From: Limihaloglobus sulfuriphilus
GTDB taxonomy: Bacteria > Planctomycetota > Phycisphaerae > Sedimentisphaerales > Sedimentisphaeraceae
Assembly: GCF_001999965.1 (NCBI RefSeq)
Contig: NZ_CP019646.1
Coordinates: forward strand, 2,418,001-2,482,000
Direction: 5' to 3'
Length of the DNA: 64,000 bases
Below, piece after piece: positions 1-64,000 of the stretch. Position numbers and translations under genes: made by a program. How positions within the stretch are numbered: the first letter of the stretch is position 1; the number at the start of each line of letters is the position of its first letter. The notes under the pieces were generated by a model, which was not told where the DNA came from, did no database searches, and saw nothing but the letters and a program-made list of their open reading frames with translations.

Positions 1-294
1 ACGGCCATTATGTTTTTTCTTTCTGCCGGTCTTCTTGACGGGTTCAGCCTTTTCTTCTCTCTGCTGCTCTACCTTGGCCTTAACCTCTTCGTACATATCT
101 TCAAACAAAAGCCTTTGGGCGGGATCAAGTTTCTCGCTCTTTTTGCCGAACAGCTGACGCTTGAGATAATGCAGCTGGCCGGTAAGATCATCTATTTGTT
201 CAAGCAGCGTGAGCACCATACTCTTAAGAGTCTCCACATTGGAGGGTAACTCTTCTTTAGATGTTTCAGCTGTTATTTTTGTTTCTTTTGCCAT
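1..294 (-). CDS. tnpC: IS66 transposase TnpC, N-terminal 98 residues (truncated by the window edge)
   Basis: The start ATG is at 292-294 and the frame is open to base 1 without a stop. The visible protein begins MAKETKITAE and contains a leucine-rich coiled stretch followed by LKRQLFGKKSEKLDP at about residues 44-58. That segment is the characteristic N-terminal signature of IS66 TnpC proteins. It is followed by a Lys/Glu-rich stretch ending KKTGRKKKHNGR at the window edge. The DDE catalytic domain would lie outside the window. The ORF lies about 110 bases downstream of tnpB in the same direction. A partial plus-strand ORF across this region is only its antisense shadow. Confidence 0.85.
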   Translation of the reverse strand, partial: MAKETKITAETSKEELPSNVETLKSMVLTLLEQIDDLTGQLHYLKRQLFGKKSEKLDPAQRLLFEDMYEEVKAKVEQQREEKAEPVKKTGRKKKHNGR

Positions 295-404
295 TTGATA
301 AGACGAAATAGTATTGTTCTTAACGATGAAATAAGTATATCAGAAACAGCTGAAAAAGCAAGAAAAAATAAGAAAATAAATGCAGTATTTTTAACTTTCA
401 GGGC

Positions 405-764
405 CTATGGAGGCGTTTTACGCTCATAACGCTTTCTTCTTCTCGCCTTGAAAAGATCTATCCCCTCGAGTATCCATGTAAGCTTTGAAATGTCAACCTC
501 AATTGAGGGTTGTTTTGATGGGTTTTTCAGTTTTTCAAAAGTTCCCTCTTCAAGACGTTTATACCAGATGGCAAAACCTGTCCTGTCCCAGAAGAGTATC
601 TTGCACTTGTCCCCATGCTTGTTGAAGAACACGAACAGATGGCCGCTCAACGGATCCTTGAGCATAAAACTTTCGGTCAGCATCGAGAGCTTATTGAATC
701 CGCATCGCATGTCGGTAGGTTGAGTGTATATGAATATCCTGACCGATGATGGAAGTGTCAGCAT
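405..764 (-). CDS. tnpB: IS66 accessory protein TnpB (IS66 Orf2 family)
   Basis: The 119-residue protein has the typical TnpB layout. An N-terminal strand (VRIFIYTQPTDMRCGFNKL, about 8-26) leads into LSGHLFVFFNKHGDKCKILFWDRTG (about 39-63, given here as a motif region), then a basic C-terminus (KARRRKRYERK). Family knowledge: TnpB is needed with TnpA and TnpC for IS66 transposition, but its biochemical role is unresolved. Its start overlaps the tnpA stop by 7 bases, suggesting translational coupling. Length matches the family norm of about 115-120 residues, so it looks intact. Confidence 0.9.
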   Translation of the reverse strand: MLTLPSSVRIFIYTQPTDMRCGFNKLSMLTESFMLKDPLSGHLFVFFNKHGDKCKILFWDRTGFAIWYKRLEEGTFEKLKNPSKQPSIEVDISKLTWILEGIDLFKARRRKRYERKTPP

Positions 765-1093
765 AACCCGGCCTCACGCAGAACACCGACCACGCGGGCC
801 AGCAATTCACTCTCGGTTGAAGGGCTGATACGCAGAACGCTGCCGGAGCTTAGGATAAGTTCCAGTGGTGTTGGATTACCGGCGGGCAATGTAACCTCGA
901 CAAAACCGGATTTCTCCGGCACTTTCGTCGGCTTGTCAGGACTGAGCTTCTTTCGCCAGCTGTAAAATGTCGGCTCAGATAACCCTTCCTGTTTGCAGAA
1001 CTGCCGGACCGGCAACCCGCTTGAACGCCAGGTCTCAATTACCATCTCCCAGAACCTGCGTTGTTCCAGGTCTGAATGTTTTTCAATGCTCAT
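758..1093 (-). CDS. tnpA: IS66 TnpA, helix-turn-helix accessory protein
   Basis: This 111-residue protein carries an N-terminal helix-turn-helix of the transposase IS3/IS911/IS66 type: a WEMVIETWRSSGLPVRQFC segment followed by EPTFYSWRKKL. A C-terminal strand-rich region (VEVTLPAGNPTPLELILSSG) follows. I chose the ATG at 1091-1093 because GGAG lies about 7 bases upstream. The longer frame begins at 1123 but has no ribosome binding site. TnpA probably binds the element ends; this is family inference. It is the first gene of the tnpA-tnpB-tnpC transcript. Confidence 0.85.
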   Translation of the reverse strand: MSIEKHSDLEQRRFWEMVIETWRSSGLPVRQFCKQEGLSEPTFYSWRKKLSPDKPTKVPEKSGFVEVTLPAGNPTPLELILSSGSVLRISPSTESELLARVVGVLREAGLC

Positions 1094-1174
1094 GATTTGT
1101 CTCCAGTAATTATCATGAGCCAAATTATCAACTTTTCAAAGATCAATACAAGATGGACTTGCTCGAGACCTTAC

Positions 1175-1433
1175 GTCCGGCGGCGATTAAAATTACTGGA
1201 AAATGCTGAATATAGGTTAAACTATCTGAAATCTTGTTCATCATGTTAATCATGTCTAATTCCTTACCCGGCAAAGCCGGAACCATTTTTTACCACAGAG
1301 CACATTGAGGAAACGGAGTTTGCATCTTGCTGCTGCAATTCCTAATTCCTAATTTTAATCCATTCGACAGGATTTACACGATCTACAGGATCAGTTTTAA
1401 TCATTGAAATTTTGCATCTTGCCGTTTCAATTC
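1175..1433. repeat. Gene-free spacer with several dispersed repeat fragments
   Basis: No gene is visible between the IS66 element and the GNAT gene. It holds a copy of the motif ending CATGTTAATCATGTCTAAT (about 1229-1260) and a CACAGAG...GAGGAAACGGAG-type segment (about 1294-1319). A GACAGGATTTACACGATCTACAGGATCAG segment follows at about 1365-1393, here described by position. Runs of the AATTCCT unit occur at 1336-1355 and 1429-1454. Near-identical fragments recur at 16.27-16.44 kb, 18.43 kb and 60.90 kb. Confidence 0.75.
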
Positions 1434-2033
1434 CTAATTCCTAATTCCTAATTCTACGACATAAACATTGCTCAAAACCCCATGGCTTTCAATTTGTGAA
1501 TGAAACTTAAAGCCGACTTTCTGGTACAAACGATTCGCCGGCTCATTATCAGCGGCAACAAGAACCTTAACACGGTTGATGCCTCGTCTGCGGCACTCAT
1601 CAAAACCGGCCCGGGTTAATTCTGATGCAACACCTCTGCCGCGGCCCTCAGGCGCCACAACAATAGAAAGCAGTTCCGCATCCGGCAAATCCATCTTCGA
1701 CATCTTGGAAGGGTAAAGAAGATTAGCCACAACCTTTTTAAATGTAGTAAAGTTGAGCATACGAAATGCAATTTTAGGAGCAAAACGAAAGAATTTTCTT
1801 TTAAGCACATATTTATATAGCTTGCCCAGATTGCACGAGAAAGCAACAAATCCCAAAACCTGCTCATCTTCCTGAGCAACAAAACAAAAACTATTCTGAT
1901 CCTCAGAAATAGCCTCATAAAGCGCAGTTACAAACCCCACCCCCAGCGAACTTATAAAGCCAGTAGATATGCCACTAATATGGAGATGTGCGACTATGCC
2001 GGCCTTAAAAGTATCAAAAATCTTTATTTGCAT
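1434..2033 (-). CDS. GNAT-family N-acetyltransferase of the polysaccharide locus
   Basis: The 199-residue protein has the GNAT fold signature: a β4/α3 acetyl-CoA loop (LLSIVVAPEGRGRGVASELT, about 121-140) and a downstream ANRLYQKVGF segment (about 166-175). It would transfer an acyl group to an amine, probably on a sugar nucleotide or glycan given the location; the substrate is not evident. Its start overlaps the stop of the upstream glycosyltransferase by 10 bases, so it is the last gene of that transcript. The final residues ELGIRN and the stop codon are encoded by the AATTCCT repeat array, so the original C-terminus may have been altered. Confidence 0.75.
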   Translation of the reverse strand: MQIKIFDTFKAGIVAHLHISGISTGFISSLGVGFVTALYEAISEDQNSFCFVAQEDEQVLGFVAFSCNLGKLYKYVLKRKFFRFAPKIAFRMLNFTTFKKVVANLLYPSKMSKMDLPDAELLSIVVAPEGRGRGVASELTRAGFDECRRRGINRVKVLVAADNEPANRLYQKVGFKFHSQIESHGVLSNVYVVELGIRN

Positions 2034-3190
2034 TTTGCTTTTTCTAACAAGGAAAGTTTGTGTTCAATTATTAAATTCCACAATTTTTTTTGCTCATAAA
2101 ACTCTTGAACCCTTTTTCTACCTGCAAAACCGAGCTTTTTGACGTACAATGGCCTTTCAAGCAAATCTTTCATTGCACTCACTAAAGGGGAAACCTCCCT
2201 TGCTGGTACAAGTATGCCTGTCTCTCCATTTACGATAGATTCCTGAGGTCCTGGAACATCCGTTGAGATTACCGGTAGCCCCATAGCAGATGCCTCAATA
2301 TTTACAACGCCAAAACCTTCCCTGTAAGTCGGCAGGACGAAGAAATCCATGGCAGCCAAGTATTTCTCAGGCTCAGTCTGCCAACCGAGATGAATAATTC
2401 TCGGGTGACTATCCATGGTTGTTAGAGTTGAATCTTTGACCGGATCCTTTTCTGTTGTTTGTCCAATATATAGCAGATATGCATCTGGGTACTCTTTTGA
2501 AATAATATCGAAAGCCTCTATTAACTCATTTACTCCCTTGTCGCCAACTGTGGCAGCGATACAACCAAATACTTTTGCATCATCAGGTATATTTAGTTCC
2601 CTCCTGATTTCTTTACCTGCTTCCGCCAGCCTTTCAGGATCGAATTTATCTGTATCAACACCGTTTGCACTTCCATGGCCCACGACACCAATTTTATCTG
2701 ATTTGCAGAGCCCTTCATTTACAGCAAACCTTACATTCCCTTTACTGTCCGGCGCAATTGCTGTACTACATTTGCACACAATCCGCTCAATTGTCTTGAA
2801 CATGAATTGCTTGAAGCCAGTCTGTGTGACATAATACAGGCCCCACATAAGATAAAGCCTGACGGGGACTTTAGCCCACAACGAGGCTAAAGAGCCCAAT
2901 AGTGACGCCTTAGGGGTAACATACTGGACAATATCAAAATCTCCCTCTCTAATGATATGAAGCACTTCTCGGAAAGCCTTGAAATCTGCCAAGGGACTTA
3001 TGGTCCTTGACATTTTAACAGTACGCAACTTGATATTATCCGTTAAAGGACGCCCGTAGTCCTGTGCACTGACCTGAGACGAAGTTATAATGGTAATATC
3101 AAAGCCGTTTTCCGTTAGAAAGGCTAACTGATCACCGAAAAATGCTTTTATAGTTGTTGGGATAGTAGAAATTATACAAAGTTTTATCAT
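2024..3190 (-). CDS. Glycosyltransferase, GT4 family (GT-B fold)
   Basis: The 388-residue cytoplasmic protein has an N-terminal half beginning MIKLCIISTIPTTIKAFF and a C-terminal Glycos_transf_1 domain. The latter shows the conserved DFFVLPTYREGFGVVNIEA segment (about 280-298) with the EGFG/E donor-binding motif and GLPVISTDVPGPQESI after it. This is the retaining GT4 pattern, adding one sugar from a nucleotide-sugar donor to a lipid-linked repeat unit at the inner face of the membrane. Acceptor and donor cannot be read from the sequence. It ends within the following GNAT gene and follows an SDR gene by about 15 bases, so it is part of one long operon. Confidence 0.85.
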   Translation of the reverse strand: MIKLCIISTIPTTIKAFFGDQLAFLTENGFDITIITSSQVSAQDYGRPLTDNIKLRTVKMSRTISPLADFKAFREVLHIIREGDFDIVQYVTPKASLLGSLASLWAKVPVRLYLMWGLYYVTQTGFKQFMFKTIERIVCKCSTAIAPDSKGNVRFAVNEGLCKSDKIGVVGHGSANGVDTDKFDPERLAEAGKEIRRELNIPDDAKVFGCIAATVGDKGVNELIEAFDIISKEYPDAYLLYIGQTTEKDPVKDSTLTTMDSHPRIIHLGWQTEPEKYLAAMDFFVLPTYREGFGVVNIEASAMGLPVISTDVPGPQESIVNGETGILVPAREVSPLVSAMKDLLERPLYVKKLGFAGRKRVQEFYEQKKLWNLIIEHKLSLLEKAKCK

Positions 3191-3205
3191 AAAAAAGATC
3201 CATAT

Positions 3206-4216
3206 TCACAAAAGATCATTTGATTTATACCATTCAATGGTCTTACTCCATCCTTTTTCGACACCGTAAGGAAGTTTTAAAGACAATTTTTCCAATATTT
3301 TTGAACCATCATATCTGCAATCATTTGTCATATTTGCCACTCTTTTTAAAGATAGAGGCATCGATCTGCGTAGTAATTTAGAAACCAAATCAAAGCCCCC
3401 CCCTATCAGCAAACCTATCAATTTAGGCATATACAAACTGGTCGGTTTCAACCCTAATTCTTTTCGAGTTAAATTTGTAAAATCCTTCAAGGCAATTGGT
3501 CTATCTGCAACTAAAAAAGTTTGATTGTAAGAGTCAAAATTATTAGCTAATTCAACGAGTATCTCAACAAGATCTCTAACATATAAAAAATTCATATGAT
3601 TTTCACCATCGCCTATAATACAATACCTCTTATGCTTTATGGCTCTCACCATTTCATAGAGACTGCCAAGATGATTCTCACCAAAGAATGCAGTCGGCCT
3701 TACAATTACATATTCCATTTTATTATTACATATTTCTTTAACTACATCCTCACTTCTCAGCTTACTTAAACCATAGCTTTCATTCGGCATAATATCTTCT
3801 TCTTTAATAACACCACCATCAATACGTCCGCAAACGGCAGCACTGCTAATATGTATAAAACACTTAACACCTGCATTCACTGATGCTTTCAAGACTCTTT
3901 TTGTACCTTCTACATTAAGTGTACAAAGTTCATTTAATACTTGGGCTGAATTGCCTGGTAAGTATTTACCTGCCAAATGGTACACCACATCTACTCTCTG
4001 CAAATAATCTGATAAATCATCTTGGAGTATGTCAACCTTACACCATTTGACCCTATCGCTATACTTACTTGAATCAAATTCCGGTAATGAAATATCAACC
4101 GCTACAATACTTGCACCTTTCTCTTCAAAATAGCGGAGTAAGTGAGCACCCAAGAAACCATTGGCACCAACAATTAATATTTTAATATTTTCTTTCAGAC
4201 AAATCATATCATCCAC
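3206..4216 (-). CDS. NAD-dependent epimerase/dehydratase (extended SDR)
   Basis: The 336-residue protein opens with a Rossmann NAD-binding motif GANGFLGAHL (about 17-26). It has an Asp at the end of β2 (VAVDIS) and a Ser-Tyr-Lys type active site: ISSAAVCG (about 122-129) and YGLSK (about 147-151, the YxxxK motif). It belongs to the extended SDR superfamily of nucleotide-sugar epimerases, dehydratases and reductases. The exact reaction is not evident; resemblance to 4-keto reductases or epimerases of O-antigen loci is a guess. Start and stop overlap with the upstream glycosyltransferase (4209-4216), consistent with coupling. Confidence 0.8.
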   Translation of the reverse strand: MDDMICLKENIKILIVGANGFLGAHLLRYFEEKGASIVAVDISLPEFDSSKYSDRVKWCKVDILQDDLSDYLQRVDVVYHLAGKYLPGNSAQVLNELCTLNVEGTKRVLKASVNAGVKCFIHISSAAVCGRIDGGVIKEEDIMPNESYGLSKLRSEDVVKEICNNKMEYVIVRPTAFFGENHLGSLYEMVRAIKHKRYCIIGDGENHMNFLYVRDLVEILVELANNFDSYNQTFLVADRPIALKDFTNLTRKELGLKPTSLYMPKLIGLLIGGGFDLVSKLLRRSMPLSLKRVANMTNDCRYDGSKILEKLSLKLPYGVEKGWSKTIEWYKSNDLL

Positions 4217-5414
4217 CTATTTGTATATACTGTTCCCATGTTCTTTCACTGGGGCGATCACCATAATCTCGCATCCATGTTAGCCACTTTTTTCTGAGTA
4301 GACTCAAACGATCAAAGCGAAAATCTTGAATTTTTTCGAAGTTTTCTATACTCATTTTCTCAAGTTTAAGGGGAGAATTCCAATAATCTGATATTTTTTT
4401 TGCTAAACAATTTGAATCTTTGATTGGTACAAGATATTCATTACTAACTACCTCATTAACACCACCAACGTCCGTGGAAATTACTGGTAACGATCTTGCC
4501 ATTGCCTCAAGTAAAACTCGGGGCATTCCCTCGGTCAAACTACTTAGCACAAACAAATGAGCATTATCTAATATATCTATAATACCATTAGCCCAACCAA
4601 GGTGACCGTGAAAAACGACATTGTCAATAATTTTCAAATCTTTAGCTAAATATTTTAATTTTTCGAGAATTGGGCCTTCACCGATTAAATGTAAACACCA
4701 TTCTCTTTGGTTTCTTATATAATGCAGAGCTTCAAATAAAAACTGATGGCCTTTGTATGGTAATAATGCAGCAATGTTGACAATATTTAATACTTTAGGG
4801 TTAAAATCTCGCTGATGTTCCTTGAAAATATCATACGAAAGATTAACATCAGAAGCCCCCATATCATTAGATGGCTCAGCTGAAGGATATATTTCCTGTA
4901 GCCACCTTTCTGTTACACTCAAATTGCCATAACAACCTTTCATATAAGAATTGAACTGAAATTCTATAATCTTTCTGATTAGCTTACTAATAGGCTTTGA
5001 CACATGCTCAGTCGTATATTCAGCAACCTCCCCTGGATTTCCAACTAAATGAGAGAAATATGGCACATTAGCCCTTCGCAGCCAATAACCGACCATAGAT
5101 GCAATAGAACCGGGTGAGCGTAACCAATACCTATCAGCCAATCCTACTATTTTCCTACATTGCAGTAAAGCAACCTGCCTGCCAAACAAATCATATCCAC
5201 GAAAATCATTTACAGGAAGAAAACCTATGCGGTCATTGTCAACTCTTTGGCATTGTGGATCTTTTGCAATCTCTTTGCATCTTGCAACCAAGACTAAATC
5301 ATCAAAAACATCAAGTAGTTCGAAAAAATGATTATTACCAGTCAGGTTTTTAGGATCAAAATATGCATCTTTGTATTTTAGATAGTGAAGCTCATGTGTT
5401 GTTAGTAATTTCAT
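4209..5414 (-). CDS. Glycosyltransferase, GT4 family
   Basis: The 401-residue protein has a GT-B fold with the GT4 C-terminal domain. The NIVNIAALLPYKGHQFLFEA segment (about 212-231) is followed by HLFVLSSLTEGMPRVLLEAM (about 290-309) with the EGMPRV..E motif. The SLPVISTDVGG donor-phosphate loop comes next. The N-terminal domain is AT-rich and diverged. It presumably adds one sugar of the repeat unit on an undecaprenyl-linked carrier. It sits between the polymerase-like gene and the SDR gene with very short or overlapping junctions. Donor specificity is unknown. Confidence 0.85.
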   Translation of the reverse strand: MKLLTTHELHYLKYKDAYFDPKNLTGNNHFFELLDVFDDLVLVARCKEIAKDPQCQRVDNDRIGFLPVNDFRGYDLFGRQVALLQCRKIVGLADRYWLRSPGSIASMVGYWLRRANVPYFSHLVGNPGEVAEYTTEHVSKPISKLIRKIIEFQFNSYMKGCYGNLSVTERWLQEIYPSAEPSNDMGASDVNLSYDIFKEHQRDFNPKVLNIVNIAALLPYKGHQFLFEALHYIRNQREWCLHLIGEGPILEKLKYLAKDLKIIDNVVFHGHLGWANGIIDILDNAHLFVLSSLTEGMPRVLLEAMARSLPVISTDVGGVNEVVSNEYLVPIKDSNCLAKKISDYWNSPLKLEKMSIENFEKIQDFRFDRLSLLRKKWLTWMRDYGDRPSERTWEQYIQIGG

Positions 5415-5420
5415 TTGTTT

Positions 5421-6704
5421 TTAATAACTTTCCTGCAATACACCTGGGTTTCTACAATCAACTTCTATCGAACTTATATCAGATTCACCTCTAAGTACAG
5501 CCCACCGTGTTGTTCCAGCCAACATCCCTATAGCAAAGAATAATGTCCTCTGATCAGTCATATCGAAACTAAGCATTGCATTTATAATCCCAATATAGAA
5601 TATCCATTGTATTATTTTTGACTCCCAATACAGCGGTGAGTGAGGCGATATTTTACGAAGTTTCAATATTTGACAAATTGAAAGAATCAAAATAGTGCAT
5701 ATCAACGCAAGACCGATAATACCATTTTCACCAGCAAATTCCAAGATAATATTGTGGGGATATGCTCTTTCATCTTCACCGCCTTTATACATAGAAAATG
5801 ATCCAACACCACCACCTAACATAGGACTATCTAAAAACTGTTTAGTACCCGCGATATATAAATTGCTTCGCCCCGACTCCTCCAAAGCTCCTTTTTCAAA
5901 AAGAGTCAAAATACGTTCCCGTGTCGTTTCAGGTGTGAGCGTGTATAAACTACCAGCTAATATGGTAGCCACTAAGCATAAAATCAGAACTGGTTTTATA
6001 GACTTACGAGTCATCAAACTTAGTGTAGCTCCAATCACTAATCCCAAAAAAGGTCCTCTTGAACCTGTAGCTAAGATAACTACAACGGCTCCAATAATTA
6101 AAGGAGTAACTATTGCTGCAGACCACGGCTTCTTTATTATTAAATACACCAGCATAACTACTGAAACCGCCAAAACATAACCAATCCCCAAGGCATTGAA
6201 GCCGGACTCTCTGGCTCCAAAACGGTCAGCCACGGTAAAGGCGTCACGGTAAACAATAAAAACAATAATCATAAACAGAGTAAGAAGCAAAGCACTCCAG
6301 CTTAATGAATAAAGAGTCCTAGACAACATATCCGTTCTTTGTGTACATAACCGGCCAACGAGTACTAACATTACCGGAACCGCTAAAAACAGCTGAACTT
6401 TTCTAAAGCCATATTGAGGAGAAGTGGTATAGATCAAGGAAACAAGAAGCAACAACCACGTTACAACCATTAACATCTCAACAACTGTTATTTTTATTTT
6501 CACTTTATTAATGAATATATATACAATTAAACTCAGAATAGTAATAACACATATCCCCAAGGTAACACCTGAATGCAAACCCCAAAAGGTAGCAATACCA
6601 GACAACATGAAGAAACTAAGAAATTGACTACAAACACCGACTTCAATCCACTTCAAACATAGAAGAAGAAAAACAAATAAGAAAGCTAATGTTACTAAAT
6701 TCAT
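5421..6704 (-). CDS. O-antigen ligase/polymerase family membrane protein (Wzy/WaaL-like)
   Basis: This 427-residue, very hydrophobic protein has roughly ten to twelve predicted membrane segments. A large periplasmic loop follows about residue 245. The loop and next helix carry the Wzy_C hallmarks: LGGGVGSFSMYKGG (about 296-309) and YPHNIILEFAGENGIIGL (about 316-333), the PHN...E..G..G motif of O-antigen ligases and polymerases. In a locus with a flippase and several glycosyltransferases, a role as repeat-unit polymerase is likely. Ligase function cannot be excluded from sequence alone. No separate Wzz chain-length regulator is visible in the window. Confidence 0.8.
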   Translation of the reverse strand: MNLVTLAFLFVFLLLCLKWIEVGVCSQFLSFFMLSGIATFWGLHSGVTLGICVITILSLIVYIFINKVKIKITVVEMLMVVTWLLLLVSLIYTTSPQYGFRKVQLFLAVPVMLVLVGRLCTQRTDMLSRTLYSLSWSALLLTLFMIIVFIVYRDAFTVADRFGARESGFNALGIGYVLAVSVVMLVYLIIKKPWSAAIVTPLIIGAVVVILATGSRGPFLGLVIGATLSLMTRKSIKPVLILCLVATILAGSLYTLTPETTRERILTLFEKGALEESGRSNLYIAGTKQFLDSPMLGGGVGSFSMYKGGEDERAYPHNIILEFAGENGIIGLALICTILILSICQILKLRKISPHSPLYWESKIIQWIFYIGIINAMLSFDMTDQRTLFFAIGMLAGTTRWAVLRGESDISSIEVDCRNPGVLQESY

Positions 6705-6732
6705 ATTTTACCCTATAAAAAAAACATTATTA

Positions 6733-7641
6733 TTATTTATTAATAACTAAAAATTTGGCAATATAATAAAAAAGTCGTAAATTCTCTCTAGACGGAGAAA
6801 AATCGCGTCTAACCGCCTCTTTTAAGTAAGTCCACAGTTTAGAATAAATTCCATCGCGAGCGGCATAAATAGCAAGAGACCTATACTCATTAGCATAAAA
6901 TTGTTTGACCGTTTTTTCATCAAATCCCATCAGATACGACTGGGCTAAATCCCAATATTGTTTCTTGTATATCTCTAATTTATCAAAGGACGGTTCGTTA
7001 TGCCCATGGATAAAAACAAGATTCTTATCACAAAAATGAACATCTGTCTTTGATAATACTCTTAACATAAACTCTAAATCTTGGTGGCGCCGAAGATGTT
7101 CATCAAACATGCCAATATTAACAAAAAAGGATTTTCTTATCAAGATTGTTGACGAAGCACACAAACCAACTCTGCCTAATAAAACATTTTTTAAATTTAT
7201 TTTACGTTTTAACTTATAGGGTTTGATTTTACCTTCTTTAGTTTCGCAATCAAAATCCCTAGAAACATAACTAAAACCAATAATAGAACAATCTGCTAAT
7301 TTCATTTCTGCTAGGTGCTTAACTTGAATACTAAGCTTTTCTTTGTGCCATTCATCATCATCATCCAAGAATGCAATGTAGTCAGATTTTGCCAATAAAG
7401 CCCCCGTATTCCGAGCTCCATTTCCACCTTTCGTTCGTTTGTTTTTAGAATAAACCACCCTCTCGTCATTCAATTCCAGAAAAAAATCGGGTAGTCCCAT
7501 ATCATCCCCATCGTTTACAACTATAAGCTGCCAATTTTTATAGCATTGCCTAATAACACTTCTAACTGCTCGCTTCAGTGCATTTGGTCTATTATACGTC
7601 GGAATAATAATCGATATTTCAAACTGTTTATTTTCAATCAT
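6733..7641 (-). CDS. Glycosyltransferase, GT2 family (GT-A fold)
   Basis: The 302-residue protein starts with the canonical GT2 motif ISIIIPTYNRPNALKRAVRS (about 9-28). It continues with VVNDGDD and the metal-binding AFLDDDDEWHKEKL region (about 90-103, DxD-type). It is an inverting transferase expected to use a UDP- or TDP-sugar at the cytoplasmic side of the membrane. The C-terminal 80 residues are Lys- and Tyr-rich and probably membrane associated rather than spanning. It is separated from the aminotransferase gene by a short AT-rich gap of about 70 bases. Sugar specificity is not evident. Confidence 0.85.
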   Translation of the reverse strand: MIENKQFEISIIIPTYNRPNALKRAVRSVIRQCYKNWQLIVVNDGDDMGLPDFFLELNDERVVYSKNKRTKGGNGARNTGALLAKSDYIAFLDDDDEWHKEKLSIQVKHLAEMKLADCSIIGFSYVSRDFDCETKEGKIKPYKLKRKINLKNVLLGRVGLCASSTILIRKSFFVNIGMFDEHLRRHQDLEFMLRVLSKTDVHFCDKNLVFIHGHNEPSFDKLEIYKKQYWDLAQSYLMGFDEKTVKQFYANEYRSLAIYAARDGIYSKLWTYLKEAVRRDFSPSRENLRLFYYIAKFLVINK

Positions 7642-7711
7642 AGAACATATACCTTAAAATCACAATATCCAAATAAAATAGATTTTAATTGGAAATATAA
7701 TAACATCAAAA

Positions 7712-8815
7712 TCAACGGCTCTTGAAATCAAGAAGAGAATTTACAACAAATTCCTGCATTTCGCGAGTCAGCTCAGGGTATATGGGAATTGCAAGAACCT
7801 CTTTGGCTGCCTTTTCGGCTTCTGGCATATCGCCTTCTTTATAGCCCAGATATTCAAAGCATTTTTGCAGATGCATTGGCACCGGATAATAAATTTCACA
7901 GCCAACATTATTATCTTTCAAGTACCGTAGTAAGTCATCTCTATTGGGGACTCGAATACAGTATTGATTATAAATTGACACACAATCAGGTGAAAGATAT
8001 GGAGTAATCACTTCAGTATCAGCAAATTTCTCATCATAATAGGCCGCATTATCCCTTCTTGCCTGTGACCAACTGTCAAGATGTGGTAGTTTTACAAGCA
8101 AAGCCGCTGCCTGAATGGGGTCAAGACGGAAGTTGCCGCCAACATAACCGTGGTAGTACTTTGGATTACTGCCATGATTCCTCATGACCATTAAGCGATT
8201 ATAGAAATCTTCGTCGTTTGTGACGATCATCCCTCCATCACCGATTCCACCTAAATTTTTACTTGGGAAAAAGCTGAAACAGCCTGCCGTACCGATACTG
8301 CCGGCCTTCCGACCTTTGTATTCACTGGTTATTGATTGGGCTGCATCCTCAATAACCTCCAAATTACATTTCTTGGCAATACCCATTATTGCATCCATGT
8401 CAGCCATTTGGCCAAACAGGTGAACCGGCATGATTGCTTTAGTCTTATCGGTTATTGCATCCTCAATCTTTGAGACATCAATATTATATGTTTGTGGTTC
8501 GATATCCACAAATACAGGCTTTGCTCCTGTTCTGGCTATACAACCGGCAGTGGCAAAAAAAGTAAATGGAGTGGTTATAACTTCATCATCTTGACCAATG
8601 TCGAGACTCATCAGCACATTAAGAATAGCATCCGTCCCGCTGGAAACACCAACAGCATATTTACAATCACTAACTGCGACAACGGCCTTCTCAAGTTCTT
8701 CAACTTTAGGTCCGCCGATGCACAGTTGTGAATCCAATACATCTTCTATCGCTGAGAGTATCTCATTCTTAATAGTTGAAAACTGGGCCTTTAAATCTAA
8801 TAGTGGTACTTTCAT
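7712..8815 (-). CDS. wbpE: DegT/DnrJ/EryC1/StrS aminotransferase, probable WbpE (UDP-3-keto-GlcNAcA 3-aminotransferase)
   Basis: The 367-residue PLP enzyme has the sugar-aminotransferase pattern: SSGTDAILNVLMSLDIG (about 58-74), TTPFTFFATAGCIARTGAKP (about 80-99) and the PLP lysine in FFPSKNLGGIGDGG (about 183-196). Neighbouring WbpD-, WbpB- and WbpI-like genes follow immediately in the upstream direction. The best reading is the step converting UDP-2-acetamido-3-keto-glucuronate to the 3-amino sugar with glutamate as donor. The reaction is assigned from family and gene context, not from unique residues. Six bases separate it from the acetyltransferase. Confidence 0.85.
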   Translation of the reverse strand: MKVPLLDLKAQFSTIKNEILSAIEDVLDSQLCIGGPKVEELEKAVVAVSDCKYAVGVSSGTDAILNVLMSLDIGQDDEVITTPFTFFATAGCIARTGAKPVFVDIEPQTYNIDVSKIEDAITDKTKAIMPVHLFGQMADMDAIMGIAKKCNLEVIEDAAQSITSEYKGRKAGSIGTAGCFSFFPSKNLGGIGDGGMIVTNDEDFYNRLMVMRNHGSNPKYYHGYVGGNFRLDPIQAAALLVKLPHLDSWSQARRDNAAYYDEKFADTEVITPYLSPDCVSIYNQYCIRVPNRDDLLRYLKDNNVGCEIYYPVPMHLQKCFEYLGYKEGDMPEAEKAAKEVLAIPIYPELTREMQEFVVNSLLDFKSR

Positions 8816-8821
8816 ATAATT

Positions 8822-9481
8822 TTATTCCTTATATTCATCGTAAGCTATCTTGCCAACAGACTTCTCCTCGGGCAAAGCTTCCTCTTCGCCAATATCAAGA
8901 CATTTCATTACGTTATTTTCATTGAGTCTATACCGAAAACCGCTTTCAGGGCAAATCATAATTCCATCAGCATCGGGGTTTCTAAGCATGTGTCCATGTC
9001 GACTCATCCATCCTTTTTGCTTTGCGGGCACCCCAATCATCAAAGCGTAATCAGGGATATCCTTTACTACAACTGCACCGGCAGCAATAAAGCAATATCT
9101 ACCTAATTCTATGCCACACACAATCGTTGCATTTGCACCAACTGTGGCACCCCGTCTGAACAGCGTTTTTTCATAGAGATTTCGCCTGACGACCTGGCTT
9201 CGGGGATTTGTGACATTGGTTAAAACACAAGACGGCCCCAGAAAAACATCATCTTCGATGATTGTCCCAGTATATATAGCAACATTATTCTGTATTTTTA
9301 CATTATCACCAATTATCACATCAGAGCTCACACAAACGTTTTGCCCTAAAATACAATTCCGCCCAATTTGAGCATTCTTCATTACATGAGCAAAATGCCA
9401 AATTTTTGTTCCTTCACCAATTTCAACAGGCTGGTCAACATATGCGGATTCATGGCAATAGTAATTTGATTGACCGATCAC
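8822..9481 (-). CDS. wbpD: Left-handed β-helix N-acetyltransferase, probable WbpD (UDP-GlcNAc3NA N-acetyltransferase)
   Basis: The 219-residue protein consists largely of hexapeptide repeats from about residue 15 to 150 (IGEGTKIWHFAHV, IGRNCILGQNV, IGDNVKIQNNVAIYTG, VGANATIVCGIELG). It ends with the DYALMIGVPAKQKGWMSRHG cap typical of WbpD/WlbB acetyltransferases. In that family, trimers acetylate the 3-amino group made by the adjacent aminotransferase, using acetyl-CoA. The last 40 residues include CPESGFRYRL, a short cap also seen in this group. Start and stop abut the oxidoreductase gene at 9481, so they share a transcript. Confidence 0.87.
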   Translation of the reverse strand: MIGQSNYYCHESAYVDQPVEIGEGTKIWHFAHVMKNAQIGRNCILGQNVCVSSDVIIGDNVKIQNNVAIYTGTIIEDDVFLGPSCVLTNVTNPRSQVVRRNLYEKTLFRRGATVGANATIVCGIELGRYCFIAAGAVVVKDIPDYALMIGVPAKQKGWMSRHGHMLRNPDADGIMICPESGFRYRLNENNVMKCLDIGEEEALPEEKSVGKIAYDEYKE

Positions 9482-10428
9482 TATTTTCTCCCTTCTAGGT
9501 AAGGATGAAGTTCGCCCTTACCTTTTTCAACTGGAGCCGTCCTCATATTAGATACTAGCTCTATAGAAGGCCTAACATCAGATAAACCAAAACCCTTGCC
9601 TGATAAAATTCCTTCATAACTAATTGTGTGTAACTCAGTAAATCCACCTGAGAATTCCAATTCTTCACCTTCGATGGTTATTGATCTATAAGTCGGCAAA
9701 CCCTTTTCAACTGCAGCATGAGGGAGGTCGTTTTTATCTAACGAAAGATACCAGCGTACCCTAGCCCTTTCAAGTTCTATATAACCAGCTGCACCTTTGG
9801 TATCATATCTGTGAATAATGCTGGTCTTGGCTGCGCCGAAAATCCAAAGAAGCATATCAAAAAAATGAATTCCAATATTACAGGTAACACCGCCTGATTT
9901 TTTTATATCTCCCTTCCATGACACTTCGTACCAAGGACCACGTGAGGTTATATATGTTAAATCAATATCGTATATTTTATCTGGCGTATCTGTTTCAATA
10001 CGAGATTTGAGTGAAGTTATGGCCGAATGTAATCTCAATTGCAAGATAGAGTATATTTTTTTTCCATACTCACGCTCAAGCTCTTGCAGCGCATCAACAT
10101 TCCAAGGGTTTAATACTAACGGTTTCTCGCAGATTGCATCAGCACCAATTCGTAAAGCAAACCTGCAATGCGCATCGTGTAAATAATTGGGGGAGCAAAT
10201 GGAGACATAATCAACTTTTTCTCCATTCTTATGCCTTATTTTTTCGAGATACCTGTCAAAACGCTCAAACTCTGTAAAGAAACTTGACTTTGGAAAAAAT
10301 GAATCAAGAATTCCAACCGAATCATTTTTATCCAACGATGCGACAAGATTGTTTCCAGTATTTTTAATAGCCTCTAAATGGCGTGGCGCAATATAACCAC
10401 CAACGCCTATTAACGCAAAATTCTTCAT
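9481..10428 (-). CDS. wbpB: Gfo/Idh/MocA oxidoreductase, probable WbpB/WlbA (UDP-GlcNAcA 3-dehydrogenase)
   Basis: I place the start at the ATG at 10426-10428, giving 315 residues starting MKNFALIGVGGYIAPRHLEA. That is the exact N-terminal Rossmann pattern of this family. The frame stays open upstream to 10563 but that part overlaps wbpI and looks non-coding. Diagnostic blocks are SICSPNYLHDAHC, CEKPLVLNPWN with the catalytic lysine of EKP, and the strongly conserved YITSRGPWYEVSWKGD followed by KSGGVTCNIGIHFFD. WlbA/WbpB enzymes oxidise C3 of UDP-GlcNAcA with NAD+ and recycle the cofactor with 2-oxoglutarate. The gene precedes wbpD directly. Confidence 0.9.
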   Translation of the reverse strand: MKNFALIGVGGYIAPRHLEAIKNTGNNLVASLDKNDSVGILDSFFPKSSFFTEFERFDRYLEKIRHKNGEKVDYVSICSPNYLHDAHCRFALRIGADAICEKPLVLNPWNVDALQELEREYGKKIYSILQLRLHSAITSLKSRIETDTPDKIYDIDLTYITSRGPWYEVSWKGDIKKSGGVTCNIGIHFFDMLLWIFGAAKTSIIHRYDTKGAAGYIELERARVRWYLSLDKNDLPHAAVEKGLPTYRSITIEGEELEFSGGFTELHTISYEGILSGKGFGLSDVRPSIELVSNMRTAPVEKGKGELHPYLEGRK

Positions 10429-10444
10429 ATTTAATTCACTTTTT

Positions 10445-11557
10445 TTAATTATGATGTTTACAAATGTACTCAGCCATCCGATTTGCTGAATTACCATCCC
10501 ATAGGTAAGGTCGTTTTGAAGGCACAGCATAATTTGCTGACTTAATTCTGTCATAGGCCTCAAGTATACTTTTAGTGTTCACTTCGACTAAATGGTTTGT
10601 TCCATCAGCCAAGGTGACAGGAACCTCGGTTGTATTTCTCAAAGTAATACATGCTACACCTAAGATTGTTGTCTCAACCTGAATACCGCCTGAATCACTA
10701 AGTACCAAAATTGAATTATCCACCAATTTCAGAAAATCAAGGTAACCTAAAGGTTCGATTAATAATAAATTATTCATTTGATCCATTTGTTTTTCTATTT
10801 CTGTCCCGGCAATATTTTTTTTGGTGCGAGGATGAATGGGAAAAATAAGTTTCATATCCTTTTCAATTACTTCAAAAGCAGACACTATTCGGCTTAAAGC
10901 ACCCATATCATCAACATTGCTGGGTCGGTGTAAAGTAATTGTGGCATATTTTTTGGGGTTTAAGCCTAATTCGTTGAGAATATTGGATTTGCCCGCTTTT
11001 TCTCTGTTGGCAAGCAAGGTATCAACCATCACGTTACCTACAAAGCTAATCTTATTTTCGGGTATTCCCTCATTTCTTAGATTTTCCAGCCCTACTGGCT
11101 CAGTAACGAACAACAAATCGCTAATACTATCAGTCAAAATACGGTTTATCTCTTCGGGCATTGTCCGGTCAAAGCTGCGAAGCCCCGCCTCGACGTGGAC
11201 GAGCTTTACGCCGAGCTTAACGGCAACCAGCCCGCAGGCTATCGTGCTGTTGACATCGCCCACAACAAGGACATAATCGGGTTTGTAACCCAGAACCACC
11301 GGCTCGAACGCCTTCATCACGTCGGCGGTCTGCACGGCATGTGAGCCCGAACCAATGCCAAGATTTACATCGGGCTTGGGGATGTTGAGCTGCTCGAAAA
11401 ACAGCTCGCTCATCTTCTTATCGTAGTGCTGTCCCGTATGTACAAGCAGTACATCGATCCTGTCAGACTCCTTGAACGCCCGCATAATCGGAGCGATCTT
11501 CATGAAATTCGGCCTGGCACCGCAGACACAAATTATCTTAATATTATTAGAACTCAT
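10445..11557 (-). CDS. wbpI: Non-hydrolysing UDP-N-acetylglucosamine 2-epimerase family, probable WbpI
   Basis: The 370-residue protein has the WecB/WbpI signature: CVCGARPNFMKIAPIMRAF (about 11-29), LVHTGQHYDKKMSELFFEQL (about 38-57), VEAGLRSFDRTMPEEINR (about 121-138), SDSGGIQVETTILGV (about 288-302). With wbpB, wbpE and wbpD adjacent, it most likely epimerises C2 of UDP-GlcNAc3NAcA to UDP-ManNAc3NAcA, although a plain UDP-GlcNAc 2-epimerase role is possible. Composition is odd: the first roughly 400 bases (11160-11557) run at about 50-60% GC per 60-base line, while the rest is about 37-40%. That suggests a recombination joint inside the gene. Confidence 0.85.
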   Translation of the reverse strand: MSSNNIKIICVCGARPNFMKIAPIMRAFKESDRIDVLLVHTGQHYDKKMSELFFEQLNIPKPDVNLGIGSGSHAVQTADVMKAFEPVVLGYKPDYVLVVGDVNSTIACGLVAVKLGVKLVHVEAGLRSFDRTMPEEINRILTDSISDLLFVTEPVGLENLRNEGIPENKISFVGNVMVDTLLANREKAGKSNILNELGLNPKKYATITLHRPSNVDDMGALSRIVSAFEVIEKDMKLIFPIHPRTKKNIAGTEIEKQMDQMNNLLLIEPLGYLDFLKLVDNSILVLSDSGGIQVETTILGVACITLRNTTEVPVTLADGTNHLVEVNTKSILEAYDRIKSANYAVPSKRPYLWDGNSANRMAEYICKHHN

Positions 11558-11569
11558 ATTTCATATTTC

Positions 11570-12829
11570 CTAATCGAAATTATTTACTAAATTACTAATC
11601 AAATTGTACTCTTCTTCCATTCTTTCATCCCAAGTGGAAAAACGCTCCATAGCTGTTTCGTATGCGTTTTTAGACAATATTCTTCGTTTATCAGGATTAC
11701 CCAACAAATCAATTATTGCTTCCGCAAACTCTTCAGTTTCTCCTGGTGATAAAACTACAGCATTTTCTCCATCGCTTACAACCTCTGTTGTAGAACCAAC
11801 ATCGCGAGTTAAAACACAACAACCTGCTATTAGAGATTCAATCAACGTATTAGACAAATTCGATACGTCATAAGGCATAATAAATATATCTGACGCATTA
11901 AAAAAATATTTAATCTGTTTATGCAATATAGCTCCATAAAATAGGACAGATTCACTCAAGCCAAGTTCGTTAGTTAAGATTTCAAGGTCTTCACGTAACT
12001 CGCCTTTTCCGACTATGACTAGCTTGGCCTCAGGGTACTTCTTCAATATTGTGGGCATCGCTTTAACAACTCTATCTTGGCGTTTCCAATATGTCAATCT
12101 ACCCAGAAGAAGCAACATGGGTGAAGTTTTTGGAACACCAATCTTTTCCTTGAATGAAATGGCATCAAAATCCCTAATATATAAGTTTTTATCAACTCCA
12201 TTAATGGGAAACCAAAAAATCTTCTTATTTACTTTCATCCATTCTGCAACTTTATCGCCTTGGGTTCCGTCGTTAGTAATAATTATATGATCAAATGGCA
12301 ATTTATATGTTATCAATTCAGGAATTGTCTTAATTCTATCAAATAAATTATTTTTCTTTTCAAACCATATATCATATACAAAAGTGCCATACATTCTTAA
12401 TACACACCTAGCTTTAACAAACACCGACCAGAGCAGCCCCATCCAAGCAAAAGTATCCCTCATACAATAAATAATATCTGGCTTAATACCTGTTTTTTTT
12501 ATTGTTTTAATCATTTTAATCTTTCTTAAAATAGTAAGAAGTTTAAAAAAATGTAATAGTTTCTTTAAACCTTGTAACCTACGAATATTACCCAAAGAAT
12601 TATCCAACCAGTGAAAAGTCACACCTTCTAACTCAACAGTTTGGGCAGGAAATTCAGATTCCAAATCTGTCATTATAAATACATGAACATTCCAACCATG
12701 TTTGTTAAAAATTGTCCAGGCTTTAGATATGGAAGGTACACCTCCAGGAGTTATTCCTTGTCTAATATTTTCATCTACATTAGTCCACTTTGATGTTAAA
12801 AAAGCTATTGTACGTTCAGTATCTGACAT
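11570..12829 (-). CDS. Glycosyltransferase, GT4 family
   Basis: The 419-residue protein has a GT-B architecture. The N-terminus contains the GGVPSISKAWTIFNKHGWNV segment (about 28-47) usual for GT4 donors. The C-terminal domain has LLLLGRLTYWKRQDRVVKAM (about 236-255) and DIFIMPYDVSNLSNTLIESL (about 313-332), where the usual EG(F/M/L)xxxxxE segment is replaced by VSNLSNTLIE. The conserved Glu is still present. It likely adds a sugar to the lipid-linked repeat. Spacing to wzx is 3 bases and to wbpI 12 bases, so all three are co-transcribed. Confidence 0.82.
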   Translation of the reverse strand: MSDTERTIAFLTSKWTNVDENIRQGITPGGVPSISKAWTIFNKHGWNVHVFIMTDLESEFPAQTVELEGVTFHWLDNSLGNIRRLQGLKKLLHFFKLLTILRKIKMIKTIKKTGIKPDIIYCMRDTFAWMGLLWSVFVKARCVLRMYGTFVYDIWFEKKNNLFDRIKTIPELITYKLPFDHIIITNDGTQGDKVAEWMKVNKKIFWFPINGVDKNLYIRDFDAISFKEKIGVPKTSPMLLLLGRLTYWKRQDRVVKAMPTILKKYPEAKLVIVGKGELREDLEILTNELGLSESVLFYGAILHKQIKYFFNASDIFIMPYDVSNLSNTLIESLIAGCCVLTRDVGSTTEVVSDGENAVVLSPGETEEFAEAIIDLLGNPDKRRILSKNAYETAMERFSTWDERMEEEYNLISNLVNNFD

Positions 12830-12832
12830 TTT

Positions 12833-14326
12833 TTACCCTTTTGTTTTATTGCTACTTCCATTGAATCTGAAATTCAATGCGCCCGTCCATTCACGCCAAT
12901 TAAACACTCCGGTGATCCAAGTCGTAATTAAATACATCCCGCCACAAATAAATGATCCAATCAATAATTTCAATAATATCCAATAAATATTACTAACAGG
13001 GAACTTAACACACACAATCCAACCAGCGCAACCACTTATAACCGCATATATAAAATAAACCAAAAATAGCCGCAATGGCCATATTTCATAAAACCGTATA
13101 TTTAACAATTTAGAACAATTATACGCTAAAAACAAAACATTAGCATATATACTGATTAACATACCAATAGCTGCACCAATACCTCCAAATCTTCTAATTA
13201 AGATGAAGCACGCTACATAACCTACTATAAGCTGAATTAAATGGCCACCAGTATAAATCCAATTCCTATTTAAAGGGACAGTAATCCTGCTAAAGACACA
13301 CAGCCTCGCCGGGATAAGACAAAGGAAAATTTGGAAATAAACAACACTGCTCTCATATTTATCGCTAAATAGCACCAATATGATTTCTTTGGCAAAGACA
13401 AAAAAGAACAGCCACATAGGAAATAAAATGAAAGCAACTTTTATCTGTGAACGGTGCCATAGACTTAGAAATTTATCAATACGATTTTCTTTAACGTATT
13501 CAGTCATTGATGGCAACATCGTCATTGTCACTGCCCCACCGATTACACCAACTAAAGGCAATTCAAAGGCTCCATTAAAATAACTGGCAAATAACTCAGG
13601 GTCGGCATTAAGGATATTTATAGATAACTTATCTGCATATGCAGCAAACGCACCTATAATCGCTGCCAAACTTAGGGGCACAGAATACTTAAATTGTGAG
13701 ATGAAATTAGTGCGAGTAAGTTCTATTTTCTTAGTATTAGTGACCCCATTCACTATAATAAGCAATACAAAAAACTGCAAAGCAGCATAGATAACCCAGC
13801 AACGAATTGCAATTACCGTAGAGTAACCTAAGTATATTGGAGTAACAACGACAAAAAATACAATAATTTTACTAATCACATTAAAAGAAAACTCTGTATA
13901 TATCCTATTGAAAGACATAAAAACACTCTCAATAACCATGATCGGTAAAATAAAAACGGGGTATAACGCATAATTTCGAAGCATACACGGCAATAATTCA
14001 CTGCCGCTATATACACCTAATAAATTAGAACCTAAGTATAATACCAAGCCCACTAAAAAACCAAAACCTGCCATCAGCATAACCGATTGCAAAATCAACC
14101 CCCTCTTTTGTGGTTCATCCAAACGTGGCAGAAAATAGTAAACAGACTGTGGTAAACCCGAGCGAACTATGATACTGGACATGGTGAACAGCATTAGAAT
14201 TTGACAAAATGCGCCATATTCTGCTTTATCCAGCAATCTGGATAAAGCAGATGCAATAGCAATGCTAGCAAGTAAAGCCATCATTTTACCTAATGTCAGA
14301 ATTGCAGCGGTTAATGTTTTACTCAT
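12833..14326 (-). CDS. wzx: Wzx-type polysaccharide flippase (MOP superfamily)
   Basis: This 497-residue, highly hydrophobic protein has about 12 to 14 membrane segments. The N-terminus MSKTLTAAILTLGKMMALLA is followed by SALSRLLDKAEYGAFCQILM (about 25-44), the Polysacc_synt signature near helix 1. The proposed role is moving undecaprenyl-linked repeat units across the inner membrane for polymerisation. It is in the same operon as the Wzy-like protein at 5421-6704, making a Wzx/Wzy-dependent assembly route likely. Assignment to Wzx rather than another MOP exporter rests on this context. AT-rich relative to housekeeping genes in the window. Confidence 0.85.
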   Translation of the reverse strand: MSKTLTAAILTLGKMMALLASIAIASALSRLLDKAEYGAFCQILMLFTMSSIIVRSGLPQSVYYFLPRLDEPQKRGLILQSVMLMAGFGFLVGLVLYLGSNLLGVYSGSELLPCMLRNYALYPVFILPIMVIESVFMSFNRIYTEFSFNVISKIIVFFVVVTPIYLGYSTVIAIRCWVIYAALQFFVLLIIVNGVTNTKKIELTRTNFISQFKYSVPLSLAAIIGAFAAYADKLSINILNADPELFASYFNGAFELPLVGVIGGAVTMTMLPSMTEYVKENRIDKFLSLWHRSQIKVAFILFPMWLFFFVFAKEIILVLFSDKYESSVVYFQIFLCLIPARLCVFSRITVPLNRNWIYTGGHLIQLIVGYVACFILIRRFGGIGAAIGMLISIYANVLFLAYNCSKLLNIRFYEIWPLRLFLVYFIYAVISGCAGWIVCVKFPVSNIYWILLKLLIGSFICGGMYLITTWITGVFNWREWTGALNFRFNGSSNKTKG

Positions 14327-14330
14327 TTTG

Positions 14331-14852
14331 CTAAATCTTTTTTATAACTTTTGCAGGCGTACCAGCGATAACACAATTAGAGGAAAAGGATTTTGTCACA
14401 ACAGAACCTGCTGCCACAATTACATTGTCAGCAAGTTCCACTCCAGGGAGAATGATACAATTTGTTCCGAGCCAACATCTATTGCCTATTCGTATTGGCT
14501 GAGCTTTGTCATGATTGTTATAATCGTTTAAATTGTGGTTAGCTGATATAATTCGTATTCCAGGAGCAATGATAGTGTCATCGCCGATTTCCACACCATT
14601 TATCGCCTGAATATAACAACCTCCAGCATTTGCAAGGTAAGACTCTACACCTCTACCAAACTTAAAGTTTTCATGTCGTGTAATTAAAGACGTAAAGTGG
14701 TAACTAAAAGGCAATTTTTTACCATAAACACATCTATGGATAATCCAATTAAAGAACCTCCTCCGAAGAGGAACATCTTTATAATCACTTCTGCTAAAGA
14801 CTTTCCACAGCCATGTTGACCTGAAAAATGATGTAATTCTATTTCTGTTCAT
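14331..14852 (-). CDS. Hexapeptide-repeat acyltransferase (LbH, xenobiotic/maltose O-acetyltransferase type)
   Basis: The 173-residue protein has a basic N-terminus followed by a left-handed β-helix: VEIGDDTIIAPGIRIISANH (about 86-105, with the catalytic His of the NHN region), IRIGNRCWLGTNCIILPGVE and VIVAAGSVVTKSF. It ends CVIAGTPAKVIKKI. Family members are trimers that transfer acetyl from acetyl-CoA to sugar hydroxyls. In this locus it probably O-acetylates a repeat-unit sugar before or during assembly. It lies just upstream of wzx (5-base gap) and after the epimerase fragment. Substrate is not evident. Confidence 0.82.
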   Translation of the reverse strand: MNRNRITSFFRSTWLWKVFSRSDYKDVPLRRRFFNWIIHRCVYGKKLPFSYHFTSLITRHENFKFGRGVESYLANAGGCYIQAINGVEIGDDTIIAPGIRIISANHNLNDYNNHDKAQPIRIGNRCWLGTNCIILPGVELADNVIVAAGSVVTKSFSSNCVIAGTPAKVIKKI

Positions 14853-14901
14853 TGGTGATATATAATATATTTATTGAATAATAAAATAACAAAATCAATT
14901 T

Positions 14902-15015
14902 CTAAATTCTATAAAAATCTCTATACCACTCCACGAAACAGTTTACGCCGGTCTGGATTGGGGTGGCCGGTTTGTAGCCCAGATCCCGCTGGAGGTCGGC
15001 GGCATTTAGCTGAGG
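14902..15015 (-). pseudogene. 3' fragment of a UDP-sugar 4-epimerase gene
   Basis: The frame ending at 14902 encodes LNAADLQRDLGYKPATPIQTG followed by a VEWYRDFYRI C-terminus. The first run is near-identical to the C-terminus of the intact epimerase at 16425-17483 (LERDLGYKPATPIQTG, then VQWYTKFYSI). The DNA is also alike, around 14930-15000 versus 16455-16535. Upstream of about 15015 the frame continues but shows no epimerase similarity, so only the last 35 to 38 codons remain. It is a remnant of a second epimerase copy, probably left by recombination that replaced neighbouring cargo. Confidence 0.8.
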
Positions 15016-15135
15016 GAAATGTCTGTGGTTCTGACTCACCATAGCCACGATACAGGAAAAATTCAGCCGCCAATCTGCAACCGGCGGCTGAGGGTATGTT
15101 TTTTGTATATTACGAATTCTACGCACCCTGTTTCT

Positions 15136-15744
15136 TTACATAACCACCATAACAGTATTAGACGGCTCGCCGTCTCCTGCTTTGTTAACAGCAATGATCC
15201 GGTATTCAAGTTCTACGCCGGTGGGCTGTTCTACCAGTGTTGTTTCACTGATGATTGCTGTTGCTACCTCTGCCCATGTTCCACCTGCGCGTTCGCGACG
15301 CATAACTTTATATGCAGCGACCTTACCTCCGTCAGCGGGCTTTTTCCAGTCAAGAAATACCCAACCAGCACCTTGACGGGGTGCTTCCAGCAGACGAGAC
15401 TGACCGGGAACCTGTAGAGCGGATGCCGACTTTCTGCCCGCCCAGCCGATGAGTTTGAGCTTGTCATCATCATAGCTGACAGTATTCTCGGCATACCGCA
15501 GGTCGCTCTTCATGGAATCAATAAGCTCTTCTAAAGCCTCATCCTTGTTGGCAGTGGCTGCTTCGGCGGCTGCCTGGGCGGCGATAAGCTGATTCTTACG
15601 GGCCAGATAGTCCATCCGTTTTAAGTTTAACTGCATCGGATCTACCGGAGGCGCGGGATATGTAACCGTATTATCCGTAAGTCCAATCTCCATTGCCTCT
15701 GCCAATGCTGCAATATCCGCTTCCGTCGTTGGAAATCTTGCCAT
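15136..15744 (-). CDS. Small fibronectin type III domain protein of unknown function
   Basis: I chose the ATG at 15742-15744 (202 residues, MARFPTTEADI) because GGAAG lies about 7 bases upstream. A further in-frame ATG at 15762 overlaps that site. The N-terminal 100 residues are helical and Ala-rich (AAQAAAEAATANKDEALEEL). The C-terminal 90 residues form a fibronectin-III-like β-sandwich (AGWVFLDWKKPADGGKVAAY, then YRIIAVNKAGDGEPSNTVMV). There is no signal peptide or membrane segment. It is moderately GC-rich, unlike the AT-rich genes on its left. I do not recognise a function. Its place between two epimerase copies suggests inserted cargo. Confidence 0.7.
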   Translation of the reverse strand: MARFPTTEADIAALAEAMEIGLTDNTVTYPAPPVDPMQLNLKRMDYLARKNQLIAAQAAAEAATANKDEALEELIDSMKSDLRYAENTVSYDDDKLKLIGWAGRKSASALQVPGQSRLLEAPRQGAGWVFLDWKKPADGGKVAAYKVMRRERAGGTWAEVATAIISETTLVEQPTGVELEYRIIAVNKAGDGEPSNTVMVVM

Positions 15745-16267
15745 AGTTATGCTTCCTTTCAATCGTTATAAGTAATTATTTACCATAAATATTTATATAA
15801 TCTTCACTCACTTTTATGTGTATATTTAGTTTTCTGTTTTTATTAATTTTTCTTGAATACATCAAAACAACTGATCAATAATTCAAAGCTATTACTTTAC
15901 TTGTTTTGCTTAATTTATCCAGTTATTTCACAAATCATTTTTAGCTTTAATCTCTCTCAAATAAACTTCGAAGCATAAACCCTTACATATAAGACACTTA
16001 ACAACTAAAACTTAAGTTATCATTCAATATTTAAAGTGTATTCTGTCACGTTTAAAGCTTAAACTATATCATTTGACACTTCATCTGTTATATATTAAGT
16101 CGTATCTTCCGCTTTCTACGCCTTGTACATTGCATTTAAGGCTTCAAATTTAGTGTTCTATCTTAAATCTCATACAGATTAAGCCTTATCTGCAGCGATT
16201 GAAGCTTTATCTGTCTGTTTTTTAATAAGGTATAGTATAAAGCACGCTGTGTTTCATTGATATAATC
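15745..16267. other. Long AT-rich gene-free spacer
   Basis: No ORF with coding character was found here on either strand. The sequence is strongly AT-rich. Between about 16000 and 16250 it contains loosely recurring elements of the kind TTAAG(C/N)CTTA and ATTGAAGCTTTATCTG without exact periodicity. It is the 5' region of the fibronectin-III gene on the minus strand, so its promoter probably lies within the first 100-150 bases. I see no hairpin with a T-run that would mark a clear terminator. Confidence 0.5.
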
Positions 16268-16437
16268 CATTATCTTGTAAATCATGTCTAACTGTTTTTA
16301 GATTCTAAATTCTTAATCTATTGGACAGGATTTACAAGATACACAGGATCAGTTTTAATTATTGAAATCTTGCTCATCATGTTAATCATGTCTAATGCTG
16401 TTGCAATTCCTAATTCTTAAATTCTTAATTCTTAATC
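16268..16437. repeat. Cluster of dispersed repeat fragments at the 3' end of the epimerase gene
   Basis: This region repeats three motifs seen at 1.2-1.45 kb. TATCTTGTAAATCATGTCTAA lies at about 16271-16292 in shortened form, a GACAGGATTTACAAGATAC-type block at 16323-16352, and a CATCATGTTAATCATGTC block at 16375-16392. It ends in an AATTCCTAATTCTTAA-type array at 16404-16437. The first bases of that array are inside the epimerase frame: they encode its last residues (SIKN) and its stop codon. Similarity to the 1.36-1.40 kb block extends over about 50 bases with few differences. Confidence 0.75.
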
Positions 16438-17483
16438 GAATAGAATTTTGTATACCACTGAACAAACCGGTCTATGCCGGTCTGGATGGGGGTGGCCGGT
16501 TTGTAGCCGAGGTCACGCTCGAGGTCGGTTGTGTCTGCCCAGGTTGCCGGCACGTCGCCGGGCTGGATTGGGAGCATGTTTTTCTTCGCCTTTCTGCCGG
16601 CGGCGTTTTCTATCGCCTCGATAAAGTCTAAAAGCTGCACGGGGGAGGAGTTACCGATATTATACACCTTATACGGCGCTTTTGCGCTGGCCGGGTCGGG
16701 GCTCATCGGGTCCCAGCCGGGGTTGCCCTTTGGCGGATTGTCGATCACCCGCACCACGCCCTCAACGATATCGTCTATGTATGTAAAGTCTCGTTTCATA
16801 TCGCCGTGATTGTACACATCAATGGGCCTGCCCTCAAGTATATTCTTTGTAAATATGAACAATGCCATGTCCGGCCTGCCCCAGGGGCCATACACCGAAA
16901 AAAAACGCAAACCCGTTGTCGGCAATCCGAACAGGTGGCTGTAGCAGTGCGCCATCAGCTCGTTGCTCTTTTTGCTCGCGGCGTAGAGGCTTGCGGGGTG
17001 ATCGACGTTGTCGCTTGTGCTCAACGGCAGCTTATTGTTCAATCCGTAAACACCCGAGCTGCTGGCATATACGAGATGTTTGATACTGTAATGCCGGCAC
17101 GCCTCGATAATCGTGGCAAAACCGGTGATATTCGAGCGTATATAAGCCTGGGCGTTTTCAAGGCTGTGCCGCACGCCGGCCTGTGCCGCGAGGCTGCATA
17201 CATTGTCGAACCTTTGCTCGGCGAAGAGTCCTTCAATCGCGTCCTTATCCTCTATATTCATCTTCACGAAGCTGTAATTGCTGTATTTATAAGATTTTAC
17301 CAGCTCGCCATACTCAAAATCCGCCTGCTCAAAGCCGGCATTTGCCAGCCGCCCATACTTGAGCTCAACATCATAATAGTCATTAATATTGTCCAGGCCC
17401 ACGACCTCATCGCCGCGTTCTATAAGACGCTGCGCGACGAAAGAGCCGATAAACCCTGCTGTACCAGTGACTAATGTTTTCAT
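16425..17483 (-). CDS. UDP-glucuronate 4-epimerase family (GalE-like extended SDR)
   Basis: The 352-residue protein begins MKTLVTGTAGFIGSFVAQRL with the TGxxGFIGS NAD-binding motif. It has VYASSSGVYG (about 134-143) and YAASKKSNE (about 167-175, YxxxK active site). The NINDYYDVELKYGRL segment near residue 39 is typical of UDP-glucuronate 4-epimerases (CapI/LspL group). The expected reaction is UDP-GlcA to UDP-GalA, feeding the surface glycan. It is GC-richer than the wbp genes and separated from them by the fibronectin-III gene and spacer. The C-terminal residues and stop come from a dispersed repeat. Confidence 0.88.
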   Translation of the reverse strand: MKTLVTGTAGFIGSFVAQRLIERGDEVVGLDNINDYYDVELKYGRLANAGFEQADFEYGELVKSYKYSNYSFVKMNIEDKDAIEGLFAEQRFDNVCSLAAQAGVRHSLENAQAYIRSNITGFATIIEACRHYSIKHLVYASSSGVYGLNNKLPLSTSDNVDHPASLYAASKKSNELMAHCYSHLFGLPTTGLRFFSVYGPWGRPDMALFIFTKNILEGRPIDVYNHGDMKRDFTYIDDIVEGVVRVIDNPPKGNPGWDPMSPDPASAKAPYKVYNIGNSSPVQLLDFIEAIENAAGRKAKKNMLPIQPGDVPATWADTTDLERDLGYKPATPIQTGIDRFVQWYTKFYSIKN

Positions 17484-17491
17484 GAATTTAA

Positions 17492-17524
17492 ACAGGCATT
17501 AGGCAATAGGCAACAGGCAATAGT
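17492..17524. repeat. AGGCAATAGGCA-type minirepeat, copy 1
   Basis: The sequence reads as repeated short units of the form CAGGCATTAGGCAATAGGCA. It lies immediately 5' of the epimerase start. An inverted copy occurs at 17681-17706, next to the HEPN stop codon, and a third at 18939-18962. Confidence 0.8.
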
Positions 17525-17680
17525 TCAAATACCTGCTAACGAATTCCCCGCGCCCTGATTTCCTTTAGATTTTAAATATTTTACCTATAATATCTTGTCG
17601 CATATCAACCATTTTCTATAATACACCAGTCAGACATTATTTACAACATTTATAAGACAGTTTTCCGTTATTTCCCAGTG

Positions 17681-17706
17681 TCTGATGCCTGTTGCCTATT
17701 GCCTGA
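17681..17706. repeat. AGGCAATAGGCA-type minirepeat, copy 2 (inverted relative to copy 1)
   Basis: The plus strand reads TCTGATGCCTGTTGCCTATT and then GCCTGA. Its reverse complement contains the same AGGCAATAGGCAACAGGCA core as copy 1 at 17492-17524. It lies directly downstream of the HEPN gene stop. Confidence 0.8.
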
Positions 17707-17708
17707 TT

Positions 17709-18110
17709 TTACTCAAAACTTTCAATTTCCAGTTTATCTGCCGTCTTCTTAAACAATTTTTCAGCAAATTCCAGCACCTGACCAACCTCCGCCTTGTCCG
17801 GCATTTCAATGTTTCCTATAGGATATTTTTCATCCATATAATACTTTGTCGCCTTTAACAGCAATCTAATTTCATCATCGCTGAATTCGATATAATCTCT
17901 TATATACTCTGCTATCTCGATTAAAATGTGTGTTTTCTTTATCTTTTTAGAAGCGTAAGCAAGGTATGCTTTCAGAGTTTTTTCTATAGCCTGCTGCAGC
18001 TCGGCACCGATAACATCCATATAATGCCCCGCGTCAAACAACACCCGGGCAGCAGTGAGGTCATGCCATGCCTTGGTCAGCCATTCTTTTGCTAAAGTCC
18101 TGTCAGCCAT
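17709..18110 (-). CDS. HEPN domain protein, partner of the adjacent nucleotidyltransferase
   Basis: The 133-residue, mostly α-helical protein has the PF05168-type HEPN pattern: LTKAWHDLTAARVLFDAGHY (about 11-30), ELQQAIEKTLKAYLAY (about 37-52), KKTHILIEIA (about 58-67). In MNT/HEPN pairs the HEPN protein is usually the toxin or effector and the nucleotidyltransferase the antitoxin. An R-X6-H spacing is present (RVLFDAGH), but not in the usual C-terminal position, so RNase activity should not be assumed. It overlaps its partner's stop by 8 bases, typical of these modules. Minirepeats flank the gene. Confidence 0.85.
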   Translation of the reverse strand: MADRTLAKEWLTKAWHDLTAARVLFDAGHYMDVIGAELQQAIEKTLKAYLAYASKKIKKTHILIEIAEYIRDYIEFSDDEIRLLLKATKYYMDEKYPIGNIEMPDKAEVGQVLEFAEKLFKKTADKLEIESFE

Positions 18111-18414
18111 ACAACACCCGGCCTTTCTCTAAGACATCTTCATCATAGAAGCAGCCCTCACGCAAATCTAAAAAACCCTGCGTCGCAGAAAACGTATCAA
18201 AGCCGACTTTGTATTTGCGAACCAAACCCCGCAAGGCATAGGCCGCATCGATATCATAACCGGTTTTGCCGTCCTTTTTTATCAGGAACAGGTCAATATC
18301 GCTGTCCTCGTTGGCGGTGCCGTCGGCGTACGAGCCGAACAGGATCACCTTTTCCGGCTCCAGCGGCAGGAGACATTCAACTATCTCATCTTTAATTTTA
18401 TCAATATCGATCAC
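18103..18414 (-). CDS. Minimal nucleotidyltransferase (MNT), antitoxin-like
   Basis: The 103-residue protein has the polymerase-β-type nucleotidyltransferase motif GSYADGTANEDSDIDLFLI (about 27-45), giving GSx10DxD with both metal-binding aspartates. Minimal nucleotidyltransferases paired with HEPN proteins act as antitoxins. In the characterised MntA-HepT system this works by modifying the HEPN partner; whether that applies here is inference. The start is followed by MIDIDKIKDEIVE. The first 11 codons and flanking DNA are nearly the same as in the second nucleotidyltransferase gene at 18518-18850, so the two are recent or gene-converted paralogs. Confidence 0.88.
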   Translation of the reverse strand: MIDIDKIKDEIVECLLPLEPEKVILFGSYADGTANEDSDIDLFLIKKDGKTGYDIDAAYALRGLVRKYKVGFDTFSATQGFLDLREGCFYDEDVLEKGRVLYG

Positions 18415-18429
18415 TTTTCTATATTATAC

Positions 18430-18461
18430 TTATTAGACATGATTTACAAGAATAACAAGAC
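18430..18461. repeat. Dispersed CATGTCTAATA-type repeat, inverted copy
   Basis: The plus strand carries TTAGACATGATTTACAAG plus an AATAACAAGACTT tail. Its reverse complement matches the AAATCATGTCTAA motif at 16.28 kb and the related motif at 1.25 kb. It lies between the two nucleotidyltransferase genes. Confidence 0.65.
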
Positions 18462-18517
18462 TTTTTTTATTGGCTGTTTCCTATCATAAAACCGGCTTTG
18501 ATATGCTATTGCCTTGC

Positions 18518-18850
18518 TCATATAAGCCTCTCGCCCTGACTGGTGATCTGGCGTGAAAAACTGCTGCCCAACTCAATAAACCTCTCGTGCATTTTTCGGG
18601 TATGGACAATCAAGTCAACCGGCACGCGGCTGCGAAGAGAGCGTATCCGCCTTGAGACGTTGAGGTAAATTTCGTTCTTCTGCGACCAGTCCTGAGGCAT
18701 AAAATCATCATTAGTAACGACATACAGATCAACATCGCTGTCTTCGCCAGGTGTTCCGTCGGCAAATGAGCCGAAAAGAACAACCCTGTCGGGCTTTAGC
18801 GGCGACAAACTGGCAACTATCTCATCTTTAATTTTATCAATATCGATCAT
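18518..18850 (-). CDS. Second minimal nucleotidyltransferase, without an adjacent HEPN partner
   Basis: The 110-residue protein has GSFADGTPGEDSDVDLYVVT (about 27-46), the same GSx10DxD motif. It opens with the same MIDIDKIKDEIV as the neighbour at 18103-18414. The C-terminal half (RRIRSLRSRVPVDLIVHTRK) differs, so it belongs to a different nucleotidyltransferase subfamily grafted on, or diverged from, a shared start. No HEPN gene follows; the next gene downstream is the other nucleotidyltransferase. It may be an orphan antitoxin or may share the HEPN protein. It lies between that module and wbpA. Confidence 0.85.
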   Translation of the reverse strand: MIDIDKIKDEIVASLSPLKPDRVVLFGSFADGTPGEDSDVDLYVVTNDDFMPQDWSQKNEIYLNVSRRIRSLRSRVPVDLIVHTRKMHERFIELGSSFSRQITSQGERLI

Positions 18851-18938
18851 TTTGTATTGTATAATATAGATATCAGACGGAATTTACAACCCCGATAAAC
18901 AGAGAAGCCGGAGATTAAAGTATAATTTCCTGGCATTC

Positions 18939-18962
18939 TACTGCCTAATGCCTGATGCCTGA
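18939..18962. repeat. AGGCA-type minirepeat, copy 3
   Basis: The plus strand reads CTGCCTAATGCCTGATGCCT, the inverse orientation of copy 1. It abuts the stop codon of the wbpA gene (18964-18966). Confidence 0.75.
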
Positions 18963-18963
18963 A

Positions 18964-20241
18964 TCACGCCTTAAATATCTTCTTGCGTCCGGTTTTCACT
19001 TCTTTTGTCGCGTTTCTGGTATCTACTACGAGTTTCGCGTTTTTCACGATCCATTTATAATCGTAGTCACTGTGGTCGGTTGCGATCAAAACCGCATCGT
19101 ATCCGGCCAGCGATTTCTCGGTGAGCGGTTTGCTCTTCATGCCGAGGTTATACATCCTCATCTTCGGCGTCTTCGGTATATAAGGGTCGTTATAATCAAC
19201 CTTTGCACCCTTATCAACCAGCAGCTCAATCAGCTCCATCGAAGGCGATTCACGGACATCGTCGATATCCTTCTTATACGCCAGCCCGAGCAAAAGCACT
19301 TTTGAGCCCTTGAGGCTTTTCTTATGTTCATTGAGCGCATCCATAGTCCTGGCAACGACATACGAGGGCATATCGGTATTGATCTCGCCGGCAAGCTCGA
19401 TGAACTTGGTCGGCATACCATACTGCCTTGCCCGCCAGGTCAAATAGAACGGGTCGATCGGGATACAGTGCCCGCCGAGACCGGGGCCCGGGTAAAACGC
19501 CTGGAAACCGAACGGCTTGGTCTTCGCCGCGTCGATAACCTCCCAGACATCAATGCCCATACGGTCAAAGAGCATTTTGAGCTCATTTACCATGGCGATA
19601 TTGATGCAGCGGTAGGTGTTTTCCACAATTTTCGCCGCCTCTGCCACATCACACGAGCTGACCGGCACAAGGTGCTCAATCGCCGGCCTGTAAACCTCCA
19701 TCGCCATATCCAGCGATTTTTTGTCCAGCCCGCCGACAACCTTGGCGATTGTGCCAGTGCGGAAACTCTTATTGCCCGGGTCTTCCCGCTCCGGCGAATA
19801 TGCCATGTAGAAATCCTTGCCGGCTTTGAGGCCCGATTTCTCCAGAATTGGCTGCATCAGCTCACGTGTCGTGCCGGGGTATGTCGTGCTCTCAAGGACA
19901 ACAAGCTGGCCCTTGCGGAGATATTTTGAGATTGTCTCGCAGGTCGTCGCGACATAAGTCATGTCAGGCTCACGGTTTTCGGTAAGCGGCGTAGGGACGC
20001 ATATCAGTATCGCATCCGGTTTGCTCAGCTGTTTCATATCGGTGGTAGCCTTGAACAGCTTCGATTTGGCCATCTCGCTTACATGCTCATCGGGTATGTG
20101 TTTGAGCGGGCTTTTGCCGGCGTTTATACGTTTTACGTTGACATCGTTGATATCAAAACCGATTACATCTACGCCGCCGCCGACAAACTCTCGTGCAAGC
20201 GGCAGGCCAACATAGCCTAAGCCGACAATTCCAACCTGCAT
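18964..20241 (-). CDS. wbpA: UDP-N-acetyl-D-glucosamine 6-dehydrogenase family (WbpA/WecC-like)
   Basis: The 425-residue UDP-sugar dehydrogenase has the N-terminal motif VGIVGLGYVGLPLAREF (about 3-19), ICVPTPLTENREPD (about 80-93) and SPEREDPGNKSF (about 149-160). The SPEREDPGN form is typical of the WbpA/WecC/TviB group rather than Ugd. The catalytic cysteine is in GPGLGGHCIPIDPFYL (about 254-269). It makes UDP-GlcNAcA, the entry substrate for the WbpB-E-D-I route encoded at 7.7-11.6 kb. It is GC-richer than those genes and separated by the MNT/HEPN genes, so the pathway is split across two compositional blocks. Confidence 0.9.
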   Translation of the reverse strand: MQVGIVGLGYVGLPLAREFVGGGVDVIGFDINDVNVKRINAGKSPLKHIPDEHVSEMAKSKLFKATTDMKQLSKPDAILICVPTPLTENREPDMTYVATTCETISKYLRKGQLVVLESTTYPGTTRELMQPILEKSGLKAGKDFYMAYSPEREDPGNKSFRTGTIAKVVGGLDKKSLDMAMEVYRPAIEHLVPVSSCDVAEAAKIVENTYRCINIAMVNELKMLFDRMGIDVWEVIDAAKTKPFGFQAFYPGPGLGGHCIPIDPFYLTWRARQYGMPTKFIELAGEINTDMPSYVVARTMDALNEHKKSLKGSKVLLLGLAYKKDIDDVRESPSMELIELLVDKGAKVDYNDPYIPKTPKMRMYNLGMKSKPLTEKSLAGYDAVLIATDHSDYDYKWIVKNAKLVVDTRNATKEVKTGRKKIFKA

Positions 20242-20376
20242 TTGGTACCTCTCAAATTAAAATTTCTCTTGTATAAAATGAATTTGGAAATTATAACGCC
20301 CTTAATCACAATTACAAGCGCCAAGTTGATTAAAACTGAATCAGCCGCCGCTAATTTATCTGGGAATTCGAATAGG

Positions 20377-21537
20377 TTAAAACGGCCATTTCCCGTCTTT
20401 GATGGGTTTGGTATCCAGCTTATCAAAATCAATGACCACATGCTTGATTCGTTGTCGTTTCCATGTATATGTGATATGAATGAGGCCGTCCGCCGTCTGT
20501 ATTACCGCGGGGTATGAAAATTCAGCGTTTCTGGTATTTTCAAGCACCAATGCCGCCCTCCAGTTTATGCCGTCATCGCTTACGGAGACATTGAGCATTT
20601 CCCGCCCGCAGGGAACATCGCCCGTTCTTTCTCTTACGGTATGGTTATAGACCAGCAGATGTTTGCCGTTATTCAATGTTACCGCATCAAAACCGGCATT
20701 CGGGTTGGGCAGCCCCGCGGCTTCCATCCGGCTCCAGGTTTTACCGCCGTCACGGCTTTTCGACCGGCTGATTACACCCTGCCTTGTCCGGCAGAGAGCA
20801 AGCAGTTTATCGTCAGAAGATTCGTCCATAAGCCTCAATATTGTCGGCTGAATTGCCGCGAATTTATCGCCGTCATTGATTGGTCCTGTTTTTTCCCATT
20901 TATCTGCCTTATACGCATACGTCTCGAAGTGCACCCTCCAGCCGTCATCTTCTGTGCTCGATGGGCACAGCAGCGTATCAGCTTCAAGCTGTATCGGTTT
21001 ATTCTTGATCGGTCCGGCAAATCCTTTGGGCAAAAGAGTTTTAGGAGACCATGTCTTTCCGCCATCCGTTGAGGTCTTCATCACTCCCCACCACTGACGC
21101 GGAGTCGGGCCGACTTTATAAAAAAGCATCAAAGGTGCATTTAAAGGTTTGTATAAAACCGGATTCCAGCAGGGGTAACGCTTATCAGAATCCTGTACGC
21201 CATTAGCGACTTCAGCCGGTTCGCTCCAGCCTGCCGAGCTCAGCCGCGAAACCCAGATGCCGACATCAGGATTCTTTTCATGCGTGCCCCCGAACCACGA
21301 GGCGACAAGGCCGTCTTCTGTTTCCGCTATCGTCGATGCGTGGCACTGCGGAAAAGACGCCGTTTCATAAATAAACTCCATGCCGAGAATCCCGGCCTGT
21401 TTCTCGTAAACGCTATGATCCGGATATTTATTACCCATAAAGCACCTGTCTGGTCTATCATTTTTAGTATCAGCTGACACCGTCGAACAGAAAATTACGA
21501 CGATGATAAAAATGGATAGTTTTATTCTCATATTCAC
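20377..21537 (-). CDS. Exported BNR-repeat (sialidase-like) β-propeller protein
   Basis: The 386-residue protein starts with a signal peptide (MNMRIKLSIFIIVVIFCSTVSA). It contains Asp-box repeats STDGGKTWSPKTL (about 141-153) and SRDGGKTWSRME (about 260-271). The CHASTIAETEDGLVASWFGG segment (about 65-84) places it in the BNR_2 sialidase-like group common in polysaccharide-degrading planctomycetes and Bacteroidota. True sialidase activity is uncertain: these propellers act on several acidic sugars. It is the last gene of a minus-strand cluster with the FAD oxidoreductase and GH32 genes, and probably acts outside the cytoplasmic membrane. Confidence 0.8.
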   Translation of the reverse strand: MNMRIKLSIFIIVVIFCSTVSADTKNDRPDRCFMGNKYPDHSVYEKQAGILGMEFIYETASFPQCHASTIAETEDGLVASWFGGTHEKNPDVGIWVSRLSSAGWSEPAEVANGVQDSDKRYPCWNPVLYKPLNAPLMLFYKVGPTPRQWWGVMKTSTDGGKTWSPKTLLPKGFAGPIKNKPIQLEADTLLCPSSTEDDGWRVHFETYAYKADKWEKTGPINDGDKFAAIQPTILRLMDESSDDKLLALCRTRQGVISRSKSRDGGKTWSRMEAAGLPNPNAGFDAVTLNNGKHLLVYNHTVRERTGDVPCGREMLNVSVSDDGINWRAALVLENTRNAEFSYPAVIQTADGLIHITYTWKRQRIKHVVIDFDKLDTKPIKDGKWPF

Positions 21538-21606
21538 TTTAAGAGCCTTTCGTTTTATATAATCAAATCAAAAGAGGGCAAAACTTTCTGTGATAGACTG
21601 CATCAT

Positions 21607-22986
21607 TTAAAAAACAATCTTCTGGATTTTTCTGACATCCACATCACGCGGCAAAATATTATCCTCTGCCGCCAAAGCAGCGGCAGTTCCGGCAGCCAAT
21701 CCTGTAGCCATCGCAATAACCTGAACACGATAGGATGCCATAGCCTCGTGTGTACCGCTGATGCACCGCCCGGCTGTCAGCAGGCCGTCAATCTTTCGCG
21801 GAACGAGACATCCGTAAGGTATATCGTAAGGTTTAACTTTCGGATCATTTCCAAGAACATAACCGATAGCCTGTCCGGCACCGGAGGGGTTATGAATATC
21901 AATCGGGAAAGAGGCACCATGAACGACGGCACTGTCCCACTTTCGCCCTTCCAGCAGATCCTTCATCTTCAAACATTCGAGGCCCCGAATCCGCCTGGTT
22001 TCCCGAACGCCTATAACTGCGGGCATACCAGAGACATAAGCATTTTGAAACCCGGGAGCCTTCTTCTTTAAAAATTTAATTATCGGCTCGGTCTGCCGCC
22101 TGCAGTAAAGTTCCGCTTTCGTCAGGTCACTCACATCCGTACCGTCCAACCCATTTACCTGTGTGGCATTTATTATCCGGTCTTCATTCCGCTGAGCGGT
22201 ATATGTCCTCACAAAGCCTACTTCCGGGGGCAGTTCACCGCGGCTGCAGGCCTGCTGCGTCAGATCATTCCATGATCGGCCGTCAGGAAACCGGTAATCT
22301 CTCCTGCCGCCGTTGGCTTCCATTGTCTCAGCGTGGTTTATTCCGGAGACACGGAACATGATTGTCATTGGCTGACACAGACCGTCGGCTTCCCACAATG
22401 AGCTCTCTCCTCTGCCAATGTCGAATTCTGCCCCGGCACCAAAAGCGACATCTCCGTCACCGGTAGCATCTACCGTAACTTTCGCACTAAGATCAACCAG
22501 ACCCTGCTTGGTCAATATTCGTATGCCATTAACCCGGTTATTCTCGCAAATCGGCTCAACAACCGGAGCGTGCAGGAGAAAACCTGCGCCGGCATCTTCA
22601 AGAAGCTCTGCATATTTAAGGTCTATGAACTCATAATCAACCCGTCGGCCACCAAGATACTTCAGGATTTTATCAACCCAGGGGCTTTGTACCTTTCCCA
22701 TAAGCGGGCCGACCATCGATTGAACCGCCGCACCGCCCAACCTGCCGTAACGCTCTACAAGAAGCGTTTTTCTGCCTTGGCGTGCCGCCATTATTGCGGC
22801 GGCAATACCGGAGGGCCCACCGCCGCATACAATCACATCAACAGAAGGCAGAGATGTCGAATTGTTTTCATGAGTCTGCGTATTCGATACTGCTAAACCC
22901 GGGGTTACGCAGGGCCCCAAAGCCGCACCAACTGCCAGAACTTTGAAAATATCTCTGCGATTTAAAAGGTTTAATTGAGAACGCAT
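21607..22986 (-). CDS. FAD-dependent oxidoreductase, probably Tat-exported (PF12831 type)
   Basis: The 459-residue protein has a twin-arginine signal (NRRDIFKVLAVGAALGPC, about 9-26), then an FAD-binding dinucleotide fold VDVIVCGGGPSGIAAAIMAA (about 49-68). The matching C-terminal GLLTAGRCISGTHEAMASYR segment (about 405-424) follows. These proteins are abundant in planctomycete carbohydrate clusters; the substrate is unknown. Tat export suits folding with FAD before secretion. It lies 36 bases downstream of the GH32 gene and 70 bases upstream of the sialidase-like gene, all one direction, so a shared role in glycan or sugar oxidation is inferred. Confidence 0.82.
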   Translation of the reverse strand: MRSQLNLLNRRDIFKVLAVGAALGPCVTPGLAVSNTQTHENNSTSLPSVDVIVCGGGPSGIAAAIMAARQGRKTLLVERYGRLGGAAVQSMVGPLMGKVQSPWVDKILKYLGGRRVDYEFIDLKYAELLEDAGAGFLLHAPVVEPICENNRVNGIRILTKQGLVDLSAKVTVDATGDGDVAFGAGAEFDIGRGESSLWEADGLCQPMTIMFRVSGINHAETMEANGGRRDYRFPDGRSWNDLTQQACSRGELPPEVGFVRTYTAQRNEDRIINATQVNGLDGTDVSDLTKAELYCRRQTEPIIKFLKKKAPGFQNAYVSGMPAVIGVRETRRIRGLECLKMKDLLEGRKWDSAVVHGASFPIDIHNPSGAGQAIGYVLGNDPKVKPYDIPYGCLVPRKIDGLLTAGRCISGTHEAMASYRVQVIAMATGLAAGTAAALAAEDNILPRDVDVRKIQKIVF

Positions 22987-23021
22987 AAAAGGTCTCCTCG
23001 CATATATTTACTACATAAATA

Positions 23022-25232
23022 CTAATACCAGATATTTAACATAGGATAAACCGTCAGCTCATCGATGATAAGATCGCCTTTAAACTCAAGTATCCGGCTC
23101 TTCTCGTCATAAAGAGCGCTGACGGCATAAGCCGCTTCACCATTATTCCAGAATGCCTCAACAATACCCCTGTCAATGAGAAATCTCACGGTCAAAGTAT
23201 TATCAGTATGAATCATAGTTGAGCATTCCTGTCTATTGTTTTTATTCAAAGTAAGCCAGCCGGTTGACGGCACGAAATTGAAATCCAGTAAATCATTGAT
23301 CACAGCACCAACTGAATTACCCGGCTGCAAACGAATACGTGCCTCAACGTCTAAGGGAATACTATTATCAAGAGCACCCAGCTTCCGGTTTGCAGAAGCA
23401 GCTGATATATTTTCTGCTTTAATGAGCGGACTGCCTCGAAGATCTTTTAGCTCCTCTACCGGCTCCATACAGAGGCTCTCTATTCCCCCTGCGTTTTTCA
23501 GGGTAAGACGTAAAGGCATGGTCGCACACTGGTTAAACAGCTCACCCTCGAATGATTCGCCATTACTTCTGGACCAGCCCATCATGACGATTCTGTCTTT
23601 GGGATCATTTACAAACGTCAGCGCTCCATAGAAATTTGGCCCCTGGTGAGCCACTCGAATATCAGAGATCGGCTCAAAGTTAATGCCGTCAAAGTGTCCA
23701 AGCTGATAAGCACAGTTGATTTTGGGCTCTACAGCCCGGTAACATCCGTACAGCACCCAGACATCTTCACCTGTGGCTGGAGATTCCAACTGGAAGAATT
23801 CAGGACATTCGTACCAGCCTGGAATATTGCTGACAATATCCCAATCTAACAGATTTTTGGAACGCAAAATATAAAATCCGTCGGGCCCATGGGAAGTTTC
23901 GTCACTGTAAAGCAGCATTACATAGTGTTTTGACGGCTCATGCCATAAAACCTTGGGATCACGGGTTGAGCTGCCAAGATCCTTGAAAACAGGGTTTCTC
24001 GAATAGCGGTTCCAGGTTTTCCCATCATCGCAGCTCATTGCGATATGCTGACTGTTCGGATTCGACGCAGTACCCGTAAAAAAGAGTAAAGGGAAAGGCC
24101 GTTTATCAATTTTATCATTTATGCCCCGGACTGTTTCGTTTAACAGCAGTGCGCTTCCGGAATAACAATTCCCAGTCTCATCCGGAAACAGAGCGATGGG
24201 CCGCTCCTGCCAATGCATCAAATCGCTGCTTACCACATGGCCCCAGTATTTGTTAAATCCGCGGGTTGGAGGCCCGCCGGATAAAGGGTCATGCTGAAAG
24301 AACATATGGAAAACCCCATCCAGCCAGTAAGGGCCGTTTATATCATTCATCCAGCCTATTCTCGGGCTGAAATGAAAACGAGGCCTGTTTATGCCCTTAT
24401 AGGCGTTTTCATCTATTATCTGCTTATCGGATAATTCAAGATTATCAAGAACTTTAGCGTTGCTTGATCTGAAACAGAACTGAACCGTCTCTCCCATGAA
24501 TTCACGCACATCATAAGAATACCAGAAATCAGGTTTTTCACCCTGTGAAGGAAATTCCAAATCCATGAATCGCAAAATCCTGCCGTCTTTTTCAATTGTG
24601 AAAGTCTCGCCTCTTTCTTCACGAAGCATCATCGGCAGCTGAATGTATCCGGCATCAATAAGAATCTCTCGTTTTAACTGCATCAAAGCCCCTTCCGCAA
24701 GTTCATTGCTCTGAAAAATGTGGTCAACATTGATATGTCCCCAGCCGCCCCTGAGACTGTCGATAATCCGAAGGCGAGCCGTCTTACCCATAAACGGCTC
24801 CACGTCCCAACCTGATGGAGAAAGTGACTCACTGCCGCCAGGTGTAACATTAGGGCCCGCAGCAGTACGCACGACTTTGCCCCCGACTTCGAGGTTCATA
24901 CAGGTCTGGCCGGCAAAACCGCCTCCTCCTATGAGAAAATTTATATACTTACGCTCAATCTTAAATAACGGGCTGGTAAGCGTACCAACTAATTTGTCTT
25001 TACTGCTGACCAATCCTTTACCAATGTAGGAAGTTTTCTTCTCACGCGGCAGCGGGCCGCCGGCAGGCCCGTCACCGAAAGCATCACCAGTAACAACCCA
25101 GTCCCCATAAGTTTCTGCTTCAAAATCATTAATCAAAATATCTTTTTCTGTGCTCACCGCAGCAATACCTGTATTTAAGATAACAAAGAACAAAATACCG
25201 ACTGGTAGAAAAGAAAACAGCGATTTATGCAT
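23022..25232 (-). CDS. Secreted GH32 glycoside hydrolase (fructanase/β-fructosidase type) with N-terminal β-sandwich region
   Basis: I place the start at the ATG at 25230-25232 (736 residues): AAGGA precedes it and a signal peptide follows (MHKSLFSFLPVGILFFVILN). The frame is open further upstream from a GTG. The GH32 core begins near residue 285 with RIGWMNDINGPYW (nucleophile Asp of WMNDxNG), then FFQHDPLSGG, STRDPKVLWH (RDP) and YECPEFFQLE (ECP acid/base Glu). The family hydrolyses levan, inulin or sucrose-type fructans. About 250 residues precede the core and look like a carbohydrate-binding sandwich. First enzyme gene of the 20.4-25.6 kb cluster. Confidence 0.9.
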   Translation of the reverse strand: MHKSLFSFLPVGILFFVILNTGIAAVSTEKDILINDFEAETYGDWVVTGDAFGDGPAGGPLPREKKTSYIGKGLVSSKDKLVGTLTSPLFKIERKYINFLIGGGGFAGQTCMNLEVGGKVVRTAAGPNVTPGGSESLSPSGWDVEPFMGKTARLRIIDSLRGGWGHINVDHIFQSNELAEGALMQLKREILIDAGYIQLPMMLREERGETFTIEKDGRILRFMDLEFPSQGEKPDFWYSYDVREFMGETVQFCFRSSNAKVLDNLELSDKQIIDENAYKGINRPRFHFSPRIGWMNDINGPYWLDGVFHMFFQHDPLSGGPPTRGFNKYWGHVVSSDLMHWQERPIALFPDETGNCYSGSALLLNETVRGINDKIDKRPFPLLFFTGTASNPNSQHIAMSCDDGKTWNRYSRNPVFKDLGSSTRDPKVLWHEPSKHYVMLLYSDETSHGPDGFYILRSKNLLDWDIVSNIPGWYECPEFFQLESPATGEDVWVLYGCYRAVEPKINCAYQLGHFDGINFEPISDIRVAHQGPNFYGALTFVNDPKDRIVMMGWSRSNGESFEGELFNQCATMPLRLTLKNAGGIESLCMEPVEELKDLRGSPLIKAENISAASANRKLGALDNSIPLDVEARIRLQPGNSVGAVINDLLDFNFVPSTGWLTLNKNNRQECSTMIHTDNTLTVRFLIDRGIVEAFWNNGEAAYAVSALYDEKSRILEFKGDLIIDELTVYPMLNIWY

Positions 25233-25333
25233 ATTGATTCCTTCTTGAATTTGCAATGTTCTATCCAGTTTCCATGCTGCGATAAGTGCGATAGAGAACC
25301 GGAATATAAGACTTTTGGGAAAAGTCAAATTAT

Positions 25334-25648
25334 TCACTCTTCTTTATTTAGCTCTCTTATATAAAAATCAACTATTTTTTCCACGCTGCCGAAATTCTGT
25401 TTCAGCTTTTGGACAAACAAAGAATATTCATGAGCAAAGTCAACTTCCTTAAATTTTGCTCTTTGTTCAGGAGTCAGGCTTATATCCACCGGCTCGGACG
25501 GCTCTTTTGTAAAGTATCCTCTGCCTTTCTCGTGGTCATAGTGATAATATCGCACCTCAGGTTCTGAATTGTTGTAACATCCGCCGAAACCAAATACCGC
25601 AACTGCCAGTGCAGAATATGCTGCTGCCAATGAGAGTGTATTTACCAT
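25334..25648 (-). CDS. Small putative lipoprotein of unknown function
   Basis: The ATG at 25646-25648 has an excellent AGGAGG site 5 bases upstream, so I prefer it to the ATG at 25699; the product is 104 residues. It begins MVNTLSLAAAYSALAVAVFG and then FGGC, a plausible lipobox. The rest is charged and helical (LTPEQRAKFKEVDFAHEY; VEKIVDFYIRELNKEE). I do not recognise the family. It is the first gene upstream of the GH32 gene, with about 100 bases between them, so it may be part of that transcript. Nothing indicates an enzymatic role. Confidence 0.65.
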   Translation of the reverse strand: MVNTLSLAAAYSALAVAVFGFGGCYNNSEPEVRYYHYDHEKGRGYFTKEPSEPVDISLTPEQRAKFKEVDFAHEYSLFVQKLKQNFGSVEKIVDFYIRELNKEE

Positions 25649-25787
25649 GGCATCCTCCTGATTCTTGCTTCCGCAATAAAAGAAACAAATCAATTTCAAT
25701 ATTCAGGGATAACTTAAATCCAAATACACATTTATGATACTCTTAATACCGGTTTTTGTCAAGTGCTTATGAAAAATTTTAACGAGC
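25649..25787. other. Promoter region of the lipoprotein-GH32 cluster and left flank of the insertion sequence
   Basis: No gene is visible. The start of the minus-strand cluster and the left end of the insertion sequence are both here. The 7-base direct repeat AACGAGC at 25781-25787 is the left copy of the proposed target duplication. The insertion lies upstream of the cluster and could affect its promoter. Confidence 0.5.
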
Positions 25788-25806
25788 GAGCAATTCCGTT
25801 TGTAAG
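25788..25806 (+). repeat. Left terminal inverted repeat of the insertion sequence
   Basis: GAGCAATTCCGTTTGTAAG is the outside-to-inside sequence. It pairs with the right end at 27509-27531 over GAGC(A/T)ATTCCGTTTGT, with a TTGT insertion in the right copy. Confidence 0.65.
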
Positions 25807-25998
25807 GCTTTTCAGAAAATTTGCCACAAAATACTATTGATACCCAGTAGGTTAATGCGGATTAATCGGCGTTTCCTCGGCTTGCGGGCGTGCTTTGGGG
25901 GAGCAGTCGGGGCGAGCCTGGTGTGTGTTTCTTCTGGTCGTGTGATTTTAGGCGCACCGATAGTGTGGCAGGTAGTTTGTTGGTTTGTATTTGCGTTG

Positions 25999-27306
25999 TT
26001 ATGCGGCTGATATTTTGATCGACTCTGATTTAACCAGTGAGCGTATGTAGTGCGGCTGCTTGGTTTTCACGTACCCCAATGCCGTGCCTAACATCGTGAT
26101 CAGTGCCAGGTCTACTCGCATCTGCATTTTTTTAAGGCCTCGAATATAGTGAGTTTCAAAACCAAAGGAGACATCGAGCCGACTGTTGACCCTCTCGACA
26201 GAAGTCCGTTTTTTGTATTCGTCTTTCCATTTATAGCTGTCCCGCGGCAAAGCCATAAAGATACGCGGGTCTTTTTCCAACCCGATCCTGATACTCTTGC
26301 CAATTGGACAACTCCCTGATGCGGGGCATGTCAGCCCTTGATGGTGTGCCGGGCAACCGAACTTGATACTGTCTCTATCCTTCTCAAAACCCCTGTTGCA
26401 CATCTTGTTGAGTTCTCCCCCCTTGCAGCACTTGCAGAACACCTCACCCTGCTGGTTGTAATATATCCTGTCAAGGCCTTCAACCGGGCTATGTTCCAAC
26501 TGCGTCATATTGCGAGTATCAACAACAGCACGTATATCGTGCTCCTTCCATAACCATAGCTTGAAATCGCCGCAATCATAGCCTTTGTCTGCCGAGAGAT
26601 ATTCGCACTTCTCAAGAGCCTTTGAGGGACAGGCGTCAACCAGATTGTACGCCTCTAACATATCATTGTCATTACCCGGCGTTACGATACGTGCTATCGG
26701 CAGTTCATAATTGGCATCCACTGCCAGATGAACCTTGTAACCAAATATCGTTGTTTTTTTGATAATCTTACCGTTTTTATCTGTGTAAGTTTTTGTTGCC
26801 CAGCCGCCGTCAGTATCCCTTCTGCCGTCAGGCTTATTTTCTGAACCGGAGTTTGCCGCACTCTGGATGACTTTGCTGTCAATCGCTATACGCTGACCAA
26901 AGCCGGGCAGTTCCCGGGCAAGACACTCCAGAAGATTCTGGAAAATACCGGCTACTTCTGCCGGATACTCCATAAGCGACTTGAGCAGGTTGGTATAGGC
27001 GTTTGATGATGGTACCGGGTGCTCTTTGAGAGGATCAAAACCGCAGATATCCCTGAGCTGACCGTTGCGAGAAAGCTCCCGGCGAAGAGCTTCGATGGTG
27101 TTGTGCCCAAATACGATGCCGGCAAGCATTGAGTTCCAACTGGCCCGTATCGGGTAGTCATCACGTCCATTGCCGCGGCGTTTTTCGAGTGTTTGCATTA
27201 GTTGTTCATCGTCGAGCGTCTTGAGTAACAGGTCGAGCCGCTCTAAATCTCCGAGATTTTCAACATTTTGGTAGCAAAACAAGCTGGGTTGTGGTATATT
27301 AGCCAT
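25999..27306 (-). CDS. DDE transposase of the IS5/IS1182-like element
   Basis: The 435-residue protein has an N-terminal region rich in helices (about 20-130). The first catalytic Asp is in RIAIDSKVIQSAANSG (about 138-153). A second Asp is likely in EYLSADKGYDCGDFK (about 235-249) and the Glu in KKRTSVERVNSRLDVSFGF (about 371-389). A four-cysteine stretch (VFCKCCKGGELNKMCNRGF) interrupts the core, as in some IS1182-type transposases with a cysteine-rich insertion. Length and frame are intact, so the element may still be active. The start is preceded by a long AT-rich leader to 27531. Confidence 0.88.
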   Translation of the reverse strand: MANIPQPSLFCYQNVENLGDLERLDLLLKTLDDEQLMQTLEKRRGNGRDDYPIRASWNSMLAGIVFGHNTIEALRRELSRNGQLRDICGFDPLKEHPVPSSNAYTNLLKSLMEYPAEVAGIFQNLLECLARELPGFGQRIAIDSKVIQSAANSGSENKPDGRRDTDGGWATKTYTDKNGKIIKKTTIFGYKVHLAVDANYELPIARIVTPGNDNDMLEAYNLVDACPSKALEKCEYLSADKGYDCGDFKLWLWKEHDIRAVVDTRNMTQLEHSPVEGLDRIYYNQQGEVFCKCCKGGELNKMCNRGFEKDRDSIKFGCPAHHQGLTCPASGSCPIGKSIRIGLEKDPRIFMALPRDSYKWKDEYKKRTSVERVNSRLDVSFGFETHYIRGLKKMQMRVDLALITMLGTALGYVKTKQPHYIRSLVKSESIKISAA

Positions 27307-27508
27307 TGGTAAATCCTTTTGTAGAATATAATATAAGTTCTTTTGGTTTAATGTCTTATATTATATCACATGCAAAATGATTTACCATTTTTCTATGGGG
27401 GCAATTTGAGGTTTTTTAATGTTTTTTTTCGCTCGAATCAGGCCTGAAGCCAGAGAAAAAGGGGGAAAATCGGTTTCACTGCCGTTGCTAAATCCACCCG
27501 CTCAACAA

Positions 27509-27531
27509 CTTACAAACAAACGGAATAGCTC
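27509..27531 (-). repeat. Right terminal inverted repeat of the insertion sequence
   Basis: Read inward on the minus strand it begins GAGCTATTCCGTTTGTTTG and ends TAAG. It is immediately followed outside by AACGAGC (27532-27538), the right copy of the proposed 7-base target duplication. Confidence 0.65.
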
Positions 27532-27569
27532 AACGAGCAGAGCATCACTCTCTAAAGCAGTGGTATGTC

Positions 27570-28745
27570 TCAGCTTTGGCTGAATCGTTTCTGCCCTGCG
27601 AATGTGACAACCGCGGCCGCGGCAAGTATTGCCATGCTCAGGTACAGAGCGAGGGTATATGAGCCGCTGCGGTCGGCCAGATATCCGCCGACCGCCGGGC
27701 CAATCAGGCCGGCAAGACCGTAAGCGAGGAAGCATATCGGATACAGCAGCGGGAAAGAATCGAGCCCGAAACGGCGGGAAATACTCGAAGCGTAAATCAC
27801 AAAATTTGCGCCAAAACAAAAGCCCATTCCGAAAACCGATACCAAAAACAGCCAGTATGCATCCGCCATGTGGAACATCAGCATAAAACCGGCAAAACCG
27901 GCCAGCGAAACGGGAATTGTCCAGTAATGGAATTTATCAAACCAGAATCCCCATTTTATCCTGCCCGCGGCGTTTCCCAGAGCGAAAACCGAAACCGCTA
28001 TCGCCGGGTCATACGCAGCCGCTACAGCCATTGGAGTGAGGTTTCCAATCACCAGCAGGCCGGAAAATGTGCCCGCGAAGATACCAATAACGCAAAGTGC
28101 AAACGGGCGGGTCTTCAGGCCGGCGTAGCTTGCGTCATTTTTGTCGGCTATTTTAGCCTCCGGCGGGAATTCCAGCAGCATAGATGCCAGAACCAGCAAT
28201 GCCCCGGGGTTTATCGCAATCCAGCGGAAAAAGACCAGCACATCCATGCCGGAATAAAGAAAGTACTCCGCAGCTTCAGAGAGTATCACAGCTCCGCCGC
28301 CGAAACCGGCAACCGCAACCCCGGTGATAAGCCCTTTGCGTCTTGGAAACCACCGCATACCCACTGAAAGCGGACACACGTAGCCAAATCCTATACCTGC
28401 CCCGCTAAGAATACTTATTCCAAGCAGCAGAAGAAGATATGATGTGCCGGCAAAGGAGGCAAGCAGATATCCGCCGGCAAAAAGCAGTGAGCCTGTCAGC
28501 GCGGTCAGCCGCGGGCCTTTGCTCGAGAGGAGCCGGCCGCCGAAAATCGCGGCAACCGTAAAAACCGCAATACTAAGCCCGAAAACACTGCCGCACTGTG
28601 CTTTAGTAAGCCCTTTTGTGTCGATAAGCTGCGGCACGAATATACTCCAGGCATAGATGCCGCCCAAAATTATCTGTATAACGATTCCCGCAGCGAGGAT
28701 TACCCATCGGTTTTTCACAAAAGTATCCTTTCTGTTAGATTCCAT
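27570..28745 (-). CDS. MFS transporter of the OFA (oxalate/formate antiporter) family
   Basis: The 391-residue membrane protein has 12 predicted membrane segments. It opens RWVILAAGIVIQIILGGIYA followed by WSIFVPQL, a hallmark of the OFA family. A basic MRWFPRRKGLITGVAVAG loop (about 129-146) lies between segments 4 and 5. Family members exchange organic anions such as oxalate/formate or related monocarboxylates; the true substrate here is unknown. The insertion sequence ends about 38 bases past its stop codon. It is transcribed alone and is divergent from nothing nearby. Confidence 0.85.
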   Translation of the reverse strand: MESNRKDTFVKNRWVILAAGIVIQIILGGIYAWSIFVPQLIDTKGLTKAQCGSVFGLSIAVFTVAAIFGGRLLSSKGPRLTALTGSLLFAGGYLLASFAGTSYLLLLLGISILSGAGIGFGYVCPLSVGMRWFPRRKGLITGVAVAGFGGGAVILSEAAEYFLYSGMDVLVFFRWIAINPGALLVLASMLLEFPPEAKIADKNDASYAGLKTRPFALCVIGIFAGTFSGLLVIGNLTPMAVAAAYDPAIAVSVFALGNAAGRIKWGFWFDKFHYWTIPVSLAGFAGFMLMFHMADAYWLFLVSVFGMGFCFGANFVIYASSISRRFGLDSFPLLYPICFLAYGLAGLIGPAVGGYLADRSGSYTLALYLSMAILAAAAVVTFAGQKRFSQS

Positions 28746-28825
28746 GATTTTTGCGGCTATTTTATAGAAAGCCCATCGAATATCAAGATTTTGTTGAGAA
28801 ACTCCCCCTGCCGGCAGCGATATTT

Positions 28826-29320
28826 TTAGAAAACAAACGGTATAAAACGTTTTGTGTTCTTCATGTAATCGCGATATGACGAAAACCGTTGGATAAGCTG
28901 TCTCTCTTCATAAAGCATTTTCAGATAGAGGTCTATAACCAGTATTACCAAAAGAGCTCCCCTTAAAAGAGAGGGTTGATCAATCAAAAAGCCGATCATA
29001 GCGAGCATCGACGCGGCATACATCGGATGACGAATAACCCTGTACGGGCCGGAAGTTACAAAAACGCTTTTGTGTTTGAGCTCAGGCAGAACATGCAGAT
29101 TTCCCAGACGCATATACAGCAGTGCCCAGACCATAAGGGCCGCTGCCGCCGTGATAAGAGCGAAGCCGACAAGCCCGTCAGGCACAAAATCGCCGGCGAA
29201 AATGATGCCGGCCATGCACACGAGCTGGACAAGAAAATAGACATACGACATACTGGAATGATATATCCATCTGCCAGGGCTGCATTTAAGACTTAAATCT
29301 GTATTATTTTTATCTGCCAT
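28826..29320 (-). CDS. Isoprenylcysteine carboxyl methyltransferase-like membrane protein (ICMT/PEMT family)
   Basis: The 164-residue protein has about four membrane segments. It carries the family signature [20 protein letters not shown] (about 90-109), with RHPMY binding S-adenosylmethionine, and [20 protein letters not shown] (about 137-156). Bacterial members are SAM-dependent methyltransferases whose substrates are mostly unknown; protein prenylation is not implied. It diverges from leuS, the gap holding both promoters. The C-terminal RFIPFVF tail is usual for the family. Function beyond methyl transfer is not evident. Confidence 0.82.
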
Positions 29321-29418
29321 TGATTAGGAGTAAAATAACTTGTATAAATCCGTTTGTAAAATATAATTGGAGATTTAATTATAATCACGGCAAAATGAAT
29401 AGTACTGGATCGCAAGCA

Positions 29419-31968
29419 ATGAACAAAAAAGGTTACTACAACCACACGAAAATCGAAACAAAATGGCAGAAATACTGGGACGAGAACAAGACCTTCAAGG
29501 TCAGCCTCGACAAAGACAAGCCCAAATACTATGTTCTTGACATGTTCCCCTACCCCAGCGGCCAGGGTCTGCACGTCGGCCACCCGGAGGGCTATACCGC
29601 CAGCGACATTGTCTCCCGCTACAAACGCATGAGGGGTTTCAACGTCCTGCACCCGATGGGCTGGGACGCGTTCGGCCTGCCGGCAGAACAATACGCCATA
29701 CAGACCGGCACACACCCCGCCGATACCACGGGGAAAAACATCGACAATATGCGCCGCCAGATCAAGAGCCTGGGCTTCAGCTATGACTGGGACCGTGAAG
29801 TCAACACCACCGATCCAAACTACTATCACTGGACACAGTGGATATTCCTGAAGTTTTTCAACAGCTTCTTTGACGATAAACTCCAGAAGGCGCGTCCTAT
29901 CGAGGAGCTTGAAATACCCGAAGGACTCAGCAAAATAGAAAAACGCGAATATATCGATAATCACAGGCTCGCCTACGAATCATACGCGCCTGTCAACTGG
30001 TGCCCCGAGCTGGGAACGGTTCTTGCCAACGAAGAGGTAGTCAACGGTGTCAGCGAACGCGGCGGCCATCCGGTTATCCGCAAACCCATGCGGCAGTGGA
30101 TGCTGCGAATTACAAAATTTGCCCAGCGGCTGCTCGACGGACTCGAAGGGCTCGACTGGTCATACTCTATTAAAAAACTCCAGACCGACTGGATCGGCAA
30201 GAGCGTCGGCGCGGAGGTTGAATTTAAAATCGACCGTTTTGACCGTTCTGTAACAGTCTTTACCACGCGACCGGATACACTCTTCGGAGCGACCTATATG
30301 GTCATGGCCCCTGAGCATGAGCTGGTTGATGTGATTACAACCGATGAATTCAGAGAGCCGGTAGCCGCGTACCGTGAGGCGGCGGCAATGAAAAGCGACC
30401 TTGACCGCACCGACCTGGCCAAGGACAAAAGCGGCCAGTTCACCGGCGCATACGCCGTCAATCCGGTAAACGGCGAGAAAATCCCGATCTGGATAAGCGA
30501 TTATGTGCTGATAAGTTACGGCACGGGCGCGATTATGGCTGTGCCGGCGCATGATGAGCGGGATTTTGAGTTCGCGACAAAATTCAAACTGCCGATAATT
30601 CAGGTTGTCCAGCCGGATAACAAAGAAGACGCGGCGAAGGTTGCCGCCGGCGAGCTGTGTTTCAGCGGCGAAGGCAGGGCGATAAACTCCGGAGAATTTA
30701 CAGGACTTTCAACCGCGGATTTCAAGAAAAAAATAACCGCCTGGCTCGAGAAGAACAAGCTGGGCAAAGAGGCGATAAATTTCAAACTCCGGGACTGGCT
30801 TTTCAGCCGCCAGCGTTACTGGGGCGAGCCGTTCCCGATACTACATGCCGAGGACGGCGAGGTAATCGCCCTTGATGAGAGCGAGCTGCCGCTGATGCTG
30901 CCCGAGGTAAGCCAATACAAACCCAGCGGCACGGGTGAGCCGCCTCTGGCAAACGCCGGCGACTGGCTGGAGGTTACACTGCCGGACGGCCGCAAGGCAA
31001 AACGCGAGACCAACACCATGCCCCAGTGGGCGGGAAGCTGCTGGTACTACCTGCGTTACATGGATCCGCAGAATCCGGATGCACCGTTTGACCCGGAAAA
31101 ACAGAAATACTGGCTGCCGATTGACCTCTACATCGGCGGCGCAGAACATGCCGTGCTGCATCTGCTGTACTCGAGGTTCTGGCACAAACTGCTGTTTGAC
31201 CTGGGCTATGTTGACACGCCCGAGCCGTATCAGAAGCTGATCAACCAGGGAATGATACTCGGCGAGGACGGCCAGAAGATGAGCAAATCACGCGGCAATG
31301 TTGTAAATCCCGACGATGTCATACACGACTACGGCGCCGACTCGATGCGTCTTTATGAAATGTTCATGGGCCCTCTCGAGGCGAGCAAGCCCTGGAACAT
31401 GAACGGCGTCGAGGGTGTGCACAGGTTCCTTACAAAGGCATGGAAGATGATCATTGATGGAAACGGAGAGCTCTCCGCGGATATCAGAGAAACCGCCGCG
31501 GACAAAGACACAACCCGGCTGCTGCACCAGACAATAAAAAAGGTTACCGGCGATATAGAGGAGTTCAGCTTCAATACGGCGATCAGCCAGATGATGATAT
31601 TTATCAACGGCGTGAGCAAACTTGAGGTCAAACCCAAAACCGCTATCGAAAAATTTGTCCTTCTGCTGGCACCTTTCGCGCCGCACATAGCAGAGGAGCT
31701 CTGGAACAAACTTGGCAATACCCAAAGCCTCTCTCATGAACCGTGGCCGCAGTACGATGAAGAACTGACAAAAGAGAGCTCTATTGAAATCGCCGTTCAG
31801 GTACTGGGCAAAATCAAAGACCGCATAAATGTCCCGGCAGACCTTGACGAAAAAGGACTCGAACAGGCCGCCCTTGCCAGCGAGAAGATTCAGTCTGTCA
31901 TCGCCGGCAAACAGGTCAGGAAGGTCATTGTCGTTAAGGGACGGCTGGTTAATATAATCGCCAACTGA
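29419..31968 (+). CDS. leuS: Leucyl-tRNA synthetase
   Basis: I prefer the ATG at 29419 (849 residues, [20 protein letters not shown]), which matches the usual LeuRS start; an in-frame ATG at 29395 is possible. The class I HIGH motif is [17 protein letters not shown] (about 44-60) and KMSKS appears as [16 protein letters not shown] (about 616-631). The CP1 editing domain is present between them ([19 protein letters not shown]). The enzyme charges tRNA-Leu; a tRNA-Leu(UAA) gene lies at 47.27 kb. Length and motifs are normal. A long minus-strand ORF across its start is a shadow. Confidence 0.97.
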
Positions 31969-31989
31969 AAAACAAGCAGATTGTAAAGA

Positions 31990-32679
31990 TTGAGCAGTGA
32001 AAAGCCGCAAAATTTCAAACGCCTTATTCTGGTTGAGATGGCTGTCCTGATTTTGATAGCCGCCGCCGCGGTGCTGAGCGTACTGCTGCTGGATATGTAT
32101 GTCGGCTCATTCTCCGACAACCGCCTTTACACCTCTGCACAGAATGTACCGCCAAAACGCGCAGCCCTCGTGCTGGGAACAGTAAAAACCTTTCAGGGAA
32201 GGCCGAATCTGTTTTATGAATACCGGCTAAACGCGGCGGCGCAATTATGGAACGCGGGCAAGATTGACGCGATAGTGGTTTCCGGTGATAACTCCGAAAA
32301 ACACTACGATGAGCCGACAAGCATGAAAAACGACCTGATAGAACGGGGAATACCCGCGGAGTTTATAACCGCCGATTACGCCGGATTTCGAACACTCGAT
32401 TCGATAGTCCGCGCTTCTGAGATATTCGGTCTGGATGATTATATTATTGTATCCCAGAGGTTTCACTGTCAGCGGGCTTTGTATCTGGCATCGCAGAAAG
32501 GATATAAGGCTATCGGCTTTTGCGCTGATGATGTGCCAGGCACCGCCGGCAAAAAGCAGCGTCTAAGGGAAATCCTGGCAAGGACAAAAGCGGTGATGGA
32601 TATACTTATTAACACAAAACCGAAATTTCTCGGCGAAAAAGAAACAGTCAAATACAGGCAAAGGAAAAAAAGTGATTAA
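31990..32679 (+). CDS. SanA/YdcF-like DUF218 membrane protein
   Basis: The 229-residue frame starts with TTG at 31990; an internal ATG at 32038 is an alternative start. It has one N-terminal membrane segment (LVEMAVLILIAAAAVLSVLL) and a DUF218 domain: AALVLGTVKTFQGRPNLFYE (about 58-77), DAIVVSGDNSEKHYDEP (about 94-110) and YIIVSQRFHCQRALYLA (about 153-169). SanA-type proteins are linked to envelope integrity and vancomycin resistance at high temperature in enterobacteria. The role here is inferred from family. It overlaps the next gene by 8 bases. Confidence 0.85.
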   Translation: MSSEKPQNFKRLILVEMAVLILIAAAAVLSVLLLDMYVGSFSDNRLYTSAQNVPPKRAALVLGTVKTFQGRPNLFYEYRLNAAAQLWNAGKIDAIVVSGDNSEKHYDEPTSMKNDLIERGIPAEFITADYAGFRTLDSIVRASEIFGLDDYIIVSQRFHCQRALYLASQKGYKAIGFCADDVPGTAGKKQRLREILARTKAVMDILINTKPKFLGEKETVKYRQRKKSD

Positions 32680-33091
32680 AAATCTGGCTCATATCTGCAT
32701 CACAACGGCGGACCTGGCGGCAACGGAGAACTTCTACTGCAGCGTACTCGGTCTAAAGAAACATTTTTCATTTATGCGGGATAACGAAGAATGCGGTTTT
32801 TATATCGCGGTTGGTGAAAACTCATATATTGAGTTTTTCAGTCAAAGCCCGGAAATGGCATCAAAGCCCAAAGAGTCCTCTGTATTTCAGCACATCTGCC
32901 TTGAGACAGACGAGATAGACGCGGTTATCAGCAGACTCAAAACTGAGGACATAGACGTTACCGAAAAAATGCTCGGAGCCGACAACAGCTGGCAATGCTG
33001 GCTTGAGGATCCAAACGGTCTGAAAATAGAAATCCATCAGTACACCGCCCAGAGCACGCAGATTACAGGTGCTGACTGCGAGCTGAAGTGA
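32672..33091 (+). CDS. VOC-superfamily protein (glyoxalase/bleomycin resistance type)
   Basis: The 139-residue protein starts with GTG at 32672, with GGAA about 8 bases upstream, and overlaps the preceding gene. The fold is the paired βαβββ of the VOC superfamily: IKNLAHICITTADLAATENF (about 2-21), YIEFFSQSP (about 51-59), VFQHICLETDEIDAVISRLK (about 70-89), WQCWLEDPNGLKIEIHQY (about 108-125). Metal ligands His8, His73 and Glu123 are plausible. Members act as lyases, dioxygenases or resistance proteins; the substrate is not evident. Likely co-transcribed with the SanA-like gene. Confidence 0.85.
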   Translation: MIKNLAHICITTADLAATENFYCSVLGLKKHFSFMRDNEECGFYIAVGENSYIEFFSQSPEMASKPKESSVFQHICLETDEIDAVISRLKTEDIDVTEKMLGADNSWQCWLEDPNGLKIEIHQYTAQSTQITGADCELK

Positions 33092-33141
33092 TTTTGCTTA
33101 CCTGCCGGAGCTTGAAAGGCAGAGACGGCGCAGTTGCTTAA

Positions 33142-34008
33142 TCAATTTCCCCTGCCCAGATATCTCAGGCGGTAGGTAATTCTGCCCTTCGGGTCAATGT
33201 GGAAGAGTTTGAAAACGCTTTGCCTTCCCCAGAAATTCGCGACCGCTCCGGTCAGATACACGGGGACATCTCCAAAGTAGTGTTTTTCCTCGCGGTGGAA
33301 ATGGCCGCCAATAACCGCGATAACGTTGGCTTGAGGTGAATTTATCGCGGCGGTGAACTTTTCTGCGGCCTCCTTTGGCCAGCCGTAATGGAATTTTCCG
33401 CCGTACAGGTCGGCTGCCGGCGATGAATGGATAAATATAACCGTTCTTTTGCCTTTTGAGGCTCTGATCAGGCGTTTCAATACACCAATCTGTTTGTCTA
33501 TCACCTCGGCTGTGCCCTCTGCCAGCAGCTCACTGTTGAACATAATAAACCATACGCCGCCGTTTTCAAAGCCGTAATCCGCCCTGCCGAACGCTGATTC
33601 GTATTTGTCCAGAAGCTCTTCCGAATCCGGGCCGTAGAGGATATCGTGATTGCCGGGAAGAAAATGCACCGGCGGCTCAAGTTTGGCAAACATGGCGAGC
33701 GTTTTTTCTTCGGCATCCGCATCGCCTGTCTTTTCGTGCATGATATCGCCTGTTACCGCGACAAAATCCACATCTACCGGCAGCTCCTTGACATCGCCTA
33801 TAATCATCTCGGTTGCCCCGTAGTGGTCTTCCAGGTCTCCGGGGTCATCAACACCCAGATGCGTATCAGTAATCTGTACGAAGTATATACTCTCATTTGC
33901 CGGCGGCGTATCACAGCTGACCTGCTGATAGCAGCAGCCGTTTAAAAACATCGCAGTTAAAACAATAAGCAGGGAAAAAGTCCGGTGAAAGTGTCTGTTG
34001 TCGCTCAT
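33142..34008 (-). CDS. Exported calcineurin-like metallophosphoesterase lipoprotein
   Basis: The 288-residue protein has a lipoprotein signal (HFHRTFSLLIVLTAMFLNGC, lipobox LNGC). Metallophosphoesterase motifs follow: QITDTHLGVDD (about 47-57), AVTGDIMHE (about 83-91), FLPGNHDILYG (about 116-126) and VIGGHFHREEKHYF (about 239-252). These give the D-x-H / GD / GNHD / GHxH set for two metals. It would sit on the outer face of the cytoplasmic membrane or in the outer membrane. Substrate unknown. It is 2 bases downstream of a second phosphoesterase gene. Confidence 0.85.
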   Translation of the reverse strand: MSDNRHFHRTFSLLIVLTAMFLNGCCYQQVSCDTPPANESIYFVQITDTHLGVDDPGDLEDHYGATEMIIGDVKELPVDVDFVAVTGDIMHEKTGDADAEEKTLAMFAKLEPPVHFLPGNHDILYGPDSEELLDKYESAFGRADYGFENGGVWFIMFNSELLAEGTAEVIDKQIGVLKRLIRASKGKRTVIFIHSSPAADLYGGKFHYGWPKEAAEKFTAAINSPQANVIAVIGGHFHREEKHYFGDVPVYLTGAVANFWGRQSVFKLFHIDPKGRITYRLRYLGRGN

Positions 34009-34010
34009 TT

Positions 34011-34799
34011 TTATATCTCTATTACAGTAATCTCAGGCCGGCAAAGAAATCTAAAGTTTATCCAGAAAGTTCCTATGCCGGGATTTACATACATCGGTCC
34101 GCCGGGCGTCTCGAAAAGCCCCATATCATAGCCGGCCGTCCCCCAGGGCAGAGATATTGCCCCGCTGAATGGGATTCGCAGCTGTCCGCCGTGCGTGTGG
34201 CCGGCGAGAATCAGGTCAAAACGGTTTTTCAGGCTGTCGGCATACGCCGGATAATGGCAGAGCAGAATATTCAGCTTATCTTTTACAAGTGACGGCTCGG
34301 GCGAGTCTTCTTCTACGCCGTGGAATGCGACATCGCCAAGCAGCAGAGTCTCCTCTTCGAGGAAATACTGGCCGTGAGCCTCAAAATATTTCTTGAATGA
34401 GCCGACTTTCATTCCCGTCCAGTGGTCGTGGTTGCCCATGATCGCTATCAGCGGGAGTTTCACCTCACCGAGAATTTCAGTAACTTCCTCAAGATACTCC
34501 TGCTCTTCGACAAGGTCTCCGGTAAAACAGACATAATCTGCCTGGATGGAGTTGATGGTTTCTACCACACTCTCCAGATATCCCCTGTCGCCTTTGTAGT
34601 GAATATCTGTTATATGGATGATTTTGATGCCGGGGTTTGTTGCCACGGTGATATCTTTAAGCCTGACCCAGTGCGGCTCGAAGAAAAAACCGTAAAGGGA
34701 TAAGACTATCAAAACCAAAACGGCAAGCGCAACAGTAATACGCACCGCCAGCAGGGCTTTTTTGAACGGGGTTCTTTTAATTTTATCGTTTTCTTTCAA
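34011..34799 (-). CDS. Membrane-anchored metallophosphoesterase (YkuE/YaeI-like)
   Basis: The 262-residue protein has one N-terminal membrane segment (ALLAVRITVALAVLVLIVLS). Next come IIHITDIHYKGDRG (about 59-72), VCFTGDLVEEQEYL (about 90-103), AIMGNHDHWTG (about 119-129) and LILAGHTHGGQLRIP (about 195-209). The motif set is complete. YaeI/YkuE relatives act on UDP-2,3-diacylglucosamine pyrophosphate or other phosphodiesters at the membrane surface; which applies here is not clear. It is the first gene of a two-gene minus-strand unit with the lipoprotein phosphoesterase. Confidence 0.85.
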   Translation of the reverse strand: MKENDKIKRTPFKKALLAVRITVALAVLVLIVLSLYGFFFEPHWVRLKDITVATNPGIKIIHITDIHYKGDRGYLESVVETINSIQADYVCFTGDLVEEQEYLEEVTEILGEVKLPLIAIMGNHDHWTGMKVGSFKKYFEAHGQYFLEEETLLLGDVAFHGVEEDSPEPSLVKDKLNILLCHYPAYADSLKNRFDLILAGHTHGGQLRIPFSGAISLPWGTAGYDMGLFETPGGPMYVNPGIGTFWINFRFLCRPEITVIEI

Positions 34800-34837
34800 G
34801 TTATTCAGATAAAAAATATTATAATTTTCCGCCGGCC

Positions 34838-35713
34838 CTACTTGTCAAGCCCGATATCAATCGATACCGCACTGTGTGTAACCGCACCGATTGAGATGCG
34901 GTCAACACCGGTTTCTGCCACATCTCTGAGTGTTGCAAGGGTAATCCCGCCGCTGGCTTCGAGCAGTGGTTTATGGCCGGGGTTTTCGTCTCTCATTTTT
35001 ACCGCCTGCCTAAGCTGCGGGCAGGTCATGTTGTCCAGCAGGATTATATCCACTCCCGCGGCGCTTAGCACGATCGGCAGCTGGGTTTCGATATCGTCAA
35101 CCTCTATGCATACAAATTTCAGGCCGCCGTGCTGGTGCGCTTTTTTGGCGAACTCCTCGAGCTCATCTTTGTGTTTTGCTCCCATGTGGGCGAAGTGGTT
35201 GTCCTTTAGCATGACACCATCACCAAGGTTGTACCTGTGGTTCATGCCGCCGCCGCACCGGACGGCGTATTTTTCGAGTTCACGCCAGCCGGGAGTTGTT
35301 TTTCGCGTATCAAGGATTTTCGCTTTTGTCCCCTGCACCTCTTTAACGTATTGAGCGGTTTTTGTCGCAACGCCGCTGAGACGCTGTAAGAAATTCAGCG
35401 CCACCCGCTCAGCACTGAGCATCTGACGCAGCGGCCCGTATATCTCGGCGATGACATCACCTCTGGAGATGCTTGCCGCATCCTGCGATACAACAATCAG
35501 CTCGAGACTCTCATCGTAGCGTTTGAGCACTTCGCGAACCACATCCATGCCGCAAACAACAAGCGGCTCACGCGCCACAAGTCGTGTGTGAGACTTAACG
35601 CCGGGTTCTACGGTCAACTCCGAAGTTGGGTCGCCCTGGCCGTAGTCTTCTTCGATAGCTAAATCTATAAGCCGGCTGATTTTGTTCATGTCTAAAGGTG
35701 CAATTTCGGGCAT
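34838..35713 (-). CDS. nadC: Nicotinate-nucleotide pyrophosphorylase (carboxylating)
   Basis: The 291-residue enzyme shows the quinolinate phosphoribosyltransferase pattern. EEDYGQGDPTSELT (about 17-30) is followed by ERVALNFLQRLSGVATKTAQ (about 100-119), LDTRKTTPGWRELEKYAVRC (about 133-152) and MNHRYNLGDGVMLKDNH (about 156-172). LEASGGITLATLRDVAETGV closes the active site. It converts quinolinate and PRPP to nicotinate mononucleotide in de novo NAD synthesis. It is a single gene on the minus strand between the phosphoesterase pair and pgi. Length is normal. Confidence 0.95.
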   Translation of the reverse strand: MPEIAPLDMNKISRLIDLAIEEDYGQGDPTSELTVEPGVKSHTRLVAREPLVVCGMDVVREVLKRYDESLELIVVSQDAASISRGDVIAEIYGPLRQMLSAERVALNFLQRLSGVATKTAQYVKEVQGTKAKILDTRKTTPGWRELEKYAVRCGGGMNHRYNLGDGVMLKDNHFAHMGAKHKDELEEFAKKAHQHGGLKFVCIEVDDIETQLPIVLSAAGVDIILLDNMTCPQLRQAVKMRDENPGHKPLLEASGGITLATLRDVAETGVDRISIGAVTHSAVSIDIGLDK

Positions 35714-35838
35714 TTTGTTTCCTTGTTATGTGTTCGCGGCGGATAAAGCCGCAATAATATTGTAAGTTTTATCGCTACAGTAAATGAAGACAGACTGCAA
35801 CACCTGTGTAATTATACTCAAAAGAGCGGTTTTTTGTT

Positions 35839-37506
35839 CTACTTATTCCGCATTTGCTTATAAGTGTTTATCAGTCCGTTGGTCGAACAGTCGTGTGTGT
35901 CTATTTCATTGTCCTGTGTCAATTCCGGCAGGATATTGCCCGCCAGCTGCTTGCCCAGCTCAACTCCCCACTGATCGAAACTGAAGATGTTCCATATCAC
36001 GCCCTGGGTAAATATTTTATGTTCATACATCGCGATAAGCGAACCAAGCGTGCGGGGTGTTATCTTTTTTACCAGTATCGAATTTGTGGGTTTGTTCCCG
36101 GGGAATACCTTAAAAGGCAGCAGCGTTTTTATCTGCTCTTCTGTTTTGCCGGCATCAGTCAGCTCGCGGCGTACCTGTTCTTCGGTTTTGCCCATCATCA
36201 GTGCCTCTGTCTGGGCGAAGAAGTTTGCCAGAAGTTTCTGATGGTGGTCGCTTACGGGGTTGTGTGTCTGCGCCGGGGCGATAAAATCGCACGGTATAGG
36301 TTTTGTGCCCTGGTGTATAAGCTGATAGAAAGCGTGCTGGCCGTTTGTGCCGGGCTCACCCCATACTATCGGGCCGGTCTGGTAGTCAACACGGCTGCCG
36401 CTGCGGTCAACCTGTTTGCCGTTGCTCTCCATGTTGCCCTGCTGGAAATACGCCGCGAAACGGTGCATATACTGATCATAAGGCAGGATAGCTTCGGTTT
36501 CTGCGCCAAAGAAGTTGTTGTACCAGATGCCGATAAATGCCAGTATTGCCGGTATGTTTTCGCTCAGGGAGGTTTCGCGGAAATGCATGTCCATCGCGTG
36601 AGCGCCTTCGAGCAGCTCTATAAAGTTATCGTATCCGATGGTGCATACGATCGAAAGTCCGATTGCCGACCATAGCGAGTAGCGGCCGCCGACCCAATCC
36701 CAGAACACGAACATGTTTTCCGGGTCTATGCCGAACTTTTCGACCTCTTCCCTGTTGGTGGATACGGCGACAAAATGCTTGCTGACATCTGACTCGCCGT
36801 CGGTGTTTTTCAGAAACCAGCCGCGGGCGGTAAAGGCGTTTGTCATGGTTTCCTGGGTGGTGAAGGTCTTGGAGGCGATTATAAACAGCGTCGTCTCGGG
36901 GCAAACCTTTTTGAGAACCTCGCTTATGTGCGTGCCGTCAACATTGGAGACAAAATGAGGCGTGATATTGCCCCAGTAAGGCTTCAGGGCTTCGGTGACC
37001 ATAAACGGGCCAAGGTCTGAGCCGCCGATGCCGATGTTTACAATATCGGTAATCGCTTTGCCCGTGCAGCCTCTCCAGTCGCCGCTGCTGAGCCTGTTGG
37101 AGAAGTCTTTCATCTGCTCAAGCACTGCGTTGATTTTGGGCATTACGTCCTCGCCGTCAACCATAACCGGCTTGTTGGAGCGGTTCCGCAGGGCTGTATG
37201 CAGAACGGCACGGTTTTCGGTTTCGTTGATCTTTTCGCCGGTAAACATCGCCTCGATACCGTCTTTGAGCCCGCATTCCTCGGCAAGCTCGAAAAGCAGC
37301 TCGAGGGTTTCATCGGTTATGATGTTTTTCGAATAATCAACGATCATATCCTCGAATTTAGACGAGAATTTGACAAATCTCTCCGGATCGTTCCGGAAAA
37401 GCTCCCTCATCTCGACACGGTCGGAATTAGCATCACTGAAAAGGGCGTAATGCTCTTGCAGTTTCTGCCAGGCTTTTGTCTTTGCGGGATTTATTTTCTT
37501 AAGCAT
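35839..37506 (-). CDS. pgi: Glucose-6-phosphate isomerase
   Basis: The 555-residue protein follows the E. coli-type Pgi length. Signatures are [19 protein letters not shown] (about 152-170), [19 protein letters not shown] (about 264-282) and the C-terminal [16 protein letters not shown] (about 498-513), with the catalytic Glu and Lys in usual positions. It interconverts glucose-6-phosphate and fructose-6-phosphate. That could serve both glycolysis and supply of hexosamine precursors for the polysaccharide. It is transcribed alone from the region at 37507-37807, divergent from the M24 peptidase. Confidence 0.96.
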
Positions 37507-37807
37507 ATATTCCTCGTTTATAGTTCAGATAATATTTGTTTTAAGGTATATATCTTATATCTATGCAGTATTTTGCAAGCATAAACGGCATAAAATCGTT
37601 ATTTTGCGGCACCGACTAAATAATATAGAATAAAATTCCGGCTGGATATTTATTTTTTATACGGTTTAATAATAAAGTCCGGTCTGCAGTGGGGCTGTCA
37701 GAGCCTGCCATTGAAGATACAAATAAGAACAAGACACAAGTTGTCCTGCCGCAGGCGTTTGTCCGCTAACGCATGAAACAGCTGAATTTATTATCTAAGG
37801 TGATTAC
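37507..37807. other. Divergent intergenic region between pgi and the M24 peptidase
   Basis: I see no gene here. The AT-rich half near 37.6 kb probably holds the pgi promoter. The distal half would carry the promoter of the plus-strand peptidase, whose AAGGTG site lies just before 37808. There is no strong hairpin or repeat. Confidence 0.45.
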
Positions 37808-38914
37808 ATGACTATGGTTATAGACAAATTCGACAAGATCCTCAAAGACCGCTGCCGCAGCCTGGCAAAGGCTGTTTCGGCGAAGGGCTATGACGCTATG
37901 CTGCTGACAGCCGCGTCAAATGTCCGCTATTTTACCGGTTTCAGCGGGCATGACAGCTGGGCTTTGGTCGCCGGGCCCAGGGTGTATCTGGTAACGGACA
38001 GCAGATATACCGAACAGGCGCAGGGTGAGTGCCCGGCCTGTTCGATAATATGCCGAAAGGGCTCCATAATTGATGAAATAGCGAAGATTCTTGCCCGCTG
38101 CCGCAGCGTTGAATCGCTGGCGGTTGAAGAAGATATACCATTAAAGGCCTGCAACGGGCTGAAAAAGAAAACCAAAGTGCGTATCCGGCCGGTGAGCGGA
38201 GTTATCGAAAAACTGCGGATGATTAAGTCCGAGCCGGAGGTTGAGAGTATCGTGAAGGCCTCTGAGATAGCCGTTAAGGCGGTTTCTAATGCACTTAAAA
38301 CAATAAGGGTCGGCATGGCGGAAAGTGAGCTTGCCGGACGGATAGAGTTTGAGATGCGGATTCTGGTCTCTTCTGCGTCTTTTGATACCATCGTTGCCTT
38401 CGGCGCCAACGGCTCACGCCCGCACCATTTCCCCGGGCAGACAAAACTGCGGAAAAACGATGTCATACTTATAGACTTCGGCGCTGTTTTTAACGGATAT
38501 TGCAGCGACATGACAAGATGCTATGCGGTAGGACGGGTAAGCACTGAATATAGAAAGGCTTATGAAGCCGTTAAGTCCGCGCAGGCCGCCGGCATAGCCG
38601 CGATTGAAGCCGGTTTGAGCATGGAGGTTCCCGATTCCGCCGCACGCGAGCAGATCAAAACTGCCGGATTTCCCCAGTACGGTCACGGCACAGGCCACGG
38701 GCTGGGGCTGGACGTGCACGAGTTCCCCGCAATAACAAGGCTCTGCAAGCAGAAACTCGAAGCAGGACAGGTACTGACCGTAGAGCCGGGGATCTATCTT
38801 CCCGGACAGTTCGGCATACGAATAGAAGATGACATTCTCGTTACAGAAACCGGCTGCCGGGTACTGACGCGGGACGCAGACAAAAGCCCCGAGCTGGAGG
38901 TACTGGATATCTAA
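37808..38914 (+). CDS. M24-family aminopeptidase (Xaa-Pro peptidase type)
   Basis: The 368-residue protein has an N-terminal creatinase-like domain (LTAASNVRYFTGFSGHDSWA, about 33-52) and a pita-bread catalytic domain. Metal ligands are visible in LIDFGAVFNGYCSDMTRCYA (about 221-240, two Asp), GHGTGHGLGLDVHE (about 296-309, His), LTVEPGIYLPG (about 325-335, Glu) and RIEDDILV (about 340-347, Glu). It removes N-terminal residues ahead of proline in peptides, in the cytoplasm. The start ATG at 37808 has AAGGTG upstream. Neighbours are unrelated. Confidence 0.9.
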   Translation: MTMVIDKFDKILKDRCRSLAKAVSAKGYDAMLLTAASNVRYFTGFSGHDSWALVAGPRVYLVTDSRYTEQAQGECPACSIICRKGSIIDEIAKILARCRSVESLAVEEDIPLKACNGLKKKTKVRIRPVSGVIEKLRMIKSEPEVESIVKASEIAVKAVSNALKTIRVGMAESELAGRIEFEMRILVSSASFDTIVAFGANGSRPHHFPGQTKLRKNDVILIDFGAVFNGYCSDMTRCYAVGRVSTEYRKAYEAVKSAQAAGIAAIEAGLSMEVPDSAAREQIKTAGFPQYGHGTGHGLGLDVHEFPAITRLCKQKLEAGQVLTVEPGIYLPGQFGIRIEDDILVTETGCRVLTRDADKSPELEVLDI

Positions 38915-38923
38915 GCGGCGGCT

Positions 38924-39649
38924 TTACCAGTTGAGCCTTTTCCGGTAGCTGTAACAATGCCTTCCCATGACGTGCGAAAGCACAATTGATATGTAAATTA
39001 TTGCGGGGTATAACGTTACCATTGCCGCCAGTGAACCCCGGTCAATGGCAAGCACAAACCATATTACCGCCCAGAAAGCGCCCGCAAAGAACGCAAACAC
39101 CACCAGATATCCCGGCAGGGTTTTGATAATGTCCCAGAGAACCGCCAGCGGGTTTATGATTGTAACGTCTTCGTAGATGTAATACCGCATCAGCGTCATC
39201 GGCAAGAAGAAGCAGCCCGCGCCGACCAGTGCGTATGTCAATAAATCCGCCTGATGTTTGTTGTAGATAAACCAGCCGATTGCCGGCACAAACCAGACTA
39301 CCAGGTAGAAAACGAAATACATGTACCTCGAAACAACCGACCATATCTCAAAATCCATACCCATAAGCTGATCGTTAGTATCCGGAGCCCGCACGCCGCC
39401 ATTCGATGAATCCACAGCACAGATCTCCCAATACCATATCAGCCAGTAGGTTACAACAACACCAACTATCATAAAAGCAAAACCGATAAAGGGTATCCAC
39501 GCCAGAAAACGGGCTAAGAAATTTAATCCTGTCAGCACCAGTACGATAACCAGATACTGTATTGCGCCGGCAGTGCTGAACGGATAGAGAAAGTAGTCAA
39601 TAAAGCTGTGCCGCGGCGGATCGTTCGGGCTGTTTTCTGTATCCTGCAT
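38924..39649 (-). CDS. Multi-pass membrane protein of unknown function
   Basis: The 241-residue protein has about six membrane segments in two blocks (AIQYLVIVLVLTGLNFLARF; GFAFMIVGVVVTYWLIWYWE; YMYFVFYLVVWFVPAIGWFI; YLVVFAFFAGAFWAVIWFVL). The layout resembles DUF4013-like or YIP1-like membrane proteins but I cannot assign a family. No catalytic motif is visible. It lies between the convergent M24 peptidase and the tadA gene, 15 bases downstream of tadA, so it could share tadA's transcript. Confidence 0.75.
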   Translation of the reverse strand: MQDTENSPNDPPRHSFIDYFLYPFSTAGAIQYLVIVLVLTGLNFLARFLAWIPFIGFAFMIVGVVVTYWLIWYWEICAVDSSNGGVRAPDTNDQLMGMDFEIWSVVSRYMYFVFYLVVWFVPAIGWFIYNKHQADLLTYALVGAGCFFLPMTLMRYYIYEDVTIINPLAVLWDIIKTLPGYLVVFAFFAGAFWAVIWFVLAIDRGSLAAMVTLYPAIIYISIVLSHVMGRHCYSYRKRLNW

Positions 39650-39664
39650 TTAAAACTCCTTTAT

Positions 39665-40195
39665 TTAGACGCTGTTTTTCTCCTCTGCGATCTGTTTTCG
39701 CCGGTTTCTGAAAAAATCGCTGAGCATCATCGAGCATGGCTCTTCGAGTACGCCGGACTCTACTTCTACCCGGTGATTATGCCGCGGTTCTTCAAAGATG
39801 TTGTACAGGCTGCCGGCGGCGCCGGTCTTGGGGTCGGGGCAGGCAAAAACCACCCTGTCAATCCGCGAGAGGATCAAAGCGCCGGCGCACATCGTGCACG
39901 GCTCAAGGGTTACATACATCGTGCAGCCGTAAAGCCGCCAGCTGCCCACGTGCTCGGAGGCCTGTGTAAGGGCGATCATCTCGGCATGAGCGGTCGGATC
40001 CTGCAGCTGTTCACGCTGGTTCCAGCCGCGGGCGATTATCCGGCCGTTCTTGACGATAACCGCTCCGATAGGCACATCGCCCGCCTCAAGGGCAATCTGA
40101 GCCGCCTTGATCGCCTCCAGCATGAAATATTCATGCGTTTCGGTTGAGAGTGTTATGTTATCAGCATTATCCATTGTAATTAGCATTATACGCAT
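39665..40195 (-). CDS. tadA: tRNA-adenosine (position 34) deaminase, TadA-like
   Basis: The 176-residue cytidine-deaminase-fold protein has the zinc-binding motif TAHAEMIALTQAS (about 68-80, HAE with catalytic Glu) and LEPCTMCAGALILSRIDRVV (about 97-116, PCxxC). The EAGDVPIGAVIVKNGRIIA segment (about 37-55) is typical of TadA. It converts A34 to inosine in tRNA-Arg. The true start may be the ATG at 40174; neither candidate has a convincing ribosome binding site. The C-terminal basic tail is normal for TadA. Confidence 0.9.
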   Translation of the reverse strand: MRIMLITMDNADNITLSTETHEYFMLEAIKAAQIALEAGDVPIGAVIVKNGRIIARGWNQREQLQDPTAHAEMIALTQASEHVGSWRLYGCTMYVTLEPCTMCAGALILSRIDRVVFACPDPKTGAAGSLYNIFEEPRHNHRVEVESGVLEEPCSMMLSDFFRNRRKQIAEEKNSV

Positions 40196-40316
40196 ATGCC
40201 GGATTTAAGAAAGCGATTTTAAAAACATTCAAATCATCATTGATATGCGGCAATTAATCTATACAATTGAGACTAAAGCAGTACAACAGCTTGATACAAA
40301 AGAAGCTGAGCATGAC

Positions 40317-40334
40317 GCCGCGGCTTACCGCGGC
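40317..40334. other. Perfect GC-rich hairpin upstream of the DUF1080 gene
   Basis: The arms GCCGCGG (40317-40323) and CCGCGGC (40328-40334) pair perfectly around a four-base CTTA loop. No T-run follows, so it is not a typical terminator. It lies about 90 bases before the DUF1080 start and could be an operator or mRNA structure. Confidence 0.4.
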
Positions 40335-40420
40335 ATCTTATCATTTGACCGACGAATATGTCCGGCTTGAGCTGGAAAAATAATAAATGCAGAAAACTTA
40401 TAAATTAAGGAGAAGTTCTT

Positions 40421-41383
40421 ATGAAAGATAAATGTTTTTTGGTATTGGTCTTATCTGTGTTTCTTACCGGAATTGCGTTTGCTGATGACCCGTTTATCGG
40501 TGAATATGAGGGTCAAATCTGCGATAGCCCGGTAAAGGCCTGCGTTGTTGCCCGCGAAGGTTCACGGTACGATATAACTATTTTCTCGCTGGACAATTCA
40601 CTTGTTCCGGGAGGCATCGAGCTTACTTCAGCGGTCTTCGGCGGTAATTTGTATATTATGGGTACTTCTGCCGGCAGAAACTGGACAGGAAGCATAGTAA
40701 AGGGCAAAATGAAACTTACTGCCAATTATTACAGCATCAATGGAGAGTTGGAAAAAATAGAAAGAGAATCTCCTACTCTCGGCCTGCAGCCCCCCAAAGA
40801 TGCAATTGTACTCCTGCCGTATCAGCCGGGCAAAAAAAGCAGCCTCGAAAAATGGACAAACAAGGACTGGACACTGCTTGACGATGGCAGTGTGCAGGTC
40901 AAGCCGGGCAAAGGAACAAATACAACTCTTAAAGAATTCTCCAGCGTTAAACTTCATCTCGAGTTCAATCTGCCCCTTGAGCCGCATAATGCCGGCCAGA
41001 AACGGGCAAACAGCGGCGTTTTCTTCAACAAAGGCTCGTATGAGGTGCAGATTCTCGATTCATTCGGGCTTATCCCCAGCAATGGCGACTGCGGCTCGAT
41101 TTACAGCATAAAACCGCCGATGGTAAACGCATCTCTGCCGCCGCAGCGCTGGCAGACTTATGATATTACCTTTATCGCACCCGAAACGGACAAAGACGGC
41201 AAAATCACCAAAAAGCCCAGGATCACTGTCCTGCACAACGGCATACTTATTCACGACGATGTAGAGATACCAAGGTCAACCATCAACCCCGATTTTGAGC
41301 AGAAAACCGCGGGGCCGATCTCTCTGCAAGACCATTCTAACCCTGTAAAATTCAGAAATATATGGGCAGTTGAGCTGGACTGA
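40421..41383 (+). CDS. Exported DUF1080 protein (3-keto-disaccharide hydrolase domain)
   Basis: The 320-residue protein has a signal peptide (MKDKCFLVLVLSVFLTGIAF, cleaved after A-D) and a strong AAGGAG site. After an N-terminal β-rich region (about 22-125), the C-terminal 170 residues form the DUF1080 jelly roll: KLHLEFNLPLEPHNAGQKRA (about 177-196), NSGVFFNKGSYEVQILDSFG (about 197-216), QRWQTYDITFIAP (about 243-255), GPISLQDHSNPVKFRNIWAV (about 299-318). DUF1080 proteins are widespread in planctomycetes and some cleave 3-keto-glycosides; the substrate here is unknown. It precedes a sugar kinase. Confidence 0.85.
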   Translation: MKDKCFLVLVLSVFLTGIAFADDPFIGEYEGQICDSPVKACVVAREGSRYDITIFSLDNSLVPGGIELTSAVFGGNLYIMGTSAGRNWTGSIVKGKMKLTANYYSINGELEKIERESPTLGLQPPKDAIVLLPYQPGKKSSLEKWTNKDWTLLDDGSVQVKPGKGTNTTLKEFSSVKLHLEFNLPLEPHNAGQKRANSGVFFNKGSYEVQILDSFGLIPSNGDCGSIYSIKPPMVNASLPPQRWQTYDITFIAPETDKDGKITKKPRITVLHNGILIHDDVEIPRSTINPDFEQKTAGPISLQDHSNPVKFRNIWAVELD

Positions 41384-41556
41384 CGGCCACATAATGCCGG
41401 TTAGCGGCAACTTTCTATTGAGTTCACTTTTGGTCCTTTTTTGAAAATTATCTGCTCGGAATTTTGTAAATGGGCAATTGCCGCTTTTCAAATATTTCTG
41501 TGCCGGTAGAATATCTTTTTATTTGCCGTTGATAATCCATAATGAAAGGAAATAAG

Positions 41557-42759
41557 ATGAACAAGCAATATGACGTAATGATAGCCGGCCACCTATGCCT
41601 GGATATAATACCCCTTTTCCCTGATACGGGAATACGTGACATCTCGGAAATACTGCGGCCGGGCAAGCTGGTCAACGTTGAGAACGCCAAGATAAGCACT
41701 GGCGGCCCGGTATCCAACACCGGCCTTAATATGAAAAAGCTGGGTATGAACGTATGTTTCTGCTCGTGTGTCGGCGATGACCAGTTCGGCAAAATCGCCC
41801 TGGACATGCTCAGCCACAGCGGCAACGCTGACGGCATAAAGGTTCTCGAAGGCAAAGCCAGCTCATATACAATCGTTGTGGCTCCTCCCGGGATCGACCG
41901 GATATTTCTGCATAACCCCGGCACAAACGATATTTTCTGCGCTGACGATCTCAACACAGATTTGATAAAACAGAGCAGGCACTTTCATCTGGGCTATCCC
42001 CCGCTGATGGAAAAGATGTACACAAACGAGGGCAAGGAGCTTGCAAAGATTTTCCGTATCGCCAAGGAATGCGGTGCTACAACCTCCTGTGACATGACCC
42101 TGCCCGACCCCGCATCGGCTTCCGGCAAAGCCCCGTGGCGTAAGATTCTCGAAAACATTCTGCCCTATGTAGATATTCACGTACCTTCAATAGAGGAAAC
42201 ATTTTACATGCTTTATCCCGAGAAATTCCTCGAGATGAAGAAGCAGCACAACAACGCCGAGCTGATAGACTTTATCAGCCCCGAACAATATGCCGCGATA
42301 GCCGATGAGATACTGGCTATGGGAGCCAAAATGACAACGCTCAAGAGCGGCCACAGAGGCTTTTACATAAAGACCGCATCAAAGGACAAATTCGCCGGCC
42401 TTGGCGCCGCCAAACCTGCCGACGCTGACAACTGGGCAGACCGTGAGCTCTGGTCGCCGGCATACACAGTAGAAAAATTCGGCTCTGCCACCGGCTCGGG
42501 CGATTCCTCTATCGCAGGCCTGCTAAGCGGTTACCTCAAAGGGCTGACTATCGAGCAGTCACTCAAATACGCGGTCTGCCTGGGTTATCAGAACGTATGT
42601 GTGCTCGATGCGGTTTCTGGCATAAAGGACTGGGAGACATCGACTTCCATGATAAAAGCCGGTATGCCCCTGATAGATACCCATATTGATTCCCAGGGCT
42701 GGAAATACCATGACAGCCTCACCCTGTGGGCGGGCCCGGGCGATATGCTCAACAAATAA
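41557..42759 (+). CDS. PfkB-family carbohydrate kinase
   Basis: The ATG at 41557 (400 residues) has AAAGGAA 7 bases upstream; an ATG at 41542 precedes that site and is less likely. The N-terminus has the PfkB motif VMIAGHLCLDIIPLFP (about 7-22) and ISTGGPVSNTGLNMKKLG (about 49-66). The C-terminal signature appears as GSATGSGDSSIAGLLSG (about 309-325), the DTxGAGD-equivalent with the catalytic Asp of GSGDS. It phosphorylates a sugar or nucleoside with ATP; fructose or a similar ketose is a possible but unproven substrate. Neighbouring GH172 makes a sugar role likely. Confidence 0.85.
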   Translation: MNKQYDVMIAGHLCLDIIPLFPDTGIRDISEILRPGKLVNVENAKISTGGPVSNTGLNMKKLGMNVCFCSCVGDDQFGKIALDMLSHSGNADGIKVLEGKASSYTIVVAPPGIDRIFLHNPGTNDIFCADDLNTDLIKQSRHFHLGYPPLMEKMYTNEGKELAKIFRIAKECGATTSCDMTLPDPASASGKAPWRKILENILPYVDIHVPSIEETFYMLYPEKFLEMKKQHNNAELIDFISPEQYAAIADEILAMGAKMTTLKSGHRGFYIKTASKDKFAGLGAAKPADADNWADRELWSPAYTVEKFGSATGSGDSSIAGLLSGYLKGLTIEQSLKYAVCLGYQNVCVLDAVSGIKDWETSTSMIKAGMPLIDTHIDSQGWKYHDSLTLWAGPGDMLNK

Positions 42760-43282
42760 ATAACAGCGGCTGAAACTTTAGCTCTTTGGAGTGTGGCGGC
42801 ATAAGAACAGGTAGAGACGCAATGTTTGCGTCTCTCAACTTCATGCTGTGAACAGACTTAAAAACCGAGAGTAAGGTCAAAGAGCCGCATGCAATGCGGC
42901 TCTACCTGTGACAAATGACGTGTGCGGCAAAATTTCGTAGAGACGCAATGCTTGCGTCTCTCAACTTTATGTGGCGAATGGATTTAAAAACCGCGTTCAA
43001 TCCGATACTGCGCCGGGAATAATTGAGAGCCGCATGCAATGCGGCTCTACCGGCAGCTTAAATATGCCTTTATACAAAAGACCGTGAAAATCATCTGTCT
43101 TTAAAAACACAGACACACAAACACTGCTGTTGAAAGGTTTAGTAGAGCCGGTAATTAAACCACAAATAAATATCACATATTGGTACTGGAATCATAAAGT
43201 TTTCATTTGCAATGCGTCTGTTTATAGTTTATAACCAGTTTGTTCATGTTGATTTGCGTTAATCAAAAAAAGAGGTTTATAA
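42760..43282. other. Intergenic region between the kinase and GH172 genes
   Basis: No ORF with coding signs is present. The main content is the duplicated palindromic element at 42811-43051. A short partial copy of its GTAGAGCCGG end is at about 43142-43151. The last 100 bases are AT-rich and probably hold the GH172 promoter, and AGAGG precedes the ATG at 43283. Confidence 0.6.
42811..43051. repeat. Two tandem copies of a composite palindromic element
   Basis: Copy 1 spans 42811-42906 and copy 2 spans 42937-43051. Each begins with a hairpin GTAGAGACGCAATG...TTGCGTCTCTC and ends with a second hairpin GAGAGCCGCATGCAATGCGG followed by CTCTACC. The outer ends GTAGAGACGCAAT and AATGCGGCTCTAC are also complementary to one another with two mismatches, so each copy is a large inverted repeat. 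The middle parts share a TTAAAAACCG segment but otherwise differ. Confidence 0.85.
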
Positions 43283-44356
43283 ATGTTAAATGGACTCTCA
43301 GATATTTACCGCTTTCATGAAGCCCGGTCACGCTCCATCTCCGCAGAAAACCCCGACGGCCGCAAGGGCGGCGGAGGCATGGCTGATAAAAGTACCACCC
43401 TTCAGCCCGCGGCAGTAAACTGTTTCAAAGAGCTTGGAAAGGGCTGGAAGTGCAGCCCCTCGAGGCCGGTCAAAGCGGGAGAAATTCTCGAGCTGATGAA
43501 TACCGACGGCCCCGGCATAATCAGGCATATATGGATTACTCTCGATAAGAAGTTCTACAGGGACGTTATTATCCGGATTTACTGGGACAGTCAGGAAAAC
43601 CCCTCTGTTGAGGCGCCGGTTGGCGATCTGTTCTGCTGCGGCTGGAATGAGCGGCAGAATATAAACGCCGTGCCGATAAATGTTAACCCCAGCGGCGGCA
43701 TGAACATATTCTTCCCCATGCCGTTCAAAAAACACGCCCGGATTACCGTTGAGAATGATTCTCCAAATGAACTTGAGCATCTGTTTTACACGATAAACTA
43801 CACAATCGAGCCGGTAGAAGATGACAGCCTCTACTTTCACGCGCTCTGGAGAAGGACCAATCCCCTTGAATACAAGAGCGATTATGTGATTCTGCCGGAA
43901 GTCAGCGGCAGAGGGCATTATGTCGGAACCTTTATGAGCTGGCAGCAGAACAACGCCGGCTGGTGGGGCGAGGGTGAAATCAAGATGTTTCTCGATGATG
44001 ACTCCCAGTATCCGACAATCTGCGGAACCGGAACAGAGGATTATTTTGGCGGCGCGTGGTGCTTTGACCCCGGAGACGGAGCAGAGGACTACTCCGCGCC
44101 ATTCATGGGCTTTGGGCAGGTTCGCGGCAAATCCGGCGATCCGGGAGCAAGGATGGCAATGTACCGCTTCCATGTGCACGATCCGATATTTTTTAAATCC
44201 CGTATCAGGGCGACAATGCAGGCGATAGGCTGGCGCAGCGGGGGCAGATACCTGCCGCTGCAGGATGATATCTCCTCCGTGGCTTACTGGTATCAAGCGT
44301 TGCCGACGACTGAGTTTGAACCGCTGCCCGACAGAAATTACCGTGAGATAATATGA
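43283..44356 (+). CDS. GH172 (DUF2961) glycoside hydrolase, apparently cytoplasmic
   Basis: The 357-residue protein has no signal peptide. It shows the DUF2961 core: GPGIIRHIWITLDKKFYRDV (about 76-95), RIYWDSQENPSVEAPVGDLF (about 98-117), GHYVGTFMSWQQNNAGWWGEG (positions about 212-232) and ICGTGTEDYFGGAWCFDPGD (about 248-267). DUF2961 is now family GH172, with difructose-dianhydride and arabinofuranoside-active members. The Glu in GTEDYF is a likely catalytic residue. It lies after a PfkB kinase, so intracellular breakdown and phosphorylation of a fructose- or arabinose-containing sugar is a reasonable inference. Confidence 0.88.
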   Translation: MLNGLSDIYRFHEARSRSISAENPDGRKGGGGMADKSTTLQPAAVNCFKELGKGWKCSPSRPVKAGEILELMNTDGPGIIRHIWITLDKKFYRDVIIRIYWDSQENPSVEAPVGDLFCCGWNERQNINAVPINVNPSGGMNIFFPMPFKKHARITVENDSPNELEHLFYTINYTIEPVEDDSLYFHALWRRTNPLEYKSDYVILPEVSGRGHYVGTFMSWQQNNAGWWGEGEIKMFLDDDSQYPTICGTGTEDYFGGAWCFDPGDGAEDYSAPFMGFGQVRGKSGDPGARMAMYRFHVHDPIFFKSRIRATMQAIGWRSGGRYLPLQDDISSVAYWYQALPTTEFEPLPDRNYREII

Positions 44357-44406
44357 TTATCCGCATTTGCCCATAATCAAAAAACAATTTATTAGAGGAG
44401 ATAAAA

Positions 44407-45279
44407 ATGGCTAACAGGCAGTCATTTCGCTTTCGTGCTTTTGTGTCAGTTTTGACGTTCTTTTTGTTTATAGGTTCTGCGGTTTCCGGGGTGATTTTAT
44501 TTATCACTCCCACCGGACGGGTGGCAAACTGGACGGGCTGGGCTGTATGGGGTCTGGACAAGCACGAATGGGCCGCGCTGCATACGGATATCAGCACGGT
44601 ATTTCTTATCGCCTGTGTAGTGCATACCTGGCTGAACTTCAAACCGATGGTCTCTTATTTTGTCGGCAAGATCAACGCCGCCCGCAGATTGCGCCTGGAG
44701 TGGATCGCGGCTCTGATAGTATGTATCATCGTGTGCTGGGGCTCTATCATGCCTTTTACCCCGTTCAGCTCGCTGCAAAGACTGAATGAAGACATCAAGG
44801 CCGGCTGGTCAAATCGGCAGACAGAACGCCCGCCGGTGCCCCATGCCGAGATGTTCAGCATCGAAAGGATCGCCGAACAGCAGGAAACCGCCGTCGAGAC
44901 GGTCATAGAAAATCTCGCCGCGTGGGGAATCGAAGCTGATGCAGGCGACATACTCGGAGCTATCGCGGAAAAAACAGGTTATACGCCTCAGGAGCTGTTC
45001 GGAATTGCATCCGGTGAAACGCCGCAGGCTCAGCAAGGCGGCAGACGGGGTTCGGGCAGTTCCTCCGGCTCGGGCAGTTCTTCCGGTTCGGGCAGCGGCT
45101 TCGGCCAGAAAACACTCTCACAGGCCTGCCGCGAGCTGGGGGTTGATGTCAATGCCGCGGTTGAATTTCTCCGGCAAAACGGTATAGAAGCCGATTCCGG
45201 ACAGACAATGCGTCAGATTGCTGACGGTAACAATATCCGCCCCGGTGACTTGCGCCAGTATCTGGAATCCGTGCCTTAA
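44407..45279 (+). CDS. DUF4405 membrane protein with a Gly/Ser linker and two small C-terminal repeats
   Basis: The 290-residue protein has three to four membrane segments, including FRAFVSVLTFFLFIGSAVSG (about 9-28). The WAALHTDISTVFLIACVVHT block (about 55-74) is typical of DUF4405, a cytochrome b-like fold with conserved histidines that may bind heme. Two similar soluble repeats follow: VIENLAAWGIEADAGDILGA (about 164-183) and AVEFLRQNGIEADSGQTMRQ (about 257-276). They are joined by a low-complexity GSGSSSGSGSSSGSGSG linker (about 216-235). An AGAGGAG site precedes the start. The function is unknown; a redox sensor or electron carrier is possible. Confidence 0.75.
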   Translation: MANRQSFRFRAFVSVLTFFLFIGSAVSGVILFITPTGRVANWTGWAVWGLDKHEWAALHTDISTVFLIACVVHTWLNFKPMVSYFVGKINAARRLRLEWIAALIVCIIVCWGSIMPFTPFSSLQRLNEDIKAGWSNRQTERPPVPHAEMFSIERIAEQQETAVETVIENLAAWGIEADAGDILGAIAEKTGYTPQELFGIASGETPQAQQGGRRGSGSSSGSGSSSGSGSGFGQKTLSQACRELGVDVNAAVEFLRQNGIEADSGQTMRQIADGNNIRPGDLRQYLESVP

Positions 45280-45373
45280 AATTCAACTTCCCATGAACCA
45301 CAATCATTAACTGCTGTAACTTCATTTAAGCTGATAAGCCCTTTAGCAACGCAGGGTTGACGGGATATCAGGG

Positions 45374-47005
45374 CTAACCGGAATCTGCAAGGTCATTTTC
45401 GAACTGCTTAACCGTCTCTTCCCACAGTTTTTTCAGCTGCTGAACCTTTTCGGGGTATTTGGCGGCAAGGTCATTCATTTCGCAGCGGTCCTTTTTGATG
45501 TTGTAAAGCTGCCATTTCTGTTCGGGGCCGCCGGTACCGTATCCGGCAGTGAGTTTCCAGTCGCCTTTTCTGATCGCCCGGTTTCCCTCATGCGCCCACC
45601 ATAGATATTCGTGTTTTACTGTGTTGTCTTTGGCGAATGCCGGCAGCAGGCTCATTCCCGGCCTGGCCGGAGCATTTTCCTGAAGTTCAACTCCGGCGGC
45701 ATCGAGTGCCGTTGGGACAAAGTCTATGAAATGCCCCGGGTTATGGCGCAGCCGGCCCTTGTCTTTTATCCCCCGCGGCCAGTGGACGATGCAAGGTGAG
45801 GATATGCCGCCTTCGTGGTTCCAGTATTTGTGCAGCCTGAAAGGAGTGTTTGCGGCGGTTGACCAGCCCGGCCCCAGGCACATGAACGTTGCGGCGGAGC
45901 CTTTGGGGGCGTTCTTGTCGTGCCCATCGCCCCGCATATACAGCTCAGCGCTGGCACCGTTGTCGCTGACGAAGATTATAAGGGTGTTTTCGTATTCTCC
46001 CATCTCCTTGAGCTGTGCGATAATACGGCCGATTTCTGCATCCATCCGCGTTATCATCGCGGCGTGGATCTCCATTTTCTCGGCCTGGAATTTTTTCTGC
46101 TCCTCGCTGAGCTTATCCCACGCAACCGCGTGCCCTTCTTCACCCTCGCCGAGATATTCGGTGAGTTCATCCGGTTTTAGGTTCCAGCTCGGCGCAATCT
46201 CGTCTTCACGTTTTGAAAGGGCGCAATCGACAATCCCCATCTTTTTCATGCGCTGCCAACGTTGCTGCCGGATCAGGTCCCAGCCCCGGGAATACTCGCC
46301 GCGGTAGGCGTCTATGTCCTCCTGGAGTGCGTGTAGGGGCCAGTGAGGCGAATAAAACGCTGTGAACTGGAAGAATGGAGTATCCGGCGTGTTCTGTTGG
46401 TGCAGTTTCAGGCACGCGATGGTGTGGTCGGCTATGGCGGTCGTAGAGTAGTAGGGCTCTCCGGGCTTTACCGGCGATTTGATGCCGTCTTCCTGCCAGG
46501 TTTTTGAGTCGAAGAAGCGGTCCCAGTCGCATCCGTGCTGGTGCCTGCCCCAGGAGCGGTCAAAACCGGCTTCGATCGGTGTTCCGTCAATGTGCCATTT
46601 GCCGCTGTGGTAGGATTTGTAGCCGGCGGGTTTGAGCATCTCCGGCAGCAGTTTCGCCCAACCGGGCCGATCTCCCATCTCTATCCTGTCTTTGATCTTG
46701 TCCCGGCGGATTTGCTGCGCGTAGTAGCCGCTGAGAATACACGCCCGCGACGGCCAGCACCTGCCGGTCGAGTAGAGCTGTGTGAAGCGAAGCCCGTTTT
46801 CTGCGAGTTTCGCCAGATTTGGGGTTTTTATCTCTCCGCCATAGCATTGAGAATCCGAATATCCCATGTCATCAGCGAGTATGAGCAGAATATTTGGTTT
46901 TCCGGCTGTTGTGTTTCTGGATGACAGGCCCATTGCCTGCGGTATTGCAGAAGCGGCAAGCCCCGCGGCTGAGATACGAACAAAATCGCGACGTGTGATC
47001 TTCAT
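45374..47005 (-). CDS. Tat-exported sulfatase (type I formylglycine-dependent)
   Basis: The 543-residue protein begins with a twin-arginine signal (MKITRRDFVRISAAGLAASA). The sulfatase fold follows: ILLILADDMGYSDSQCYGG (about 39-57, first metal Asp pair), the formylglycine motif TGRCWPSRACILSGYYAQQ (about 80-98, C-x-P-S-R with Cys83), YHSGKWHIDG (about 133-142) and FVSDNGASAE (about 334-343, second metal site). It hydrolyses sulfate esters, probably on sulfated polysaccharides in the periplasm or outside. The exact subfamily and substrate are not evident. It is transcribed alone toward the DUF4405 gene. Confidence 0.93.
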   Translation of the reverse strand: MKITRRDFVRISAAGLAASAIPQAMGLSSRNTTAGKPNILLILADDMGYSDSQCYGGEIKTPNLAKLAENGLRFTQLYSTGRCWPSRACILSGYYAQQIRRDKIKDRIEMGDRPGWAKLLPEMLKPAGYKSYHSGKWHIDGTPIEAGFDRSWGRHQHGCDWDRFFDSKTWQEDGIKSPVKPGEPYYSTTAIADHTIACLKLHQQNTPDTPFFQFTAFYSPHWPLHALQEDIDAYRGEYSRGWDLIRQQRWQRMKKMGIVDCALSKREDEIAPSWNLKPDELTEYLGEGEEGHAVAWDKLSEEQKKFQAEKMEIHAAMITRMDAEIGRIIAQLKEMGEYENTLIIFVSDNGASAELYMRGDGHDKNAPKGSAATFMCLGPGWSTAANTPFRLHKYWNHEGGISSPCIVHWPRGIKDKGRLRHNPGHFIDFVPTALDAAGVELQENAPARPGMSLLPAFAKDNTVKHEYLWWAHEGNRAIRKGDWKLTAGYGTGGPEQKWQLYNIKKDRCEMNDLAAKYPEKVQQLKKLWEETVKQFENDLADSG

Positions 47006-47227
47006 TTTTAGCTCCGAAAAATTACATAAAACGATTTAATGTCAATATACATCAAACGGGCCGTTTAGTCAAATGTGTATAGATGTAAAATACCCTGCAA
47101 GAGTACAGCCGCAAACTGAGGAGTTTTTAAGAAAATTCATGAGCAGGATTCTCTACTCATAATCTCAACAGCAAGCACACCGCCGTAAAAAAATGTCACA
47201 CAATATTGATTTGGCTTAAATTTATAT

Positions 47228-47255
47228 TTGAAAAGAATCTAAGGGTTATTATAAT
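47228..47255 (+). promoter_or_regulatory. Probable promoter of tRNA-Leu
   Basis: TTGAAA (47228-47233), a 16-base spacer and TATAAT (47250-47255) form a near-consensus σ70-type promoter. It ends 12 bases before the tRNA 5' end. Confidence 0.7.
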
Positions 47256-47267
47256 TTCGCTTTACAC

Positions 47268-47352
47268 GGCTGAGTGGCGGAATTGGCAGACGCTGGGGAT
47301 TTAAAATCCCTTGTCCGTAATGGACGTGTGGGTTCGAGTCCCACCTCGGCTA
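47268..47352 (+). tRNA. tRNA-Leu (anticodon UAA)
   Basis: The acceptor arm GGCTGAG pairs with CTCGGCT (two G-U pairs), followed by discriminator A. The D arm contains GCGGAATTGGCAGACGC. The anticodon stem GGGGA/TCCCT surrounds a TTTAAAA loop giving anticodon TAA. A long variable arm (TGTCCGTAATGGACG) marks a class II tRNA. The T arm is GTGGG TTCGAGT CCCAC. No CCA is encoded. It decodes UUA leucine codons. Confidence 0.95.
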
Positions 47353-47626
47353 CTGGGTTTTTGATAGCTACAGCGGGGGTTTGTCACAAAACTCATCACA
47401 AAAGATCTGATTCCATTTACCATGTTTTGTTATTATCGTCTAATAAAACACATTATTTCTTTAGGGATTTCAGCAATGAGCAAAAGAGAAGCAAACGCAA
47501 ACATTACCAACACTCCAAAACTACGCATGAACAGTTTATTCGAGTCAAAATAACTGAAACAAAAAATTTTGACTGGCCAAAAAAACAATTGCAATTGAAC
47601 CTTTATTAGGTAAAATTAAACCCAAT
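47353..47626. other. AT-rich spacer downstream of tRNA-Leu
   Basis: The only open frames here run through the tRNA or are under 30 codons, and I do not regard them as genes. Composition drops sharply compared with the genes before the tRNA. Such a patch directly downstream of a tRNA is where integrated elements usually start, but no integrase or repeated tRNA end is visible. Confidence 0.45.
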
Positions 47627-48235
47627 ATGAGTACAGTAAGTAACAATAACGTGATATCGAGGCTTTTTGGTAAGACCAGACAAGCAGTCTTGGCATTATT
47701 TTTCACCCACCCTGACGAATCTTATTATTTTCGCCAGGTAGTAAAGATCACCGGCATGGGAAATGGTGCGATTCAAAGAGAACTGAAGCAACTTAGTGAT
47801 GTTGGAATATTAAACAAGAAAACTATGGGACGTCAAGTTTTTTATAATGCAAACACCGAGTGTCCAATTTTTGAAGAACTTTCAGGAATGATTCTCAAGA
47901 CCTCTGGAGTGGTTGATGTTATTCGAAAAGCCTTAGCTTTTAAAGCTGAAAAAATCAATATAGCTTTTATCTATGGAAGTCTGGCCAGCGGCAAAGTAAG
48001 CTCTCAAAGTGACATTGATTTGATGGTTGCCGGTTCAGTCACTTTTTCAGAAGTTGTTGATTTATTGATGGATGTTCAAGCTGAACTTGCTCGAGAAATA
48101 AATCCATCAGTTTACTCATTAGAGGAGTTTATTAGAAAAATCTCTGAAAAACATCATTTTTTAACTACCGTATTAAAAAGTCCTAAAATTTTTATTATAG
48201 GAGATGACAGTGAGCTTAGAAAACTGGTTAAATAA
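47627..48235 (+). CDS. Winged-helix protein with C-terminal nucleotidyltransferase domain
   Basis: The 202-residue protein joins an N-terminal winged helix (FRQVVKITGMGNGAIQRELK, then LSDVGILNKKTMGRQVFYNA, about 36-75) to a nucleotidyltransferase domain. The latter has FIYGSLASGKVSSQSDIDLM (about 113-132, GS...DxD motif). Such fusions act as autoregulating antitoxin-type partners of HEPN proteins. It is AT-rich, preceded by tRNA-Leu, and overlaps the start of a truncated HEPN gene. It may be a decayed or orphaned module; the protein itself is intact in length and motifs. Confidence 0.82.
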   Translation: MSTVSNNNVISRLFGKTRQAVLALFFTHPDESYYFRQVVKITGMGNGAIQRELKQLSDVGILNKKTMGRQVFYNANTECPIFEELSGMILKTSGVVDVIRKALAFKAEKINIAFIYGSLASGKVSSQSDIDLMVAGSVTFSEVVDLLMDVQAELAREINPSVYSLEEFIRKISEKHHFLTTVLKSPKIFIIGDDSELRKLVK

Positions 48236-48341
48236 TAACTGGCTTGTTAAACATGAAAGCAGCCGTGAAGAAATTTCGAATTTGTTCGGTCTGGCTGAAC
48301 GAGATTTGAAAGATGCTCAAACAACAACTATTTCACCATGA
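48210..48341 (+). pseudogene. Truncated HEPN-domain gene (N-terminal 43 residues)
   Basis: A GTG at 48210, preceded by GGAG, opens a 43-residue frame overlapping the end of the nucleotidyltransferase gene. It begins MSLENWLNNNWLVKHESSRE followed by EISNLFGLAERDLKDAQ. That matches the start of the HEPN partner usually encoded after such HTH-nucleotidyltransferase proteins, from memory of the family. It then hits TGA at 48339-48341 after an unrelated TTTISP tail. The remaining helices are missing, so this is a deletion remnant. Confidence 0.7.
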
Positions 48342-48428
48342 CCCCTGAATACTGTTCATACCTGAAATGTTGCGAACTTTTTTGTCATTGACTGTGGATT
48401 TTTATCCGGCGGTTGTTAAAATTCTGGC

Positions 48429-50303
48429 ATGAGGCTTAATAAGTTCGCCATAGCAGTTTTTGTTTTTCTCTTCGCCGGCTTTGTCGGTCTGGGTGTGCGT
48501 TGCTGGTATGTCCAGGTAAAAAACCACGATTACTATACCCGGCAGGCACAGCAGACACAGAGGGCTGTCGTAACCCTGCCGGCGCAGAGGGGCGTTATAG
48601 CCGACGCTCAGGGACACTGCGTAGCCCGCAGCAAGCTCGAGTACGATATCTTTCTCGACACCGAATCCCTGCTTAACCCTACTCCTGAAAAGCTCTTCCG
48701 TGATCCTAAGATTCACTACAAGGACGCGGCACTGGCGCTGTCTTACATATTCGATGTGCCGGCCCACGAGATATGCATGTTGATTACCGAAGCGAGCAGC
48801 TGGGAAGAGGGCCGCCGGCATGTTCTGTTCAAAAGAGGCATCACCACCGAACAGGTCAACCAGTTTCGTGAGATGCAGTCTTCTCCGGGCTCTATCAGGA
48901 TTCCCGGAAGAGGTGAGCTTGAACTGCCGCCGCGAACGCTTTACGGCGTGGCGATGGAGTCACGCTGGAAACGCGAGTATCCCGCTTCAAGGCTTTTCTG
49001 TCATACAGTCGGTTTTCTTGCGTATGAGAAGAAAAACAGCTACGGTCTGGAAAAGTGGTATTACGACACTCTCGAGGGCGTTGACGGCAGCGAGACGTTT
49101 ATCGTCGATACAACCCGCAAGCCGCTGTTTACCGTTGAGCAGCAGCCGCCGGAGATGGGTTCCAACCTCATACTCACTGTCGATATGACGATACAGAAAT
49201 TTGCCCGCGACGCTCTGATAAGGCGTGTGAAAGAATACAAAGCCGAGTCGGGCGTGGCGGTTGTGATGGAGCCTGCCACAGGAGCTGTCAGGGGTATAGT
49301 GAGCTATCCGGATTATGACCCGCTCGATATAACAAACGCCAACAATACCGATATGAAAAACCGCGCGATTACCGATCCGTATGAGCCGGGAAGTATTTTC
49401 AAGCCGATATTCACCGCTGTCAGCATGGATAACGGCGTTGTCACCCCTAACACTGTAATATACTGTGAAAACGGCAGTTACAGCGGAAAAGGCTTCGGGA
49501 GAATCGGCGAGTACAACAACAAACGCTACGGCAATATGACACCAAAATCCATACTGGTTAACTCCAGTAACATCGGCATGGCCAAGATGGGCCAGATGAT
49601 GGAGCGTAAATGCGGCCGGCAGAAGATGTATGAATCGCTCAAGCTCTTCGGCTTCGGGCAGATTACAGGCATTGACCTGCCCGATGAGAGCGCCGGCAGG
49701 CTTTGGCCGGCAGAAGGTATCAAAACCGCGGACGGCAAGGTCGTTGGCAAATGGACCGGCTACAGTGTGACACGAATCCCGTTTGGGCAGGAGATATCAG
49801 TTACGGCGATCCAGATTGCCCGGGCGTACTGCATTCTGGCAAACGGCGGGCGGCCGGTACTGCCGCACGTTGTTCACGCCACATTTGACATAAACCAGGG
49901 GGTAGTCGATGAATTCAACCATTTTGACAACCCCGCGCAGATAATCTCGGAAAAAACCGCCAACTGGATTGTTCGTGATGCTCTCAGGAGCGTGGTAACC
50001 GACGGCAGCGGAAACAGGGCAGACCTGGAAGGCTACGAGGTCTTCGGGAAAACGGGTACAGCAAATATCGCTGTCGGCGGCGGTTTTGATGAGCGCAGCT
50101 ATGTTGCCTCTTTCGTTGGCGGAGCTCCGGCAAGCAAACCCGAACTGATCGTGCTGGTGAGTATAAGAAGGCCCGACAGGAGCCTGGGCAAAGGCTATTC
50201 CGGCGGCGTGGTGGCCTCACCGGTGGTTGCGGAGATCTTGAAAAAATCTCTCGATTACCAGAGAAATCTCGACAAAAGAATCATAGACTCTTCTGCGCAA
50301 TAG
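48429..50303 (+). CDS. Class B penicillin-binding protein (peptidoglycan transpeptidase, FtsI/PBP2 type)
   Basis: The 624-residue protein has one N-terminal membrane anchor (KFAIAVFVFLFAGFVGLGVR, about 5-24), a PBP dimerisation region starting PAQRGVIADA (about 51-60) and a transpeptidase domain. The active site motifs are EPGSIFKPIFTA (Ser322, Lys325), VNSSNIGMAK (Ser379-x-Asn381) and FGKTGTAN (KTG, about 544-551). It crosslinks peptidoglycan during division or elongation. No dcw cluster genes flank it, so FtsI versus PBP2 cannot be settled. Its presence agrees with reports that planctomycetes do make peptidoglycan. Confidence 0.92.
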   Translation: MRLNKFAIAVFVFLFAGFVGLGVRCWYVQVKNHDYYTRQAQQTQRAVVTLPAQRGVIADAQGHCVARSKLEYDIFLDTESLLNPTPEKLFRDPKIHYKDAALALSYIFDVPAHEICMLITEASSWEEGRRHVLFKRGITTEQVNQFREMQSSPGSIRIPGRGELELPPRTLYGVAMESRWKREYPASRLFCHTVGFLAYEKKNSYGLEKWYYDTLEGVDGSETFIVDTTRKPLFTVEQQPPEMGSNLILTVDMTIQKFARDALIRRVKEYKAESGVAVVMEPATGAVRGIVSYPDYDPLDITNANNTDMKNRAITDPYEPGSIFKPIFTAVSMDNGVVTPNTVIYCENGSYSGKGFGRIGEYNNKRYGNMTPKSILVNSSNIGMAKMGQMMERKCGRQKMYESLKLFGFGQITGIDLPDESAGRLWPAEGIKTADGKVVGKWTGYSVTRIPFGQEISVTAIQIARAYCILANGGRPVLPHVVHATFDINQGVVDEFNHFDNPAQIISEKTANWIVRDALRSVVTDGSGNRADLEGYEVFGKTGTANIAVGGGFDERSYVASFVGGAPASKPELIVLVSIRRPDRSLGKGYSGGVVASPVVAEILKKSLDYQRNLDKRIIDSSAQ

Positions 50304-50331
50304 AGTTACCCCCACAAAACAACCCGCTGCC

Positions 50332-51765
50332 CTATTGATCAAATATTATTCTGCGGCTGTGGCAATACGGCTGTTTACCGGTTTTCTCGTAGTAATCCTG
50401 GTGGTAATCTTCTGCTTCGTAAAATTCGCCGGCCTCTTCTAAGCTGGTCTTCACATCGTATCCCATGCTTTTGAGCCGGTCAATCAGTTTTTGAGCGGTC
50501 TGTTTCTGTGTCTGGTCAGTGTAGAAAACTGCCGAGCGGTACTGCTCTCCGATATCGGGCCCCTGGCGGTTGAGCTGAGTAAAATCGTGTATCTCAAAAA
50601 ACAGCTTCGCCAGCTGTTCATAGCCGGTCTTGTCCGGGTCATATTCCACAAGCAGCGCTTCGGCATGGCCGGTGTCTTCATAGCACACCTGCTTATAGGT
50701 CGGATTCTCGACATTGCCGCCGATATAGCCGACGGTGGTTGAGATAACGCCGTCCTGTTTCTTGAAATAATGCTCAACGCCCCAGAAACAGCCCGCGGCG
50801 AAGATCGCTCTGCCGGTAACCGGTTCAAAATCCATGCTCAAAGAGTTAACGCAGTAACGGGTATTTTTCTCGGTCAGACCCTCTCCGTTGAACACATGCC
50901 CCAGGTGTCCGCCGCAGTTGGCGCATAAAATTTCGGTTCTGACCCCGTCGGCGTCTCTCTTGCGTTTGACCGCCTCGGGAATGGAATCGTCGAAACTGGG
51001 CCAGCCGCACTCGGATTTGAATTTCGAGCCGGATTCAAACAGCTTCGCCCCGCACCTTCTGCATACATAGCAGCCGTCTTCAAAGTGCATATAAAACTTC
51101 CCGCTGAAAGGCCTTTCGGTGCCTTTGCCGATTATGATTCGTTCTTCTTCCGGAGTTAGTTTATTGTACATTCTATCCACGTAAAAACTTATTTCTTTTA
51201 TTTCAATTTCCGGCTCGAAAGCCTCTTTAATTGCCACTATGGCGATTGTCTTGAGCTTTGCGGTATTGAGGCGGCTTTTCAGGAAATACGGCTCAAACTT
51301 CTCAAAAGCAAGCTCTACCGTCTGCCACTGACCGGTGGTTTTGAATTTTGCCTCGTAATACTGCCACGGCAGCCAGGTCGCCCTGCTGCGAAGGTGAACA
51401 GCGTAATCATGGCCGTCACCCTTTACCCGGATTCTCACGCCGGCGAAGCCGGAGGCATCGAAATACCTGCCCTTCTCAGCGATTTTCCGCCGCACCTGAA
51501 TGAATCCGCCGTTGTTCTCGAGCGAGACCCTGCCGGTCATCTTGAGCGATGCCTCGTCTGCATCACGGCTCATCTGCATCCTGCCGGTGGAGAGACCGCC
51601 CATAACATCATCAGAGATAAATTCCCAGCCGCCAGAGCCGCCGCTGAAATCCTCTATTATCTTATCCTGCGCGGGCATTTTATTTTTCTCCGCGCTGCAG
51701 CCTGTTATTATTGACAGTATAAGCAGCAGCGAAAAGACTAAGCTATTTATCTTTTTTGTCTTCAA
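50332..51765 (-). CDS. Triple-domain lipoprotein: CIA30-like domain, MsrB and MsrA (methionine sulfoxide reductase)
   Basis: The 477-residue protein has a lipoprotein signal (SLVFSLLLILSIITGC, Cys23). Residues about 36-195 form a CIA30-type β-sandwich (IIEDFSGGSGGWEFISDDVM). The MsrB domain (about 203-315) has zinc cysteines 235/238 and 281/284 and catalytic Cys305 in NTRYCVNSLSM. The MsrA domain (about 318-477) has catalytic Cys326 in AAGCFWGVEHYF. It would repair oxidised methionine (both R and S forms) outside the cytoplasm. It is the last gene of an operon with a LapA-like protein and Ni-SOD. The CIA30 addition is unusual. Confidence 0.9.
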   Translation of the reverse strand: MKTKKINSLVFSLLLILSIITGCSAEKNKMPAQDKIIEDFSGGSGGWEFISDDVMGGLSTGRMQMSRDADEASLKMTGRVSLENNGGFIQVRRKIAEKGRYFDASGFAGVRIRVKGDGHDYAVHLRSRATWLPWQYYEAKFKTTGQWQTVELAFEKFEPYFLKSRLNTAKLKTIAIVAIKEAFEPEIEIKEISFYVDRMYNKLTPEEERIIIGKGTERPFSGKFYMHFEDGCYVCRRCGAKLFESGSKFKSECGWPSFDDSIPEAVKRKRDADGVRTEILCANCGGHLGHVFNGEGLTEKNTRYCVNSLSMDFEPVTGRAIFAAGCFWGVEHYFKKQDGVISTTVGYIGGNVENPTYKQVCYEDTGHAEALLVEYDPDKTGYEQLAKLFFEIHDFTQLNRQGPDIGEQYRSAVFYTDQTQKQTAQKLIDRLKSMGYDVKTSLEEAGEFYEAEDYHQDYYEKTGKQPYCHSRRIIFDQ

Positions 51766-51979
51766 TTGACTTGCTCCTGCCGCGGTTTACCTTCATCAAG
51801 GCGATTACACCGGCCGTGAATCCAAGCAGGAAAGTCAGCACAAGCAGAATAAACCGGGGCATCTGAAAGCTGACGAACAGAATTTTCGTTTCAACAGATG
51901 CTCTGTTCTGGAAGATGATAATTATCGCCAGAATCGCTATGACCGCCAGCACTACCGCTTTTATGTTTATATTTTTCAT
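51743..51979 (-). CDS. LapA-like (DUF1049) small membrane protein
   Basis: I use the ATG at 51979 (78 residues, MKNINIKAVVLAVIAILAII), which follows a GAGG site; an in-frame ATG at 52024 lies within the upstream gene. It has two membrane segments (VVLAVIAILAIIIIFQN and PRFILLVLTFLLGFTAGVIA) and a charged tail (NRGRSKSIEDKKDK), the layout of LapA/DUF1049 proteins. LapA in E. coli is linked to lipopolysaccharide assembly; the role here is not known. It lies 7 bases after sodN and overlaps the start of the Msr fusion gene by 23 bases, so the three are one operon. Confidence 0.78.
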   Translation of the reverse strand: MKNINIKAVVLAVIAILAIIIIFQNRASVETKILFVSFQMPRFILLVLTFLLGFTAGVIALMKVNRGRSKSIEDKKDK

Positions 51980-51986
51980 TTTGGCC

Positions 51987-52475
51987 TCATTCAGCTTTTT
52001 CGTTGTACAGATGACTGAAATCATGGAGCTGGCCGCGCAGTTTTGGAATCAACGTCAAATCGGTTGACTGCTTGGTCTGCATTGTGGTTACCAGCATCTC
52101 ATGCAGCAGCGTAACCTGTTTTGTATAAAGCTCTTTCTGCGCATCGTTCTGGGCAGTCGAAACGGGCTTTATACGCTGTGCCATGAAATAATATGTTATT
52201 ATTTCGCTCAACTGGGCGGCGTGGTCTTCTTTATTGGTAACCCAGCGGACAATCTGGTTCATGTCTTTCTCTTTTTTTGCCGAGAGCTCGTCTATCATCT
52301 TCATTGACTTCTCGATCGTGTCAATGTGCTCTGACATGATTTCAAACCTTGTGTCATCGCCGTAGATGCCGCACGGTATCTGGCAATGTGAATGTACGTA
52401 AGATGCGGCTAAAAATACTGCCGCAGCGCCGGCAACAAAATAGATCGTGTGTTTTCTTCTCAAAAATTTTCTCAT
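51987..52475 (-). CDS. sodN: Nickel superoxide dismutase, apparently exported
   Basis: The 162-residue protein contains the nickel hook HCQIPCGIY (residues 30-38), matching His1, Cys2, Cys6 and Tyr9 of Ni-SOD. A helical bundle follows (MSEHIDTIEKSMKMIDELSA). Unlike typical Ni-SOD with a short propeptide, it is preceded by a basic plus hydrophobic stretch (RRKHTIYFVAGAAAVFLAAS) and VHS directly before His30. This looks like a signal peptide whose removal would expose His1. AAAGGAG precedes the start. It converts superoxide to peroxide and oxygen. No SodX-type protease gene is in the operon. Confidence 0.9.
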   Translation of the reverse strand: MRKFLRRKHTIYFVAGAAAVFLAASYVHSHCQIPCGIYGDDTRFEIMSEHIDTIEKSMKMIDELSAKKEKDMNQIVRWVTNKEDHAAQLSEIITYYFMAQRIKPVSTAQNDAQKELYTKQVTLLHEMLVTTMQTKQSTDLTLIPKLRGQLHDFSHLYNEKAE

Positions 52476-52828
52476 CGTTAAGTCTCCTTTTTTAAATTGT
52501 TAATGTTTGTGTTATGATACCATAAAGATAGCAATATGTTCAAGATAAATCTGGTACTGTTATCAGATTGCGGAGATTATCGCCATTGGACGGCTGCATC
52601 TTTATTTCTTAAATGACTGCCAAACAGAGACTTAACACGCAAGGCCATAGCACCTCTAATTTCTGCGCAGCTGCACATAAAGCGAGTCACTGTTCATTTT
52701 ATATTGGTGCAAAATAATACAAATGAATCCATGTCTGCTGCATCGCAGAAAGAGCTTGTCTCTGCAGAACCCAAAATCTGGTGCTGATTTTTCTTCAGCT
52801 TACTGACGTCACTGGAAAATCAGCAGCC
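52476..52828. other. Intergenic region between sodN and the GH172 lipoprotein gene
   Basis: No gene is visible. The first 70 bases hold the proposed sodN promoter. The rest is the 3' side of the GH172 gene, without an obvious repeat or T-run terminator. Confidence 0.45.
52514..52543 (-). promoter_or_regulatory. Probable promoter of the sodN operon
   Basis: On the minus strand TTGAAC (52543-52538), an 18-base spacer and TATCAT (52519-52514) form a σ70-type promoter. It lies about 40 bases before the sodN start codon. No nickel-regulator operator was identified. Confidence 0.55.
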
Positions 52829-54340
52829 CTATTGCTTTTTCTCCGCGACAATACAGTCAATACCGATTCCGTAGCCTGTCGAGGCGCCGTTTTTGCCTGT
52901 ATTGCGCAATGTGAGCTTGTTTTTCCCAGCGGCGAGGTTCTGGTTTGGCAATATAAAGCCTCTTGTATGAAAACTCTCGGTGTAGAGGTCCATGGGCTTA
53001 CCAGCCGCATTGCCGTTGACGTAAGCGGTGTATATGCCGTAATTGGTTGCCTTGGTCAGGTAGAAAGACAAGGTATATAAGCCGGCTTTTTCAACTTCAA
53101 ATTCCAGCTCAAGTTCCTGGCCCGGCTCAGCAGTATCGCTTCTGACCTGTCTTGCGCCGCTCCACGGGCCGTATTGGATCTGGGCTTTACCGCCGCGAAC
53201 TGTTATATTTTCCAGTAACGATTCGGCTTCAATGACATTATCAGGGTCATGACGGATGCGATCGTATGCCGGCGGCAGCGGCGGAAACGGCTTATGTATT
53301 TGCCGCTGGTACCAGAATGCAACAGAAGAGAAATCATCATCCCGCTCGCCGAAATGAGTTATCAGCTCACCCTTCTCGTCAAAGACCACACCTTTGTGCT
53401 CTATCTCAAACCGCAGCGATTTGTCAAACGATACCGGATCGGAAATATGCCAGCGGTAAGAACTTGTCCGCGAATCGGGGGCATTGTATTCAAACACACT
53501 CGTGCCGTACTCAGGATACGATGACAGGCGGACACCCCAGGCATCACAGAGGTAATCCTCGCTGCCGGTGCCCCTGAGAGACGGCTCTTTCTCGCCATCA
53601 ATAAAAAAGAAGTCATCACCTTCACCCCACCATGACCCCTGTTTTTGATGAATATTGAGGAGCGTTCCGACATACTGGCCCTCGCCCTCGATATCCGCGA
53701 CAACATAATTACCCGGGCGGGCAGGGTGTTCCTGTCGATACATCGCATGGAAGTAGGCCGCGTTGTCCGGCAGACTCGGTACCTGCTGCCAGTCAACATA
53801 CCAGAAAAACGGCGATATTGCTTTGCGCCCCTCGTTGGTGATCGTTATACGTGCGGATTCGCGGAACGGCATCTTCCAGTAGCAGTTGCGTGCGCGGCCG
53901 TGCGAGCCTACATTTATCGGCTTGCTGTGCAGGTCACGTTCAAGACCAAACCCCACGCCGAAAAAATCACCCAGCGGGCACTCTACAGACGGGTGCTGCG
54001 AACCATCCCAATACATGCGTATCACAAGAAGCCGCGGGTGGAACAACTCGCCGATTACCATTGTTGACCAGATATGGTTTATAACGCCCGGACCCTGGAG
54101 ATTCGCAATCTCAAGGGTCTGGCCGGGCTCAATAACCCGTGCGTCTTCGTTGGTATTTCTCCATTCTGCGGCGCTTGAAGATGAACGGTAAGTCCTGCCT
54201 GGAATGACTGCTGCCAAAGACGAAAGACTACCGCTCTCAGGCATGACTGTATGGGAAGAATCAATACGCATGCATCCTGAAAAGCCGATAATTAGACATG
54301 CTAAAAATGCCGCTGTGATTAAAAATGATCTGCTAAACAT
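52829..54340 (-). CDS. GH172 (DUF2961) lipoprotein with C-terminal carbohydrate-binding-like domain
   Basis: The 503-residue protein has a lipoprotein signal (LITAAFLACLIIGFSGC). The DUF2961/GH172 core runs about 35-355: GPGVINHIWSTMVIGELFHP (about 84-103), YWDGSQHPSVECPLGDFFGV (about 109-128), GQYVGTLLNIHQKQGSWWGE (about 224-243), LRGTGSEDYLCDAWGV (about 257-272, likely catalytic Glu). A β-sandwich at about 370-500 (ARQVRSDTAEPGQELELEFE) resembles a carbohydrate-binding module. Compared with the cytoplasmic GH172 at 43.3 kb, this one would act outside the membrane. Product and substrate are unknown; arabinofuranosides or difructose compounds are candidates. Confidence 0.88.
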   Translation of the reverse strand: MFSRSFLITAAFLACLIIGFSGCMRIDSSHTVMPESGSLSSLAAVIPGRTYRSSSSAAEWRNTNEDARVIEPGQTLEIANLQGPGVINHIWSTMVIGELFHPRLLVIRMYWDGSQHPSVECPLGDFFGVGFGLERDLHSKPINVGSHGRARNCYWKMPFRESARITITNEGRKAISPFFWYVDWQQVPSLPDNAAYFHAMYRQEHPARPGNYVVADIEGEGQYVGTLLNIHQKQGSWWGEGDDFFFIDGEKEPSLRGTGSEDYLCDAWGVRLSSYPEYGTSVFEYNAPDSRTSSYRWHISDPVSFDKSLRFEIEHKGVVFDEKGELITHFGERDDDFSSVAFWYQRQIHKPFPPLPPAYDRIRHDPDNVIEAESLLENITVRGGKAQIQYGPWSGARQVRSDTAEPGQELELEFEVEKAGLYTLSFYLTKATNYGIYTAYVNGNAAGKPMDLYTESFHTRGFILPNQNLAAGKNKLTLRNTGKNGASTGYGIGIDCIVAEKKQ

Positions 54341-54597
54341 TGTCTATCCCTATACTTAACATTTATAAAAACAAAATTTGCCCTATATAGCCCGTTTAAT
54401 TATTTAAGATACAAGACAAAAACCGCAGCTACCCGGACTTAGAAAATCTTTTTAAAATCTGCAATTGTAATTCTAACATGAAACTATCTTCTTTCAAGTT
54501 TCTAAATATGAATATGCTGCCTTAACAAAAAATTCTGGTTTAATGCTTGACAGGCGATTCCTTTCGTGATAGAATGTTTCGTACAGGAATCAATTCA

Positions 54598-55143
54598 ATG
54601 CGAAAGTTTTTATTTAAAAATATATTAAACAACTCAGAAGAAGCGTCTTGTGAGTTTTTCGAAGAATGCCAGGTCCGGATTCTGATGTCTCTGCGTCGGA
54701 TAATCCACGCGGTGGATATCCATTCGCGCAAGCTGAATCAGAATTACCAGATCACAGCGCCGCAGCTTATCTGCATCCACACGCTGGCAAGCGAGGGCAA
54801 GATGACCCAATCGGCCCTGTCTAAGTCCGTAAATCTAAGCGTAAGCACGATTAACGGCATAATTGACAGGCTTGAGAAGAAGGGTCTTGTTGCCCGCATC
54901 AGAGATACGGTTGACCGTCGCAAGGTATTTGTCAAACTTACGCAAGAGGGCCAAAGCCTTGCGGATTCGGCACCGTCTCTTATGCAGGAAAGTTTCTCTG
55001 ACGCTCTTCGCAAACTGCCGGAACTTGAGCAGGCGGCTATCGCAATGTCGCTTGAGCGTGTTGTAGATTTAATGGAAGCCAAACAGTTTAAAAGCTCAGA
55101 GGCCGGCGAAACTGAAACACAATTATATCAAAAAAAAGGATAG
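54598..55143 (+). CDS. MarR-family transcriptional regulator
   Basis: I prefer the ATG at 54598 (181 residues), with AGGA about 9 bases upstream; a longer frame starts at 54547. The winged helix is clear: ITAPQLICIHTLASEGKMTQ (about 51-70), SALSKSVNLSVSTINGIIDR (about 71-90), LEKKGLVARIRDTVDRRKVF (about 91-110, the wing with DxRR). MarR proteins usually repress neighbouring genes and respond to a small ligand. It lies 9 bases upstream of the lysine aminomutase gene and is the first gene of the osmolyte operon, so it probably controls it. Confidence 0.85.
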   Translation: MRKFLFKNILNNSEEASCEFFEECQVRILMSLRRIIHAVDIHSRKLNQNYQITAPQLICIHTLASEGKMTQSALSKSVNLSVSTINGIIDRLEKKGLVARIRDTVDRRKVFVKLTQEGQSLADSAPSLMQESFSDALRKLPELEQAAIAMSLERVVDLMEAKQFKSSEAGETETQLYQKKG

Positions 55144-55152
55144 TAAGCAATT

Positions 55153-56472
55153 ATGGATAAAACAATGAAATTAAGCGAATCACAGCAAAGTATTATTGAC
55201 AATATTGATGAACACACCACCAGCACGCACTGGCGTGACTGGAAATGGCAGATCAAACACTGTATTCATGACCTGGAGACGTTTCAGGAACTTCTGGGTA
55301 TAGAACTGCCCGATCAGATGAAGGATGCGTTCAAACATACTGTGCAAAAGTTCCCCATGTCAATCACTCCGTATTATCTTTCACTGATAAATACAGATGA
55401 TATCGAGAATGACCCTGTATTCAGGCAGTCGTTCCCGTCACCGCTGGAGATGATGATAACAAAATCAGACATGGCAGACCCTCTGCACGAGGACAAAGAC
55501 AGCCCCGTACCGGGGATTACACACAGGTATCCTGACAGGGTGCTCTTCCTTGTGAGTAACATGTGTGCGATGTACTGCCGCCACTGTACGCGTAAACGCC
55601 AGGTCGGCGATGTTGACTCGATACCCGACAAGGAGCAGATGCTCAAGGGGATTGAGTACATAAAAAATACGCCTCAGGTGCGTGACGTTCTCTTGAGCGG
55701 CGGGGATCCGTTCCTGCTTTCAGACGAGAAACTTGACTGGATACTCGGTGAGCTTCGCAAGATTGATCACGTTGAGATTGTCAGAATCGGCACACGTACA
55801 CCCGTGGTACTGCCTTACCGTATAACAGAGGATCTGGTTAAGGTGATCAGAAAACATCACCCCGTCTGGATTAACACACACTTTAACCATCCGCGTGAGA
55901 TTACAAACTCCTCGAGAGCGGCACTTGCAAGGATGGCGGATGCCGGAATTCCTCTGGGCAACCAGTCCGTGCTTCTTGCCGGCGTAAATGACTGCCCGAG
56001 AATCATGAAGGCTCTCGTTCAAAAACTGGCTTATAACCGTGTCAGGCCGTACTATCTGTACCAATGCGACCTGTCGGAAGGCCTGACCCATTTCAGGACA
56101 CCGGTAGGCAAGGGTATTGAGATACTTGAAGGCCTTATCGGCCATACAAGCGGATTCTGCGTACCGACCTATGTTATAGACGCACCGGGCGGCGGCGGAA
56201 AAATCCCCGTTATGCCAAACTACCTGATTTCATGGTCAACCAACAAGGTTGTACTGCGAAACTATGAAGGCGTTATTACAACTTACAAAGAACCCGATTC
56301 TTATGAACCGATCTTCTGCGACAGAAACTGTGAGAAATGCGACCTACAGCTCGAGCTGGGCGATGCCAGTGAGTTCAAGTCCGTCGGCATAGAGAAACTG
56401 CTTGGCGACCACGACAAAACTATATCCCTTGTACCCGAATCAAATGACAGATATGACCGCAGAAACGACTAA
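55153..56472 (+). CDS. ablA: Lysine 2,3-aminomutase
   Basis: The 439-residue radical SAM enzyme has the iron-sulfur motif [18 protein letters not shown] (Cys138, Cys142, Cys145, CxxxCxxC), preceded by [22 protein letters not shown] follows for SAM binding. The PLP lysine is in [16 protein letters not shown] (about 337-352). The C-terminal zinc/cysteine tail is [16 protein letters not shown] (about 395-410). It converts L-α-lysine to β-lysine. With an acetyltransferase at the end of the operon this is the first step of Nε-acetyl-β-lysine synthesis, a compatible solute known from methanogens and some bacteria. Confidence 0.94.
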
Positions 56473-56481
56473 TCAGCTGAT

Positions 56482-57396
56482 ATGCTTTATTATCTGACAC
56501 ACGGTTTGTTCTTCTACATTGCCGGCATAATACTGGCGGCGGCAATAGGCGTTTACTTCGTCTTCAAGCGGCTCAAAAACCTTGAAGAATCAAGGAAAGA
56601 GACGCTGTCAAAACGTGTCGCGGCTACGTTCGATGTGCGGTTCAACAAGAAGATCGGCAGAGGCAAGTTCAAAGAACAGAGGCTCAACAGTCTCGAGAGC
56701 CGTTTCAGCATCACGCGCCGGGCGATTCTTGTACTGATAGCCGGAACCGCCCTGATAGCGGTTCTGACACCAATTATCGGGACGTATTCGCCAACGCTTA
56801 TCTCTGTGATAGTAGCGTGTGTTTCGGTGGTTATCGGTATCGCCGCCAGGCCGTTCATAGAGAATATGATATGCGGACTTGTACTGTGCTTTGGCAAACT
56901 TGCCAAAATCGGCGACATTGTACTGGTTGACGGCGAATACGGAACAATCGAGGACGTAACCCTGACACACTGCATACTCAGGCGGTGGGACTGGCTGCGG
57001 TATGTGGTGCCAAACTCGCTGATGATGAACAAGGAATTCGTGAACTACTCGCTCATCGACAATTACCGCTGGGTATATGTTGAGTTCTGGATAGACAACA
57101 GCCAGGACCTGGATATTGTCGAGCAAATCGCCAAAGATTCACCCAACGGCAGCAGCTACTTTTCCGGTAATGAAACGCCGCGATTCTGGGTAACCGAGCT
57201 TACCCCCCAGGCGGCAAAATGTATGGTAGTTGCATGGGCGACTACTGCCGCGGACGGCTGGATGCTCAGTATTGATATAAGAAAAAATCTGCTAAGAGAG
57301 CTGCACAAACACGGCATAAAGACGCATCTGCAGAATATAAACATAGAAGAAAAGCAAAATGAATTAAAACAGGAGAAGGCAATTGACAATTCTTGA
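56482..57396 (+). CDS. MscS-family mechanosensitive channel
   Basis: The 304-residue protein has an N-terminal membrane segment ([20 protein letters not shown]) and two further segments ([40 protein letters not shown]). The MscS β-domain signature follows: [20 protein letters not shown] (about 131-150) and [20 protein letters not shown] (about 152-171). MscS channels open on membrane tension and release solutes after osmotic downshock. Placed inside the osmolyte operon, it is a natural release valve for the accumulated Nε-acetyl-β-lysine, though that link is inference. The next gene starts within its last codons. Confidence 0.88.
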
Positions 57397-58852
57397 TTAT
57401 CTTATATTTGCCCTTTATATGGCAGGGGTACTTGCGATTGGATTTTATCATTTCCGAAAAAATAAAAGTACCGAAGACTATTACGTCGGCAGCCGCAACA
57501 TCAAAGCCTCGCATGTTGGACTCTCTATCGTTGCAACCGATGTAGGCGGCGGGTTTTCAATCGGCCTGGGCGGCGTGGGTTTTATGATGGGGCTTGCCGG
57601 AACTTGGCTGCTCTTCACTGGGCTTGTGGGCGCGTGGCTGACGGCAGTGTTCGTAATACCGAGGATAAAGGCAATTGATGCGGACAAGAATTTCTTTACG
57701 TATCCGGATTTTCTGCGAAACAGATATAACGGCAAGGTAGCACTGCTGGCGGCAATAATCTCAGGTATCGGCTATCTGGGCTTTACCGGAGCACAGCTTC
57801 TGGCGGGCGCTAAGCTGGCATCGGCTACGATCCTGCCAAAAAGCCCGTTCGGGATGGATCCTATCCTTTTCGCTCTGCTGGTTATCGCGGTGGTTACGAT
57901 ACTTTACACCGTAGTAGGCGGCTTAAAGGCGGTAATATATACCGATACGATACAGTGGGTAATCCTGCTCAGCGGACTGATATTTGTTACCATACCTGTT
58001 ACTCTGTTCAAGATCGGCGGCATAAGCGCGCTGACAGAAACGCTGCCCAAAGAATACTTTTCTCTGGGCAACATAACCGCTGTTAAATTCATAAACTGGA
58101 TGGTCACCATCATACCTATTTGGCTGATAGGCATGACCCTTTACCAGCGGATGTACGCATGCAAAGACGAGAAGCAGGCAAAAAGAGCCTGGTATATCGC
58201 CGGCATATTTGAATATCCGATAATGTCGTTTACCGGCGTGTTTCTGGGTATGTGCGCCCGGGTGGTTTTCCCGGAGGCCGAAGCCGAGATGGCACTGCCT
58301 ATGCTGGTGCGGGACATTCTGCCTATAGGCGTTACCGGAATTGTAATAGCGTCTTATTTTTCCGCGATTATGTCAACGGCGGACAGCTGTCTGATGGCAT
58401 CGTCGGGCAACTTCGTAAACGACGTTATTGAGAGGTATTTCATAAAGAACATCTCCGCGAAAGGCTCTATGCGGCTCTCAATGCTGGCGACGCTGATTAT
58501 CGGTGCCACCGCGGTTATTATGGCCGCACAGTTTGAGATGGTTCTTGACGCAATTCTCTACGCGTATGCGTTTATGGTCTCGGGGCTGTTTGTTCCGACA
58601 CTCGGAGCGTATTTCTGGAAGAAATCGAGCTGCGCCGGCGCGTTTGCCGGCATGATATCCGGCGGCGTATTAACACTGCTGCTGCTTACAAAAACGATTG
58701 CACTGCCCGGGTCGCTTGCCCGAATCGGGCTTGATGCCAGTTTTTACGGGATTGTATTATCCGCGGCATTTTTTATCGTATTTTCGCTGACAATGCCGGA
58801 CAAACTAAAAAATGAAGACAAAACCATTAAAAATAATGAGGTGAACTCGTGA
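57383..58852 (+). CDS. Sodium:solute symporter (SSS family)
   Basis: The 489-residue protein starts with TTG at 57383, backed by an AGGAGAAGG site 3 bases before it. It has about 13 membrane segments with SSS hallmarks: [20 protein letters not shown] (about 33-52), [20 protein letters not shown] (about 54-73), and [13 protein letters not shown]. The substrate is not evident. In a β-lysine operon it could import lysine, β-lysine or another compatible solute by sodium coupling. Its start overlaps the MscS gene and its stop overlaps the acetyltransferase start, so all are translated from one message. Confidence 0.87.
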
Positions 58853-59700
58853 TGACTGAAGAAAAACAACGCGATAAGACAGAAAATTTCCATGATGCCC
58901 TTATCCAGCACGGCCCGCTAAGCCAAAGAATATATCTGATGAAACTCGGCGACGCCGAACCGGAATCCCTGATACCGGCAATGCAGGAACTGGCTGAAAA
59001 AAACGCATACACCAAGATATTCGCCAAGGTTGCCAAAAAAGACGCCGAAAAATTCCTCAACAGCGGCTATGAAAAAGAAGCCGAAATACCAGGCTTTTAT
59101 AACGGCAAAGACGCGGGGATGTTTCTGGCAAAATACCTCAGCGACCAGCGAAGGAACGAAAAAGATATAGAAGATATCGAAAAGGTCATGGAGCTTGCAC
59201 AGGAGAAAATCCGCGGCGGTGTAACGCCGTTTCTTCCCGGGGACGTAATCCTGAGATGGTGCATCCCCGAAGACGCCGAGGTTATGAGCCAGATTTACAA
59301 AAAGGTGTTCGACTCCTACCCGTTCCCGATAGACAACCCTGATTATCTGATCGAGACAATGCGGGAGCATATTGTTTACTTCGGGATTGAGATCGAGGGC
59401 AAACTCGTTTCGCTTGCCTCTTCCGAGATGGACAAGACGGCGGAGAATGTGGAGATGACCGACTTTGCCACGCTGCCCGAATACCGCGGCAGAAGTTTCG
59501 CCGTGCGGCTGCTAAAATACATGGAAAGCCAGATGAAAACCCACGGCATAAAAACCGCCTACACAATAGCAAGAGCGGTTTCGGCGGGCATGAACATCAC
59601 ATTCGCCAAATCAGGCTACCACTATGCCGGCAGGCTCAAAAGCAACACGAACATCTCCGGCAGTATCGAGAGCATGAACGTATGGTATAAAAACCTTTGA
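58852..59700 (+). CDS. ablB: β-lysine Nε-acetyltransferase (GNAT family)
   Basis: The ATG at 58852 (282 residues) has GAGGTG upstream; a GTG directly before it is an alternative. The N-terminal 120 residues are the AblB-specific part (QRIYLMKLGDAEPESLIPAM; YEKEAEIPGFYNGKDAGMFL). The C-terminal half is a GNAT domain (FATLPEYRGRSFAVRLLKYM, about 203-222, acetyl-CoA loop) and TIARAVSAGMNITFAKSGYH. AblB acetylates β-lysine at the ε-amino group to give Nε-acetyl-β-lysine. Co-occurrence with ablA in the same operon makes the assignment strong. Cytoplasmic. Confidence 0.92.
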   Translation: MTEEKQRDKTENFHDALIQHGPLSQRIYLMKLGDAEPESLIPAMQELAEKNAYTKIFAKVAKKDAEKFLNSGYEKEAEIPGFYNGKDAGMFLAKYLSDQRRNEKDIEDIEKVMELAQEKIRGGVTPFLPGDVILRWCIPEDAEVMSQIYKKVFDSYPFPIDNPDYLIETMREHIVYFGIEIEGKLVSLASSEMDKTAENVEMTDFATLPEYRGRSFAVRLLKYMESQMKTHGIKTAYTIARAVSAGMNITFAKSGYHYAGRLKSNTNISGSIESMNVWYKNL

Positions 59701-59739
59701 GCGGGCTGATCTGAATACAGCTGCTGAGAAAAGTTGAAA

Positions 59740-60057
59740 TCACTCTTTTTCCAGGAGCTGCTTTTCGATACGGTCAAGCCGCCTGAATATCGCGTTTCTG
59801 TGGATAAACCCAAACGCAAAAACCTTCATTACGCTCATGGCCTGCACCATAATCACTATCAGTGCGGCATAGAGAATCTGGCCTTTGGTTGTCTGGGCAC
59901 AGGAGAACCTGACAGCGAAAAAGATGAGCAGGCCGATAAACACTATCGAGTATAGATAGGTGATAACAACGATGGATTCCATCTTTTTGCAGTAGAAATC
60001 CCGGAATATCTGCACAAGTGAAAAATCATCGATATTTTGATTTTGCTCTTTTTCCAT
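59740..60057 (-). CDS. Small two-span membrane protein of unknown function
   Basis: The ATG at 60057 (105 residues, MEKEQNQNIDDFSLVQIFRD) has GGAAG upstream. The frame continues upstream into ispD but that part is not convincing. It has two membrane segments (IVVITYLYSIVFIGLLIFFA and ILYAALIVIMVQAMSVMKVF), ending in a coiled basic/acidic tail (IFRRLDRIEKQLLEKE). I do not recognise the family. It follows ispD by about 60 bases in the same direction and may be co-transcribed. Confidence 0.7.
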   Translation of the reverse strand: MEKEQNQNIDDFSLVQIFRDFYCKKMESIVVITYLYSIVFIGLLIFFAVRFSCAQTTKGQILYAALIVIMVQAMSVMKVFAFGFIHRNAIFRRLDRIEKQLLEKE

Positions 60058-60118
60058 GATTACTTCCTTTCTGTATTCAATAAACAACTCTGGTACAGCG
60101 TCGGGAAAACCTATGCGG

Positions 60119-60859
60119 CTACCACTGGGCTTCTTCAAAAGCTCCCAGAGGCGCCTGCTTCTTCGGGGCAAAGGTCTTGAGAACGGCCTCGACAATGGGA
60201 ATATCGCCGGGGACGGTAATCTTGAGGTTTGAATAGTCGGTTTTTACGATATGCACCTTTTCGCCGATATTTTCCACGAGAATCGAATCATCACTGACGG
60301 CGGCCTTGTCCTCGTGGCCGTCCAGGCGGGCGTAGGCCTTTTCGATGATATCGCGTCTGAACACCTGCGGCGTCTGTGCCTCGTACATGCCGTCACGTTC
60401 AACGGTTGCGGTGATGATGCCGTCTTCGACTTTCTTGAGTGTTGCCGTTACCGGCGCGGCGAGCATGGCGGCACCTGTCTGGGCGGCCGTGTCAAATACC
60501 TCGTCGATCCATTTGCGTTTTATACAGCAGCGTGCGGCGTCATGAATGGCGACAAGATTGATATCGTCCCGCAGCGTTTGCAGTGCGTTGTTGACCGATT
60601 CGCACCTCTCTTTGCCGCCGTGCACAACCTTAATGCCGTTAAAATCGCAAAACGCGCCGTGGTTAATCTCGAGTTTTTCCTGATCAGCCGCGTCTATCGT
60701 AAGGATTATCTGCTTGACGCTGTCATGGCTGAGAAACGGCTCTATCGCCTTTATAAAAAGCGCACTGCCGCCGACCTTGTGAAATATTTTCTTGGTCTTT
60801 TTGCCAAACCGGCTGCTCTGGCCCGCACCGCAAACAATCAATGCAACATTCTGTTCCAT
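60119..60859 (-). CDS. ispD: 2-C-methyl-D-erythritol 4-phosphate cytidylyltransferase
   Basis: The 246-residue enzyme has the nucleotidyltransferase loop LIVCGAGQSSRFGKKTKKIF (about 8-27), a slightly altered AAGxGxRxG signature. It also has VHGGKERCESVNNALQTL (about 79-96), VAIHDAARCCIKRKWIDEVF (about 103-122) and TPQVFRRDIIEKAY (about 164-177). It joins CTP and MEP in the non-mevalonate isoprenoid pathway. No ispF lies next to it. It is downstream of cobO, with a dispersed repeat array between the two, and upstream of a small membrane gene. Confidence 0.92.
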   Translation of the reverse strand: MEQNVALIVCGAGQSSRFGKKTKKIFHKVGGSALFIKAIEPFLSHDSVKQIILTIDAADQEKLEINHGAFCDFNGIKVVHGGKERCESVNNALQTLRDDINLVAIHDAARCCIKRKWIDEVFDTAAQTGAAMLAAPVTATLKKVEDGIITATVERDGMYEAQTPQVFRRDIIEKAYARLDGHEDKAAVSDDSILVENIGEKVHIVKTDYSNLKITVPGDIPIVEAVLKTFAPKKQAPLGAFEEAQW

Positions 60860-60899
60860 AATAATAACCTTCTAATTCAATTTAACCGTACTGACTTTT

Positions 60900-60944
60900 T
60901 CCTAATTCCTAATTCCTAATTCTTAATTCTTAATTCTTAATTTA
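60900..60944. repeat. AATTCCT/AATTCTT repeat array between ispD and the cobalamin adenosyltransferase
   Basis: The array begins CCTAATTCCTAATTCCTAAT and continues as AATTCTTAATTCTTAA. It is the same unit as at 1429-1454 and 16404-16437. It lies 6 bases past the stop codon of the adenosyltransferase gene, on its 3' side. Confidence 0.8.
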
Positions 60945-60950
60945 ATCCCC

Positions 60951-61493
60951 TCAGTATTCTATCCCCTTTCGGGCGGCGATGCCTTTCTGGAAAGGGTGCT
61001 TTATCTGCCGCATTTCGGATACCAGATCCGCCAGCTCTATCATTTTATCAGAAGCCCCCCTGCCGGTCATGACAATTTCCGTGCCGCGGGCCCTGGTTGT
61101 TATAAGCTTCTTTATATCATCGAATTCCGCAAGCCCTTTCGATTCGCAGAACACGATTTCATCGAGAATTATCATATCATACTCACCCGAGGCCGCCGCG
61201 GTTCTAAGCTCTGTGATAATTGTCTTTATTTCTGCCGCGGTTTTTTTGTAAACCTCCAGGTCGTCTAAAGATGTGAGCATATCCCAGCTTGTTTTCATTG
61301 CCCGCATCTCAATATCAAGGCCGCAATCCGCCGCCGCTCTCCGCTCACTGAGATCAAGGCCGGCCGGCTTCAAGAACTGGTAGATAAGAACCCTGTTGCC
61401 ATTGCCGCACGCACGAAACGCCAGCCCCAGCGCGGCTGTGGTCTTGCCCTTTCCTTGGCCCGTATAGATCTGTACCAGGGATTGTTTTATCAT
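60951..61493 (-). CDS. Cob(I)yrinic acid a,c-diamide adenosyltransferase (CobA/CobO type)
   Basis: The 180-residue protein has the P-loop IYTGQGKGKTTAALGLAFRA (about 9-28). The EYDMIILDEIVFCES segment (about 104-118) and TRARGTEIVMTGRGASDKMI (about 131-150) are typical of the CobO/BtuR family. It transfers the adenosyl group of ATP to cobalt in corrinoids, making adenosylcobalamin. Its start overlaps the panB stop (61490-61493), so they are coupled. No cobalamin riboswitch is visible upstream of the pair. The rest of cobalamin synthesis is not in the window, so salvage is possible. Confidence 0.93.
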   Translation of the reverse strand: MIKQSLVQIYTGQGKGKTTAALGLAFRACGNGNRVLIYQFLKPAGLDLSERRAAADCGLDIEMRAMKTSWDMLTSLDDLEVYKKTAAEIKTIITELRTAAASGEYDMIILDEIVFCESKGLAEFDDIKKLITTRARGTEIVMTGRGASDKMIELADLVSEMRQIKHPFQKGIAARKGIEY

Positions 61494-62365
61494 AAAGCCT
61501 GCTGTTCGCTTTCTTTACGGTTTAATTCCTTATTGAGTTTTTCAAGCTCTTTTGCAGGTATGTGGTACGAGGTGGCATCATCGGGGAACGAGGCGTTTTT
61601 GACCTGCTTATCGTATTCAGTGAGGGCCTCTCTTATGTTTTCGCCTACTCTGCCAAAACATTTTGCGAATTTCGGCAGTTTCGCGCCTTCATTGAGCCCA
61701 AGAACATCGGTTATAACCAGCACCTGCCCGTCACAGTCCGGCCCAGAGCCGCAGCTCAACACCGGGACGCGGCTTCGGCGGGTGATTATCGCGGCTATTT
61801 CACGTGCGGTACCCTCTACAAGAAGCATCCTCGCGCCGGCATCGACCATTCGTTGGGCCAGGTCAATCAGCCCGCGTGCCTGGATCGCCGTGGTGCCCTC
61901 GGCACGGAGCCTGCCGCTGAGCCCTATCGACTGCGGGCGTATCCCTATATGCGCCATAACGGCAATGCCGGCACGGCTGACCGCGCGGACAGTATCGATA
62001 TCATGTTCAGATACCTCGATTTTGACGATATCGGCGCCGGCTTCGGTGATAAACCGCCCGGCGTTGCGGATGGCCTCGGCAATACTGATCTGGTATGAAA
62101 GAAAGGGCATATCCGCAATGACAAGGCTCTCGGGAAGCCCCCTGCGAACCGCCGCGGTCAGTTTAACCATGGTATCCATATCTGCCGGCAGTGTTGTCCG
62201 GTGGCCGAGAATCGCCTGTGCGGCGGAATCTCCGACCATGACTGTATCTATGTCTGTGCCGGCTATAATCGACGCTGTTGTGTAATCATAACATGTTATA
62301 CAGGAAAATTTTTGTTTGTTTTCTTTCAATCTGTATAAATCTGCAAGTGTTTTCTTAGCATTCAT
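61490..62365 (-). CDS. panB: 3-methyl-2-oxobutanoate hydroxymethyltransferase
   Basis: The 291-residue TIM-barrel enzyme has FSCITCYDYTTASIIAGTDI (about 19-38), DTVMVGDSAAQAILGHRTTL (about 39-58, metal-binding Asp), VKIEVSE (about 114-120), HIGIRPQSIG (about 136-145) and MLLVEGTAREIAAIITRRSR (about 178-197, catalytic Glu). It makes ketopantoate from α-ketoisovalerate in pantothenate/CoA synthesis. The start ATG at 62365 is AT-rich upstream. It is first in the panB-cobO-ispD run. Normal length. Confidence 0.95.
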   Translation of the reverse strand: MNAKKTLADLYRLKENKQKFSCITCYDYTTASIIAGTDIDTVMVGDSAAQAILGHRTTLPADMDTMVKLTAAVRRGLPESLVIADMPFLSYQISIAEAIRNAGRFITEAGADIVKIEVSEHDIDTVRAVSRAGIAVMAHIGIRPQSIGLSGRLRAEGTTAIQARGLIDLAQRMVDAGARMLLVEGTAREIAAIITRRSRVPVLSCGSGPDCDGQVLVITDVLGLNEGAKLPKFAKCFGRVGENIREALTEYDKQVKNASFPDDATSYHIPAKELEKLNKELNRKESEQQAL

Positions 62366-62446
62366 GAATATTCTTGCTCGTTTCTGTTCGATTCAGTTGT
62401 TAAAACGTTTTATTATAAAAATTTTTAAATTATTTTATTCTTTAGC
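62366..62446. other. Promoter region of panB
   Basis: The strongly AT-rich 80 bases between panB and the candidate small RNA promoter hold no ORF. They presumably carry the panB promoter on the minus strand; no specific boxes are convincing. Confidence 0.4.
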
Positions 62447-62475
62447 TTGACATTCCAGGTTGTCTTTTATACCAT
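62447..62475 (+). promoter_or_regulatory. Promoter of a candidate small RNA
   Basis: TTGACA (62447-62452, perfect -35), a 17-base spacer and TACCAT (62470-62475, four of six -10 bases) form a strong σ70-type promoter pointing right. No ORF follows. Confidence 0.65.
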
Positions 62476-62481
62476 AAGCAT

Positions 62482-62541
62482 ACTTTTCATCACCCTCCTC
62501 CGAAGTCAGGTTCCAACACTTGGGACCTGGCTCTTTTTTTT
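62482..62541 (+). ncRNA. Candidate small RNA with C-rich anti-Shine-Dalgarno-like segment
   Basis: Between the promoter and the terminator there is a transcript of about 60 bases with no start codon-led ORF. Its 5' part is unstructured and contains CACCCTCCTCCG (62491-62502), whose complement CGGAGGAGGGTG is a strong Shine-Dalgarno-like sequence. Its 3' part is an 11-bp hairpin plus T-run. This is the layout of small regulatory RNAs that pair with ribosome binding sites through a C-rich loop or tail. It is predicted only; a leftover terminator is the alternative. Confidence 0.55.
62504..62541 (+). terminator. Rho-independent terminator of the candidate small RNA
   Basis: AGTCAGGTTCC (62504-62514) pairs with GGGACCTGGCT (62522-62532), with two G-U pairs, around a seven-base loop. 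It is followed by C and eight T residues (62534-62541). Confidence 0.85.
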
Positions 62542-62708
62542 ATTTTCAGGACGGTAAACGATTTTCAGCACTGCTTATTATCCGCTTTATCATAATACAC
62601 TTCATTTTACACATCGGCTGTAAACTTCAACGATATTCTCTCATAATGACATTATACCCTAATTGCCCGCTATTTTGAATAAATCCTTGAAAACTTACAG
62701 GAAAAATA

Positions 62709-62736
62709 TTGCCCGCAGAGCATATACCCATATAAT
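62709..62736 (+). promoter_or_regulatory. Probable promoter of tRNA-Gly
   Basis: TTGCCC (62709-62714), a 16-base spacer and a perfect TATAAT (62731-62736) lie 14 bases before the tRNA. Confidence 0.65.
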
Positions 62737-62750
62737 CATATACCAGATAT

Positions 62751-62821
62751 GCGGGTGTGGTTTAGTGGTAGAACGTCAGCTTCCCAAGCTGAAAGTGGGG
62801 GTTCGATTCCCCCCACCCGCA
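62751..62821 (+). tRNA. tRNA-Gly (anticodon CCC)
   Basis: Acceptor GCGGGTG pairs with CACCCGC, discriminator A. The anticodon stem TCAGC/GCTGA encloses TTCCCAA, giving anticodon CCC. The T arm is GGGGG TTCGATT CCCCC. The D arm is TGGTTTAGTGGTAGAACG. CCA is not encoded. It reads GGG glycine codons. Confidence 0.95.
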
Positions 62822-62838
62822 GTAGCCGCTGAATCAGC

Positions 62839-62877
62839 CTTAACGGCCTCAAAAACCGCCTTTTCGGTGTCGTTAAG
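62839..62877. other. Inverted repeat directly downstream of tRNA-Gly
   Basis: CTTAACG (62839-62845) and CGTTAAG (62871-62877) are complementary arms around a 25-base loop. Alternative pairing of AAAACCGC with GCGGGTTTT is possible. It may be tRNA processing or termination structure, or a recombination site. Confidence 0.4.
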
Positions 62878-62926
62878 CGGGTTTTGTGCTTGCATTGAAA
62901 CGACAAGATTTACCGCTAACCTGCTT

Positions 62927-64000
62927 TTATTCAACAAACCCTGTTTTATCTATCTCTTGCATTATCCGGGCCGTCTCGGTCAGGGCGGCGATTATTTTCT
63001 GGTAGTGCAGGATATCATCAAAGCTCAGTTCTCTGCCGCAGCGGTCTTTGAGCCATTTCTGCGCGGGCTGGTATCCGCCGATATAAAACTCCCACGCCGA
63101 CAGCGGCACGCCGTCAAAATACTGCTTATCGTTGATCCACACCCTGCCGGTGCCGTTATCCTCGTCTTTCAGCTCAAAGCCGATACTCTTTGCCGTCATC
63201 TTGCGGGTTATAACATTATCCCCGTCAAGAGGATAGCTGGTTATATAATTCTGCGCCTGCTCGCTCTCAAGCAGGTGCACGCGCCGAAGCCGGCCGCCAA
63301 GTTCCGCCAGCCGCCAAAACATATCCGCGTTTTCGGGATACGGCACACGCGGAAAATCGATCTTGAGAAACTCCTTGTACTTCTCGCGGTATGCCGGAGA
63401 GTGCAGAACCGCGTAGATATAGTCTAAGATATCTATCGGGGCAAACGTGCCCTCGCTATCCTCCTTCTCAGCGGTAAAACGCAAACCCAGCTTAGCAGCG
63501 ATCTTATCCACTATCTCCATATTCAGATTCGGTACACGGTCAGAGTCAGTGAACATGCCGTCACAATCGGCGTCGGGATAGAGATACAGAGGGAATATAT
63601 AGTTGTTGTCTAATGAAGATGTAATACTTTTGTCAGTTATCTGTTTTGTAATATAAAAACAAGCTGCATCATTTCTCCTACTACGTGTTGAGCTAATGGC
63701 AAGATTGTTTGAAAGAAGATGTTTCATAGTCTCAGATCGCGGCCTTCCCATAATGCCGCCAGAAAACCCAGTATAAATAGCATATCGCTCATCAAAAGGT
63801 CTATAAGAAATCTTTCTAACTTTTGCATCATTATTTCTAATGTCTTTGATTGCACATTGGTAATTCCAGCCGCGGCTGTTTTTTCTTTTATAAATTATTT
63901 TTAGTTCTTCTTCTTTTTTCTCAATAAAGTCTTGTAATACGCAATTAGAAAGATGCTGTGTAAATTGAACAGCTATATTATCACATTTTGTTTCAATACC
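62927..64000 (-). CDS. Type ISP restriction-modification enzyme, C-terminal part (runs off the right edge)
   Basis: The frame is open from 64000 to the stop at 62927, giving 357 residues; an internal ATG at 63751 is not the true start. The visible part starts inside the methyltransferase/specificity region: ISYRPFDERYAIYTG (about 71-85), the YRPFDxR motif of N6-adenine methyltransferases in this group. The C-terminal specificity domain follows: GRVWINDKQYFDGVPLSAWE (about 284-303), FYIGGYQPAQKWLKDRCGRE (about 304-323), DDILHYQKIIAALTETARIM (about 327-346). It would cut and methylate DNA as one polypeptide. The gene reads toward tRNA-Gly, whose end lies 105 bases away. Confidence 0.88.
   Translation of the reverse strand, partial: GIETKCDNIAVQFTQHLSNCVLQDFIEKKEEELKIIYKRKNSRGWNYQCAIKDIRNNDAKVRKISYRPFDERYAIYTGFSGGIMGRPRSETMKHLLSNNLAISSTRSRRNDAACFYITKQITDKSITSSLDNNYIFPLYLYPDADCDGMFTDSDRVPNLNMEIVDKIAAKLGLRFTAEKEDSEGTFAPIDILDYIYAVLHSPAYREKYKEFLKIDFPRVPYPENADMFWRLAELGGRLRRVHLLESEQAQNYITSYPLDGDNVITRKMTAKSIGFELKDEDNGTGRVWINDKQYFDGVPLSAWEFYIGGYQPAQKWLKDRCGRELSFDDILHYQKIIAALTETARIMQEIDKTGFVE

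Follow-up and report, generated by a model that had tools for sequence, protein, structure and literature searches.

Comparative analysis of the window, a 64,000-nt stretch of Limihaloglobus sulfuriphilus DNA, lends good support to a genuine, previously undescribed RNA-level gene family, one member of which lies at positions 62482–62541. We consider this a real regulatory RNA family because it is almost unchanged across one planctomycete order and is carried by dozens of phages. The RNA probably keeps selected messages from initiating translation. A first-pass annotation had proposed a candidate small RNA with an anti-Shine–Dalgarno (anti-SD) sequence and its own promoter and terminator. The comparative evidence bears out the anti-SD 5′ segment and the terminator, but the promoter is not conserved in the family.

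The locus in L. sulfuriphilus

The element and its neighbours comprise the following features:

62447..62475, + strand: candidate sigma-70-type promoter, TTGACA-17-TACCAT, read from the sequence and by itself not above chance
62447-62452, + strand: −35 TTGACA, followed by a 17-nt spacer
62470-62475, + strand: −10 TACCAT, a 4/6 match to TATAAT
62482..62502, + strand: unpaired 5′ segment and presumed seed, ACTTTTCATCACCCTCCTCCG (RNA, ACUUUUCAUCACCCUCCUCCG; family form, GCUUUUCAUCACCCUCCUCCG), near-invariant in the family alignment, in 68 host copies and in ~66 viral copies
62488..62501, + strand: CAU-(6 nt)-CCUCC core, the complement of GGAGG-(6 nt)-AUG, read directly in the sequence
about 62502..62533, + strand: terminator hairpin with a stem of 13–14 bp and a loop of 3 nt, from the fold and compensatory variation in host and phage copies
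62534..62541, + strand: T8 tract, the 3′ end of the RNA as predicted from the sequence
61490..62365, − strand: panB (ketopantoate hydroxymethyltransferase; Pfam PF02548, E = 1.2e-86), divergent neighbour
62750..62822, + strand: tRNA-Gly(CCC), downstream neighbour outside the element, not conserved beside host copies

The TTGACA, 17-base spacer, near-TATAAT box and eight Ts described in the annotation are all present within 62447–62541. The terminator hairpin is present as well, at 62504–62532, with a stem of 13 pairs rather than 11 and a 3-nt loop. According to folding calculations, the 60-nt RNA (62482–62541) has a free energy of −19.2 kcal/mol (z = −4.8), which 0 of 200 shuffles equalled. 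Promoter-like sites numbered 7 in 3 kb versus 4.6 ± 2.4 in shuffles. It is conservation that places the locus far above chance, through the near-identity of positions 62483–62513 among relatives and the covariance model matches across the order.

The promoter does not share in this conservation. The present copy has a perfect −35, but no conserved sigma-70 motif was found in 67 upstream regions, and TTGACA lies upstream of only 2 of the 67 members. The sigma-70-like promoter stressed in the annotation thus does not appear to be a family feature. Inverted repeats occurred just upstream in excess in a subset of copies (27% vs 12%), and these could be either operators or a 5′ hairpin. At loci L082, L083, L085, L086, L069 and L067, the arms of inverted repeats upstream of the seed change together between relatives.

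Two other observations concern the window. An identical 119-aa ORF that looks like an IS66-type accessory gene occurs in two places in the genome (window 405-764 and L184:4843-5202). At 62930-64000, a gene matching the C-terminal specificity domain of Type ISP restriction enzymes runs off the window edge.

Distribution among hosts and phages

A covariance search of related genomes had been named beforehand as a check, and a lack of conservation in relatives as grounds for abandoning the proposal. A family alignment of 21 copies has the consensus GCTTTTCATCACCCTCCTCCGAAGCCAGRTTC-loop-GRATCTGGCTTTTTT. A covariance model, R1, detected the RNA in 133 of the 161 genomes of the window's order (Sedimentisphaerales), at 1–7 copies each. 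A lack of conservation of the C-rich segment and the hairpin is thus decisively contradicted, although no such conservation was found for the sigma-70-like promoter. Positions 62483–62513 were almost identical in most of 98 relatives, often in multiple copies. Outside the order, the class sample yielded only two weak matches (E ~3e-4 and 8e-4, E-values of this model being rough), and the phylum sample only weak matches, all but two of which were confined to the hairpin part of the model. Among the matches listed for the exact 20-mer, almost all were MAGs titled Planctomycetota, Phycisphaerae or Sedimentisphaerales.

No family in Rfam 15 (4227 families) scored above its gathering threshold for the RNA. 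The matches above threshold were tRNAs only in the window and host loci, and tRNAs plus one hammerhead ribozyme in the phage-type loci. The ribozyme, of Type II and located at L314:3136-3200, shares its phage contig with a copy of the RNA. Full-text searches of open-access papers returned no description of such an RNA in planctomycetes.

In the source genome (3.87 Mb), the element is single-copy at full strength. A search for a second copy in this genome found only a seed-like word lacking a terminator at G000:378816. This word, CTTATTTCATCACCCTCCTC (G000:C1:378816-378830, L118), is enclosed by the inverted repeat CTACCCGTTA/TAACGGGTAG. The RNA is absent from the sister genus (G002/G004) and from most of family f4, and no relic was seen beside panB in relatives without it. 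A home in the Patescibacteria or DPANN archaea was considered and rejected: a Nealsonbacteria MAG has both of its copies on one contig, and two MAGs labelled Aenigmatarchaeota have strong matches on one contig each with weak matches elsewhere. These Nealsonbacteria (CPR) and Aenigmatarchaeota records are probably mobile or mis-binned DNA. In the former (L219, labelled Ca. Nealsonbacteria), the two copies have duplicated promoter-like upstream sequence and flank a REP-type (IS200-like) transposase gene. L246, labelled Aenigmatarchaeota, has its copies in tandem, and a tRNA-like gene lies between copies.

Within the RNA, the seed and the hairpin are conserved in different ways. The segment TCATCACCCTCCTCCGAAG is nearly invariant in 68 host copies, and the CAU-6 nt-CCUCC core is free of insertions and deletions in the great majority of the listed copies, host and viral. 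The stem varies with pairing kept, as in CCAGATTC/GAATCTGG, CCGGGTTCC/GGAGCCCGG and CGGCTGAT/ATCAGCCG. In the 21 host sequences, 99% of stem cells were paired, versus 25–62% after a slide of 1–3 columns. Because most stem pairs never vary, covariation among close host copies is modest; the divergent and phage copies supply the strong evidence of covariation.

Exact or near-exact copies also occur on many IMG/VR contigs, with ~66 distinct copies after de-duplication. Because a control start-site complement gave 54 matches in these contigs, we used the presence of the hairpin as the criterion rather than raw 17-mer counts; the reversed pattern gave 0 matches. In the 65 viral copies analysed, nearly every seed is directly followed by a stable hairpin (mean z −4.2), and sequence downstream of the seed folded at −20.6 kcal/mol versus −8.3 kcal/mol for the matched control start-site-complement 17-mer, which occurs without hairpins. 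These hairpins comprise 54 distinct 8-nt stem arms in the 65 copies; the GAA/UUU base is mostly kept, as is the seed. Moreover, GCT at −6 to −4, outside the searched word, is conserved at 68–82%. Sampled genes on the viral contigs match PHROG integrases and portal, terminase, tail and head proteins. Known phages (INPHARED) yielded only pieces matching at chance level, and known plasmids gave no real match. Host-type CCAGATTC hairpins occur in viral loci L319, L338 and L384, and from the shared RNA, including these hairpins, the phage hosts are presumed to be planctomycetes. On one phage contig, a Mu F-like head protein (L331:7629-9263) has a C-terminal match to an ADP-ribosyltransferase domain. 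At L326/L339 and L246, the RNA lies directly behind a tRNA 3′ end, in an attP-like arrangement in L326/L339.

The 622 kb of viral loci contain 14 tRNA genes, ten of which are tRNA(CAU). Eight of these ten are on the same strand as the RNA, 59–665 nt downstream of it (L336, L338, L357, L378, L385, L319, L330 and L356). Initiator tRNAs characteristically lack a Watson-Crick 1-72 pair. Such a pair is missing from nine of the ten as parsed, which have C-A, C-U, C-C or U-U instead, and the tenth, at L326, has U1-U72 by eye. The phage tRNA(CAU) genes thus appear initiator-like; most have C at position 33.

Proposed mode of action and rival explanations

In its unpaired 5′ segment the RNA complements CGGAGGAGGGUGAUGAAAAGC, comprising GGAGG, six bases, AUG and AAA-A. 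Six bases is a normal distance from SD to start codon. The anti-SD complementarity noted in the annotation is thus real and extends over the whole start site (SD, spacing, AUG and AAAAG) rather than the SD alone. Because the seed complements an ideal start site at normal spacing, we favour antisense occlusion of translation initiation regions. More specifically, the ~60-nt RNA, consisting of an unpaired 5′ seed and then an intrinsic terminator, would act in trans, its seed base-pairing across the ribosome-binding site and start codon in a chosen set of mRNAs and thereby blocking 30S binding. Because the Hfq family was not detected in 40 of 40 relatives, with control genomes positive, this action is expected to be Hfq-independent. 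Phages carrying the same seed with their own terminators would most likely engage the same targets, and their RNA may adjust translation initiation in infection or lysogeny. We consider it reasonably likely that the RNA is a trans-acting, Hfq-independent antisense regulator of ribosome-binding and start sites that is also used by phages.

To look for targets, we examined 304 host and 578 phage start regions, derived from crude gene calls; the genome was sampled as 400 kb of stretches. No clear decisive or conserved target set emerged from this sample. Few of the host starts sampled have GGAGG (4% of SD-bearing genes), and in-register matches to real start sites were only slightly better than those in shifted registers. 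Phage start sites do not evade the RNA: their pairing is no worse than that of host start sites, slightly better in fact, and a simple model in which the RNA spares the phage is therefore unsupported. When 31 genomes were searched for one conserved target, using exact extended complementarity, the non-sRNA matches examined shared no one gene; a few of the matches were further divergent copies of the RNA. A more elaborate proposal is that host and phage share an initiation mimic, one short strand with SD and start-codon complements at natural spacing and so matching both features that the 30S subunit reads on an mRNA. Phages would deploy it alongside an initiator tRNA of their own and so change which messages start translation. 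We regard this proposal as doubtful.

The location of the copies bears on whether the element might instead act in cis on neighbouring genes, in phages and perhaps in hosts, either as a terminator between cistrons or by controlling translation. In phages, a stop codon precedes 36 of the 66 copies at ≤70 nt, some copies lie just ahead of the next start, and 27 of the 66 have a downstream SD and start; in 7 of 65, TGAAARG, which could pair with CUUUUCA, occurs shortly past the hairpin. Such positions make a cis role in phages conceivable. By contrast, according to neighbour and gene-start calls made with a simple ORF caller, only 8 of the 68 host copies closely follow a co-directional gene. Roughly half of the examined host copies are divergent from panB (neighbour cluster c0; 34 loci, some redundant, from several families of the order), and extra copies adjoin hisS, phosphoribosyltransferases, two-component genes and others, as named by eye. 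The downstream genes vary in identity and strand and are often in opposite orientation, as would not be expected if the element were the cis leader of one fixed gene. Nor would a pure terminator need a near-invariant 20-nt 5′ part, and we consider a cis element unlikely. The host copies correspond to what is expected of trans-encoded bacterial sRNAs, namely a free-standing gene with a conserved terminator hairpin.

The seed also invites explanations other than mRNA pairing. It could imitate the 3′ tail of 16S rRNA (GAUCACCUCC...) and, as a decoy, titrate a factor that binds this tail (Era, S1 or some processing enzyme, for instance). Era recognises GAUCACCUCC, the seed AUCACC-CUCCU differs from the 16S tail AUCACCUCCU by little more than one extra C, and an invariance of ~20 nt, which phages keep too, exceeds that of a typical sRNA seed. 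We nevertheless consider a decoy quite unlikely: the motif lacks the leading G besides having the extra C. Moreover, mRNA pairing, unlike 16S mimicry, accounts for its start-codon complement CAU, for the 6 nt between CAU and CCUCC, and for the CUUUU that complements AAAAG. Read on the reverse strand, nearly every copy presents a perfect SD-ATG arrangement, CGGAGGAGGGTGATGAAAAG, as though a small gene started there. That gene is scarcely credible and is contradicted by its reading frames, which end randomly, at a median of 13 codons and in 9 of 66 cases after three, without a conserved peptide; moreover, it is the plus strand that has the covarying T-tract terminator. If the feature were not a functional RNA but mobile DNA, either RAYT/REP-like or a phage attachment site, this would suit the multiple copies in many genomes, the proximity of phage copies to integrases, the pair flanking the transposase gene in L219 and the copies behind tRNA 3′ ends in L326/L339/L246. 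Yet none of the other loci examined contains a relative of the L219 transposase, so RAYT mobility, seen on one contig only, was rejected. Hairpins that stay paired as their sequence changes, together with their T tracts, and the synteny with panB across families also make a mobile element very improbable.

Antisense pairing in this group of bacteria would be of interest since small-RNA regulation is hardly described in planctomycetes, whose genomes in this order appear to lack Hfq. An order-wide, often multi-copy RNA with an anti-start-site seed can be probed in any cultivable member. The phage copies, with the same seed, interchangeable terminators and repeated proximity to initiator-like tRNA genes, offer a handle on the contest between phage and bacterium over translation initiation.

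Relation to known anti-SD RNAs

The alpha-r14/NfeR1 'cuckoo' RNAs of Alphaproteobacteria have an ultraconserved, unpaired anti-SD motif, CCUCCUCCC, and diverging stems (PMC10746234, PMC3927594). Each of their three hairpins has such a motif in its unpaired region, and NfeR1 of Sinorhizobium, described as independent of Hfq, has been shown to act in the antisense mode favoured here, by pairing at a translation initiation region (PMC10746234). The planctomycete RNA likewise has a near-invariant anti-SD sequence in an unpaired region beside a diverging stem and, as for NfeR1, no Hfq requirement is expected, Hfq being undetected in the 40 relatives. In contrast to the 'cuckoo' RNAs, it has one 5′ seed and one terminator hairpin rather than three motif-bearing hairpins. 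Its motif is CAUCACCCUCCUCC (CCCUCCUCCG) rather than CCUCCUCCC and extends to the start-codon complement. Its lineage is that of planctomycetes and their presumed phages, and no Rfam or sequence relation was found.

Other RNAs are more distant. AbcR1/AbcR2, CyaR and RNAIII-type sRNAs have at least partial anti-SD loops (PMC3927594), and AbcR1/2 have been contrasted with the Hfq-independent NfeR1 (PMC10746234). Their anti-SD sequence pairs with ribosome-binding sites, as is proposed for the planctomycete RNA, but they differ from it in size, structure and lineage. The Bacillus sRNA ncr982 (RF02454) shares CCUCCU ahead of a terminator hairpin; its match stayed at 17.5 bits, below the gathering score of 50 (E = 3.3), and by this test it is not a relative. 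The wider class of phage- and prophage-encoded sRNAs likewise consists of regulatory RNAs on phage genomes. To our knowledge, no known phage sRNA family combines a host-identical anti-start-site seed with exchangeable terminators beside initiator-like tRNA genes.

Overall, the alpha-r14/NfeR1 'cuckoo' RNAs are the closest functional analogue and are not homologous by any test applied here. The unusual features of the planctomycete RNA are its extended complement to start codon plus SD and its wide carriage by phages with swapped terminators, several beside initiator-like tRNAs. Because it is nearest to the anti-SD RNAs, yet lacks two of their defining features and any homology to them, we classify it as a new family within a functional class that is already known.
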